A stretch of DNA of 64,000 nucleotides, taken from Apiospora phragmitis. Lineage: Eukaryota > Ascomycota > Sordariomycetes > Amphisphaeriales > Apiosporaceae. The translations under genes were made by a program, and so were the position numbers. The DNA lies in the NCBI GenBank assembly GCA_038363925.1, contig JAQQWL010000013.1, positions 2,542,001-2,606,000 on the forward strand, read 5' to 3'. Of the stretch, positions 1 through 64,000 are shown in pieces. The notes beneath the pieces were generated by a model, which saw nothing but the letters and a program-made list of their open reading frames with translations, did not search any database and was not told the origin of the DNA. Each line of letters starts with the position of its first letter. The first letter of the stretch is position 1.

Positions 1-1610
1 ACATTCTTTCACGGCCGCACGCCGGCCAAAAGAAGAAGCGGCCACACCGGGTCTTCGAGGTCAGTATACTCTTTCTCTCTTTATTCTGAGCTGGCAGCGC
101 TTCACATGCATTATTGACTTGCATATGTGACGACAACTGCTTCACTAATGCTCCCACTTGCGACTATTTTCCTTTTATTTCTTTACGGCGGCTTACGGCT
201 TACGGCTTACGGCTTACGACTTACGACGATTGCGATTTGATTTTTACGGCGGCTTAATGACTACACGACAACGGCGAGAGGAACTCTATGCTATATGCAG
301 CAGAACTTATGCTTCGTCTTGGTTCACAGGAGCCGGACTTCGGACACATACGGGTAAGCTGGTGCAATCGACACACCTGCTGCTTCTCCGGGGATAGAAG
401 CATAAATGGTGCATTTCATTCATGCATGGCGAGATGGAGACGACAATGCTTCACAGTACTGGCTGAGATAATCGCAAGGATATGGCATCGGATGGACTGG
501 TTGGTGGTGGCTGATGGCAAGATGGCTACGTAATTACACGATGAGTCGCTTCGCATATACCCCTTTCACAAACCCCTTGCCCCCTTTTCCCCTACCCTAG
601 CTGTTGTGAGCGAGAGGTAGTCTCGATGAATTTCTTTACTTCTTTCCTTTGTTATGCATGTCTTGTTTGCTTTGATGTTTTCGTATGGCGTGGGCGGTTT
701 GTTTTGCTGTTTTCTGCTCGTTTTGCTTTTTACGGAATAGATACTCATGTGGCGGCGGGGAGTATATGTACTAACCCTTGAGGCTGATAAAAACCTGCTT
801 GCTTAATATATATATACTAATCATGCATCGAAACTGGTCAGTATATATATATAAAAGATATTAATAAGCAGCGGTACAGGATATAGGCAGAGAAACGCAG
901 AAGCAGTACAAGAACCAAGGCGGACTTCGGCGAGTGCACCTTTTTGTGAAACCGAAACGAAAACGCGATTCAGAAAGTACCTTTCTAATACCACTATATA
1001 TCGGCACCACCGAGCCAGCCATGACGGGCTGTCGTGCGACGTCTGCGGTATCGAATATACCAGATCCGACTCCCTCCGTGATTGGGAGACTCTCCGATAC
1101 CGAAGAGGTGGTATATATAGTGGAAAACACTGAGAGGAAGAGTAGAAACACAACCCTTGCCTCATCCTCCATGTCAGGGCACGTGTAACCAATATCGCGG
1201 CTAAAGCATCGACGACAAGTTGGAAGACATGGATGGGCGTCAGACCACCCTGCCGCTAAAAGGTACAGATGGCGTGCTTGTATGTCACAAAGAAAGAACA
1301 ACGAAGAAGGAAAGGAAGACTCGGTTGAAGTATCGTATCATGGCGACCGATGCTATGGACTGTGAAACTGCTAACAGCGATCGCTTCGACGGGTAAGTTA
1401 GTGAGAGAAAGGAGGCTTGAATGAAGCAAGCAGCACTAATAATCATGCATGGGGTCAAAAGGGATACAGAGAGAATGGCACAATGCAGGACTACGGAACG
1501 TCTCTTTTCCTTAAACATAAAGGTTTACTCAGTAACTCCTTTGAGCTGGAGACCAATTGCACCTGATAATGTGGTATTGATGATTTATCATTACGCCTGA
1601 TCAAAAGATC
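1..1610. other. No gene supported; AT-rich intergenic DNA
   Basis: Open frames here (for example about 860-1300 on both strands) overlap each other on opposite strands, have no recognisable domain and several lack an ATG. The first ~60 bases are GC-rich and end in a GTCAGT that could be a splice donor, so the 3' part of a plus-strand exon may enter from the left, but it is too short to judge. TA-rich tracts lie at 805-860 and 990-1125. Confidence 0.5.
184..227. repeat. Short tandem repeat, TTACGGC-like unit
   Basis: About five imperfect copies of a 7-nt unit (GGCTTAC) follow one another and then degrade to GACTTAC. This is a low-complexity tract in intergenic DNA. It is not the TTAGGG telomere unit. 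Confidence 0.7.
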
Positions 1611-2761
1611 CTAGTTTTTGGGGGATTGGGTTCGATAAGCAAATGGCCCGTCATATTGAATCGTCTTCAGCCGACACCACGATTCCATTTTGAGTCCGGT
1701 AGAGAGCGAGCTTTCGTTCCTCGCCTTCGGTGCCTCTCCAGGTTCGGCCATGAAGATGGCGGAGACACAGCTGCTTTCCTCGTCAGGGTAGTACAGCCAG
1801 GTCGCCCATTTGGACCACAGCCCTTCCTTCATCTGGGTGCGCGCGCGCTGGCCGATCTTGTCCTCGATGAAATCGCCCCGGAGCATCGCAAGACGAGACG
1901 GGAAGACCCGCGCGAGATAGTGCGGTGTGCTGCAGAGATGCGGCTTGTCATGCCAGAAGAACATGGGTGTCAGGGGCACGCTCGCCGTCGTTGTTCCCAG
2001 CTCTGGCTCTGTAGGCTTTGGCTCGGATGAGGTAGACGGAACGGGAAAGTCGCGCTTCAGCGTCGAGGTTAACTCTCTCAGGCACGGTGCCGAATTACGT
2101 CGGCGTGGACTGCATACGAAAGCATACGCACGGCAAGTAAACACACGTACTTGACCGGGACTGCCGGATCACTTTCGGACGCTTGCATGACACGCAGCAG
2201 ATTCTCGATAGGGATGTCAGCAATGATGGACCAGTCATGCTGGGCCACAAACACATAAGGTGTTTCGGTAAGACGTAGCGCTTCTCGCACAGCCAAGCCG
2301 AATCCAAGACGCCTGGACGGCTCTATGAAAGTGACCTGCTTGTCGGAAGTCTGGCTGGCTTCGAAAGGCACACTGTTGGTGACAATGCAAGGGGAGCCGA
2401 ACTCCGCCTCGCCCTGGATGACGGACAGTGGGACTTCATTCTGGCCTGGAAAGTACTGCTCCAGGACCAGCTTCTTGACGTTCACCTTGTACAGGTCAAA
2501 GTTGCTCGCCTGCTCTGCGGTCACTTGGCCCCTTTTGAGGCGAGCTTGCGGGACAATCTGATCGTAACTGTCGAAGACGACTATCACTCGACAGGAGGTC
2601 AAGCTGGGACAGTGACGTTGGAAAGACTGAAATATTGCCTCGATGAGCTCCGAAGAGGGCGCAGAAGGTGTGATGGATGTAGTGAGGATGACGGTGAGCA
2701 GATTGGATACAGACGGTGAGGGGACCCCGGAGGATGCAGCATTCTCGTACGGTTTGGTCAT
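1611..2761 (-). CDS. Putative glycosyltransferase-like protein (GT-A/GT2-like)
   Basis: Two exons, 2761-2151 and 2109-1611, give about 369 residues. The 41-nt intron (2110-2150) has a GTACGT donor and TGCAG acceptor, and removing it joins the two open frames in phase. The ATG at 2761 opens the frame. The N-terminal half starts with a hydrophobic strand (LLTVILTTSITPS) followed by a segment that reads as alternating strands and helices, as at the start of nucleotide-sugar transferase folds. About 170 residues in there is a QHDW motif after an aromatic-rich strand (YVFVAQHDW), seen in fungal and algal proteins annotated as glycosyltransferase-2-like. The C-terminal exon has WHDKPHLC and a tail rich in charged residues. 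Substrate and location are unknown; no clear transmembrane segment is visible. The gene model is firm, the functional name tentative. Confidence 0.7.
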
Positions 2762-3254
2762 CGTAGCAGCGCTTTTTCACCAGACTCCATGTGACTTTTG
2801 CGCATCATAGTCTTGTGGTGAGCAATAACAAATGGGGCGTCTTTTGGTGATTGAGATGCAGCACTCTGGAGCAAAGTGCGAAAAGACTTGGGTTCACAAA
2901 TGAGGTGAAAATTGGGAGTGATCAATCACTCAGCTGGGGTCGTAAGAAAGAATTGGCAACTGCTGTCGCACCGGCGTCGGACGCCAAAATATGAAGTATA
3001 CTGTTCATTTTCTGTCTGACCTATCTGGAATTAACTATGCTGAAGAATAGACCAGAGATTATCTAAACTAAAAGTGTATCGTCAGTTAATCATATCAAAT
3101 CCCGATTCCTATTGATGTCTCTAATCCGGAGGAAGTGTTGATCAAAACCCCAGGCGAAGCGAGCCGTGTTTTGGCCAAGGTCCCTGAAAAACATAACGTC
3201 ACCCACCGCCTAACCCAGTAAAGTCTGGGGTCCATTTTTGGACTTTTGCGACAA
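2762..3254. other. Intergenic region between divergent genes
   Basis: About 490 bases separate the minus-strand glycosyltransferase-like gene from the plus-strand XAP5 gene, so the stretch should hold both promoters. No open frame with an ATG and recognisable content was found. Confidence 0.5.
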
Positions 3255-3358
3255 GCATCAGCAGTAGCAGCAGCAGCACATACTCCCACGACACAAACAA
3301 CAACACACCTCTTTGCACAACAACAACAATAACAACAACAACAGCAGCAGCAGAAGCA
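3255..3358. repeat. CAG/CAA microsatellite in the XAP5 leader
   Basis: Runs of AGC and AAC triplets occur at about 3255-3280 and 3316-3358. They lie just upstream of the XAP5 ATG, most likely in its 5' untranslated region, since the reading frames through them do not connect to the protein. Confidence 0.75.
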
Positions 3359-3408
3359 TTACCGCCACCGAGGGAGGGCCTAGTTCATCTTTGTTTTCGC
3401 CAATCACC

Positions 3409-4709
3409 ATGTCGGCCCCCGACTCGCGCTTCCAAGCGCAGAACAAGACGACGCAGCAGCGCGTTCTCGGACCAGACCGTCGGCCTCGTCAAGCTCTCTG
3501 ACTTCCGCAAGCGGCGCGCCGAGGTCCTCGAGCAGCAGGAGCGCGAAGTGCGCGAGGCTGCCGTCGCAGCCAACGCCGGCGGCGGCAGTGGCGGTGGCAT
3601 CGACCGCTCGCAGACCGGCACGCCCGACCCCAACGCGACGAACAGCGACGCCTCCAACAGCAACGAAAAGCCAAAAGAACGGCAAAAGAAGCCCCTCGGC
3701 AACAAGAAGCGGAAAACAGGCGGCGCGAAGTCCAAGCTCAGCTTTGGGGACGACGAGGACGAAGAAGAGGCGGGCGGCGAAGGCAGCACCAGCAAAGAAG
3801 ACAAGGCAACCGGAAGCGGCGACAAGACGGCAGCAGCAGCAACGACAGCCAAGAAGTCCAAGTTCAAAGCCAACGCGAACGTGTCGATCGTGCCCCGCGC
3901 CGTGACCAAGTCGGCGCTGCAGCGCGAGGCCGCCGAGCGCGACGCCCTGCGCCGCGAGTTCCTGCTGAAGCAGGAGGCCGTCAAGGCGACCGAAATCGCA
4001 ATCCCCTTCGTCTTCTACGACGGCACGAACCTGCCCGGCGGTGTCGCGCGCGTCAAGAAGGGCGACTTCGCCTGGATCTTCCTGGACAAGAGCCGCAAGG
4101 TCGGGGCCGAGCTGGGCGTCGGGGAGAAGACCAATGCCCGGCGGGAGTGGGCGCGCATAGGGGTCGACGACTTGATGCTGGTCCGGGGTGGTCTCATCAT
4201 ACCACATGTGAGTGTACAAAAGAAAAGAAAACTTATTTTCTTCTACGGAATTTTCTATGAAGAAATTATAGATACCTCCAGCTACCCGATGGAGCAATTA
4301 CTCGGGCGGTGGTACTTAATCCCATAGTGTGTCTATACTAACATGTCTCCAGCATTACGAGTTCCTCTATTTCATAATGAACAAGACTCTAGGACCCAAC
4401 AACCAGATTTTGTTCGAGTATAGCGCCGAGCCGCCAGTCTTGAGCAACGCGAGCGCTACCGCCGACGGCGGTGCTGCGGAACCCGTTTCCACGTCCGACA
4501 AGCGTGCCGCCAAGGTTCCCCTGCCTGATATAGACACCCTCGAGGGAGCTTCGGACGACCCGACCTTCACCAAGGTCGTCGATCGACGTTGGTATGAGCG
4601 AAATAAGCATATATACCCTGCCAGCACTTGGCAGGACTTTGACCCGGAGCACGACTACCAGAGCCAGATACGCAAGGACCCGCGCAGTGGTAACACGTTC
4701 TTCTATTGA
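3409..4709 (+). CDS. XAP5/FAM50 family nuclear protein
   Basis: Start ATG at 3409 lies in a strong fungal context (ATCACCATGTCG). Exon 1 runs to 4207; the 145-nt intron 4208-4352 has GTGAGT, an ACTAAC branch site and CCAG; exon 2 ends with the stop at 4707-4709. Recognisable XAP5 blocks are the N-terminal QTVGLVKLSDFRKRRAEVLEQ, a Lys/Glu-rich low-complexity middle, FYDGTNLPGGVARVKKGDF, the PHHYEF segment spanning the splice junction, and a C-terminal DRRWYERNKHIYPASTW block. XAP5 proteins are conserved nuclear proteins; plant and human relatives act in gene expression. One break is visible: the ATG frame reads MSAPDSRFQAQ.. and ends in a stop at about 3500, whereas the conserved block continues in the next frame, so a single extra base lies near 3460-3475. 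Because the gene is otherwise intact, an assembly error is as likely as a mutation. Confidence 0.88.
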
Positions 4710-4920
4710 TTTGATTCGTTTTTAGCGAGGTTTCTTGAATCTTGCTTCATTCGGCCGTAGCGTATTGCTGTTTTTGCTTTAGCCCGATAAAGGATATCGA
4801 ATGGTAAATATTACTTTGGTTTATGTTCTGCGTGTTGGCTGACTGTCAGTACTATGTTGCAATTTAAACGAGTTGCATAGCATGGGAGCCACTAACCGTG
4901 TGCATGTGGCGGTGGTCCTT

Positions 4921-5338
4921 TCAGCCGACACACGACCAGATGGCCAGAGCGACGAAGCCCAGAATCCACCACCCGGGCCAGAACATGATGCAGAACAGGC
5001 TGTTGCCGCCGGAGCCGAGGACGAAGGTGAAGAACTCGTACTCGAGCTTCTTCCGGAGCCGCCTCACGGACTTGCAGTTGTAGGCCGTGTGGCTGGCGAC
5101 CCGGGAGGCGACGAGCGTCTGCCAAGCGACAAACTTGCTGACGAGCAGGAGATGGGACGTGAAGAAATAAGCACGAAGGGAGCACGGAGAGCGACACAAC
5201 GCTCAAAATACGCTGGAATTGCAGGGCTACCTGCACAGCTGGTCCCAGTTGGGAGATGACCTCGGATCTCTGGCTGCGCACCGATGCGTCGGGCGCTTTG
5301 GTTGAGGCGGCAATAATGCCCATCTTGGAGAACTCCAT
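4921..5338 (-). CDS. Small fungal membrane protein, function unknown
   Basis: Proposed exons 5338-5231 and 5118-4921, with a 112-nt intron (5119-5230, GTAGCC to TTGGCAG), give about 101 residues starting MEFSKMG. The N-terminal part is polar. The C-terminal part has a basic stretch (CKSVRRLRKKLEYEFF) followed by a long hydrophobic block containing LGSGGNSLFCIMFWPGWWIL and ending WSCVG, so a single-pass or hairpin membrane protein with its charged side before the membrane segment is likely. The acceptor is the least certain element: an upstream alternative (TCGTCAG at about 5138) would need a different donor phase. I do not recognise a characterised family. Confidence 0.6.
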
Positions 5339-7128
5339 TATGCTGAGACGAAGGTTTGTGTGTATGCGCTCATATACAAAAACGAGAGCAAGAGTGTATT
5401 GCCTCGGGAACGACGAGACTCACGATATGTAGATCTGAATGTGGACATGGTCCAGAAAGGAGCAAATTGCCCACTTCCCGCCTCCGTAATGGGGAACCAT
5501 GAAGGTGATATATAATTACAATATTGCTTCGTGAGTGGGTTGAGATTGCTCGGCAGCCATGGGTCATCCATGGGTTGTAACGGTCAGGTTGGGAAAAATC
5601 TCCAGACCACCCAGGGCCGACCAATCGTCTTGCACGGATGCCCATGCGCCTGGCAACGACGGGCAGCTATGGGTCGCTGCGAAAACCCGCGAACATTCCG
5701 AAGGGGAGAGGGAGAAAACAAGCCCCGCCTTGCTGATACTACCTAGTAGCTACATCTAGATAGATAGGTAGACCAATAGCTCTCAATTGATTCGAGTCTC
5801 AATCTACATAGGTAAGTATTCATCCTTGACTGCATGATCGATCACCCAATCCACCTACATGTATGGAGCTTGCAGCAGCGTTCACTGAGGGCTGCGAATG
5901 CTCGCCCTCTAATGCGATCTCGGTCCAATCTAAAGTATGCATGCTACAACGATGAAGGATTGTCAGTCTTTCAACGGCCGCACGTGGGTTGACTTGCTTT
6001 GTCTGTCTCGTTGTTCTTGGGGTGGCCCGCTTGTTGGAAGAGATGCTGCAGCCTGGCAGCGTCTTTATGGCCTGGCTGGTTCTATGGCGGGCCCTGGCCC
6101 ACTTGATAAGATCCCCCTGGACCTCGAGAATCTTCCCGAATGGAAGGTGAGCAAGCCGAAACCAGGACGGGCCCAGCACTGGCATTGCTTTTTCTTGTGA
6201 TCTCGCATGCTTTTACCGATCTGTCTAATCAATCATTGACAACTTCATTGAATCCATGGAAGGCCCAGTCAGCCAAATTGGTCCACGCGTGCAAGTATGT
6301 GGGGAGAATCCCATGCCGTACCCCATGGCTTTCTGGCGGTCGCTTACCCCTCGTGTTCAATCTAGGTTACACCCTACACTTGTTGATAAACCTAGATAAA
6401 GAAACAGGGAATCCAATATGCGCCAGCCTTGAAGACCCTGTGTTGAAAACTGTATCAGGCATTGGCCAGGAGAGTTCTTCTGTCGGATGAGTGTATGCGC
6501 TGCATGTGCCCAAGCTGGTGTATATCTTCTCGTCGAAGGTTTCATGAACGTGCCCTTGCGGGGCCCCTGATTGGTCGAGGACGCCGCCGTTCCGCATCTC
6601 GGCCGGTGTGATACCACGCTCGGGTTTCCTGATTCGGTGTTGCGCTCATGAGGAAATAACGCGAAGAAGAGAAAGAAGGATGCGATTGTACTGCGCAGGA
6701 GAGAAAATTGAATCCTAGACAATAACGCGAGTCAGATTTTGCATGTGCCTTGATTGGGGGCGTATATCTGACCTTCTCTCCGTCTTCACGTCGTCGATCC
6801 ATTCTCGATGTAACTCTCGGTCGTTTGGTATATCGTAGGATCAAGTTGATTCGCTCTTCCGTGGGCCTGTCGGGTGCGCTCGTGTAAGTAAGTGGCTAAT
6901 TAGCTGTTCTCGGTCAAAAGATCTGCTTGGTGATCTTCTCTCGGCTATCTTCCGGCCGTCGTCGTTGGCCCCCGTTCCGACTCTGCTAACTAAGCCAACA
7001 TGATACATGCAAGAAGAGTTGCGTGCTGCGATTCTTCACGGATTGAGTAACTCCAGTGTGTGAGACGACCAAGGTTGGAGACTACGCTGAACCTGACCGT
7101 GCCTATCTATCTTCCGCATTCGTAAGGA
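5339..7128. other. Intergenic region, no supported gene
   Basis: About 1.8 kb with only short open frames overlapping on opposite strands, none with a recognisable motif. A TAGA-rich tract lies at about 5740-5775. Confidence 0.5.
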
Positions 7129-9165
7129 CTAGTCTATTGTTTTCCACGCATTTTCTATTTCCTCGATAAGACATTCTTCATCTCTACGCCTCGTGTCTGC
7201 CAAGGTCTCTTGCATGAGCTTCTGTAACGTGACACTCGGGGTGCCTACTGCTAGACGGGAATCAGGCCTGTTGCTGCCTTTAACTGCATGATCTTCTCTA
7301 GCAGCCAACATGTATCCGTTTTCTGCAGCGACTCGGTATTCAAGCATTACATCTGCCAGTGCCTGACCAAACCGCCGCCCGTGGAGCTGCTTGATGTGCT
7401 GGATCGCTGATGTTGCTTGCCTGTAAATATCTTGGCGAAACCTTGCGATGGAGAGAAACTCTTCGATGGTCCCGTCTCTACATGCCTCGGCCCACTTGCG
7501 CCGCATCCGTGAAGACGACAAGCTGCATAGGATTGGCGGTTGCTCAGTCACACGCTGTATCACGAAACGATGCGCAAATGGTGTGTTGGCTGCCACCGTC
7601 TCGAAACAGTCTGGACAGACGGTACATCCATCCAGGCAACACCAGAGACCCCTGTTGCTCTTGCTTCTTCGTGGGCAAGGGGCCACCATGACTACCCGGC
7701 GAACGTACCTGTCAAACACGCTGAAGTCTCCGACATCGATGACTTGGGCGAGCTTTTCGACGTATGACAAGAACCGTGGTGCTGCCGGGTTCAGATCACA
7801 CAACCTCACCATCGAGTCCGAATTGGCTTGAGAGTCGGCCAGGTCGAAGAAGGAACCCATCTCGCACGGCGCTAGTATTCCACAGTAGCAAGCCTGGCAA
7901 ATCTGGAAGCCCCTACAGCCGCCCTGGAGGGTATACCACGGCCCGCCCCGGATTCCCGACTGGCTGCAGAACTTGCTGCTCGTGATGGCCTTTACTGCAT
8001 TGCCGAAAACGCCGTAGTCGTTCCTTATCCGGGCGGCTTCCCATGCCACCATCAAAGGCCCCACGGACAACGCGCATCGGAACTTGGCCGTCGTCGCGAC
8101 GGGAGGGATCCGGTGTCGGGCCTGGGTGAAATGGCGATGGAACTCCGTCATGGCCACATTATCCAAGAAGCACGTCTCGCAGATCCACAGGTCGTTGCTC
8201 TGCCCGGCTCGGGTGAACCAGTCGGTGCTGGATGCTGTCACCACCCTGCCTTGGCAATCAGAAGCTCGGAGTCGCTGTCTTGCGGCGACAAGGAAGCTCG
8301 CCCAATCGTCGCGCCTTGCGAAGGTCTCTAGTGAACTCTGGATGTGGCGGATGCTCAAGATGCACTTCCTAGAGTCCGTCTCGTCAGGTGGTTGTTCGAG
8401 GGCCGGCTCAAACCTATCCGCAAAACCCGTGTCCACGACGCGATCCTCATGGCAGGCTTCGCAGCACTCCAACCTCCCCAACTCCTCGTCATCCACGCAA
8501 GCAAACCAACGTCGCTTTCCGGGGCTTCCCAGGTATTCACCGCCGCCGCCGCCGCCGCCGACAACTCCGAGGCAATCCGGGATCGCGTTCCGGTGCTGCG
8601 CGAACTCGATCATGTTCTCGACATTCCCGTCCCGGAGTGCGCGCGGCCAGAGAACCGACACGACGCGCGGCGCCCAGAACCGGCAGCGCGACGGGGCGCC
8701 GGCGGGCGGCGTGAAGCGTGCGAACGCGTGGGCGAGGGGGAGCCTTGGATGTGCGAGGCGTGGCAGCGGGAGCAGGCGAGGAAGTCGGGTTGGGCTGATG
8801 AGAGTCTGTACCAGACGGTGGGGTAGTGGAGGGGCTTGTGTCCGGGACACCTGGAACAAGGTGTCGCTGGGGGGGCCGTTCGCTCGTATTATGGGTGTGC
8901 GGCTTTGTTCTGCTGGGCTGCTTTCCGTGATGTCGGATGTGGGAAGTGGACTCTTCTTGCTTTCGGCAGTGGATATGTGGAGGGTCCTCCTCTTGGCCAC
9001 GGGAGAGTTGGTCCATGTTCGGGTTAGCTTCGCCGTCGCAGGTCCTGACGACGCCTTGGCGGACGCTTCAGAAGTAGGTGGTGTATGATATCTATCATAA
9101 GACTCAGCACTTGATGCTGGTGAGACTCCGTCTGCCTTTCTTCTGTTGGGGTTGAGTTGAGACAT
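7129..9165 (-). CDS. Hypothetical protein with four Cys-rich modules
   Basis: A single uninterrupted frame of 678 residues from the ATG at 9165; the frame extends 14 codons upstream but without an ATG. Residues 1-170 are low complexity (Ser/Thr/Pro and basic). Residues 203-209 are a Gly run encoded by the GCC repeat near 8540-8560. Four related modules follow at about 217-252, 313-347, 407-441 and 504-535. Each starts with W, WF or WY and a short variable stretch, then a C-x2-C pair (CCEAC, CETC, CQAC, CPDC) and ends with an aromatic-spaced tail such as TGFADRF or TPFAHRF. The Cys spacing suggests small metal-binding or disulfide knots. Similar module strings occur in fungal proteins carried in databases under uninformative names, for example ser/arg-related nuclear matrix protein; I cannot assign a function. 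The C-terminus is helical and charged. Confidence 0.8.
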   Translation of the reverse strand: MSQLNPNRRKADGVSPASSAESYDRYHTPPTSEASAKASSGPATAKLTRTWTNSPVAKRRTLHISTAESKKSPLPTSDITESSPAEQSRTPIIRANGPPSDTLFQVSRTQAPPLPHRLVQTLISPTRLPRLLPLPRLAHPRLPLAHAFARFTPPAGAPSRCRFWAPRVVSVLWPRALRDGNVENMIEFAQHRNAIPDCLGVVGGGGGGGEYLGSPGKRRWFACVDDEELGRLECCEACHEDRVVDTGFADRFEPALEQPPDETDSRKCILSIRHIQSSLETFARRDDWASFLVAARQRLRASDCQGRVVTASSTDWFTRAGQSNDLWICETCFLDNVAMTEFHRHFTQARHRIPPVATTAKFRCALSVGPLMVAWEAARIRNDYGVFGNAVKAITSSKFCSQSGIRGGPWYTLQGGCRGFQICQACYCGILAPCEMGSFFDLADSQANSDSMVRLCDLNPAAPRFLSYVEKLAQVIDVGDFSVFDRYVRRVVMVAPCPRRSKSNRGLWCCLDGCTVCPDCFETVAANTPFAHRFVIQRVTEQPPILCSLSSSRMRRKWAEACRDGTIEEFLSIARFRQDIYRQATSAIQHIKQLHGRRFGQALADVMLEYRVAAENGYMLAAREDHAVKGSNRPDSRLAVGTPSVTLQKLMQETLADTRRRDEECLIEEIENAWKTID

Positions 9166-9688
9166 GGCAGCCTTCCTTGCCCTTTCGATACAGGGGAGGA
9201 CCCTCAAGATGGGCTGAGTATATGTATGATGCGAGAGGGTTTCGAAGTAGGTTTCTTTGGGTTGTTCTTTTCGGTTCAGTTAGTACAACTGCTGAATGGA
9301 AAGCCTGGAAACATCGAAAGCATATATAGGTCGAAAGTGTTTTGTATAGCGTTTCGATACTATGAATTCAGTTGACCACAAGTGAGGGTATTGCAGTTTT
9401 CCGGGAACTCTCCTCTCCTATAAGCACAATGTCAGATGTACAACATATATCCAGTGATACACACGAAACTTGAGCAACAGGCCAGCAAAGTTCATTCGAT
9501 AGATTCAGTCAGTCTTATTATAAGACCCTTCCTCCCATTTCATTGGTGACTTAGGTTCATATATAATGCTCCTCCTCTTCTCTTCTCCTCAACGAATCCC
9601 AAGCGTGTGTATTCTCATAGATTGATCCCTTTTTCCTACATGACAAAACGAATTCTTGTTTTCCCCACACGACCGAGATTCACTTTCT
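9166..9688. other. Intergenic region
   Basis: About 520 bases between the start of the Cys-rich gene and the 3' end of the glycosyltransferase pseudogene, both on the minus strand. AT-rich, with no supported open frame. Confidence 0.5.
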
Positions 9689-11209
9689 TCATATCTGCTC
9701 CATGATCGTCCTCGCCGCCACCACCCGGCCGCCGGCATCACGCCCACAGACCCGAGCGAGCTCCCCGGCCCTCCGCCGCATGACCTGAGAGTGCTCTTTG
9801 CTCAGGACCATTTCAATCAGCGCGGGCGCCAGCTCGCGCGCCGAGTTCAGGGGGAGCATCCGGCGGTTCGCCCAGCGGCCGATGTCCAGCAGCTCGGCCC
9901 GGTTCGCGAAGTCGAAGCAGTCGATTCAGACGGGGAGGACGATGTGGGGGACGCCGGCGCTATGAGTAGATAATTAATAAAAACAGTACGTAACTAGTTA
10001 GTGTTTTATATCGGGAAAAATATCTTCTTGGACACCCAATGATCATAGCTGGGCGGTGGGGAAGGAAGATGAATGTTCGTAGAGTTCTTCTCCCAACTCA
10101 CCTGACCGCTTCCAGGAACGAGTTGGCACCGCCATGATGTACCGAGCAGATGACATTCGGCTCCGCCAGGATCGCCGAGGGTTCCGGGTGAAGCCAGGGG
10201 ACGATCCGGACCCGGTCGGCGTCGATTTCTTCCTCTAGCACGCCGTGAATGCGGCTGCCCTTCTCGGGCGGCCGGGTAGTTGCCGCGCTTCTTCAGCTTC
10301 CAGAGGACTTGCAGGTCTTCGCCGACCACTTTCTCGCGGCTGCGAGACTTATCGTCGTCTTTCGCTTTCACCTTCTTCTTCTTTTCTTCCTCTTCCATCT
10401 GGTTATCCGAATACCGCTCAGCAGTGGCTTGAGCCCGAGCCTGATGATCAAAGAGCGCCCGCAGCGCCCGCGCGATTTCCAACGCGTCCCACTCGGTCGT
10501 CTGGTGCAGCGTGCTCGTGTTGATGTAGACGGTGGGCCCGCGCGCGAGCCACGCGGCGAGGTCCGGGTCGACCGCGGACACCGCGGGGGCCGGCCGGACC
10601 ATGGGTCCGCACGGGACCAGGTGGGGAGGGACGCGCAGGCGCGGGAACTCGAGCTCGGGGAGGTTGGCGACGAGGTGGCGGACGCCCGGGGGCGGAAAGC
10701 GGTTGAGCCGGTTCAGGGTCAGGGGTGTCGCTGCCGTGTCGTTGGTGCGTTTTCAGACGTTGGCGGTCAGGGTCCGGGTGGGTTGGGTGATCGTGATGTA
10801 CAGGACGATTTAGAGCATGAAGTAGATGTTCAGGGGGATGAGGTACCATGGGAGCGGGTAGGGGAGGCCGGATGCTAGGCTGTGGTTGGTCAAAAGGCGA
10901 TTTATTTGGTCAGCCAGTTCTTTTTTTCTTTTCATGTCTGATCAGAACACTGTTTTCTTTACTTACGAAGGGTATGTCCAAAATGCCTGACTCCATGGCT
11001 GGAATGGCATAGAGAAGTCCTTGATGGTGTTGGGCGCCAGTATGCAGAACCTGGCCTTAGCATGCACACACGCCGTGACGGCGGGCGAGAAGGCCGGATC
11101 GACGGGCGTCACGGTATAGCTCTGCTAGGGTGTGGGCTACGGCGAGGTGTACGCTGGCTTGGCCATGTTCGGAGTTGGTGAGGAGGAGGATGCGTTTGGG
11201 GGGACTCAT
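9689..11209 (-). pseudogene. UDP-glycosyltransferase pseudogene
   Basis: The minus strand from the ATG at 11209 reads MSPPKRILLLTNSEHGQASVHLAVAHTL, the N-terminus of a fungal UDP-glycosyltransferase. It jumps frame near 11118 directly to VTPVDPAFSPAVTACVHAKA, so roughly 90 residues are missing. An intron (GTAAGT to CCACAG) follows WTYPS. The next exon contains TAA at 10810-10812 and TGA at 10753-10755, then good family sequence (ARGPTVYINTSTLHQ and VLWKLKKRG). A one-base frame break near 10272 leads to VRIVPWLHPEPSAILAEP and HHGGANSFLEAV, the UDP-sugar site. After a second intron the last exon has AGVPHIVLPV, then TGA at 9926-9928 where the family has Trp, and IDCFDFANRAELL to the true stop at 9689. 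The TGA and TAA codons fit TGG-to-TGA and CAA-to-TAA changes, the RIP type, and the gene lies only 0.5 kb from a RIP-mutated transposon. It cannot make a functional enzyme. Confidence 0.85.
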
Positions 11210-11756
11210 TGGTTCGCTTTGTGGGTGGGTGTAAGTAGGTTATAGGCTTATAGCAGAACGAGCAGGCTTCCTTATTCAATAGAGGACTGTGAACAACAAG
11301 ACATATAAGCCAAGACTTCCTGCTATTATGAGATACTACTAGTAGGAAGTGCCGCCATGGCCGGCTTGTCATTGCCTATTTATGCAGGCCCCCCTGGTGC
11401 GATAGCAGTCGCCGTCCACCATTCGAAAGTGTAAGTACATTGCCTCTCCTCCTCATCCTCCTCCTTGAGGTAGTTTGCGACATCAAAATTACATGATCAC
11501 TCCGAAACGCCTGGTGCTGCAACTTCCCGCCGGCAGGGTAAGATCAATTGTAATGCTTTGTGGCATTTATCCGGGTTCGCGCCAACTGGCCCGCGGATGT
11601 CGCAATACGCAGCCTCCTTACCCGGTTAACGGGTAATGCCAAGACTGGAGCCCAGATAGATATTGCCACGACCTATGATTCGCTTTAAACCTGGCAGTGC
11701 TTAACATGCGAGATTTAGCGTTGTTATGAGGGGCCGAGTTGATCATTTAATATCTA

Positions 11757-14700
11757 ACGTACGTCACCCCATATTATCCCCCCCCTGTAATTGACCCCCT
11801 TAAAAAATTAATGGTATAAATCGACCACCAACTTTAAATAGCAGCCATTCCTTTAATTTTAGACTATAATACAATCGCTTTTAATAGTAGATACAGTAGA
11901 TCTTTTAGAATCCGATTCCTTAATTTCAACTTGATCTAGTCCCTCCCTTATACGTTGTATGCTTTTAATCGATATAAATTTCGAATTCGAACTAATCTAT
12001 ACCCTTCGCTTCTTTCGTGGCCTTACGAGCTCTAACTTCTCTTTTAAGGACTATAATTATAATTCCGTATTAATTAATAAATAGTCCTTTTCTTAGTATT
12101 TTTTTAAATCTTTTTAAATAGCTAGCGTTATATAATAAAGTCGCTTTAATTTAATTAATAAAAGTATCGAATCTAGCGCTTTAAATTAATGCACTTTTTT
12201 AATATTAACTATAATATATTATTAGTTAAAAGAGTTTAGATAAGTATGAGGGCTTTATTTTAACTAGCTAAGGCTTAAGCTAGCTGACGGTGCTACGGTC
12301 ACCTTATGTAACGGCGACCCTTAAATTTAAATAACCCTTAACAGCACCATATATAAATTAGTATATAAACTAGTCAGCTTTTAATTTATAATTAATTAAA
12401 TAATACTATCGTTTTCTTTTTCTTTTCCTCTTTTCGATAGGCCGTAAACTTAACGAGTTAGTATTATAACGCGCGATTTAAAATGTTATAAATAACTCGT
12501 TAATAAAATAAGCCGCCGAGAAGCATAATATCCTTAAAATAATTCTAAGGGCTCGGATTCACGGCCGCAAAACTATAAAATAACGGAATAAGTTCTTTTA
12601 AACTTTAATAATAGCGGAAGAGTCTTAGATCGTAACTTAATACCTTGCGTAATATAATCTAAGCTGCTTACCGGCGTATATTATTTTCCGGATATTCGCT
12701 TAACGAATTTTTTTAACTAACGGGATTAATATAATACTTAGTAAATATTAAGTTAAAAGATTTATTACTCGCTATCCATCTATCGGTACTACTTTTTTTA
12801 AAAGGATAGATTTCTTAAGGCTTAACGTAACTTTCGTAAAGAAAATTATCGAGTTTTTTAAACGGCTTAATAATCTTTTTTTAAAATCGATCCTTCCGGA
12901 GTTTTAATTTAACGTCGACGAGATCGGTAACTAGCTCGGTTATAAAACGAATATAATAATTATTAAACCTATTAAAATAAAGAAAATACTAATTATAGAC
13001 TCTTTTAACTAAGAATAGGCTTTTACGGTCGAATATAACAACGCTTTAGGCCGAGCTTTACCTCTTATCATATTTAAGGGTTAATAGGTCCAGTAGCAAT
13101 GGTTTCCGGAGGAGGAGGACTCGCTAACGGATACTATAAAGGATTAGGTCTTTGCGGCATCCCTTAAAGGCTGGACCAACAAGGAGCTGGCCCTAGTGTA
13201 GCTAAATGAGGTCTTCATCCCTTATACAAAGCTTAAAAACGAAGACTAGTAGCGGCTTATTATCCTGGATGGCCACGCTAGCCACGTAAACGAGGACTTT
13301 ATTATAACGTATTTAAAGTATAAGATATAGCTTCTCTTTTTTTTTAGTATACTCGTTACACTTATTATAACCTTTAAATTTTAATCTTTTTAATATATTA
13401 AAAAATACTTACTATTAAAATATAACCTTATACTATGTAGGGTTTAATAATATAAATATAAATAAAAAGGATTTTTTTTTCATATTACGAACTAATTAAA
13501 AGGTTTAATTTTCGGTTATATATAATAACTAATAGCTAAGCTATAACTAATATATTCCCTCGTAATATTAATAAGCCTCCCCCCGACGTTTTTAATAAAT
13601 AATTCTCCTCTATAACGTTATTAATACTTACAATTAACCGCTAAATTAAAAAGTTAACAAATACGCTTAGTAATAATAATATTATTTTCGATAACGCGAC
13701 GCGCCGGGTTTTATTCTAAAAGCTTTAAAAAAGTTTAAATATTTTAAACGGCTAGATCGGCTAATTAGAGCACGAGAAGTTAGTTTTAAAAAATAATCTA
13801 GAGAAAAAAAGAGGTAAAAAAAGGAAAAAAGTAATACTTAACCTTAAATAGAAATTTACGCGTATATAAGATACTATAGTAATTAAAAGGGAAATAAATA
13901 GCGTTATACCGGAACCCCAGGTTATTAATCTTTTATCGTCGGCGCCGGAAGCCGTTATAATTAAATCTAACTTTAAATCTAAGATTAAAAGTGTTATAAA
14001 AGCGTTTCGAAACTAAAACGGTGTTTTTAAGATTTTATATTTATTCTTAATTAAATTATTCGTATTATTATTATGTAGTATTATTATTAGTTTTTAGGGT
14101 CGTCGTTATATGGGGTGACCGTAGCACCGTCAGCTGGCTTATATTATCTTTTCTAGTCGCTTTCGATTACTGTTTTCGAATAAAAAAGGGCTAGTAAATA
14201 GCTTAGTAATATATACGAGCTAAAAACTATTACCACGTTAATTACCCTTAATATTTTAAGCCGATAAAGGCTTTTTATAGGCTTTATTATAGTATATAAA
14301 GAAGTTTTATTTATTAATAAGGGCTAAATCCGTTAATAAAGATAAGAAACCGATCTTTTTCCGGTAATAAGCCTTTATAAAGGTAAAGACCTTAATATCG
14401 AGGGGTTAAAGAATATATAATAAATAAAGGGGTAAAAATAATAAGTAAATATTATTTTAATAATAAAGGGATATAAAATCGTCGGTTATATAACTGCTAT
14501 ACTTATTTAAAATAAATAAACGAGTATTATTTAAGTCGTCTAGGGCGGTTTCCGGTATAAAGATATCTTCGAGCTATTTGACAGCGATTTCGTTATTCGT
14601 CCAGCTTTTATTATTTATATTAAACTTTTATCCTTTAAATTTATTAAGTTTTTAAAGGAATTATTACTTTTAAACCGATTTACTTTTATAAATTATTAAA

Positions 14701-15465
14701 AGAGGGATAGCCTTGCCGAGTACCGATATATATTTTAATATAATCGTTTAATACTTTAAACTAAGCTGTTTTTATTAAATAAAACGTAATTTCGAACTGC
14801 TTATTATAAAGCTATTACTTCTTTAGCCTTTTAAAATACCGTGCTCGTCTATATTATGCTTATTTTTAAGTTTAATAACTTAAATTTAAAATATACGTAA
14901 TTTAATTAAAAACTAAAACTTAATTACGTTAATTAATACTTTATTAATACGCTAAGAGTCGATATAACGTTACCTCTTCGTCCGTAAGGCTAGGTAACGT
15001 TAAAAAAATAAATCTATCTAGTTTTTATTTAATGGTATAGGGTTGTTATAAAGGGCTAAAACGCGCTGAGCTAGTTCCTTAATTTACGTATGCGTTAGTG
15101 CGACATTAAGGGCTTCTTAGGCTAAAATCTAGTCTACTAAATATTTCTCTTAAACTGGAAAGAGCTTCTAATAAATAGATTTTAATTCTCGACGTAATTA
15201 TCGGCCGTGAAGTCGACTAATAAAGGTAGACCGTAAAATACCCTAATAAAGGGCAGCCTTATAAATAAATTTACCGCTTACTATATTTTAAATAGCGGTA
15301 GAGATGTCGTTTTCGGTATATAAACGCACTATTAATGAATTAGTATATATTTAAAAGAATGAAATAATTCGGATCAGAATTCGTTGAGAAATCTCTTTTT
15401 GAATCGAAATGGCGGTGAATCGTGGTAGAGGTCGACAGGGGGGTCAATTATGGGGTGACGTACGT
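11757..15465 (-). mobile_element. RIP-mutated Fot1/pogo-type DNA transposon, host of a nested copy
   Basis: Inverted ends start ACGTACGTCACCCCATA at 11757 and are matched in reverse at 15449-15465, each flanked by TA (11755-11756 and 15466-15467), the Tc1/mariner target duplication. Without the nested element (12278-14139) it is about 1.85 kb, the usual Fot1 size. The minus strand shows a decayed DDE transposase of the pogo/CENP-B type: a WTNNEIAVK block near 14600, LFILNKYSSYITDDF (from LDxHSSH) near 14500, and a PLDIKVF tail. Every block is interrupted by stops from C-to-T/G-to-A changes. It is inactive. Confidence 0.85.
12278..14139 (+). mobile_element. Fot1/pogo-type element, family I copy A
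   Basis: About 1.86 kb with ~40-bp inverted ends starting AGCTAGCTGACGGTGCTACG and with flanking TA (12276-12277, 14140-14141). It is nested inside the 11757-15465 element. Plus-strand transposase remnants: FNVDEIG near 12905, the best preserved block EEEDSLTDTIKD and KGWTNKELALV near 13110-13200, ILDGHASHVNEDF near 13264, and YSLHLL*PLNFNLF near 13340. These are the DE, DGHxSH and PxSSHxxQPLD motifs of pogo DDE transposases. The 13090-13300 part keeps high GC, so this copy is less heavily RIP-mutated than copies B and C. It lacks a ~56-bp segment found in B and C. Confidence 0.88.
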
Positions 15466-17707
15466 TACTCGTGACGCCACCTGGCATAACAATGACATGG
15501 CCCGGCTCTTTGTCCTCTGGTAGTATCATATTGTCTTTTTCAAGGAGCCGTAACCCCTCTGTTGTGTCATACTTCAGACTGCCCCTTTTGGTCGCAGACC
15601 CGACCCTTAATAATGCAGGGATGGAGCATGATCACAACATGATGTTATACTAACTTGCTTAGATCGTGATGGCATGACTGCTATGTCGCTCATTAAGTTG
15701 AATCTTTGGCACGTGAACTCCTCTCCCTTCCCGGCGTGGGGAAATGGGTTAGTTTAGCAGTCCCTGTTTTCAACTGCCCTGCATGTGACCCAGTGTGACA
15801 CTCACTTGTTCCTGCTCTTCTAGGTAAGGACATAGTAATTGCCTTTTCTACTGGAAACAAATAAATGATGGACTGAGTGACCTTTCGTTGCATGATTATT
15901 GCAATTTCGCATTTTTTTTTTATGTAGGACAGAAGCAAAGAAACCAGATCAGCGATTAGGCATTGCGTCAAGCTCCAGGGACTTACTACTTTGAGAACAT
16001 GCTGACCTTATATGAAGTATGTATTCATAAGCTCATGCTCGAGGCACGCAGTTGGAGATTCTGGTGTACGGCCACGGAACATCTTTTTCACTTATTGCTT
16101 AGGATTGGCCCGCTTCGATGCATGACAACCTGGAAGGGCGTTGCGTTACAGATATATGACAAGACAGCTGCAGTATAGGTTTTTACTTGTACAGAGATTT
16201 CAGGGCTCCTCTGTCTATAGCTTGCTCCTAGGCTATTTAGGGTTCTTCAAGAAAACGTTCTGGTCAGCTCCTGTAAGTTACTTCCTGCGTGGCATCAGTC
16301 CCCATGTATACTTGGATCCTAAGATATATACAGCTTCTATCGTGTTTAGCTTTAAAGCTAACGAGAGGAATAACGAGGGATAATCTAGCATGTTTTCTTT
16401 CTTAGCCGGGAGTTTCCCTTCATGTTCTGTTCCCGTCGGGTGGTGATTACGTTCTATAATAGTGCTATTTTATCGACTTCTATTAAGTAAAAGTAACTGT
16501 TAGGCCTCTAGGTAGTCTCGGTTTCTCTCCTTCATATATGACAGCTTATATAACTACATGCTTGGCGCGATGAATTCCCTGAGCCTTGATAGCCATTATT
16601 ATGTGTCATATTTCTGTTAGGTTGAAATCGTTACGTATTGGCCAAAATGTCAGATTCTTAGTAAAGCGGTATCAAACATGAATCCAGCTCAAACCACGAC
16701 GACCCTGTATCTGATCTATCACAAAATATATACCTACTAAATCAAGGCTATGCGGTTCCCAAACTTGTTTAATGTTAAGTCACCTAACCCACGCAATGGG
16801 CTAGTCGCCTGTACATATGTGACGATCAGCCGCGACATGGCGTGATTCAATTCTCTGAGAATTGACCCAATTAGTCGAATGTATTTTGGATATTCTGATT
16901 CAGATATAGTCAGATTTTACTGACGTTATTTCTGCATTCAATGAAGGTTGAGTGACAGGTCTTGGGCTCGCACTAAGCTTACGCGGCCACGGACAGGAAT
17001 AGACCATATTCTGAAGCTGCAATCCCGACCTCCATAAAGCACCTTCCTTTCCCTGCAAACTCCACAGCAGCAGGAGTAACTTTTTCATGTTGAGAATGCT
17101 AAGCAACTGATATTCAATCTTCAATCTTCCTTCAATTATTTCATGGTTATTTCCAATTCCATTGACAGGGGCAGGTAAGTAGCAATCTGCGTGGTCATTC
17201 CACTTGCTGTCAATCGGTGCGGCCGTGCGAAAAGGGATACCGACCGGGTCACGTGGACCTAAAATTGAATTGAATTGAATCCTGGCTTTCTGGGCTTTCG
17301 GTGTCTGCCTTGCGCTTGGCAAACGCTCGACCAACCAAAATTTCGGCAACAGCTTTTGAGCCCATCCCCACTTCCGGGCCTCGTCCACCTCACTCAGCAA
17401 ACAACTCTCTTTTTCCGTTTGTCTCTCTCTCTGGTCTTTCGAAACAGCCAACTCCTCTGAGAACAAAAGCTGCAAGATCTGGTTATCGAGTTTTTGACTC
17501 CCTTCACTGTTGAGCGACGCCGCCTCGGCTCCAGTAGTTTCCAGCGTTTCGCAGACCAGTTGAACGGTGCGGGCTTAGCTTGTTTTGCTACCCCAGTTCT
17601 TCCCTCCAATTCTCAATTCTGCCCCGGACGTGTAGTGGGCCATCAGCTTCTGTCACGCTCTCTCACTCCGAACTCCTTAGTTACCCCGTCACGCCTCGCC
17701 CGCCACC
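15466..17707. other. No supported gene; probable promoter of the CCCH gene at the right end
   Basis: About 2.2 kb of moderate-GC DNA. A 191-codon minus-strand frame (16900-17475) lacks an ATG and any motif. The right end (17500-17707) is CT-rich and leads into the strong start context CGCCACCATGG of the next gene, as expected for a fungal leader. A (GAATT)3-like tract lies at about 17265-17280. Confidence 0.5.
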
Positions 17708-19886
17708 ATGGACATCCGCAATGAGGCCGAGATGGCCATTGGGGACACCCAACAGGTCCTACAAGCCGCCACCGCCTGGATGGGCTCCTTTATCGCCACC
17801 GATCAGCGCAAGGATAAGATTATCCAAGTAGGTCACCACCGCACATCATCTCCTACCCAGCCTGGACTACCAAATCAATGGTGCATGCATACATCGATTG
17901 GTCGTTACTGCTCGATCTGGGATCTGCATGTAGCATGCTTGCCCTCTTCTGTGCCACTACCTCACCTCCTAGTCAGCGGCGTGCAGACGTGTTTGTTGCT
18001 CAAGCATGCTGCCCGACCTTCCGTTTCCCCAGTACCCCATGAGGCGTTCTTGACTAATTTGCAACGATAGGAACTCCTTCGAAGATTAGAGGACAGTGAG
18101 AATACACTGAACCAGCTTAGGGGGGATCTAGCTGCTGAGCGCAAGTCCCGCCGCGATTATCAAATGGAGTCAGACAAATCCAGCCAAGATATGAAGCGGC
18201 TGGAGCAGAAGATTGTCCCGTAATCTCATATTAACTTGTCGTGGCCTTGAATCTAACCATCTTCACAGAAAGATGGTTCTTTTATCGCGATTCTTATAGA
18301 TGGCGACGGAGCCAAGTTTGCCGACCAATATCTCCGGACTCCATTAGAGGGTGGTCCTGTGGCTGCACAGGCACTCAAACAGGCTGTCCGCGACTACCTT
18401 CAGACCGATACCCATGATTTCAACACCGAGGAGATACCCATCATTGTGCGTGCTTACGCCAACCTCAACGACCTGGCCAGGTCCCTCCGCCTATCCAACG
18501 TCATCGACCGTGATGAGGATATGCGCATCTTTGCCGAACAGTTCACCAACAGCAGAGCCGAGGTCGACTTTGTCAACGTGGGCAGAGGAAAGGAGAACGC
18601 AGACTCCAAACTACGCAAAATGCTCAACCATTATCTAAGAAATCTTCAGTGTAAGAAGATATTTGTTGCATGCTGCCATGACAACGGCTATCTCCAGTAC
18701 GTATCATCCATATCCTTCATATCCTGACTCTTTTGCAGTGCATGAAGAGACAGATTACAATGCTGCTACTCAGAGCACAGTTGCTGACTTGTTCCATCGC
18801 AGTGATCTTCGAGAATATAGTGACTATCCCGAACTTCGAAATAGGATTGTCTTAGTTGAGACAACCCCAGCCGAACAGGGCTTTAGTACGTATTTGCATA
18901 TATTCCCCATATTCACATTCAGCTTTCGACTGGGAATTCGGTCTTTTTCCTTGCTACAAGGGAAACTGTTGGCTTCGGGCATCTTCTCTTGCCCCAACAT
19001 ATTTTTTGGAGTTTTGGTGCTGATTCATGATTCATACAGAGCAACTCCCATTTGATCTTACCAGCTTTAGTAAGGTCTTCCGGTCCAATACTCTACTGAA
19101 CGAAAGTAAAAGGGCACCTGCTGCATTTTCTATGCCTAGCAGTCTTCCCATCCACCCCTTCCCGGCTCCTGCGACCCAGCCGGACTATGGAAGCCAGAGA
19201 AGCCTACCTGCCATGTCTCCTGACAAGCAAATGCCTCCCATATCTGCGACCACTCCCCATTCACAGACTCTACTGCATCGACCCCAGCCACTGTGCAAGC
19301 AGAGACTGAGCCGCAGCTTGCTCAGCTTTCTCGTACTGCCAGTGTCCTTAGCTCAGGAAATGGAGGAGTCTCTATCAGCTACGCTAAGGCCGGTGGCTCT
19401 GAAAGTCTCCAAAATATCGATATCGCGGCCAAGCCGAAGAAGATGACCAAGACCATGCTTTTCAACGCCGATGGTCACCGAATAGATCCTCCCACGAAGC
19501 ATCCGGCCAATACGCCAGCTCAGAACACGTATCAGTCCAAGCTCGAGAAAGTTGCCCCTAACGCATTCTGCAACGATTACTACCTCGTCGGCAAATGCAA
19601 TCGGAAGAACTGCGAACGTACCCATGATGTGGATTTGAGCCCCCAGGAGGTGGCTATACATCGTTACAAAGCGCGCACCAGTGTTTGTCCCCGCGGGCCA
19701 ATCGAGTGTTTCGACTACGATTGCTACTTGAGCCATCATTGTCTCAAAGATCCTCGCTGCACAAGAGGGCCCGGCTGCAAGTTTACCAATACCGAATGGG
19801 GCAACCTGCATCTCGACACCAGTGAAAAGCTTACGCCTACCCTACGCTGGACCGAGGGCGTTGACTTCCCCGACCGTCTGGCCTAG
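17708..19886 (+). CDS. Fungal tandem CCCH zinc-finger protein (DUF7923-like N-terminal domain)
   Basis: Start ATG 17708 in CGCCACCATGG. Exons: 17708-17827; 18071-18214; 18269-18696 (approximate end); 18739-18893 or so; 19040-19886. Exon 2 is a coiled coil (LLRRLEDSENTLNQLRGDLAAE). Exon 3 opens with FIAILIDGDGAKF and includes FVACCHDNGYL, a predicted alpha/beta domain of the type preceding CCCH fingers in fungal proteins (DUF7923 as I recall it). It continues with IVLVETTP and LPFDLTSFSKVFRSNTLL. The C-terminus carries Cys/His fingers: CNDYYLVGKCNRKNCERTH (C-x8-C-x4-C-x3-H), CPRGPIECFDYDCYLSHHC and CTRGPGCKF. An RNA- or DNA-binding role is inferred. Two joins do not close in frame: exon 3 to 4 (acceptor TTTTGCAG at 18738 leaves the phase off by one), and a frame change near 19200-19290 inside exon 5. 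Indels or an unusual splice site are possible. The stop TAG is at 19884-19886. Confidence 0.8.
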
Positions 19887-20392
19887 GTCTCGATATTTTT
19901 CTTACATGCCATTGCTCTGGCCATGACACAGGCTGATAATACAGCCGAGGACTGTTATGCTGAACTCTTTTGGCCCTTATTTTTAAATCATTTTCTTGAT
20001 GCAAGTCAAGAAGGTTTCTTTTCTTTCCGTCGCTAACGATCAGGCCCCAAACACAGTACGCTATCTCTATGGGGAAAGGTTTACCGAATTCGGAAGGCTT
20101 GAAATTGATAACGATGGCAAGGGTGCACCTTTGGGAAAGCAAGTGAGGCACTGCAAACACCATGACGTGGTTCCGGTGGCATCATTTACCCCCAGAGGTC
20201 AACTTGTTTTTGCTCTGTACAATGGAGGTGTTAATAATGACGCTTTGGGTCACAACTTCACTACATAATGGCGCTTCAGTTATATGATAAATACAAATTT
20301 GTTGGTCATCTATTTCTAACGACACTATCGATGAAGGCAGTAAGGATTGTTTTCTCACATAGGAAAGCGGATGATATTAGGTGAAACAAATA
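19887..20392. other. Intergenic region between the CCCH gene and the transposon block
   Basis: About 500 bases of normal composition with a 90-codon frame (19996-20268) that lacks a recognisable motif. It is more likely 3' untranslated or intergenic DNA. A TA dinucleotide at 20391-20392 marks the edge of the inverted-repeat block. Confidence 0.45.
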
Positions 20393-20580
20393 AGCACCTT
20401 AACCACTTAGCCGTCCTACCACATAAGTAGCCACCTAAACTTAATATAAAACTATATTATAACCTAAGTTTATTTTATTAATAACTATTTAAAAAGAAAT
20501 TAGAAAATTATGACTTTAATATAACTAGTAATATTAAAATCGCTTTTTTAATTTAAATTACTTTATTTTTTTAACGGTTA

Positions 20581-22445
20581 AGCTAGCTAACGGTGCTACG
20601 GTCACCCCATGCAACGGCGACCCTTAAATTTAGATAGCCCCTGACAGCACTATATATAAATTAGTATATAAACTAGTCAGTTTTTAATTTATAGTTAATT
20701 AAATAATACTATCGTTTTTTTTCTTTTCCTCTTTTCGATAGGCTATAAACTTAATAAGTTAACACTATAACGCGCGATTTAAAATGTTATAAATAGCTTA
20801 TTAATAAAATAAGCCGCCGAGAAGTATAATATCTTTAAAATAACTCTAAAGGCTCGGATTTACAGCCGTAAAACTATAAAATAACGAAATAAGTCCTTCT
20901 AAGCCTTAATAATAACGGAAGAGTTTTAAATCGTAACTTAATACTTTACGTAATATAATTTAAGCTATTTACCGGCGCATATTATTTTTTAAATATTTAC
21001 CTAACGGATTTTTTAAATTAACGGGATTAATATAATACTCGGTAAATATTAAGTTAAAAATTTATTACTTATTATCTATTTATTAGTACTACTTTTTTTA
21101 AAAGGATAAATTTCTTAAGGCTTAACGTAACTTCTATAGAAAAAATTATTAAGTTTTTCGAACGGCTTTATAATCTTATTTTAAAATCGATCCCTCTAAA
21201 GTTTCGGTTTAATATCGACGAGATCGGTAATTAGTTCGGCTATAAAACGAATATAATAATTATTAAACTTATTAAAATAAAAAAAATATTAATTATAAAC
21301 TTTTTTAACTAAAAATAGGCTTTTATAATTAAATATAATAACGTTTTAAGCCGAGCTTTACTTTCTTTTATTATATTTAAAAGTTAATAGGTCTAGTAAT
21401 AATAGTTTTTTAAAAAAAAGAACTCGCTAATAGATATTATAGAGGATTAAGTCTTTACGATATCCCTTAAAAGTTAAATTAATAAGGAACTAGCCTTAGT
21501 ATAATTAAATAAGGTTTTTATCCTTTATATAAAGCTTTAAAATAAGGATTAATAACGGCTTATTATTTTAAATAATTACGTTAACTACGTAAATAAGGAC
21601 TTTATTATAACGTATTTAAAATATAAAATATAACTTTTTTTTCCGGCATACTCGTTATACTTATTATTAAAATATAATTTTATATTATATAAAACTTAAT
21701 AATATAAATATAAATAAAAAAAACTTCTTTTAATATTACGAACTAATTAAAAATTTTATTTTTCGGCCATATATAATAACTAGCGGCTAAGCCATAATTA
21801 ATATATTCCCTTATAATATTAATAAGCCCCTTAATAGCCGGAATCGGAGAATAAAAAACCAGGCAGAAGCAGGATTATTTAAACCTCCCCCTAATGTTTT
21901 CGATAAATAATTCTCCTCTATAACGTTATTAATATTTATAACTAACCGCTAGTTTAAAAAGTTAGCGGATACGCTTAATAGTAATAATATTATTTTCGAT
22001 AGCGCGACGCGCCGGGTTTTATTCCGGAAACTCTAAAAAAGTCTAAATACTTTAAACGGCTAGATCGGCTAATTAAAGTACGAAAAGTTAATTTTAAAAA
22101 GTAATTTAAAAAAAATAAATAAAAAAAAATAAAAAAGTAATACTTAACTTTAATTAGAAATCTATACGTATACGAGATATTATAATAATTAAAAGGGAAA
22201 TAAATAACGTTATATTAAAACTTTAAATTATTACTCCTTTATTATTAACGCCGAAAGCCGTTATAATTAAGTCTAACTCTAAATTTAAAATTAAGAGTAT
22301 TATAAAAACGTTTCGAGATTAAAACGATATTTTTAAAATTTTATATTAATTTTTAATTAAATTATTCGTATTATTATTATATAATATTATTATTAGTTTT
22401 TAAAGTCGCCGTTATATAAAGTGATCGTAACACCGTTAGCTAGTT
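20581..22445 (+). mobile_element. Fot1/pogo-type element, family I copy B (heavily RIP-mutated)
   Basis: Inverted ends AGCTAGCTAACGGTGCTACG on the left and the degraded reverse complement at 22406-22445, flanked by TA. Length 1865 bp. It aligns by eye along its full length with copy A, but almost every CpA and its complement has become TpA; the DGHxSH block reads only as LNNYVNYVN near 21570. It retains the ~56-bp segment near 21830-21890 that is absent from copy A. Confidence 0.88.
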
Positions 22446-22630
22446 TATATTATTAATTTATTTTTAATTATTATTATATTCTGTATTATAATAAAGATAT
22501 AATTAAAGTCTTTAATTATTTAACGAGTTTTAAATATATATTTTATTTAATTTACCTTATAAATAATCTCTCTTTTATTTTAATTTAATTATTTAAGCGT
22601 TTAAAATATTAAGCCTTTTTTAAACTTATA

Positions 22631-22926
22631 AAATAATAACCTTTTATAAGTATTATTAAATTAAATATTTTTATTATAAGGGTTTAAACTAAGTGGTATA
22701 CTTTAACGTCTATTTTTTTTAATTATAAAAAGAATTCTTTAAAGAGAGAAAGATTTTTTTTAATTACTATATAAATATTACTTATTTATATACGTACTTT
22801 TATTCTAGTACATATATACTTAGTATTTTTAATAGGTTTTATAAAAAGTTAAAAATGCTAATTAATAGGTTATAAAGAGGCTACGAGCCCCTGAGTTTTA
22901 TTAATAAAGGTTTATTTTATAATATT
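22631..22926 (-). repeat. Left LTR (3' LTR) of the minus-strand gypsy element
   Basis: Direct repeat partner of 30235-30516. It carries ~13 extra bases near 22835-22850 and is slightly more AT-rich. Exact ends are uncertain by a few bases because RIP has blurred the terminal TG/CA. Confidence 0.78.
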
Positions 22927-23750
22927 ACTACTCTTTTTTTTAAGTTAACGCCGCCGTCGTTAGCACTACTTTTTATTTTAACGTTTTAAGTCGATAATTT
23001 TTTATAATACCGAAGTAGGTTCTTATATTAATTAAGCGTAACTTTTTTATTTAGTTTTATAAAGGGTTTATTAATTTCGTTCTCGTTTATATTTCCGCTC
23101 GTCTTATATTTCCTTTATATTATAATACTTTTTTTATTCGTTAATTATAATTAATATAATAGGTTAATTTAGTTTCGTTTAACGTATTAAATCGTATAGC
23201 GTATAATTTAATAATATGTTTTATTTTAAACTTCTCGTTTTTTAATTTAATTTTCTTCGATTATTTATAACTAAATTTTTTAACCGGAGTTATACCGAGT
23301 CCTTTATCTTATATTATAATATTACCGTATAATATTTATTAACGTAAACTTCTTAATTTTATTAAGCTTTAGTTATTATAATTTACGCTTATATCGAAAC
23401 TATTATAATTACCTTTATAATAGCTTCCTCGCGTTAAATAAGGTTATATTATACTAGACTCGTACGATCGTTTATTTTTTATAAGTTATAATAAAGCCTT
23501 ATAATATTCGTATATTAAAAAAAATAAGCTTAATTTAATAATCGTTAATATATAAACGTTTAATACGTATTTAATAATAGGGTATAATATAACTTATTTA
23601 TCTTAATGCTTTATAACGTACGTTTTTAAATAAGCTTCGATAATATTATTTATTCGTTTTATAGCTCCGTCGGTTTTTAAGTAATATATTATAAAGATTC
23701 GTTATTCGATCTTTAATAACTAGTATATTCGTTTTTAAAAAAAGCTTATA

Positions 23751-25671
23751 AGCCAGCTGACGGTGCTACGGTCACCCCTATGTAACGGCGACCCCTAAAT
23801 TTAAATAGCTCTTAATAGTACCACATATAAATTAGTATATAAACTAGTTAGCTTTTAATTTATAATTAATTAAATAATATTATTGTCTTCTTTTTCTTTT
23901 CTTCTTTAAAATAGGCCGAAAACTTAACGAGTTAATATTATAACGCGCGATTTAAGATGTTATAAATAGCTCGTTAATAAAATAAGCCGCCGAGAAATAT
24001 AATATTTTTAAAATAATTCTAAGGGCTCGGATTTACGGCCGTAAAACTATAAAATAACGGAATAAGTCTTTCTAAGCTTTAATAATAGCGGAAAAGTTTT
24101 AGATTATAACTTAGTGCCTTGTATAATATAATTTAAGCTGCTTATTAGCGTACGTTATTTTTTAAATATTCGCTTAACGGATTTTTTAAATTAACGGGAT
24201 TAATATAATACTTAATAAATATTAGGTTTAAAAGATTTATTACTCTTTATTTATTTATCTATATTACTCTTTTTAAAAGGATAAATTTTTTAAAGCTTAA
24301 CGTAACTTTCGTAGAAAAAATTATCGAGTTTTTCGAGCGGCTTAATAATCCTATTTTAAAATTAATCCCTTCGGAGTTTCGGTTTAACGTTAATAAGATC
24401 GGTAATTAGCTCGGTTATAAAATAAATATATTAATTATTAAACCTATTAAAATAAAGAAAATACTAATTATAAACTCTTTTAACCGAAAATAAGCTTTTA
24501 CGGTTAAATATAATAACGTTTTAAACCGAGCCTTGCCTCTTTTTATTATATTTAAAAGTTAATAAGTCTAATAGTAATAGTTTTTAAAAAAAGAGGACTC
24601 GCTAACGAATATTATAAAGGATTAAGTTTTTACGGTATCCCTTAAAGGTTAAATTAATAAAGAGCTAGCCTTAATATAGTTAAATAAGGTTTTTATCCTT
24701 TATATAAAGTTTAAAAACGAGGATTAATAACGGCTTATTATTTTAAATAATTACGCTAGTTATATAAACGAGGATTTTATTATAACGTATTTAAAGTATA
24801 AGATATAGCTTCTCTTTTTTTTAGTATACTCGTTACACTTATTATAACCTTTAAATTTTAATCTTTTTAATATATTAAAAAATATTTATTATTAAAAAAT
24901 AACCTTATATTATATAAGGGTTAATAATATAAATATAAATAAAAAGGATTTCTTTTAATATTACGAACTAATTAAAAGGTTTATTTTTCGACCGTATATA
25001 ATAACTAATAATTAAGTTATAACTAATATATTCTTTCGCGATATTAATAAACCCCTTAATAGCTGGAATTAGAGAATAAAAGACTAAATAAAGGCAGAAC
25101 TATTTAAACCTCCCCCCGACGTTTTTAATAAATAATTCTCCTCTATAACGTTATTAATACTTACGATTAACCGCTAATTTAAAAAGTTAGCGGATACGTT
25201 GAATAGTAATAATATTATTTTCGATAGCGCGACGCGCCGGGTTTTATTCCGGAAGTTCTTAAAGAGTTTAGATATTTTAAACGGCTAGATTAGCTAATTA
25301 GAATATGAGAAGTTAATTTTAAAAAATAATTTAAAAAAGAAAGAAGTAAAAAGAGGAAAAAAGTAATATTTAACCTTAATTAAAAATTTACGCGTATACG
25401 AGATATTATAATAATTAAAAGGGAAATAAATAGCGTTATATTAGAACTTTAAACTATTACTCCTTTATTATTAACGCCGAAAGCCGTTATAATTAAATTT
25501 AACTCTAAATTTAAAATTAAAGATATTATAGAAGCGTTTCGAGATTAAAACGGTATTTTTAAAATTTTATATTAATTTTTAATTAAATTATTTATATTAT
25601 TATTATATAATATTATTATTAGTTTTTAGGGTCGCCGTTGCATAGGGTGACCGTAGCACCGTTAGCTAGCT
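23751..25671 (+). mobile_element. Fot1/pogo-type element, family I copy C
   Basis: Left end AGCCAGCTGACGGTGCTACG at 23751 (TA at 23749-23750), right end at 25671 followed by TA. Length 1921 bp. The same transposase blocks as copy A are present in decayed form on the plus strand. It contains the segment absent from copy A (about 25050-25110). It is inserted within the minus-strand gypsy element. Confidence 0.88.
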
Positions 25672-26401
25672 TAAATTACCTCCCACGATTCGAAGTAATT
25701 ACGATAAGCGGGCCGTGTTAGTTAATAACTCGTCGTATAAAAACCTACGTTATAATTTTTATTATAATTTTTATTATAAGTTCGATTATTATACCTTTAC
25801 TTAATTAATTTATAACGACTATTATATTCGTATACTCGAAACTTTTTAAAAAGTCTATAATAAAATTTATTAAAACTTCCTTCTAAATTTTATCGAGTAC
25901 TAGTAATAGTTTTAAAAGCTTTTATTTTTAATCTTTTTAAGGTTTTAATTCATTATAAATATCGCAGTTCTTTATATATTATTATACGAAAAAGCCTATC
26001 CTTAATTAGAAAATATTTCTCGCGAATAGAGTATAGGTTTAATAACGCTTAAGATATTTAGCGAATAGGTTATTATAAGCCTTAACGATAAGCTTCGTAC
26101 GTAAAGGCTTATATTTTAATACTTAGCGTTAACTAGGAAAAAGAGGCTAACTATTTCCGTTTAAAGTATATTTAAATATTAATACTTTAAGCTATAGCGA
26201 TAAGGGGAACTTAGTAACGCCATCTTTTAAGCTCTATATAATCGTACGGTACGCTTCGTTTTATTAAAAACCTTAGTCTTATAAGGCTTAGAGTTTAAGG
26301 GTAAAAAAGGAGATAGCGGTTATCTATATTAAATAGCTCTATTAACTAAGCATTTTTAACGTTATTAATTAAAACTCTCGGTATTAAATTTTATTAACGT
26401 A

Positions 26402-28232
26402 TCTTATAAGCGAATGTCTCATTTTTATAAATTTCTTTATAGCCTTAACTTTTTTTTATATTCTTTTACGTTTAAAAATGTTATAACTTTAAAAAGAGAG
26501 TAATATAATTTTAACGCTTTAAGCGTTCTAAGAAGACTTAATTTTAAACGTACGAAAAGCTATATTAATCTATTACGTCTTATCGAAAACTTTATAGCTT
26601 AAACGAAATAACTAACCTATACGACGCGAAATATTTACGAATTCTCGAAAGTTTTTAAATTTTAAAAAAGATGCGATTATTCGATATATTATTAATTTAA
26701 ATACGCGATCGTTTTTTCCCCGGCTAAATAATATAGAAGATATAGCGAATTAATTACTTAATTTACGCGACGCGGGACGCGTCGGTATTAATTAAGCCTT
26801 TAATTTCGTACGATAATAATTAAACCTTTAGATATATTTTAACCGAAGAAATAATTATTAAAGAGTCCTTTATAAAAATCCCGACGCATATTACACGTAA
26901 TTTATTTTTATACGGAATATAATTTATAAATACGAAATCTAAAAAAAGGATATTTATAATTTTAATAAGACCGGCTTTTTTATAAATTAAATCTCGTTTA
27001 AAATAATCGTAACCACTTTCGATTAACGCGGAAAACCTAAGGTAATATAATAAAAGAATCGAGAATAGGTTATAATTATTTAAGGCGTTAAATTATACGG
27101 TTACGCCATCCTTCCGTATATTATTTTTATTAAAAAAACGCACCTCTTTTTTTAATATAAAAATAGTTTATTATTAAAAGATTAAATAATCGTAATTATT
27201 AAAAATAATTAAATTACGAATAAAAAAGGCGAAAACTAGATTCGATATTTTAATTAATATACTAGGTTTTATACGAAAGGTCGTTATCGCTTCTTAGTTT
27301 TAAACGGCTACGAAAGTTATTACTCGATAACTTTTAAGCTTTATTATAAAAAGAACTCGATTATTATACTCTATATACTTTTTTATTCGTTATATAAGTT
27401 CTAACCTTTTAATATTAATTATTTTCGTATATTAAAAAGGGCGTAAAGAAAAGAAATTAAATATTTTATACGGGCGTATATTACTTATATTTTAAAAGAA
27501 GACTTCTTACTAGCGTTTTTAAAAGCGTTCTAAGCGATTTTTACCGTTTTAAATATATAAAAAAGCTTTCGAAAAACAAGACTTATTCCGTATAATCCGG
27601 AATATATTATTTCATAATTAGATATAAAATTACGTACTTTAATACCTCCGGGGACGTCTTTCGGCCTAATTATTCCTTAAAAATTAAAAACCTTAATAAC
27701 CCGATTTAAGCTTAATTCTAAACCGAATACGTTCGAAACCGTATTATACGGTATTAAAATAGCTTTTCGATATTTATTTTAATTAATTTTAACTAGATCG
27801 TAAAAGTTATAACGTATATTATATACTAAGTTATTCTTTTAAAAGGTAAGAACGTAATATTTCGAAAAATAAATAAAATACTTAGCCGGCGCCGCTATAT
27901 AAAAAAAACGGTTATAAAATAAAAGAGTACTTTATATATAAGTTAAAAAAGACCTGCAGTTTTAAAAGGACGTTAATAAATAGTTATAAAACGAATCGCG
28001 TCGGAAGAGTAGTTATACGAGGACGTTTAGGACACGCTTATAACGCTATAGAATTTACGGAAAGCCCGGGCATAATACGCGTACTTATTAGAATAATATA
28101 AAAGTATCTAGAGATAAGGATTCCGATTAATTTTAATATATTAAATACGTTGTAGTAAAATTAATTTATATTTTATTAAAAAGGGTGTAAAAGAATAGGA
28201 TATTCGCTTATATAAGATATTCGTTTATGAGA
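26402..28232 (+). mobile_element. Fot1/pogo-type element, family II copy 1
   Basis: Inverted ends of the form TCTYATAARCGAATRTCT, with the AAGCGAATATC unit doubled at the right end, flanked by TA (26400-26401, 28233-28234). Length 1831 bp. The plus strand shows a pogo DDE transposase relic: RYRFLVLNGYESYYS near 27285-27326 (from LDGHESH), IIILYILFYSLYKF*PFNINYF (from the PPHSSH..QPLD box) near 27360-27420, and LKRA*REEI after it. It is inserted in the minus-strand gypsy element. An inverted second copy lies at 32540-42259. Confidence 0.82.
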
Positions 28233-30234
28233 TACATTATTATAAGAGTTTCGTAACATATTTTATTCCTTTTTAAATAAAACGTTTACTCTTTTATTTT
28301 AATAATTAACTCTATATATAATTTAAAAGTTATATTAGTTAAAAATAAGCGTTTATTATATATATTTCTCGTTTAATTTTTAAAGAGATATAAAATATTC
28401 GAAGTTTTTATAATCTATAATAACGTTAAATTTTTATATAGACTATAGCTCGGTATCTTATTTTTTTAAGTATTAAATAACCGTTAATATTTTTTTTATT
28501 ATAAATCTCGTAATTATACTTAATAGGCGATATTTGTTTAAAATAATAAGCGTAAAGGCGAAAGAGCCCCTTATCGTTATGTTAAGAAAGAACCCTTTCG
28601 ATATAATATTTTAAAGAGTTCGTCTCGAATATCGTTATATAGTTTAAATCGAACTATAATAATACCGGCTATTAAATAAATAAGTTTTTAAAGTAATTAA
28701 ACGCCTATTAATAATCGAAACTTTTATAAAAAGGGACGTTATTTTTTATTAAACGTATAAGCGGTGTTACTATTTTCGAAAAGTCTTAAATAAATTTTTA
28801 ATAATAATTAACGAATTCGAAGAATCCTTATACTTTTCGTATAAAACTTAAGGTTTTTTACTTTTAAACTACTCGAACCTTTTTAAAGTTTATTTAAATT
28901 ATATTTTAAACGTCGAAAATAAAGCTTAAATATTTTATTTTCGTAATTTTAAATTTATATTTATTAATATCGAGTTATAAGCTAAATTTTATAAAGCGTT
29001 AAAGCACCTTTATAATATACGTACGATATTAATTAAAACTGCCGTCTATATAAATAAAGATATTATTAATATACGCGGAATAGAATTTATTTAAAAAGTC
29101 TCGTAAAGTTAAATTAATATATCTAAAAAAAAATACTTAATACGTTCGCGAAGCTAAAAAAGGTAATAAGCTATTCGAATAGCCCGTATCTCGTATAAAA
29201 AGCCGTTTCTTACTCGTCGCCTTTTATAATTCTAATTTTATAAAATACGGCCGTAATATCTAATTTCATATATTATTTCGCTTATAAAATTTAAATTAAG
29301 GTTTTTTAAATAAGAAGTAAAAAGTAGCGGTCCTTCTTCGTAATCTTATTTAAAGCTTAATAATTAATATAAAACCGTAGGTCTCTTTTAAGCTTTTATA
29401 TAAAAAGAATTAGTACCGCCGCCGAGGAGTAGCTTACTTATATAAATCCTTTATTTAATAATTTTATTAAGGTTTTTTTTAAAAATTAAAAGTTCTTTTT
29501 CGATATATTATATAGCGGCCTTTAAAAGACCTCTAATTCTTTTCCTTTTTTTTATACGAGTTCGATATTATAATTAATCCTTTCTTTTTTAAAAAGGGAA
29601 TAATAAGCCGTTTTTCGGATTTTTAAATAGTAAGAAAAATTCTTAATATTATAATAAGAGTTTTTTTAAAAATCCGTCTTTTATTTTATACGAAACGCCT
29701 TTTTAATATTTATTATACTTACCGCGAAAACTTATATTCGTACTTTAAAGGATCGGGCCTTTCGTATCTAGTACCCGAACCTTATAACCTTTATTACTAT
29801 ATACTTATATAAGGGGGTAGGTCGCTTTTATTCGAGGCTTTTTACTCGTACCCCTATTATATAAATCTATAGCTCCTCCTTCTTTAAAAAAAAACTTTAC
29901 TTTTTATTTCGTTATTTTAGCCTTTTTAAAAATTATATTATATTTAAGGGTATTATATAAAATATAAAAGTATATCTTCTACTCTTAATATCCGTTAATA
30001 TTAAGGTATATATAAATTATTTCGTAAAAGTAGCTAGATTTAATAAAGTTATTAATTAATCGAAAAAGTATTAAAATATATTAAAACGAGTTTTATTATA
30101 TAAAACGTTTATTAATAAAATTATAAAAAAAGTAACCCGAATTAACGAGTATATATATAAAAGCGGTTTTATTAACGAAATATTTTATTATAAAAAATAT
30201 AATACTTCTTTCCTTTTTTAATAAGTTTTATAAG

Positions 30235-30516
30235 AAATAATAACCTTTTATAAGTATTATTAAATTAAATATTTTTATTATAAGGGTTTAAACTAAGTGG
30301 TATAATTTAACATCTATTCTTTCTAGCTATAAAAAGAATTCTTTAAAAAGAGAAAAATTCTTCTTAATTACCGTATAAATATTACCTATTTATATACGTG
30401 CTTTTATTTTAATACGTATATACTCGATATTTTAAGAAGCTAGAAATACTAATTAATAGGTCGCAAAGAGGCCACGGGCCCCCGAGTCTTATTAATAGGG
30501 GTTTATCTCATAATAT
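30235..30516 (-). repeat. Right LTR (5' LTR) of the minus-strand gypsy element
   Basis: Direct repeat partner of 22631-22926, less degraded; it keeps a GC patch (GGCCACGGGCCCCCGAG) near 30470-30486 that is AT-shifted in the partner. Confidence 0.78.
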
Positions 30517-30616
30517 TTATTATAAATTAAAGCTTCGATTTAACGTGTATATCGAGAGTTAATAAATATAAACGCTTTTCGAAATAGATATTTATTAATT
30601 ATTAAATCATTTAAGG

Positions 30617-30825
30617 TATTAGAACAGCTAAAACTAAAGCTATTTATACTACTCTAAAAGGGGTGCTACGTACCTACGCGTACGAACCCCTTTTCTGTTT
30701 TATTAAGAGGGGTATATAATACCCTTCGCAGCTCATACTAAAGATAGACATGAACAATAGAATATAACTATATAACCTAGATTAAACCCGGAACTAATAC
30801 GTATATATTAAAGCTTATTTAATAT
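30617..30825 (+). repeat. LTR-like ~205-bp repeat, copy R1
   Basis: Starts TATTAGAACAGCTAAAA (TG of a canonical LTR start mutated to TA) and contains the GGGGTGCTACGTACC and AACCCCTTTTCTG core. It is inverted relative to copies R2, R3 and R4. R1 and R2 form an inverted pair around a ~390-bp spacer. Confidence 0.7.
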
Positions 30826-31216
30826 AAGGTTTTAAGGGACTACTTTTTAGCTACGGCTTTATTCGTATATATGTAACCGGGAATTTAAAGGTTTAAAAAT
30901 ATTTCTTAGATAGATTTTAATAGCTCGTTACTCGTTAGCTATTATTTTAAATTTAAAAGCTACTTTTAAGCTTAATATTATATTTTAATAAAGTTAACCT
31001 TATTAATATTTATATTAAATATTTTTATACTTTTCGTTTTTACATTATAAAAAGATTTAACTTTAAAAATTATATATTAATAAATATAATAATTAAATTT
31101 TATTAATTATATATTTCGTTATAAGGTAATTTTATATATAATTATTATAATTATTTAAATAAATAATCGCTATTACTTTTAGTTTTTAAGCTTTATTTAT
31201 AATAAATAAATATTTT

Positions 31217-31420
31217 TATTAAATAGGCTTTCGTACGTACATATAAATAGGTTCCGGGTTTAATCGAGGTTATATTATTATATTTTATTATTTATTTTTA
31301 TTTTTAATACGAGCTACGAGGGGTATCGTATGCCCCTTTTAATAAAATAGGAAAAGGGTTCGTGCACATAAGTACGTAGCACCCTTTGTAAAGTAATATA
31401 AATATTTAGCTATTTTAACA
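31217..31420 (-). repeat. LTR-like ~205-bp repeat, copy R2
   Basis: Its reverse complement starts TGTTAAAATAGCTAAAT, and its core matches R1. It is in the same orientation as R3 and R4, so R2 and R3 could be the LTRs of a minus-strand element whose interior was later disrupted by Fot family II copy 2. No polymerase blocks were recognised in 31421-32539 or 42262-42809. Confidence 0.7.
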
Positions 31421-32035
31421 CTAGTAGTTTTTTGTTTTAATAATAAAATTAGCTTATTCCCCCTTTTTTAAATACGAGCCTTTCTTTTATAAGGGTTTTA
31501 TACGGTTAAGTTACTTTAATTCGGTATTCGGTACTTATTTAAACCGTAAAAGTAATACTATACCTTTTTAATATTAATTTAGTTAAGTAATAAGTCCCTT
31601 CGAGTAATTATTTTAATCGGCCGAAAGTAATAATAATAACGGGGGCTTTATCGTATATTAAGCGTTATACCTTGTTAAAAACTATTTTTATTAGTTTTAT
31701 AAATAAACATTCTTTTGTATATAAATAATTTATACGGTTTAAATTTTTCTCTCTTTTTTTTATATATATTTTTTTTACTCGCCGTACGAGTCTAGCTTTT
31801 TAATATACGCCTTAACGTGTACGGTAAGACTGTTTATCGAGATTATTTTATTCCGAAGGTTCGTAATACGAGTTAGCGCTTATTTAATATTATTTTTAAG
31901 ATTTTAATTAATTATTTCTCGGCGTATTTATTTTTCGGTCGTGTAATAATAATCGCTATCTAATTTACGAAGTATTATATCTTCGAGAGGGCGACGACCT
32001 TGTTTTAATTAGTCTTGCTATTATAAATAGCTCGG

Positions 32036-32395
32036 CTTAGAGGGATATCGTACTTCGTAACGTACGCTGGACTAGATAATCGTACGGTCTGGTCCGGCGG
32101 TACCGGAGTTGGAGAAAGAAAAGGGACGATATCTTGCGACGTTTAGGTGCTTAGGAATCCAGGGTTAGACGTCGGGCCTAGAGTGTCCCGTGGTGTCGCG
32201 GACGATTGCTCTGTACGGAGACCGGGTGTCTCTCGCTTACCCGGCGGTTATTCGACTGTCTATTTTAGGGAAGAGTGTGGAATATCCTCTTTTCGGGTTT
32301 CCGAAGTCGGTTCTATCGGTCGGTCCTGTTAGTGTGTAGGAGCGGCCGGTAATATTAGGCTTACGAGCTTAGCCTTAAAGGATCCGTTCGTTAAT
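32036..32395. other. GC-rich island inside the RIP-mutated block
   Basis: About 360 bases of near-balanced composition (for example GGTCCGGCGGTACCGG near 32092) between strongly AT-rich sequence. A 61-codon plus-strand frame lies at 32147-32332, but no motif is recognised on either strand. RIP acts only on duplicated DNA, so the island is probably single-copy sequence, perhaps captured. Confidence 0.6.
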
Positions 32396-33799
32396 ATATC
32401 GACTTTATATTTTTTAAAATAATTAAAGAGCTCCTTTTAAAACGTATAATTAATTTAACCGAATTAATACTCGGTTTATTTATTAAACTCTATAATAAAG
32501 GATTTTTAAAAAGAGGTTCTTTTTATTTTTAATAACGTATCCTATAAACGAATATCTCACACAAGCGAATGTCTTATTTTTTTACACCCTTTTTAATAAA
32601 ATATAAGTTAATTTTATTATAACGTATTTAATATATTAAAATTAATCGGAATCCTTATCTCTAGATATTTCTATATTATTCTAATAAGTACGCGTATTAT
32701 GCCTGGGCTCTCCGTAGATTTTATAGTGTTATAAGCGTGTTCTAAACGTCCTTATACGACTACTCCTCCGACGTAATTCGTTTTATAACTATTTATTAAC
32801 GTCCCTTTAAAACTATAGGTTTTTTTTAACTTATATACGAAGTAATCTTTTATTTTATAACCGTTTTTTTTCGTACGGCGGCGCCGGTTAAGTATTTTAT
32901 TTATTTTTCGAAGTGTCGCGTTCTTACTTTTTAAAAAAGTAACTCGGTATATAATATACGTTATAACCTTTACGATCTAGTTAAAGCTAGTTAAAATAAA
33001 CGTTAAAAAACTATTTTAATATTGTACGATACGGTTTCGAACGTATTCGGTTTAGGATTAAGCCTTAATTAAATTATTTAAAGTTTTTAATTTTTAAGGA
33101 ATAAATAGGCCGAAAAACGTCCCCGGAGGTATTAATGTACGTAACTTTATATCTAATTATAAAATAATATATTCCAGATTATACGGGATAAGTCTTATTT
33201 TTTAAAAGCTTCTTCGTATATTTAAAACGGTGAAAATCGCTTAGAACGCTTTTAAAAACGTTAATAAGAAATCCTCCTTTAAGATATAAGTAATATACGC
33301 CCGTATAAGATATTTAATTTCTTTTCTATACGCCTTTTTTAATATATAAAAATAGCCGATATTAAAAGGTTAGAGCTTATATAACGAATAAAAAGGTATA
33401 TAAAGTATAATAATCGAGTTTTTTTTATAATAGAGCTCGAAAGCTATCGAGTAGTAACTTTCGTAGCCGTTTAAGACTAAGAGGTAATAACGACCCTTTA
33501 TATAAAACTTAATATATTAATTAAAGTATCGAATCTAGTCCTCGCCTTTTTTATTCGTGGTTTAGCTATTTTTAATAACTACGATTACCTAATCCTTTAG
33601 TAATAGGCTGTTTTCGTATTAAGAAAAGAGGTACGTTTTCCCGGTAAAAATAATATACGGAGGGATAGCGTAACTATATAATCCAACGCCTTAAATAATT
33701 ATAACTTATTCCCGGTTCTTTTACTATATTACCCTAGGCTTTCCGCGTCGATCGGAGGTGGTTACGACTATTTAGAACGAGATTTAATTTATAAAAAAG

Positions 33800-34514
33800 T
33801 GTTACGACCTGACCTAAACAGGCGGCTAAAAGACCTACCGACCGGCACGGAGCCAGGATAACCCGAGGCGCTTACGAAATCTTATATAAAGAGCCAGTCC
33901 ACGATAACGCCCTACTAATAATAATAGCTTCACTATACCGCCATAGAACGTCGATAAGTAATAATACGATAATAATATATTATAACTAATTAATTAAAAA
34001 TAGATAGGAATAAATAAATAAAAATAAATAAATAAAAATAAATAGGCGAGATAAAGTAAATATAAGGGATAGCTTAAAGTTACGTGTAAATAAAATAAGG
34101 GAGCTATAAGAACACGACGTTCCCGACGACCTAGGAGCGACGGGATCACGACGCTCCCGGTAATCTAGGAGCGACGAGATCATAACGCTCCTAGCGACCT
34201 AACCCGGATTAGTAAAGGAGGAATTAAATATATAACGATAAACGTTTCTTATATATTTTATATAAATATTTTGTATTTTAATAATTAATTTACATATTAA
34301 TCTTAATTTATTAATAAAATAAATAGTTTTAATAAAACTATTATAAATACCCCTAAACTTATATACTTTAATTACCTTCGTTTTTATTAATTATTACTTA
34401 TTATATTAATAAAAATAACTTTTATTATATATTTAAATACTTTTTCGTATTATTAATATAAACCTTAATACGTTTTATTAAGTTTCTTTTAAAACTTAAA
34501 TAACGTTCGTTATA
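33800..34514 (+). repeat. 5' LTR of the full-length gypsy element
   Basis: Starts TGTTACGACC and ends CGTTCGTTATA. It keeps more GC than the 3' copy in its first 150 bases, including ACCGGCACGGAGCCAGGATA. Confidence 0.85.
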
Positions 34515-37500
34515 TTTTAATTACTCTTATTCTTATAAGTTATTACTTAAACCTTTAAGTAATAATATCACAAGAACTATATCTATACCTGGCTTTAGTA
34601 ATATCGTCCGATAAAGAAAGATCCTTATCGCTACCCTTAGTACCTCCTAATGAGACCCCGTTATAAATATCGATAGTGACGATAATAACGACGAGCCTAT
34701 ATAATAAGCGCTAGTTAAACGAATTAAAAAACTCGAGCAAAAGAGCGTTAATTATTAGCATTATTATATTGAGCTTAAAAAAGAGCGTAATGAGCTCCTA
34801 ACTAAGGGTATTTTAAAATAAATACCCTATAATATTAATAAGTTACGCGAAAAAGTACGTCTCTTTTATATAACTATTAATATTATTTAAACCTTTATTA
34901 TATTAAAAAAGGATATAAAGATTAATACGCTAACACCTTTTAATAAAATAAATAAAAACCTCCGAAACTTTTTTATTTAAATTAAAACTTATTAATAATT
35001 TTATAAAAAGATATTTTAAAACGTTACTTAATAAGTTATTTACGCCGCCTCGTTTTTTAAAAATAAAATACTCGTTTAATTCGAACCCTATTTAAATAAA
35101 TTTATAAAAAACGATTAATAAATTAAACTATACCGTATAAAAGTATAATATATCTTTAAAAGTTATAACAGCTTCGAATAAGCCCTTAACTCACTCTTTT
35201 AAAACCTTGACGAAAAGCGATAGGCGGAAAAGAAACTTAAAACCTTTAAATAAAAAAGATTAGCCGCTTTTTATACAGCCGAGTTCCAGCGTATTATAGC
35301 TTGACTAAATTATACCGAAGTTACGAAAATTATAATATATTATTAAGAATTAAAGGATAATATTAAGAATAAACTTAGCCGGCTTAATACCCTTAACTAC
35401 TTCTTTTTATATATAGAATTCATTATTAAAATCGATACCCGTATATACGAACGACGCCGCGAAAAATAAGGCGGACCCTAGCAATAAACCAGTCGAACTT
35501 TAGTTAATACCGGGCGACTATAATAATATAACCATATACCGCCTAGAAATATCACAGCATATAACTATTATAATAAACCTATAAACCTCGACGCTATTAA
35601 ACACGATAAATAGGATAAAAAGCTACGCGGTATTTATTATAATTATTAAAAACTAGGATATTACGTTCGAAAATATTAAATATTAAAGAAAAACTTTTAA
35701 CGAATTTTAAAAAAACGACACGTTAACGCTATTAAAATAAAAAACACCCCTATAATAATTATTAAAAATAATAGCGCTATTATTAAATATAATAATTTAT
35801 TTTAAATAGCTTACTATAATAATAGATATACCTCTTATTTAATAAATAAAAAAAATACCGGATAATTCTTTAAAGCTTTAAAAAATAAAGAGAATTATAA
35901 CCGAAACGTCGCGATAATACGAAAGGAATAACTCCTTCCTTATAACGAAAATAATAATTTAATAAATAATATTATAAATTAATTAAAATAATTAATAAAT
36001 TACGAACGTTTAATAAATATATTAATAAACGAGTTAATAAATAAAATCGCTAAGTTTAAGAACCTTAAAACCAACGGCTAATTAATTATCCCTAATATTC
36101 TTTACCCCAACTCGAAATACCTACGCTAAATACTCATTACGGCCGGGTTTAATTAAAGAATTTACGGCAACTATACAATAAAAAATAACCTACAAATCTC
36201 CCCTACATATAAAAAATATTTTATACTCTTATAAATTTTATATATATATAACGTTTATATAAAACACTTCGCGAAAAAACTTAAGTACGAATAGTTTCCC
36301 CGAAAGATTAATAAGCGACCTATTACGTAATTATACTCGGATTATATTATTAAAAAAATCTAAACGTCGATCTTAAACGGACGACACGTATACCTATTAA
36401 TATAAAAAAACTTATAATAATTACAACGATATTACTTAAAAAAATAAAATTAAAGGAAGTATTTCGAAAATTAATACTTTAAATACGCTTAAAAAAAATT
36501 ACAAGCTTATAAACGTTTAAAAAAAAGCGCTTAATACTTTTAAAACATATAAATATATACTTACTAAAAAAAACCCTTTATTAAATTAAAAAACTTATAA
36601 AACGTTTATAAATTACCGCGAACTTAATAAACCTCCGAATTATAAAAAAAACCCGAATCCTAAGTATTAAAAACAATACTTTATACAGGGAAAAATATAA
36701 AAACACCTCTATTAACGTATTAAAAAACACCTTATAAAAAATAAAAAGAACGATAACGACAACGCGAAGATCGATCGTAAAATATTATTAATAACTTATA
36801 AACGCAACGTTTAAGAAATAAACGCCGCCTATTATAAAATAACGATAATAAGTAGATTAAAATAGGTCTCTATATTAAATAATAGATAATCGAGCCATCC
36901 ACAAACATATTATATTAATACTAAACATAAAAAAAGTCTATATTAAAACGTTATTTAATAGCGGAACGTAAAGAAATTATATTTTATTACGAATTATTAA
37001 TTACTTTAAACTCAAATAATAAGAAAAAAACGCCTTATACCGATTTAAAACCGTTAATAAAGAATTTATAACTTATAACAATAAAGAAGTACGGAAGGAA
37101 ATCGCGAACCTTTTAATTAATATCAAAAAACGCTATAAACAAATTACGTATAATATTACGGACGTCGCAAAATACGATATAATTTTAAAAATATCCTAAT
37201 TACGGGTAAACAATTTTGAAATTAATTAAAAAATAGGCTAATTTTAATAAAATATACTAAAAAAAAGTTTAATCGATAGGTAGCGGTTTAAAAAATAACC
37301 CCTTAATAAACTTAAAATCTTTAAAGTATATATTATTATTAAAAAGTTTAAACTAAACGTTATAATAATTATATTAAAAAAGTACCAATAATTCGAAATA
37401 TTTTTTAATAAGAAATTAAAAACAGGCTTACCGTTTTATACACAATAAAATTATAAAATACCTTTTAAAAATAAGAAAAAACCCCTATTTATATTTATAT

Positions 37501-40500
37501 ATAAACTTAGCCAGAAATACGAACAAGTTTTAAAAAAGTATATTACGGAAAATCTCGAGAAAAGAGTTATCCGACCATTCATATTATTAATAAGCTTCCC
37601 TATCCTTTTTATTTTAAAAAAAAATAAAAACGGAAAACTTAAATAGTATATATATATTAATTATTAAAAGCTTAACGAAATTACTATTAAAAACCGGTAC
37701 CCTTTACTTTTAATTAACGATTTATAAAATAAATTACTATACGTTAAAATTTTTATAACACTCGACCTTTTTAACATATATAACTTAATCCGAATTAAAA
37801 AAAAAAAAAAAAACCGCGTTCCGAATTAAATACGGCTATTTCGAATATTAAGCTATGCCGTTTAATTTAATTAATATACCGGCTAACTTTTAATCTATAA
37901 TTAACTATATTTTATAAAAATACCTTAATAAGTTTATTATAATATATTTCGACGATATCTTTATTTATTCCGAGAACGACGAATAATACCGAGAGTACAT
38001 AAAATTAATACTTTAGAAATTATAGGATACTAACCTATTAATTAATTTAAAGAAAAGCGAATTTTATTAATAATCCGCTACCTTTATAAAATACGTAATA
38101 TTCCTAGGCGAAATTTAAATAAAACCTTCGAAAATTTTAATAATTAAAAAATAGTTTATACTTATAAGCGCTATAAAAATTAAATCCTTTTTAAAACTAG
38201 CTAATTATTATTAAATTTTCGTTCCCGAATTTAATAAAATAGCAATACCCTTAATAAACCTAATAAAAAAAACGAGCTATTCTAATAAATAAAAAAAAAT
38301 AAGGCCTTTTATAATATTAAAAAGTAAATCTTTAACGAATTAATACTTCGCGTAATAAACCCGTTTAAACTTTTTAAAATTAAAACCGATATATTAAACT
38401 ATATAATTAGAAGATAACTTAATTAACGAAATAATAACGGAAAGCCGCACCCGGTCGTATTTTTTTCGAAAAAACTTAACGAACTAGAGCTTAATTACTA
38501 AATCTATAATAAAAAATTAATAACTATTATTAAAACTTATAAAGAATAAAAATATTACCTTAACAAAATAATAAAACTAATTAAGGTTTATACCGATTAT
38601 AAAAACCTTATAATATTTATTATTATTAAAGAATTAAATAAATAATAAGTACGATAGTTTAAATTCTTATTAAAGTTTAACCTTATTATTATTTACCGGA
38701 AAAATAACGAGAACGGTTACGCTAACATATTAAGCCGACGACCGGACCATTAGGAGGAAATCCCGCTCGAAACGCGGACCATCCTTATTTATAACCAGGA
38801 CGGTAACCTTACACCGTTAAAATAATTAAACGATATAAACCACGTCTAATATAATAATAATTAGGTTATTAAGTTTCGATAATTTAATTAAACCCCCGAC
38901 CCCGTAAACTATCCTAGGGATCACCTCGAAGACCGCGACGGTCTCGTCTTTTGCCGAAACAAGATCTATATCTCTAAATAGTATCGCGAAGACTTTATTA
39001 AAGAATTTTATAAGCACCCCGCATACGGATACTAAGGAGTATTCAAAACCTAGAAAAGGATTACTAGGTAATTCGATTATAAAAACCTTAAACTAACCGT
39101 GGCCGAGGTGGTTAATAAATACAACCTCTATAATAAAGCTAAAGCTACTCGATACCGACTATACGAAAAACTATAGCCGATCCTACCACTAAATAAAGTA
39201 TAAAAAACTATTATACTTAATTTCGTTATTAAGCTGCCCCTATTAAAAAAACCCTTAATTAAGATCGATTACGATAATATCTTAATAATTATAAATAAAC
39301 TTATAAAATATACTTATTTTTTATTATATAAAAAATTTAACGATATTAATAACTTAGCGTATATATTTCTCCGAATAATCGTTAACTAGCACGGGCTGCT
39401 CGAAATAATTATCTTTAATAAAAATAAGTTATTTACCGCCAAGTTTTAAAAATCGCTAATAACACAACTCGGTATCAAATATAAACTATTTATAACTTAC
39501 CACCTTTAAATAAATAAATAAACCGAACGAATAAATTAAACTTTAAAATAATACCTACGCTACTATATTAATTACGAATAAAATAATTAAGTATAATTAT
39601 TATTTATAACTTAATTTATTTATAATAATATAAATAACGAAATTACGTATATCTTACTATTTCGAGCGAACTACCGGTATAACCTAGAAATTATTAAAAA
39701 ACCCTTAAAAAGAGAGCTAGCACTAATTGCGACCATATAAGTCGAAAAATTAAAAGAACTCTAAATTATATTATAATAAAACCTTACCTTCTTTTAATAA
39801 CGAATAAAGGGATACGCCGACTAAATAAAATTAAAAAGATTAACCTTTAAAAAAGGAGAAAAAGTTTACTTTTTATAACGAAATCTTAAAATAAAATAAC
39901 TAAGCGATAAATTAAACTTTAAAAAGATAAAATTATTTAAAATTATAAAAACTATTTTAAAAACTAATTACTAATTATCGCTACTTAAAATAATACGGAT
40001 ATACCTTATATTTTATATTTTATTACTCGAACCAGCGGCCGAAGAAACCTTAACCGATATATAGCTAGAAGTCGAAATAAATTAATATAAGTACGAAATC
40101 GAGAAAATTATCGATAAAAGAAAAACTAAACGAGGCTCCTAATACCTCGTTTAATAAAAAGGTTACCCACTTAAGAAATAATACCTAAAAACTTAAGAAA
40201 TACCTGGTAAACGCCGCGGAGGAGCTTCGGAAGTTCGAATAACAGGATCAGCGGGAGGCACTAAAGGGCCTAAACCCTCGAAATTAACTAGACCTAGGGA
40301 AGCCTAGTCCACGTTAGGAGGAACGCTTATAAATTAGAGGTCCCTTACTAAATAACTTTCGTAGCCTTTTAAAATAAGGAGAATATTATCCTCCTTATTT
40401 AATTCCTCTATACCACGACTAAATAAATCGGCACCCCTTTCCTTTACTTTTCGGCGAATCTTCCGGATCCGCGATAACCGACCCGCCGCTTTAGCAAGCT

Positions 40501-40947
40501 AAAACTAAAGCTTAATTAACTCCGAATAAAATAATAAAAGTTTCTCGCTTATAGCCTCCTTATCTTTATTTAACTTACGCTATTACGTTAAAACTTTTTT
40601 TAAAAACGAAGCTATTAAAAAACTATTATACGGACGACTATAATTTACGTATTTTTTATAACGTAAAAAACGATCCGAAATATAGTAATTAAATTTCTTA
40701 TTTTTAAAATAATACGAATAAAGTATATCGGCTAAATAACTATTAAAAATAATAAAATAATAAAAAAAAAACGTTTATAAACCTTAATAAAAAATTTCTT
40801 AATATAACTTAATACTATAATAAATATATATTATAATAAAAATAAAAAAAGGAAAATTTATAAAAAACCCCGATATAATAGGAAAATAATAAGTATTTAT
40901 AACGATTAACTATTTTAAAAATAAAATAGTAAGGAGAGGAAAAATAG

Positions 40948-41662
40948 TATTACGATCTAACCTAAATAAGCGGTTAAAAGACCTACCGACCGGCACGGAG
41001 CTAGGATAACCCGAGGCGCTTACGAAATCCTATATAAAGAACTAGTTTATAATAACGCCCTATTAATAATAATAGCTTTATTATACCGTTATAAAATATT
41101 AATAAGTAATAATATAATAATAATATATTATAACTAATTAATTAAAAATAAATAAGAATAAATAAATAAGAGTAAATAAATAAGAATAAATAAATAAGAT
41201 AAAGTAAATATAAAGGATAGCTTAAAATCACGTGTAAATAAAATAAGGGAGCTATAAGAACACGACGCTCCTAACGACCCAGGAGCGACGGGATTACGAC
41301 GCTCCCGGTGATCTAGGAGCGACGAGATCACGACGCTCTTAGCGACCCAACCCGGATTAATAAAAAAAGGATTAAATATATAATAATAAACGTTTCTTAT
41401 ATATTTTATATAAATATTCTTTATTTTAATAATTAATTTAAATATTAATTTTAATTTATTAATAAAATAAATAATTTTAACGAAACTATTATAAATACCT
41501 TTAAACTTACGCACCTTAATTACCTTCGTTTTTATTAATTATTACTTATTATATCGATAAAAATAACTTTTATCGCACGTTTAAATACTTTTTCATATTA
41601 TTAATATAAACCCTAGTACGTCTTACTAGGTTTTTTTTAAAACCTAGATAGCGTTCGTTATA
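40948..41662 (+). repeat. 3' LTR of the full-length gypsy element
   Basis: Starts TATTACGATC (TG mutated to TA) and has the same length, 715 bp, as the 5' LTR. Differences between the two are C/T or G/A wherever I compared them by eye, as expected from RIP rather than ordinary divergence. Confidence 0.85.
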
Positions 41663-42809
41663 AAAAGCCGGTCTCGTTAAAGTTATAGATATCCTCCTTT
41701 TAGATACTATATTTATAAATTATATTCCGTACGAAGGTAAACCACGCGCGATACGCGTCGGGATCTTTGTAAAGGACTTTTTAATAATCGATTCTTCGGT
41801 TAAAACGCGTCCGGAGGTCTAGTTATTATCGTACGAAGTTAGAGGCCTAATTAATATCGACGCGTCCCGCGTCGCGTAAACTAAATAATCGATTCGCTAT
41901 ATCTTTTATACTACTTAACCGGGGAGGAAACAATCGCGTATTTAAATTAATAATATATCGAATAATCGTATTTTTTTCGGAATTTAAAAACTTTTAAGAA
42001 TTTGTAAATATTTCGTATTATATAGGTTAATTATTTCGTTTACGTTATAAAGTTTTCGATAAAACGTAATAAATTAATATAACTTTTTATACGTTTAAAG
42101 TTAAGTCTTCTTAAAGCGTTTAAAGCGTTAAAATTATATATATATTTTTTTTTAAAGTTATAATATTTTTAGACGTAAAAGAATATAAAAAAAGGTTAAA
42201 GCTATAAGGAAATTTATAAAAGTAGGATATTCGCTTATATAAGATATTCGCTTATGGGATACGTTATATAATATTTTAAGAAGTATTATATAAAGTACGT
42301 CGTAAGTAATTCGGGAGTTATTTCTTCGAAGAGTATGTTTAAAAGTTCGAATTTTTAAAAAGCGAGGTTAACGTTTCTTTTTTAAATTATTAAAAAAATC
42401 CATATATTTTAGGATATTTTTTCGTATATAAATAATTCGGGGTTTATAATCGTCGGTCTATCTAAGTTCGATATATTTAAGCTCGATCTCGATTCGCCGA
42501 CCGTGATTAACTTTATTTTAATAGGGGCTATCGTTTTATAAATTATATAATAGAGTTATTTAAGTATATAATTATATATAGCCTAGCTAGTTTCGCGTAT
42601 AATTCGGAACCTAGTCTTTTCCTTATAATATATATTCGAGAAAAGGGGTTCCTCCTCGTACGGTTAATTCAGTTCGGCTCTTCCTCCGAATTTCTAACGG
42701 GCGGAAATTCTTAGGGCTCCTTAGCACGGTCGCCCTTACGTCGGTAGGGGCGTGGAACCGTTTCTTTACTCTTATTAATCTATAATTACTTTATATAATT
42801 ATTAATTAA

Positions 42810-43012
42810 TATTAAATAAGCTTTCGTACGTACATATAAGTAGGTTCTAGGTTTAATCGAGGTTATATTACTATATTTTATTATTTATATCTATCTTTAG
42901 TACGAGCTATAAGGGGTATCGTATACCCCTTTTAATAAAATAAGAAAGGGGTTTATACGCGTAGGTACGTGGCACCCTTTTTAAAGTAATATAAATATCT
43001 AGCTGTTTTAAT
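42810..43012 (-). repeat. LTR-like ~205-bp repeat, copy R3
   Basis: Same orientation as R2; contains CTTTCGTACGTACATATAAG and the GGGTATCGTATACCCC core. It lies just outside Fot family II copy 2 on the right, mirroring R2 on the left. Confidence 0.7.
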
Positions 43013-43810
43013 AATTTTATAGTTATATTATTACGAGTTCGTTATTAAATTCTTCTTTAAATAAATAATTAATTAATTAATTAATTAATTTTAAAGATTT
43101 ATTCGTAAGTTATAAAAGTTATCTCCGCGGTTTAAAAATTATAATTATTATATATTACTATTTTTAAAAATAATTAGAATTTTTATTTAAAAAATTATTT
43201 ATATTTATAAACTTTATAATAATATTTTAAAATAATAATTTTAATTAAATTAATTATATAATTATTATTATTTAAACTTATAGGATTAAAAAAGAATTAT
43301 ATTATAAATAAATAAAATAAACATATTTTTAATAAAATCTTACTTTAAAATAAAAAAAAGCTAGATATTCTTTTCGAATATATAATAAACGCATCGGAAA
43401 TTTATTATTATAATTAATATAATTTTTAATTTAAAGTAATAAGCGATAAATCTCTTTACTTAATAAAATTAAAAAGGTAAAGCTCGCTAGTTTATTTTAA
43501 GTAACTAAGCGATAAATAGTCGAAATACGTTATATTTAAAAGTAAAGCCTAGCTACGTTTATAAGATAACCTAGGTTTTAAAATATTTCTTTTAAACGAA
43601 AAAGAGGGTCTTAACGAACTCTTTAAACTCGGTCCGGGTCGGTCTGCTCTTAATTCTGTCCCGCAAGGTGGCTCGAGGTAACTTAAGTTTTTTAAAGGCT
43701 GCACGTTTCGACTCGCCAGCTTATACGGTTAAAATGGCACGCTAAATGGCGGATTCGAAAGTTAGGATAAGTATAGCTAAAAAGTATAAGAAGTAACGAT
43801 TTTAATAATA
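43013..43810. other. AT-rich relic with a less mutated patch
   Basis: Contains an (AATT)n tract near 43066-43090 and heavily AT-rich sequence, then a near-balanced patch at about 43615-43790 (GGTCCGGGTCGGTCTGCTC). No recognisable coding motif on either strand. Confidence 0.45.
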
Positions 43811-44019
43811 TTATTAAATAAGCTGTTCGTACGTACAAGGGTTTCGGGTTTAATCGGGGTTATATTATTATATTTTTATTATTTTTATTTATCTTTAATC
43901 TAAGCTACGAGAGGCATCGTATACCTCTCTTTATAAAATAAAAAAGGGGTTCGTGCGCGTAAGCACGTAGCACCCCTTTTAAAGTAGTATAGAAAACCTT
44001 AGTTCCTGCTATTCTAATA
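43811..44019 (-). repeat. LTR-like ~205-bp repeat, copy R4
   Basis: Same orientation as R2 and R3, with a GCGCGTAAGCACGTAGCACC core. It is a direct repeat of R3 across ~0.8 kb and lies near the right inverted end of the outer block. A GGGGGTTAA motif occurs twice to its right (44040, 44068). Confidence 0.7.
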
Positions 44020-44151
44020 AATATCCTTTAATTATTAATAAGGGGGTTAAATATTAACTTATATACGAAAAGGGGGTTAAGGGGCTTCGCTTATCGGTAA
44101 TTAATTTAGGTAGCTGCTTATGTGGTAGGACGGCTAAGTGGTTAAGGTGCT

Positions 44152-44635
44152 TAGCTCTTACTATCCACCTGCTCGAACAGGTCTAGTTCTCACTTGGGGA
44201 TCAGATAGAAATACCCCTGATAGATCTGTTCTAGCCCAAAGATCCTTGAGGGGTTGTTCGAATAGAAGTAGGAGATTATTTAGTACGATAGCTCAGCTCA
44301 GCTTAATAATACCCCAGTGTGTTTCCTATTTTTAGCATAGGCGTAGACATTTTTATATACATACACCCACTCGGCGAAGTATTCAACCCTTATGCCCGAC
44401 GGCAGGTGGACTGGGCCATTTTAAGAAGTGGACTATCAGGCTCAATGCATCCGGCCACTCAGGAGAGTGGTACAAAGCAAGCAAACCAAGTGCTTCCCTC
44501 ATCACCACACCATGTCAGCAATGCTTATGTAAGACCAGCCCCTTGAGATTTATAGCATCATTACATACAAGAAGGGTTGCTTCGTAAGATGAGTTGCTAA
44601 TAGCAGCCATCTCGGCTTCAAGCGCGCGAAAAAGA
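44152..44635. other. Intergenic region and probable promoter of the peptidase gene
   Basis: About 480 bases of normal composition directly outside the inverted repeat. Short frames at 44138-44335 and 44319-44546 have no motif. This is probably the upstream region of the pyroglutamyl peptidase gene. Confidence 0.45.
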
Positions 44636-45640
44636 ATGACGATAATTCATGAAGTAGAGGTGCTGGTGACAGGCTTTGGTGTACGTGAACCTGCCTCCCT
44701 TTTTGTATCCTTCTACATCCCACTATTTATTCTCATCTGCATGTTCAAACGTACGGAAGAAAAACTAAATGAGCAAATACAGCCATATCCCGACGGGCAT
44801 GGCGGCCAGATCGGCCCCAACACGAGCTACACGCTCACGCAGATGATGCCACCGGTACTGGAGCCGCACACGGCCCAGAACCCGTCCGCGACACGCATCC
44901 GCATCGCGCGGCCCCGGACGGGGTACGTGCCGACGGAATACCGGGCCATCCGGCAGTTCTGCCACGATCTACACCATCACCATGACTCCAACAAAGATGA
45001 CGACGGAGGGAGAAAAGAGACAGAGACAGAGACGGCGCTGTTCGTTCACTTGGGCGAGGCTAGAGGCCTCTGGGATCATCATGTCACCATCGAGCGCTGC
45101 GCCTTCAAGCAGGGCATGACCAGCGACTTCTGGGGCGCCGTGGGCGGCGCACCGCGCGGGGACCGGAAGTACTATACGGTGCCCGACGCCGTCGGCGAGG
45201 TCGTCGACGACTTGGGGCCTTGTCCTTGGGGCGCGGACGTGCCCGTCGGCTTGCGGACGGCGCTGGATGTTGACGCGGTCGCCGACAAGGCGCGGGGGAT
45301 CTTGAGGATGTGCTCGCAGTTTAGCAGCAACAGCAGTCGTGGCGGTGGTGGTGGTGGTAACCGGGCAGCGGAAGCGGAAGAGGACAGAGACAATGGGCCG
45401 CTGGGGATCCTACCGCACTTGGAGGCCGGCTTCTACGGCTGCGGGTTCATCTACTACGAGAGCTTGGCCAACTGCTACGTGAAGCAGCAGCAGCTCGAGG
45501 GGCGGTATAATAAACCCAACGTACTGTTCTGTCACGTGCCGGGGAAGGAGGATGCGCGCAGTCTGGTGCGGGCGCGCGATGCGGTGTTGGCTGTCATCGT
45601 GGCGGCGGTGGACGAGGTCCTGCGGGCAGGGGGTGCTTGA
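44636..45640 (+). CDS. Pyroglutamyl-peptidase I-like protein (peptidase family C15)
   Basis: Exons 44636-44680 and 44783-45640 give 300 residues. The 102-nt intron (GTACGT to TACAG) is a multiple of three, so the frame stays open through it, but only the spliced form gives the family start EVLVTGFG followed by PYPDGHGG and NTSYTL. The ATG at 44636 is the first in frame; the frame upstream opens only with TTG. Catalytic residues of the C15 Glu-Cys-His triad can be placed: Glu in TIERCAFKQGM, Cys in GFYGCGFIYYESL (family YLCDFIYYxSL), His in NVLFCHVPG. The enzyme removes N-terminal pyroglutamate from peptides in the cytosol. Insertions with His and Asp/Glu runs and a Ser/Gly-rich loop make it longer than the ~215-residue bacterial enzymes, as in other fungi. 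It starts 0.5 kb from the transposon block but shows no damage. Confidence 0.85.
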   Translation: MTIIHEVEVLVTGFGVREPASLFVSFYIPLFILICMFKRTEEKLNEQIQPYPDGHGGQIGPNTSYTLTQMMPPVLEPHTAQNPSATRIRIARPRTGYVPTEYRAIRQFCHDLHHHHDSNKDDDGGRKETETETALFVHLGEARGLWDHHVTIERCAFKQGMTSDFWGAVGGAPRGDRKYYTVPDAVGEVVDDLGPCPWGADVPVGLRTALDVDAVADKARGILRMCSQFSSNSSRGGGGGGNRAAEAEEDRDNGPLGILPHLEAGFYGCGFIYYESLANCYVKQQQLEGRYNKPNVLFCHVPGKEDARSLVRARDAVLAVIVAAVDEVLRAGGA

Positions 45641-45928
45641 ACCCAGGGCGTTCCTTCCTTCCGGAGCTGTTGTATTACAGAGACCTCATGAAGGTTGAAT
45701 GAAGCACTCGGGGTGAAATAAAATTATGGGGCTCTGATAAGATTAACCCAACAGCTTATGGATTAACCTAGGGCGCAATCACCTGCGCTCACCAAACAAG
45801 TAAGCTCCCCCATGTTTTCATCGTCGTCTTCGCCCTTCTAAGAAGCCTACATGCCACCCCCCTTCCACCACTCTTGCCTGAGATCCTTGAAATATAAGCG
45901 GACTAGATCGTGTCTGACCCCAACAACG

Positions 45929-46080
45929 GCGGACATAGCTCAGTTGGGAGAGCGCCAGACTGAAGCGAGAACTTCGGGAAACATCAATCTGGAGGTCGTG
46001 TGGTAAGCAATCCATTGTTTACACCTGGATGTCAGAGTCAGTTAGCTAACAAGACTCTAGTTCAATCCACACTGGCCGCA
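45929..46080 (+). tRNA. tRNA-Phe(GAA) with two insertions
   Basis: Reads as a complete cloverleaf: acceptor GCGGACA (45929-45935) with TGGCCGC (46073-46079, one A-G mismatch) and discriminator A at 46080; D arm GCTC-AGTTGGGA-GAGC; anticodon stem CCAGA/TCTGG with loop CT-GAA-G-A; variable loop AGGTC; T arm GTGTG-TTCAATC-CACAC. The first insertion, 45966-45986 (21 nt), lies after the base 3' of the anticodon, the normal nuclear tRNA intron site, and contains CTTC able to pair with GAAG, the usual anticodon-intron pairing. The second, 46003-46060, is at the T-stem/T-loop border and is described separately. The A box (TAGCTCAGTTGG) is intact and AGTTCAATCC serves as B box. An oligo-T terminator follows. 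Confidence 0.85.
46003..46060 (+). other. 58-nt GT-AG insertion in the tRNA T arm, spliceosomal-intron-like
   Basis: Begins GTAAGC directly after the 5' half of the T stem (GTGTG), contains GCTAAC at 46045-46050 as a branch-site match, and ends CTCTAG directly before TTCAATC. Removing exactly GT..AG gives a perfect T arm. Both ends match the introns of protein genes in this window. It could instead be a random insertion in a dead tRNA gene. Confidence 0.65.
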
Positions 46081-46092
46081 GTCCTTACTAAC

Positions 46093-46108
46093 TTTTCTTC
46101 CTTTTTTT
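46093..46108 (+). terminator. RNA polymerase III terminator of tRNA-Phe
   Basis: TTTT at 46093-46096 and a run of seven T at 46102-46108 on the sense strand, 13-28 bases after the tRNA end. Confidence 0.75.
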
Positions 46109-46429
46109 CCTTCTCCTTTTTCAGTTCGGATCTTTTGGGGAGTCGTCGTTATCTTCAAGCATTGGTTTCCCTTGGCAAGTTCTTTGTTTTGTTTGCGTAA
46201 CTAAGCTACAATACACAATGGACGCTGTTGTCTTTGTCTGTTATAGTCATTCCACGAGCAAGGGGCTAGGCAGGCACCCTTTGTCCCCATTATGGATGAG
46301 AAGAGGGCCGTCGAGTGCAGATCCAGAATGGCATTCATTCCTTGATTGACACATACGCATATCCAATGAGTCTTGCTCATCCTTCCACCCACCAATAATC
46401 CAAACATCAGCCAAAGTGTTCGAGGAGAC

Positions 46430-49400
46430 ATGGCGAATAATAACAATGCAAACCGGAACTACGATTATCCCTTGTCCCCATGGGCCCAGCGTTTCGGGCA
46501 ATCCCCTGAGCGCGTCTGGTCCGGCGTAAACGGTCAAGATCATTCTGGCCTGGCACCTATGTTCCGGGGTTGGACCCCCGTTACTACGCCGAAGACCCTG
46601 CCGGCAGCGGCCAACAACCCTACCCGGTGCCGTCACTGGAAGAGCTTGATCTGCTGTTCCTGAGCGAGGCAGAACAGGATCTTCAGCTGAGCGGCTTCAG
46701 GACCTGGGAGTTGGCGGTACTGAATGAGACTCTCTACGGGGACTTCGCTGGCGGCCACAGAAGGCTAGGCGATGCTCAGGACGAAGAACGGAGTGCCAGG
46801 GCTTTCGACCAAGGCAGACTCATTATCGACGAGGACAAATGGCTGCCTTGGCTCCGGAGGGATAATTGGTGGCAATCCAAGATTGTCGATGACCGGCGGA
46901 CGCTTCCAGGACGTAAATTCTGGTCCGTGGACGATGACTGTGGAGGACCTCCGGAAAAAGAGTAACATACATGGGCAATCAGTTCATCCTTTCGACCTTT
47001 CTAGATGATCGATGGTCAATAGAAACCGGTCACAATATATTGGGCAGGTGGTACCACACTCCTCCGAAAGAAACTCCAAGAGGAAAAAAATTCGCTCTGG
47101 AAGAACGTAAAGGAGAGCTTAGCCTCGCGGTATTCCACATGAGAGCCCTTGTCGAGGGAGATTTGACCCTAGCTGAGAGATGCTTGCTCCAGGCCTCCAT
47201 AGCCAAAACAGTAAGATTGCCAATATCCCGGAACCTAAGAAGTAATTGGAGAACTCTCTACTAATAATCCCACACAGTTTTGCCACGAAAGCATGGTATG
47301 AACCCTGTATGAAGCCTCGTCCCTCACGCATAGTTTCTGACTTCTGTATAGCATGCTTTGTTTGGTGTTTATAGGGAAGACGGCGTGTTGGAGGCCGAGC
47401 CAGTAGGTATTGGATTTGTAACCCAATAGACTTCCACCCTCTGGCTGACAAAGATCTCAAGTACATTAATGACGAAAATTCTAGAGAGATTGGGCGTGCT
47501 TTTGAGAACATGGTTTTTGGCGGTGTAAGTACCCAACACTTTATATTGTCTCGCTAGTAACAAATGCAGATTCATCCCGCGAGAGCCCGTGTTGGAAAAG
47601 GACGGGTTAAAAACAACAAACTACTAACTCAAAACGAAATGTAGCAATCTTTTAACAAACCCAAGGGTCGTGCTTATAGAACGGCAGAGTCGTGGTCCAC
47701 CGGCACAATAATGGCCTGGATGACAATGCCTTGGCCATCCCGTCGCACGCTAGTTCAATACGGTGGTCAAGGCCAAGCAAAGAACATGTCTTATGATGAA
47801 GACGTAGAAGTAGTTCCTCTGCTTTGGGTGTCAGCACTGCTTACAGAAAAGTTCTGGACCACCGAGGTCGCCAAGCACGGGTGCAAGGCTTTGATCATGC
47901 CCAGATTCGTCAAAGTAGCGCGCCACTTCTCGAAGACCGGTGCGAGTACCAAGTCCATCACCGCGGCAAAGGCGCTTCTTGAAGTAGACACGCCCCTCGA
48001 TTCACTAAAAGAGAGGCTGAGGACCACGGCGCTCGATTTTAACAGGAGGGTCCACAGCTGGGTAGGAAGACGCCCGTGGTACCAAGAAGAAAAGTTCAAG
48101 TGGTTCATCTCCCCGTGGAAGACGGAGACGTGGCGACCAGCCATCAAGCAGTTCAAGATCGCCCATGCGCTTAAATACCAGGTCGAGTGCTAAAATGCTT
48201 GCCAAGAAGTGATGGGGTTATACAGAAAACGTGCACCCTGGATATGGGTGTATCGGGCCATCGGATTACTCATGAATGCCTCCATGCCCATTCGCAGATC
48301 CGAAACGTTGGGACCAGCTCCAAGACATTATATCGTAGAAGAGTTGTTCAGGAGCCAAGCCGCAGCTCGGAATCCCGCGAGGCACGCACCTGTGGTCTCA
48401 AACAAGAGAGTCTATCAATTCGGCGACACACAACTTACCATCCCGGCAGCCAGTATACGGACCCCCTTGACAAAGACAGAGTGCACCCCATCGGGTTCCA
48501 ATCGGACTGGCTGAACTGGTTCGAGAAGTGGTGCGACGTCCACGAGCGACTGGAGCCCCTGCCCCGCGGCTGGCACGCCGCCCTGGCCGAGGCGCACCGC
48601 CAGCTGGCGCAGGCCCGGCGCGACCCGGCCTACGCGCGCTGCGACGCCTGGGCGCCCTTCGACTTCGAGGTCCCGCCCTACGACGACCGGTGGCAGGCTT
48701 GGGATCTCGTCGCCGCGGCGGGGGGCGCCGAGATGCGCCGCGAGCTGCGGAACCGCGACCCGCCGCGCCAGTTCGCCGACCTGCAGCAGAAGCAGGCGGC
48801 GGCGGGGAGCGGGAGCAAGTTCCGGGACGAGCAGGCGCTGCGGGAGCTGCTGGACGTGCAGGCCCGGACGTTCTTGGCGGTCAACGCGCAGGGGGACCCG
48901 TTGCCGTTCCTCACCATCAGCGAGGTCGGGGCGCATCGGGAGGCGGACGACGCGTGGATCTTGGTCCGCGGAACAACGCCGCGCATGATGTTTACGATGT
49001 CACCGGTAAGCCAAGCTGGGTGTTTTTCTTTTTTTTCTTTTTTAACTCTGAGTCCTCTCGGTTCTCTCTCCCTCCTGCGCCCTCCCCTCTTGGCACATAA
49101 TGGGAGCGAAAGGATACTAACCAAAAACGTCATGAACCAGAGGCTTTGGGAGTTCTACGGTGGGATAACGAAAGTTTTCGAGAAGTGGTACGAATGACCA
49201 AATACGGCCTCCAGATGAGCGCAGCAAAGACAGAGGCAGAGATTGCTTGGAATCAGACGTTTATGCGCTCGTATAAGAGCTGGAAGCTGGTCGGAAAGCT
49301 TGCGGTTCCTCGTTTAGAAGCAGCGGTGCGGGAGAATGATGGAACCGACGGACTGCCTTTGTATAAGACGTACGGCAAGGAGGTGTACGATTTGACCAGT

Positions 49401-50849
49401 GAGTCTATTCCATTCCATTGCATTGCCACCCAAATGTCTATCCAGTCTGGGGGGTGTGTGGGAGGAAGAGGGAGGTCTGACTTATGACGACGCCAAACAG
49501 ATTTTGCATGCCCGCCGCATTGGAGACCTATCCTGCTCAGCAACCCTGGCGGTCCCATTGACGAGTCCCTGCCGGGCTTCTACCCCGCGATGGTGTCGGT
49601 CATCTCTAAGTACCGTTGCGGCTACATCATGGACCCGCCCAGCGCGCCGCGGGCGGAGGCCGACCTCACGCCCTTCACCGCGCGTACGCTCCGGTTCCAG
49701 GACAACCCGAACTTGGGCGTCTATTTCGCCCTCGGTCGTTATGTGTACGATATGACCAGTACGTATGAAAAGTCCAAACATGACAACAACATTGGGCACT
49801 AGTACTGGTTACTGGATGAATGACCCCCTTTCCTGTCTCCTGCCTCCACTCCATTCCATCACGGATCTTGTTTTCTTCTTTTCCTCTTTTCCTCTTTTTT
49901 CCTGCTTTCTTGCCCTGATTGGAAAAAGCCCGTGTCTTTGTGGTTCTCAACCGGCTTCTAACGCAGGGTGATTTGCTAATTCCAATCCTCCTTCTCATCA
50001 GATTATCTTGAGAGTGCATCCCGGCGGCCTGGCTTTGCTCAATCAGTAGGCAGTGACCGACGCTTCGGAGCTGTTCGCCCAATGGCACAGCACCGACATT
50101 CTGCTCGAGAGCCCCTATGATTCCATGCGCATCGGCAGGATTGTGAACGAGATCTCGGTTGATCAAATCCAGGCGCACCACGTGGTTTTGGATAAATGGG
50201 TATATGACATTACGGGTAAGCCCCTTTCCGGCTCTTCTTTTCTCTCTCCCTTCTTTCTTTTCTTTCTTGCTATATGAACTTGTCATGGTCGAGATAGGCT
50301 GACAGCCGGGGTGTGACGACGAACAGTACCAGATGAGGGAGACGCATGCGGGCTCTTCCGAGATCCGCAAGAAATCGGCGGCACGGACGCCACCGAGATA
50401 CTGAACGACGAGGGCACTCCGGCCCCGGCCCGGGGAGCCTTGGGCATGCTGAAGGCGAACTACCAGAGCCGCATCGTGTACCGCGTGCGGGAGACCGAAA
50501 TGGCCCAGGTCATGTTCGACGACTTGACTGCGCACAACGACCCCGTGGGCCCCGGCGCTTGGGTTGCTATTGGAGACAATGTCTGGGACGTTACGGGTAA
50601 GCAAAAACCTCTCCTCTATCCAATCCACCCTGGGGGTCTTCATTTCCCGTGGAATGTACATATATATATATATCGCTGGTAGTACTGGTTGCTGACACAT
50701 AGTGTTACGGAAATTATACAGATATGATGTTGCAGCCGGAGTGGTACCCACGTACGATCGACCGCGGACTAGCCGGCAAGGTGTTGCGCCAGGAGGCGCA
50801 GGGGACGAAGCCTGGCTCCAGGAGCTTTACCCGCATCTTCTTGTGGTGA
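46430..50849 (+). pseudogene. Multi-module cytochrome-b5-like protein, decayed
   Basis: Coding-quality sequence runs from ATG 46430 (MANNNNANRNYDYPLSPWAQRF) to TGA 50847-50849 but needs several frame changes (near 46540, 46935, 48430, 48970 and 50016). It also has in-frame stops in otherwise good sequence: TAG at 47641-47643, TAA after YQVEC at 48191-48193, TAG at 50047-50049 in LLNQ*AVTDASELF. Five modules end in a b5-type strand: HDVYDVT (about 49000), KEVYDLT (49395), RYVYDMT (49755), KWVYDIT (50212), DNVWDVT (50593). Each is followed by a phase-1 intron: 49006-49140, 49399-49500, 49759-50001, 50216-50332, 50597-50721. Only module 4 keeps the heme-site HPGG and a distal FAQWHS; module 3 has NPGG. 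Upstream introns near 46963-47005, 47213-47278 and 47525-47571 are plausible. The stops fit TGG-to-TAG and CAA-to-TAA. If the frame breaks were assembly errors the stops would still block it. Function unknown beyond possible heme binding. Confidence 0.65.
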
Positions 50850-51322
50850 GGCTCGACCTGACTGCATTCGGAAGTATGGATATCTCGTAGATTGTTGTAA
50901 AGGGTCGGGTGATAAGCTCTAGTAGACATCCAAGTTTGCTGACTTGACAATGTAGCCTTTTTTCCCAATCGGGGCGGCCTGGCTCAGTTGGGTGTACTGA
51001 TGTAGCGCCGTGGCATAGATACCTGGGCAAGAAGACATAGATTACGCTGTTTGTGAGAAGAGTACAATGTGCGTTTGGGCAGGGTTCCTATACTATACTC
51101 TTGCAAAGGAGGGCAATTTATGGTTTCATGTATTTGGATAAATAAATAACACGTTACTTCAAGCTTTGCTTTTCCGAGGACAAATACAAGCGTCTTACTG
51201 CGTCTAAACTTGAATGGATCTACACTCTCTCTGTCTCTCTCCCCGCCTCCCTCCTGCCCCCCACCCCCCTGAATTATTAAGTCCACCGCATCATACTCAC
51301 TCACTCACTCAACCAACCCTCC
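50850..51322. other. Intergenic region
   Basis: About 470 bases between convergent genes. A tRNA-like start near 50975 does not fold further. CT-rich near 51215-51270. No gene supported. Confidence 0.5.
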
Positions 51323-51769
51323 TCATCCGCTCCACGTCAGAACCCTCCACCGCCACCCCTGCTGCAGCACCGCGAGGTCCTTCTCGTCCAGCTGCTGCTG
51401 CAGCGCCTCCTGACCGCCACCCCCGCCCCGCTCGACCTTGGCCGCGAGCCGCTTCAGCCGCTTCGAGACCGTCTTGGCCACGCGCAGCGACACCTCGTTC
51501 TCGAACACGTACAGCACCGACAGCACGAAGAAGGCGACGGCCGCGAAGCCGCCGAGGAACCAGCCGCTGCCGCGCATGGACGCGCGGATCCGCTTGATCA
51601 GGGAGCGGGACTTGGCGAAGGCGTACTCGGTGGCGTTCATGAGGGCGTTGCTGTTGGTGTTGCTGCTGCTGTTGCTGCCTTCGGTTTGCGCCGTTGCTGT
51701 CTTGTTGTTGCTATCTTCCCCTTTCTTGTTGCTGTCCTGACGCCGGAAGATGCGTCGGACGAGGGGCAT
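51323..51769 (-). CDS. Hypothetical single-pass membrane protein
   Basis: 148 residues from ATG 51769. A basic start (MPLVRRIFRR) and a Ser/Asn/Thr-rich segment (to about residue 45) precede a basic helix (KSRSLIKRIRASMRG). One clear transmembrane segment follows at about 70-89 (WFLGGFAAVAFFVLSVLYVF), then an amphipathic basic region (KTVSKRLKRLAAKVERGG) and a Gln-rich helix. The arrangement suits a tail-facing-cytosol or mitochondrial membrane protein; no family is recognised. The open frame and GC-rich codons support a real gene. Confidence 0.6.
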   Translation of the reverse strand: MPLVRRIFRRQDSNKKGEDSNNKTATAQTEGSNSSSNTNSNALMNATEYAFAKSRSLIKRIRASMRGSGWFLGGFAAVAFFVLSVLYVFENEVSLRVAKTVSKRLKRLAAKVERGGGGGQEALQQQLDEKDLAVLQQGWRWRVLTWSG

Positions 51770-51950
51770 GATGGAGGCCCTTATTGTTTTGCTTGTGTTA
51801 ATCGAGTAATTACGCTAAATTCCTCCCCGTATGGAGCACTTTATATCTCGTGATATATTCACTTCCCATCCCCACAAACATCCCAAGCGATATTTAATAA
51901 TCCTTGAAAACCAAAAGGACAAAAAGAGAGGAGAGATGGATCATAATTAC

Positions 51951-52457
51951 TCACAGGACCCCGCCCAAAACCCACTTCCGCCACCGATGCGCCTCGGCCT
52001 CCTTGATAACCACGGCCAAGCGGCGCCGCAGCGTCTGCAGTTCGTCCAGCACCAGCCCCTGTTGCGTCCGGGCCCGGGCCATGGCGTCCATAGCCATGGG
52101 TTCGCTGACACTGTAGCTGCTGCCGCTGCCGTACGGGATCCGGCGGAGCTGGGTCATGTACTCGCGCGCGGCGAACTCGCACGTGGTCCGCGCGGACTTG
52201 ATGCTCCGGTCGCCGCTGCTGCTGGTGCTGACCCGCGCCGGCGGCGGCGGCAGCTGGTGCTGCTGAACATTGTCAGAGTAATAATTACCCCCAGCCGGAG
52301 CGGGAGCTGATGATGATGGGTACCCGGTGGCCGCGACGGCGCCTGAGGCGCTTGGGTATAGCGCAGGGGCTGGGCCAATGTTGGCGAGGGGCGTCGGGCC
52401 TGGACGCGATGGCTGCTGTGGGGGATAGGAGGGGGTGGAGGTGGGTTGGTACTCCAT
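51951..52457 (-). CDS. Hypothetical protein with Pro-rich N-terminus and helical C-terminus
   Basis: 168 residues from the ATG at 52457 (MEYQPTSTPSYPPQQP). Residues 1-85 are Pro/Ser/Ala-rich and probably disordered. About 95-165 are predicted helical with ARTTCEFAAREYMTQLRRIP and a long heptad-like helix QGLVLDELQTLRRRLAVVIKEAEAHRW. The final codons overlap a strong splice donor (CCT|GTGAGT at about 51953), so the gene may continue in a short further exon instead of stopping at 51951. The minus-strand neighbour 182 bases downstream is in the same orientation. No family recognised. Confidence 0.6.
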   Translation of the reverse strand: MEYQPTSTPSYPPQQPSRPGPTPLANIGPAPALYPSASGAVAATGYPSSSAPAPAGGNYYSDNVQQHQLPPPPARVSTSSSGDRSIKSARTTCEFAAREYMTQLRRIPYGSGSSYSVSEPMAMDAMARARTQQGLVLDELQTLRRRLAVVIKEAEAHRWRKWVLGGVL

Positions 52458-53164
52458 TGTTTGTGGGTGAATGACGGAGGAGGAGTTTGGGGATTCGGGC
52501 CGGGCCGCTATCTGAGGGGGGGGAGGGGAACTAACTCCACGGACAAAGATGTAATCAAGAGAGACAGAGATAGAGAGGTGCAATCTGAGAGATAGACGGC
52601 CTGAGACGATGTAGGAGAAAAACGGCGTTTGCTCTTCGGCGTTAGTCGAAAAGCAAAAAAGTGAGACAGGCAGCGAAAAACGGACGTGGTGGTACAGATT
52701 GATGAAAAAGTGAGGCGAAAAGAAGAAGAAGCAAGCAGGTCGCATGTTATTCTGCGCGACGCAAGGAAAGCGGCAAACTTGTTGGAGTGAATGCACCCAT
52801 TGGTTGGTCGGTCCATCGCTTGTTGTTGGGCTGTACGTGGATGGCTGGCGTGATACAAGGGGGTGTGTCCGTCACTGCTTATGATGCGGGGAAAGCCGAA
52901 AGGAGTAAATCGCTTCTTGGATTCCATCATCACTTCACTGTTGCCATCTTTCTCGTCGATTGGGTTGGGTTGTACATCTCCAAGTTAAATGATATTGTGC
53001 AAACAAAAGAGCACTGTCTATTGTCCCAGGTTATGTGATACTCTCGATGATCGCTAATTAGGAGAATCTCAACTCGGCCACAACACGCGACCACGAAAAG
53101 CAATATTGTTACCGTATCCGCAGCTGACTCAACTCCTCAGCCGAACCAATCATCACCATCTCAA

Positions 53165-54273
53165 TCAAAACAAGCTCATATCCCGCAAAATGCGCACAAA
53201 CGCCGACCGGCTCGACGTCTTGGGCGCCGTCGCCGTCCTCCCCCACAGACTCTGCGCGACCATGGACCGAGCAAACAGCGGCAGCGCGCGCCAGACGGCG
53301 CGGACCGTCTGGAGGTGTCGCGGCGTGCTGGGCTGAAAGACCTGGGAGTAGGCATTCAGCAAGTCCACGAGCACGCGCGGCTGGTTGAAGGCCGCGTCGT
53401 ACCCTTCCATGAGAAAGAGCGCGAACTCGTCGATCTGGTTCAGCAGCGCGTCGCTGCAGCCGAGCCCCCATTCTTTGTCGAGCACCGCGCACAGCCCCAC
53501 GAACAGCCGGCTCGCCGCGTAGTAGCCCGCGCGCGCGCAGTCGGCCCGGTCCAGCAGGTCCGCGGCCCGGTCGAAGAGGCGCACGGGGATCGCCTGCAGG
53601 CGGTACTGCTCGAGCTGCCGGAACAGGTGGCGCAGGCCGTCCTCGGCGGCGGGCGTGCGGTTCGCGGGCGCAAGGTAGGCGTAGGGGTACAGACGCCGCC
53701 CGAAGGGCTCTTGGCGCGTCGCGGGCAGGTGGAAGAGGATGTCGGCGCGGTTGCAGTGGAAGACGAGGCTGTTCGGGAGCGCGACTTCGATGGGGCGGTC
53801 TTGCCAGCGCGCGGGTCGGGCGGGGGCTGGGGCTGGGGCGGGTGCGGGTACGGCGGCGGCGGCGGGAGGGGGTAGTAACCTCCGCCATATTGCTGATAAT
53901 AGGGGTATGCGGGCGGCGGCTGCTGTGCTGGTGGTCCCATTGCTGGCGGCGGGTTGGCGTAATAGTTCTGCCCCCCTTGGCCGGGATAGTTCTGGCCAAA
54001 GGGGGCCTGGCCTGCATTGGGGTTGACGCCAGGGTGAGCACTCAAAGGAAGTCCCGGGTCCGGGCTGGCGAAACGCACGTGTCGAGCCCCTCCGCCGGGC
54101 GTGTGCAGACTGGGTTGCGCGGTTGGCTGATGGCCTGTTGCCCCCGCAGCGCTTGCGGGGTGACTGGAGTGATGACTGCTCTGAGGATGTGCTTGAGGGT
54201 GCAGAATCAGCTGGCCATTTTGGGAATGCGAACTGCCGCCTCCCGGGTGCTGGGGTTGACTTGCGCGACTCAT
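53165..54273 (-). CDS. Hypothetical protein, disordered PQ-rich N-terminus and conserved helical domain
   Basis: From ATG 54273 (MSRASQPQHPGGG) about 150 residues of His/Gln/Pro/Gly/Tyr-rich low complexity run to PPQPQPPPDP. The helical domain starting PIEVALPNSLVFHCNRADI lies in a different frame, so a one-base gap (or two extra bases) is needed near 53815-53825, in a run of C. The domain continues YAYLAPANRTPAAEDGLRHLFRQLEQY, ADLLDRADCARAGYYAASRLFVGL, and WGLGCSDALLNQIDEFALFLMEG, to the stop at 53165. The break is inside a homopolymer-rich tract, so an assembly indel is likely and the gene is probably intact. No characterised family recognised. Confidence 0.65.
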
Positions 54274-55070
54274 GGTTGCTGTCTGGGCCCAGGACGTTCT
54301 ACACACGGTGTTGAAGCTGTGAGCGAAAGGGGGAGAGCAGTTCCCACAGAGCGCAATTTTTCTTTTGGAAAGCACAGGATTACGGGATACATATATTACT
54401 GTCTGCGTGACTGGTCCTGATTCACCACCGTCGTGTTTCAAGAGGCAGGGCTTCCAGGTAAGTTTGCCCCCTGCTCCCGCCTTGCTGTGTTACGGGTGAC
54501 AGTACCAGTTGCCATGTTGACAAACATTGGTGCGTATCGGACGGAAGACACGTGAGATGTGTGGGTAATCAGGAGTCAAGATTGATCCTGTCTAATCGAG
54601 TGACAGCATCAAGAAACGTTTGCGCCATTCATCGTGGGCAAAGACTTTCGATGTTAATAAGGGATGAAGTATTATTCGACTTGTAATGTGTATCATATCT
54701 CGATCAAGTGTTCGTCCGGGCAAGCTGTCGCGTGCTGCTGATATCTACCCCTGGCGTTGGCAGCATGCATAACATTGGGTTCGTAGGTCTGGTTCGTCTG
54801 GAGTCTTGTCATTGGCACTTCCTTGGGAAGATGGCTGGCCATGCATGTAAGACGTCAGGGATCTCTCCAACCAATAGAAATATTACCTTAGTACCACCCT
54901 CCTTGAAAATATGACGCTCTCAGTGGCCCAACATCTTGGGGGGCTGGGGTGCGTGCCTACGGGAATTGTTATTATCCCTAAGCCTGTTTCCCCTCACCAT
55001 GTCATCATTTGCCCCGAAATAATGTCCTTCACCCCAATCTTACCCGGAGTTCGGCGTGCATATCCACATC
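54274..55070. other. Intergenic region between divergent genes
   Basis: About 800 bases between the minus-strand PQ-rich gene and the plus-strand HET gene. Short frames only; no motif recognised. Confidence 0.5.
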
Positions 55071-56942
55071 ATGAGGCTCCTGAATACCCACACCCTAAGC
55101 CTGGAGAGTTTTGCCAATGAATATCTCACTCCTCCTTACGCTATCTTGTCCCATACGTGGGGTAATGATGAGATCCTGTTTAGCCATGTTCACACTCAAG
55201 GGTCCGAAGATCCGGAGTGGAAGAGCAGCGGTTCAGCGACAAAGGTCCTAAGGAGCGCCGACCAAGCACGTCGAGACGGGCTAGGATATGTATGGATCGA
55301 TACAATCTGCATTGATAAGAGCAGCAGTGCCGAACTGTCCGAAGCAATCAACTCCATGTTCGACTGGTATGCAAGAGCAAGAATCTGCTATGCCTATCTT
55401 GTGGATGTCCAAGAACTCGAGGATCTGGCACGCTGCAGGTGGCTGCTTAGAGGTTGGACCCTACAGGAACTCATTGCTCCCGGACACGTCGTCTTTTATA
55501 ACCAGCATTGGGATCAACTAGGGGCCCGAGCATCGTTGGCAGACATGCTCGCATCCCTCACGAAGATCGATCGAGAGCTTCTTCGGAGGGAATGCTTTTG
55601 GGACGTAAACGTCGTGTTAACATGGATCAGCACTGCCACGAAAATGTCCTGGGCAGCCAATCGACAGACTACGAGGAACGAGGACAGTGCGTAATGCTTA
55701 ATGGGACTCTTCAATGTCAATATGCCTCTACTTTACGGAGAAGGACACAAGGCATTTAGTCGTCTACAGGAAGAGATTCTGAAAGACACCACCGACGCCT
55801 TGATACTCGCATATGATTCCGCTCACTTTCACGGCAGCCTTTTGGCACCAGGGCCCGCGCACTTTGAACATGATCTGACAGCACTATGGGAGGCTTCTGG
55901 TCCGTTGCAATTTTCCTATAGGCAAATCACTTTCGAAACATTGGTGTGCCCTCTCGGAAGCTCTCCAGCACGAGGAGATTGCGCCGCTATACTGGACTGC
56001 TACTTTAACCGGGACACTTTCTCCAGAGAGGTTCTCATTCTTTCGCCCTGAGGCAGCTCCAAGAGCGTCTTTACAAAAGCTCATTACGGGAAGCTGTTTC
56101 GCCTTCAAGAACCAAACTTGCTGATAGATATCAAGAGGGGAAATTGCCTAGGTATATGACACTGCACCACGCGTATCTGTGCTGATCCCTTTAGTTTCTA
56201 TTTTCAGGACTGTTTACTACCCACCTATTGATTGGATAACACAGGAACCCTTGACATCTGCAAAGCGCAACGAAAGATGGTCACCATCAAGCCGGACCAA
56301 CCCCGAAGCCTCATACTGCCCCTGAAAATATCCATGGCAGACCAACAGTACCTCCCCATACAGTATCATATAGCGAATTCGTCGCCCCCAATGTTCAACC
56401 ATGTCATGGTCCAATCGCCCAGCCCAGCAGCCGAGTTCGAATTGGGAAGCAGAGTGGCCAAGGGCATCATTGCACTTTCTTCTGATCCAGCGAGGAAGTC
56501 CCCGTGCCCTCTTTCGAAGACGTCACTATGCATCACTTGGGGTATACGTGATGATACTGAGCCTTGGTGTAGGCTATGGATACCCAGCTGGATATGCAAA
56601 GCAGCTGGCATAGACATGCGAAAGTCCGTGGATAGCTATATTGACGACTTGCTTGAATCGACAATGTACGCCAACTACTTGATTCCGCAACTTCATCCTA
56701 CCCATACCGCGACCATGACAGAACTCGGTTCGAATATACACGATGAGGCCGATACAACCACATTCGGCGCAGAAGGCCAATTCCCTGAGCATTCCGTCAC
56801 TGTCAAAATCGTAAAGGCACCTTTTTTGGACCGACCAAAACTACAACTTTCCATCGAAATCGAAGTAATCGGACAAGAATCCCAGAGGACTTCATTATGG
56901 CGAAGCATCCAAGAAACTATGACGGTGGGGAGTCGCGATTAA
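55071..56942 (+). pseudogene. HET-domain (heterokaryon incompatibility) gene, disrupted
   Basis: ATG 55071 opens with MRLLNTHTLSLESF and the diagnostic YAILSHTWG, then GLGYVWIDTICIDK, INSMFDWYARARICYAYL, RWLLRGWTLQELIAP and MSWAANRQTTRNED: a nearly complete HET domain. Where the family has A-Y-C-L-M-G, the Tyr codon is TAA (55692-55694), and the same frame then continues CLMGLFNVNMPLLYGEGHKAF. A second in-frame stop, TGA at 56049-56051 in LSP*GSSKS, fits CGA to TGA. After a probable intron (GTATAT at about 56151) the last open part reads to 56942 (LSIEIEVIGQESQ...), but the junction is unclear. HET proteins trigger cell death when unlike strains fuse; broken alleles are common in fungi. Confidence 0.78.
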
Positions 56943-57440
56943 TGACAAACTCTTTATTCTTTGATTGGGACAAGTAGTTATCGATGCGGTTCGTGCGAGC
57001 CCAGCCTCCTTCGTTACCCCTGATGACAGCCCCTGATGATAGCCCGTCTTGTTCCAGAGTGTCTACCCGGGGGGTGGGGGGGGGGTTCATTACGATGATG
57101 ACTACTGGTCTTATGTATTTGCATTCATTCATGTCAAGCATGGTGTTCACACATGATACTTTCAGCTAGAGGTCTATTTCTCGATAGCTGTCTAGGGGAG
57201 CTATGATTATATGAGTTTAAACAAACGACGGGTATCGCCCCCAATGCGCTGCAGCAAGAAACAAAAACAAACTCCTCCCGCCATTATACTAGCATCGCTT
57301 CGTTCTCTTCTCCCATTCCAATTCAAGTCATTATGGTTCGTATTTCTCCCCATTCTGGTAACGGGCTCATATCTTCCACTTCATAAAGCGTCGTACGCGG
57401 CCGTGACTTAGAATTTCTCATGATAATAATAAACCCAGCC
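56943..57440. other. Intergenic region between convergent genes
   Basis: About 500 bases with a G-run near 57069-57086; no gene supported. Confidence 0.5.
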
Positions 57441-58730
57441 TTAAGCGGTGGTGGTGGTGGTGGGGGCGGCAGTAGCAGCAGGAGCAGGCTCGGCCTCAGC
57501 ACTCTTGTTGCTGCTGGCATCCTTCCCCTTGCTACCGCCATTAAGAGCCAACGCATCCTTGACCCAGGCGAACAAGCTCGACTTGCGCTTATGCGTGCGC
57601 GGCGTAGCCGAGGCCTCGTCCTTACCCAATCTCAACCCCGCCATGCCGGCTGAGACCTCGTACGTGCTCGACGCGGCGGGGGTGGGCGGGCCCTCGACCC
57701 CTTCGCCGACGAGCGGCTTGCGGCCCCAGACCCAGCGGAACTCCTGCCCGACGAGCCCGGCGTCGAAGTCGGCCTTGATCTGGCGGAAGAGCTCGTGCAC
57801 GCGCTCGCGCGTCGCGAGCCCGGGCGTGTCGCCCTGGTCCGCGACGCCCAGCGCCGACTGGTAGCACACGGTGTACAGCACGTCGGCGCCCAGGCGCTGG
57901 ATCTTCTCGTCCTGCAGCACGTTGAAGACCTCCTTGTTGATGTCGCGCAGGCCGGCGTCCTTGAACCAGCCGGGGAGCTTGAAGGCGGGGCTGTTTTTAA
58001 AGTTGGCGTTGTTAGCAGGGATGATGGATGATGTGCTTTTGGAAATCGGTTTTTCTCTCTCTCTGCCTCTGGTGCGGGGGAAAGAGGGGGGAATGTTGAA
58101 TTTGGGGGTTGGTACTTACATGGGCTCACGTCCCAGGGCCATGGTGCGCTTGATCTCGTGTCCTAGGTACTCGTCGAACGCCAGACTGGGCGGGATGGTC
58201 TGCCAGCCGTGCCAGCCGCCCTCATGCCAGAGCAGGTGCCCGCCCGGCTTGAGGAGGGCGACCATGGCCTGGATGACGCGGGGCCACTCGTCTTTGCGCC
58301 AGGAGAAGAACTGGAGGCGGGCGTGGACGAGATCATAGGAGCCGGACATGTTCATCTCCTCGGGGAAGGGCTGGGTGGCGTCGCCGCCCATGAGGCGGAC
58401 ATTCTTGGGCAGCGTGTCGGCGGCCGGGAACTTGGACGTGTCCGGGTCGAAGCCGTCGAGCTGCTTGGTGCTGGGCACCTGCTCCGCCAGCGTCGTCAGG
58501 AAGCAGCCCGTGCCGGTGCCGACGTCGATGACGCGTGCGCCGCCCTTGATGGACTCCAGGTGCGCCTTGATGTGGGGAGGCACCGCGTGCCCACCCTGCA
58601 TGGGTAGGTATAGGTTGTAGTGGTTCGAGTCCAGCCGGTTGGTCTCGACCTCGTTGGTGTGGTTCAGGGTGTAGAGCGGCTTAGCGCTGTTCATGTCGAC
58701 GTTGCTGCTGCCGGCTGTTGTATCTGCCAT
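57441..58730 (-). CDS. Class I SAM-dependent methyltransferase
   Basis: Exons 58730-58120 and 57990-57441 give 386 residues. The 129-nt intron has GTAAGT, GCTAAC and AACAG and joins in phase (EP-I-PAFKLPGW). Motif I is VIDVGTGTG at residues 67-75, followed by a motif-II-like acidic end (LDGFDPD), a GGDATQPFP segment, SYDLVHARLQFFSW (motif IV region) and ALLKPGGHLLWHEGG, the post-IV strand typical of UbiE-like fungal methyltransferases, often found in secondary-metabolite clusters. The C-terminal ~100 residues are lysine, alanine and threonine rich, ending in a Thr run encoded by a GGT repeat. The substrate cannot be told. The adenylate-forming enzyme 2.8 kb away could be a partner, but this is inference. 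Confidence 0.85.
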
Positions 58731-61503
58731 GATGCCTGCACGGGTTTTTCGGTTAAAGATTACTACTTAGTAATGTGATGATATATGGTTATGTGACGGG
58801 GATGCGGCGTTCTCAGGTGTGTGTCGGTGCGTTGGTGATCCCTGGCTTTGGCGGCGCACGGATGGTGATGGGAGCACTGGGTGGTAGAGGCGTGAGTCGG
58901 AGAGAAAGGGATGGGAGCGGGAGCTAAGACGATCCTCGTTCTTTAGGCGGTTTTAGGTGTTATTCTAGGGCCTAGTATTCCTGATACAACGGGCGGTACG
59001 GTAGGGATCAACCTTGAAAGGATTTTCTTCTGACAGTTGGGAATATTATTTCCGAACGATGAACGAATTTAAATAGACTTTGAGCTTGGGCCTATATACA
59101 TATTTATACCCATAGAGTTTCGTTGCTGGTCTATAAATGTAACCGCAGAAAGAGGGGACCGGAGGGACCTGAGGGGGGCTCGGCGAGGGCAGGCGCTGCA
59201 GGCGGCAATGCAGGTGCATTCGGCCCATGCCTCACGACCGCATCTGTATCCGTTTCGGTTCGTCTGCCACCTTCCTCGCGCGTTATTGATCGTGTCTTAC
59301 CTCGGCTGCACCCAGATGGCATGGGGCGGTCTTCCTAACAGAGAGATACACGAAGTAGTGAGCTGCATGCTGGTGGGAAGGACCAAAGGAGGTTGGTCAG
59401 GTAGTTGCGACAGAGTCGTAGACGAATGCAGGCGATGCTCCACTGCATGCATTGCAACGGCACGGGAATGGACAGTTCTGCCGTGCTAGTCAGTCTATAC
59501 ATGCACCGTAGTAACGAAGAGGGCATAGCTCTGCTTCACCGACAAAAGGGGGTGTTATGGCAGATGGATCCAAGATATGTGCAAGGCAGGATCAGGAACC
59601 TCCAAATGGAACGATTGCATGTGTATCATGCTTCATCCGGAACAGCATGATGGAGGAAGGGTCTATGTAGTTTGAGAAAACATGATACGTATCCTCTTTC
59701 CTTTCTTTCTTCACGACATGATTGGGATATGTCCCCTGGATACATACACACATACACAACAATGGCTGACAGGCACATAAGACATCTTAGGAATATAACG
59801 CAGCAGCGAAGATGACTTTTGCTGGCGACTTCAAAGAGGGAGGGGCGGGGGTCTCTATTATGTACTGTAAGAAGGAGCTGACATGGATATAGGCCTAGCT
59901 AAACTTAAAGTTCTCACATTATCGGTTGTTCTCCGTAGTTATTAGGACGACATATTAGTTAATATATTGTGGAGAGATGGTTTATTCATCAGCTTATTCA
60001 TCTTCTGCAGTGGTTGCCGCTCATGTCGTTGGGTGGTTGGTGTGTTCTAGTAGTACAGGGAAAATCAGGCTATTGATTTCTTGCACCACGCAGCTAACCC
60101 TTCTCGATTTCCGCCCAACCGATTAAAGCGCGGGTCTTTCGATGATAATCCGTCGAACCTTGCTCTGTACTAGACGATCGTGTATTTGCATAAATATGCA
60201 TAATGTGGGAATGGATGGGTTGTTGCGATAACGTGTGGAACCGTCTGTCCAGACCCCTGATACTGGGCCTTTGACCCCTGGCCGGCGCTATACCCTATAT
60301 AACAATGCCATCGCAGCACTCCGCCCGCAACGCTCCTAAGCGGGCCGCTTGTCCCTCCACTCTCTGCAGTTTTTGCCATGTGGCCCGGCTGGTCAGCACT
60401 TTAAAAGGTCACCCGACTTTCGGCTAACAGGCATATGTATTATTGAAGAGAGGCAGACGTTTAGCGAGACCCGGACGACAGTTCACGTTGAGTGGCCTAT
60501 GCATGCATTATTACTCGTGCATCATGTCGGCCCTCGCTCTGGCCAGCCGTTGGTTCTAAATATTCTTTCCAATGCAACTTGTTAGTCAGAGTAACCCAGG
60601 TTAACTTGGCTGAATCCTTCGTTCTGCTCGCTCCCAATTCGGACTCTGGAAGGATTGACATGGTCAATCTCGCGGAGCATTCGGACGCACGCCCGACGAC
60701 CCTGTAGATAAACGCACCATATGAAGCCATTTGGAATTGCAATTGGCTACACTCCAGGACCCATTCGCCCGGTGGAGCCAATCAAGTACGGAAAAGGGGG
60801 TAGGGGGCCAGGGACAGCCCGAGCAGAATACGACGTGAATCATGGTTGACACGGCCCTCCAAAGAGTGCTGCTTAACTGAAAGCGAATAAACAGGCATCC
60901 ACCCCTGGTCACCGGGGAATGTCCGCTCATACATATCAACTCGGCAAATACAGTACCCTTGCTTGAAGATTCTGCTCATTGGGCAGCACCTTGGCACGGG
61001 ATTATCAGCATTCTGCTCTTGTCACTTGACTTTACCGAGCCGGAGGCTCTTCCTGAAGCAATGAGAGCGAACCACTCCCTTCCGCTTTAAGACCGATGAG
61101 GCGAGAATCGGGACATGGCATGGCATAGCATGGCATGGCATGGAAGCGAAAGGCCCCCCACGCTGCAACTGCAACGGCAAGTCTGTTACGGATCAATCCG
61201 CTTCGTCTCCCCTCCCTCCCTCCTGTTTTAGTTCTGCCTACATACGTCAAACTACGGGTTGGCCCCAAAAAGAACCAACAAGAAGGAGAAAAAGCAAACT
61301 ATCCGTTCCCTCGGGACCTTCCTGATGCCTGCCAACTTTGATCAGAATAAGGAAATGATGAAATGAAAGCGACGAGTCACATCCAAAGAGGCTACTGCAC
61401 TTGCATATTACACCAAAGTTTATTGTTTTTTGGACGTTTTTTATTTTATTTGCATTAGGTAAACCCCCAATCAAAGACGAGACCAAAGAACACCACCCAC
61501 AGG
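58731..61503. other. Long intergenic region, no supported gene
   Basis: About 2.8 kb. Many short frames overlap on both strands (for example 59208-59489 and 60497-60939) without motifs. It separates the methyltransferase from the adenylate-forming enzyme, which is transcribed away from it, so both promoters lie here. Confidence 0.5.
61112..61144. repeat. CATGG/CATGGCA tandem repeat
   Basis: About six imperfect copies of CATGG(CA) in upstream DNA of the adenylate-forming enzyme gene. Confidence 0.7.
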
Positions 61504-63470
61504 ATGGCCAACGGTATCCAACCTACCGTCCCTGGCGAGGTCGGGCGGCGGCTGCTCCCCGTCATCATCGACGAGGTGGCGCGCCAGGACCCGGACCGTG
61601 CCTGGGCGTCGCTGCCGGTCGATGACTACGACCTGGAGCAAGGATTCGAGGACGTGACCTACGCGGCCTTCGCCAACGGCATCAACAAGCTGGCGCACTG
61701 CATCACCAAGGCGCTGGGCCCGCCGCCGCCGGCGGACAAAGCCGGAGGCGAGTTCGACGCCATCGTCTACCTGGGCGTGCCCGACATCCGCTACTACATG
61801 CTGATCCCCGCCGCGGCCAAGGCGGGCCGCCAGGTGCTCTTCAGCTCGCACCTGAACTCGCTGGAGCTGCACCTGTCGCTCATCGAGCAGTGCGGCTGCC
61901 GCGCCATGCTGCTGTCGCGCGGCGTCTACGCCGGCGACATCCTCGAGCAGCTGCCCATGCCCACTGTCGAGATCCCGGAGCTCGACGACCTGCTGGACCT
62001 GGCCGTCAAGGCCGAGCCGTTCCCCTACACCAAGACCTACGACGAGGCCGAGCGGGACCCCTTCGTCATCTGCCAGACCAGCGGCACCACCGGCGCGCCC
62101 CGGCCTATCACATTCCGGCACTCCACCATGAGCACGGTAAGTCTGAACTTTCGTAGTCCTCTTCTCGTACTATGACATCCGCTCCGTAGAATGACAATGC
62201 TAATGGCCCCCTCCCCTACTTTCAGCTGGATATGCAATCAGAGTTGCCCGACGTGGACGGGCGTAAACACATGTTATGGCAGCGGGGCGTCGGGACGCGC
62301 TTCCTGATGGTCGCGTCGCCGTTCCACGCCATCGCCTGCATCTTGGCCATGACGGTGTATGCCTTTGGCGGGTGCACGCTAGTGCCGGGGTTCCGGAACC
62401 GGCCGGTCGAGGGCATCAACGAGATGTGCGACATTATCAAGTACTCCAAAGCGAAGGTCGGGTTCATGCCGAGTTTCCTGATGGAGCTCATCGCGCGTAG
62501 AGACGACGCGGAGGACTACATCAAGCAGATGGATACTGTGGTGTACGGAAATGGTACGTTTTAAAAGAAAAAGAAGCTCATGATGACGTCATTCGCCCAC
62601 CCGCCCGATTTGAAATTCTAACATAAGCCTGCAGGCATTCTCTCCGACTTTGCCGGCCAGAGGTGGTCCAAGACGACGAGGATATTCGACGTGTGGGGCT
62701 CCGCCGAGGTCTGCACGCCGCCGCAGCTCGAGTCGGACCCGGAGGACTACCAGTACTGCTGCTTCGACGTCGAGGCGGGCGGGTGCGTGTTCAAGGAGCG
62801 GGACGACCTGGAGTACTTCGGCGACGACGGGGCGCGCCTGGAGCTGTACGAGCTGGTCATGACGCGGACGCCGCGATCCGAGAAATACATTGGGTACTGG
62901 GCGTGCGTGGGGAGAGAGGGGACCAAAGCGCCTGCCGACCCGCCCTACCCGGAGTACTCGACGCAGGAGGTCTGGACGCCGCACCCGGACCCGGACAAGG
63001 CCCCCTACACGTGGCGCTTCGTGAGCCGGGTGCAGGACCTCGTCGCCGACGCGGGCGAGTTCGCGCTCGCGTTCGAGAAGACGCTGAGCAAGCACGGCAT
63101 GGTGCAGCACGCCATCGTCGTGGGCCAGGGCGGCGAGAAGCCCACCGTGCTGGTCGAGCTGGCCGACGGCTACACCCGCGAGGTGGCGCGCCGGTGCCTG
63201 TGGAAGGACGTGATCGCGCCCGCCAACGAGGACGTGCCCGAGGCCGCGCGCGTGGCCGAGTCGCATGTTGTGTTTGTCGACGCCGGCGCGTTTGTCAGGT
63301 CGACCGAGGGCCACCTGCTGCGCACGCAGACGGTGCAGAAGTTCCAGGGCCGCATCGACGCCGTCTACGGGCGCGCGCCGTCCGAGATTAGTGTGTCGAT
63401 GCGGCCGCGTTACCAGTCCATCATCGAAACGGTCGAGGTTTCGCATGTAGTGGAGGAGGACGAGGCGTAG
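61504..63470 (+). CDS. Stand-alone adenylate-forming (AMP-binding, ANL superfamily) enzyme
   Basis: Exons 61504-62136, 62226-62553 and 62635-63470 give 598 residues; introns of 89 and 81 nt have GTAAGT/TTCAG and GTACGT/GCAG and join in phase. The diagnostic ANL core appears as ICQTSGTTGAPRPI at about residues 190-203; WGSAEVCTPP matches the region of the second core motif (YGxTE), and DLEYF and RFVSRVQD the later hinge region. The protein activates a carboxylic acid with ATP. It ends after the adenylation domain with no carrier or reductase domain, so it resembles the A-domain half of fungal NRPS-like enzymes. The Lys expected near the C-terminus may be in TVQKFQGRI. Codon use is strongly GC-rich. 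Confidence 0.85.
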
Positions 63471-63721
63471 CTCTCTCTCTCTCCGGGGCCTAGCGAGACC
63501 AAACCAATCAAACAAAAGAAAGAAAGAAATATTGTTAGAATAAAAAGATGCTTGGAGCCATCGTGTAATGTATAGTGGGGGTGAGATATTAGTTGTTAGT
63601 AGCGGCCCTTCAGCATCTCGTTTAGAAGAGATTGACCACTTCGTTCTTGTAGTATAGGCTGGCATGCAACTGTCATGGCCACGGCGACGTCATTTTTAGT
63701 GTTCTATGATTACTATGTATC

Positions 63722-63777
<56 letters not shown>

Positions 63778-63819
63778 CTTTACAATAGAATGTACATGCA
63801 TCGTCCCATCACTCACTCA
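63471..63819. other. Intergenic region between convergent genes
   Basis: About 350 bases with two microsatellites: CT and AAAG runs at 63470-63530, and the CA/TA tract listed separately. No gene. Confidence 0.55.
63725..63777. repeat. (CA)n(TA)n microsatellite
   Basis: About 14 CA units followed by about 12 TA units at the convergent 3' ends of two genes. Confidence 0.9.
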
Positions 63820-64000
63820 TCAGCAGGTATAAGCGAGGTCAAAGTGAACCTGCGGCGTGCCATCGAAGTCGGCAGGGACCGCGTACGAAATATTGTAGAA
63901 CCAGTGATCGCGCAGCTGCTTGCCGTACGTGACAGGCAGCGGCATCAGCCCCGGCGCCGAGACGTTGACGTCGAGGCAGGGCAGATCGCCGTCGAACCCG
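63820..64000 (-). CDS. C-terminal end of an unidentified gene (partial)
   Basis: The minus strand from the window edge is open to TGA at 63820-63822, encoding a ~59-residue end that includes CLDVNVSAPGLMPLPVTYG and DHWFYNISYAVPADFDG and finishing LAYTC. It reads like a beta-rich secreted or enzyme domain, but I cannot name it. The 5' part lies beyond the window. Confidence 0.6.
   Translation of the reverse strand, partial: GFDGDLPCLDVNVSAPGLMPLPVTYGKQLRDHWFYNISYAVPADFDGTPQVHFDLAYTC

Follow-up and report, generated by a model that had tools for sequence, protein, structure and literature searches.

Predicted spliceosomal introns in the T arm of nuclear tRNA genes of the fungus Apiospora phragmitis

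Introduction

Splicing of nuclear tRNAs and splicing of mRNAs are regarded as two unconnected processes, each with its own enzymes. A tRNA-Phe(GAA) gene of Apiospora phragmitis raises the question of whether a single nuclear tRNA gene may need both. The gene occupies positions 45929-46080 on the forward strand of a 64,000-nucleotide stretch of DNA (hereafter the window; C13:2542001-2606000, where C and a number denote a contig) in a genome of 52,670,108 bases (52.7 Mb) in 19 contigs. In addition to a 21-nt intron at position 37/38, it contains a 58-nt insert at position 53/54, for which a first-pass annotation had proposed a spliceosomal origin. Here we describe the gene and its paralogs, report inserts at the same site in other tRNA genes, and weigh the routes by which they might be removed. 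In our judgement, this is probably a working nuclear tRNA gene whose T-arm insert is a spliceosomal intron of the GT-AG type, and we place the spliceosome first among the candidate machines for all seven genes found.

Results

Structure of the tRNA-Phe gene

The sole Rfam match in the window at the gathering threshold was a tRNA at the above positions on the forward strand (34.1 bits; gathering score 29), the alignment of which contains large insertions in both the anticodon loop and the T loop. Excision of the 58-nt insert yields a T stem of GTGTG/CACAC and a loop of TTCAATC, as the first-pass annotation had described, and the boundaries it had assigned to the three exons, the 37/38 intron and the GT-AG insert (Table 1) proved exact; the 53/54 junction permits a slide of one base. 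With introns of up to 120 nt allowed, ARAGORN found no tRNA in the unspliced gene and one tRNA after excision. The program labelled the excised gene Val(gac) because it placed the 37/38 intron differently. The acceptor stem has an A5.G68 mismatch (positions 45933 and 46075), which by reading is common to all seven tRNA-Phe genes found and therefore does not represent damage to the window copy. The 37/38 intron is likewise present in all seven (by reading).

Table 1 Features of the tRNA-Phe(GAA) gene and of the mRNA intron used for comparison, in window coordinates
Feature	Position	Strand	Basis
tRNA-Phe(GAA) exon 1, positions 1-37	45929..45965	+	same sequence as four tRNA-Phe genes without T-arm insert (by reading)
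Presumed A box (TAGCTCAGTTGG), Pol III internal promoter	45936..45947	+	sequence
Canonical 37/38 intron, 21 nt; intron TTC complementary to anticodon GAA	45966..45986	+	sequence
Exon 2, positions 38-53, with T-stem strand GTGTG at its end	45987..46002	+	sequence, Rfam, paralog comparison
T-arm insert, 58 nt, GTAAGC...CTAAC...TAG, proposed spliceosomal intron at 53/54	46003..46060	+	sequence, paralogs, excision test
Insert hairpin 1 (GTAAGCAA/TTGTTTAC) over the 5' splice site; kept in 3/3 Phe inserts	46003..46022	+	predicted fold
Insert hairpin 2 (GAGTC/GACTC) enclosing the branch-site motif	46035..46057	+	predicted fold
Branch-site motif CTAAC, 10 nt from insert end	46046..46050	+	sequence
Presumed B box, rebuilt: AG of the insert + TTCAATCCA	46059..46069	+	sequence
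Exon 3, positions 54-73	46061..46080	+	same sequence as four genes without insert (by reading)
First T run 3' of the gene (TTTT), Pol III terminator-like	46093..46096	+	sequence
T7 run, after the first T run	46102..46108	+	sequence
Ordinary mRNA intron of XAP5, GTGAGT...TACTAAC...CCAG, yardstick	4208..4352	+	same window, 145 nt

Homologous inserts among the tRNA-Phe paralogs

A genome pattern search allowing up to three mismatches recovered seven tRNA-Phe genes, three of which contain a T-arm insert (the window copy on C13, and copies on C10 and C4), the remaining four having the 37/38 intron only (C3, C5, C9 and C11). A 72-base query comprising the window insert and its edges (14 exon bases included) matched the other two Phe inserts with 85% and 78% identity, and had no further match in the genome at E values up to 10. 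The first-pass annotation had regarded the combination of no spliced reads, many normal tRNA-Phe genes elsewhere and a lack of conservation of the insertion as the mark of a dead copy; four normal genes do exist, whereas the insertion is shared by homology among three of the seven paralogs.

Seven exon positions differ between the C13 and C4 genes. Six of these make up three compensated base pairs (6-67, 7-66 and 49-65), each joining sequence 5' of the insert to sequence 3' of it, and the seventh is the purine at position 57 (A or G). The compensated pairs of the C4 gene are absent from the other six tRNA-Phe genes and are the strongest sign in the sequence that this gene has been kept as a tRNA while bearing its insert. 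Strictly, what they show is a tRNA fold of the RNA on either side of the insert; from this we infer removal of the insert, because a T loop enlarged by 65 nt would not be expected in a working tRNA. Less weight falls on the window copy, whose exons are the same as those of the plain genes and could have been kept intact by gene conversion. The Phe inserts themselves have diverged (78-85% identity), yet their splice signals and the surrounding cloverleaf remain exact.

By eye, the flanks of the three insert-bearing Phe genes are unlike each other and those of the four plain genes are alike, the latter sharing an upstream stretch (around AGYGGCC) that is seemingly missing from the former.

Inserts at the same position in other tRNA genes

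A fixed-gap pattern with a branch-site motif and acceptor directly before the B box gave three genome matches, two of which were tRNA-Arg(UCG). The more permissive pattern CTAACN{3,30}YAGTTCRANYC had 15 matches in the genome, including seven tRNA genes: Phe (three), Arg(UCG) (two), Pro(UGG) and Pro(AGG). A donor-based pattern with no branch site required, GGTADGN{30,60}YAGTTCRANYC, had 29 matches and recovered the same seven tRNA genes, and GTGAG donors gave three matches in the genome, none of which was a tRNA after excision. Raw counts compared with those of reversed-pattern controls (15 vs 20 for the branch-site pattern, 29 vs 19 for the donor pattern and 3 vs 6 for GTGAG) indicate no clear enrichment, so the case rests on the cloverleaf around each match. 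Of 32 distinct G|GT..YAG|TTCRANYC candidates submitted to ARAGORN, seven were recognised as tRNAs after excision and none unspliced, the other 25 serving as control. All seven inserts are at position 53/54, in four kinds of tRNA, which puts the number of such genes in the genome at seven or more. Together with the homology of the Phe inserts, this recurrence makes the window insert more than a chance feature. The non-Phe genes were found through patterns requiring part of the signals, and these searches are blind to inserts without such signals, to longer ones without CTAAC and to other positions. A tRNA family search of the genome, in which 63 of 1715 candidates were scored, did not have the window gene among the matches listed.

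A T-arm insert is present in two of three Arg(UCG) genes, both with exons identical to those of the plain third copy (by reading), and in one of six Pro(AGG) genes, the other five being plain with the same mature sequence (by reading); ARAGORN named these five Ala or Glu owing to intron register, and their AGG anticodon was assigned by reading. The insert-bearing Pro(UGG) gene (C6:2113762, reverse strand) has tandem U.U mismatches in its acceptor stem, at 5-68 and 6-67. A genome search with up to three mismatches to its 32-nt 5' part, which a differently built gene would escape, found no second gene; this gene may be decaying, or may be the sole gene of its kind. A separate 37/38 intron is present in six of the seven insert-bearing genes, the exception being Pro(UGG).

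Three further loci were noted. A tRNA-like gene at C4:2638372-2638501 (reverse strand), with a T5 run downstream, has a 58-nt GTAAGT...TTCTAAT...AATAG stretch inside its anticodon loop; removal between GT and AG gives a cloverleaf with anticodon UUC, and a 37/38 cut gives an equally good cloverleaf with GUA. At C5:3561549 (reverse strand), a B box and what may be the 3' end of a tRNA (TTCGAATCCGGGTCGTTGCA) come after CTAAC...CACAG, with no recognisable 5' part. Contig C19 (224,601 bases) is dense in tRNA matches and is presumably the mitochondrial genome, which would be large for a fungus.

Splice signals and relatedness of the inserts

Insert lengths range from 54 to 65 nt (Phe 58, 58 and 65; Arg 57 and 57; Pro(UGG) 57; Pro(AGG) 54). 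The donors are GTAAGC in the three Phe inserts, GTATGT in the two Arg inserts and GTAAGT in the two Pro inserts, and the acceptors are TAG in Phe and CAG in the rest. A GT donor and an AG acceptor stand at the boundaries set by the cloverleaf (with a 1-nt slide) in all seven; YAG was required by the patterns, and GT was not required by the branch-site pattern. CTAAC ends 9-13 nt before the end of every insert. Its presence in the last 30 nt separates the seven tRNA genes (7/7) from the non-tRNA matches of the donor search (1/22), the one exception being mRNA-intron-like.

In length, donor, branch site and acceptor the inserts agree with mRNA introns of fungi. Intron signals counted de novo in the window were too weak to serve as a reference (CTAAC with 11 donor-like words vs 7 in a control stretch), and the XAP5 intron (Table 1) was therefore taken as yardstick. 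In that intron, which is longer than the tRNA inserts, CTAAC also ends 10 nt before the intron end. The XAP5 protein implies a second, upstream junction; a model with two introns of 30 nt or more matched nothing, and only the intron listed was confirmed. The consensus given for fungal U3 introns is GTRWGT, RCTRAC and YAG, and the branch lies on average 15 nt from the acceptor (PMC5832005).

When inserts of different tRNA kinds were compared (one per kind), all six scores fell within 1.3 SD of shuffled sequences, which implies separate gains or divergence beyond recognition. An introner-like mobile family was considered and rejected, since the Phe insert matches only the three tRNA-Phe genes and has no near-identical copies across the genome. 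Without mismatch, the pattern of the donor hairpin is confined to the Phe inserts; when up to two mismatches were tolerated, it had 55 matches, compared with 46 for the reversed pattern, which is background. A search for relatives elsewhere, using the tRNA-Phe T stem and donor against viral and genome contig collections, returned 2 + 6 loci, none of the eight being a tRNA gene by eye.

Predicted promoter and terminator

The A and B boxes of the window gene were assigned by consensus. With G53 in front of the GT of the insert and AG at its end, the B box is AGTTCRANYC and would stay usable. A break deeper in the B box would destroy it, which may account for the use of one site in four kinds of tRNA. 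The distance between A box and B box is 102-128 bases in the seven genes. An internal TTTT occurs in none of the seven, and a run of four or more T begins 5-22 nt 3' of every gene; the background for such runs was 696 of 8910 windows of 30 nt, drawn from loci of the same genome, some of which overlap. All seven combine a cloverleaf on excision with no internal terminator and a downstream T run, as predicted of a functional Pol III tRNA gene, although Pro(UGG) has its two U.U mismatches.

RNA folding and the bulge-helix-bulge search

A bulge-helix-bulge motif (BHB), with a 4-bp central helix between two 3-nt bulges, was found at none of the seven junctions, whether sought strictly or relaxed and in both slides, in a search run without a positive control. 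The Phe inserts are structured (z = -1.9 for C13, -3.2 for C10 and -4.9 for C4), and the Arg and Pro inserts are without notable structure (z = -0.2 to +0.6). All three Phe inserts have an 8-bp hairpin covering the donor (GTAAGCAA/TTGYTTAC), with one G-C to G-U change among them. Folded alone, they leave the 5' splice site with an unpaired probability of 0.00-0.02, and the Arg and Pro donors, also folded alone, are partly open (mean unpaired probability 0.34-0.63). Yeast introns are described as depleted of structure around canonical splice sites (PMC12350175). The Phe donor hairpin suggests, as far as the folding model goes, either an obstacle to plain spliceosomal splicing of the Phe inserts or regulated splicing. 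Minimum-energy folds of the full precursors and of mature tRNA-Phe, that of the plain gene included, were not cloverleafs and are not used as evidence.

Discussion

A proposed spliceosomal route and its alternatives

The reading that we prefer draws on the anatomy of the window gene, the seven genes of four kinds, the homology of the Phe inserts, the compensated stems of the C4 gene, the three splice signals, the BHB result and the downstream T runs. Extended from one gene to seven at a single position, the earlier proposal of a second intron with spliceosomal signals, in the T arm, has gained considerable support; its processing route is read from sequence. What follows is inferred, from transcription and removal of the insert to the machine responsible and the order of the two splicings. 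Pol III would use the A box together with a B box kept usable despite the insert, since the AG of the acceptor provides the G ahead of TTCRANYC. The spliceosome would join position 53 to position 54 by way of GUAAGC, CUAAC and UAG, and the 37/38 intron would be left to the ordinary tRNA endonuclease and ligase. The window gene would then yield the same mature tRNA-Phe as the four plain genes. Two considerations lead us to place the spliceosome first for all seven genes: each copy retains all three signals, and fission-yeast U6 provides a precedent.

The genes might alternatively be dead copies. In that case mRNA-type introns, or DNA of another sort, were inserted into tRNA genes that are now silent or yield no tRNA, and the exons appear sound through recency or through gene conversion from plain copies. 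Plain genes exist for three of the four kinds (Phe 4/7, Arg(UCG) 1/3 and Pro(AGG) 5/6), so the insert-bearing ones need not work; the exons of the window copy and of both Arg copies are identical to plain ones, and Pro(UGG) has its two U.U mismatches. For eukaryotic tRNA genes, short insertions in the D or T arm are moreover described as affecting, for the most part, a single gene among many synonymous ones, and such genes as presumed pseudogenes (PMC4090602; Yoshihisa 2014). Decay would not, however, be expected to produce the three compensated pairs of the C4 gene, found in none of the other six, nor to leave signals and cloverleaf exact while the inserts diverged, and random insertion would not be expected to strike one position in four kinds of tRNA with donor, branch site and acceptor each time. 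We consider this explanation unlikely.

A mixture of routes, in which the Arg and Pro inserts are spliceosomal and the Phe inserts are removed otherwise, or only when some condition opens hairpin 1, would accommodate the conserved donor-covering hairpin, which is restricted to the Phe inserts. It appears improbable to us, given that GTAAGC, CTAAC and TAG are kept in all three Phe inserts, with the length class and position of the others. Most improbable is that the inserts, like certain introns of archaea and Cyanidioschyzon merolae, are removed by the tRNA endonuclease from a non-canonical position and have splice-like signals only incidentally: 53/54 is among the archaeal non-canonical intron positions, red algae and nucleomorphs have extra tRNA introns (PMC4090602) and the Phe inserts are structured, but neither form of the BHB search, itself run without a positive control, found the motif at any junction, the Arg and Pro inserts are without notable structure, and CTAAC and YAG would have no role.

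Under the preferred reading of spliceosomal introns in working tRNA genes, we lean towards a history in which such introns entered repeatedly at one tolerated site, 53/54, where the acceptor AG also serves within the B box. Some genes of four tRNA kinds, three of which also have a 37/38 intron, would then need the spliceosome, and the tRNA-like gene at C4:2638372-2638501 may carry such an intron in its anticodon loop, where splicing would set the anticodon. This suggests that some tRNAs may have to pass the spliceosome before they work. If this is true, genes needing both routes would make the supply of tRNA dependent on the spliceosome, and a short Pol III transcript whose last exon measures 20 nt plus trailer would be an acceptable substrate for splicing. 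The genes would also provide a naturally occurring series of introns gained at a single site of a structured RNA, from which the limits of such gain can be read: promoter kept and fold kept. Genes of this sort would tend to escape annotation, and ARAGORN, run with anticodon-loop introns allowed, found none of the seven in unspliced form; for tRNAscan-SE 2.0, a search for non-canonical introns is described for archaeal candidates (PMC8450103).

Comparison with known systems

Among the best-ranked matches of full-text literature searches, in a collection that covers few subscription journals, none was listed that describes a spliceosomal intron in a nuclear tRNA gene. The canonical 37/38 introns of fungal nuclear tRNA genes, also present in six of the seven genes described here, differ from the T-arm inserts in position and have no splice-site consensus.

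Extra tRNA introns are known from archaea, where 53/54 is one of several sites (PMC4090602), and from C. merolae and nucleomorphs; T-arm introns occur in nucleomorphs, and their removal, by an unknown route, was shown in Guillardia theta (PMC4090602; PMC3978253). Genes with two introns, including the tRNA-Phe of G. theta, are also described (PMC4090602). The archaeal and C. merolae introns are BHB-directed and those of G. theta are 3-24 nt long, whereas the inserts reported here are 54-65 nt long, with GT, CTAAC and YAG and with no BHB found.

Close likenesses also exist to introns in other structured RNAs of fungi. The spliceosomal introns of fungal U3 snoRNA genes share with the present inserts the donor, branch-site and acceptor consensus, a clustered position and the coexistence of paralogs with and without intron in one genome (PMC5832005), the difference being that the host is not a tRNA.

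Removal of the U6 intron is done by the spliceosome, and multiple insertions in U6 were reportedly described by Canzler in 2016. The U6 snRNA of fission yeast, a Pol III transcript, has an mRNA-type intron and is spliced (PMC10484740). In Schizosaccharomyces pombe and other fungi, as here, an mRNA-type intron resides in a short structured Pol III RNA; unlike here, U6 is not a tRNA and has no second intron of the tRNA-endonuclease type. What is new in the genes of A. phragmitis, on the reading that we consider probable, is that spliceosomal introns, already known from other structured RNAs, would now extend to tRNA.
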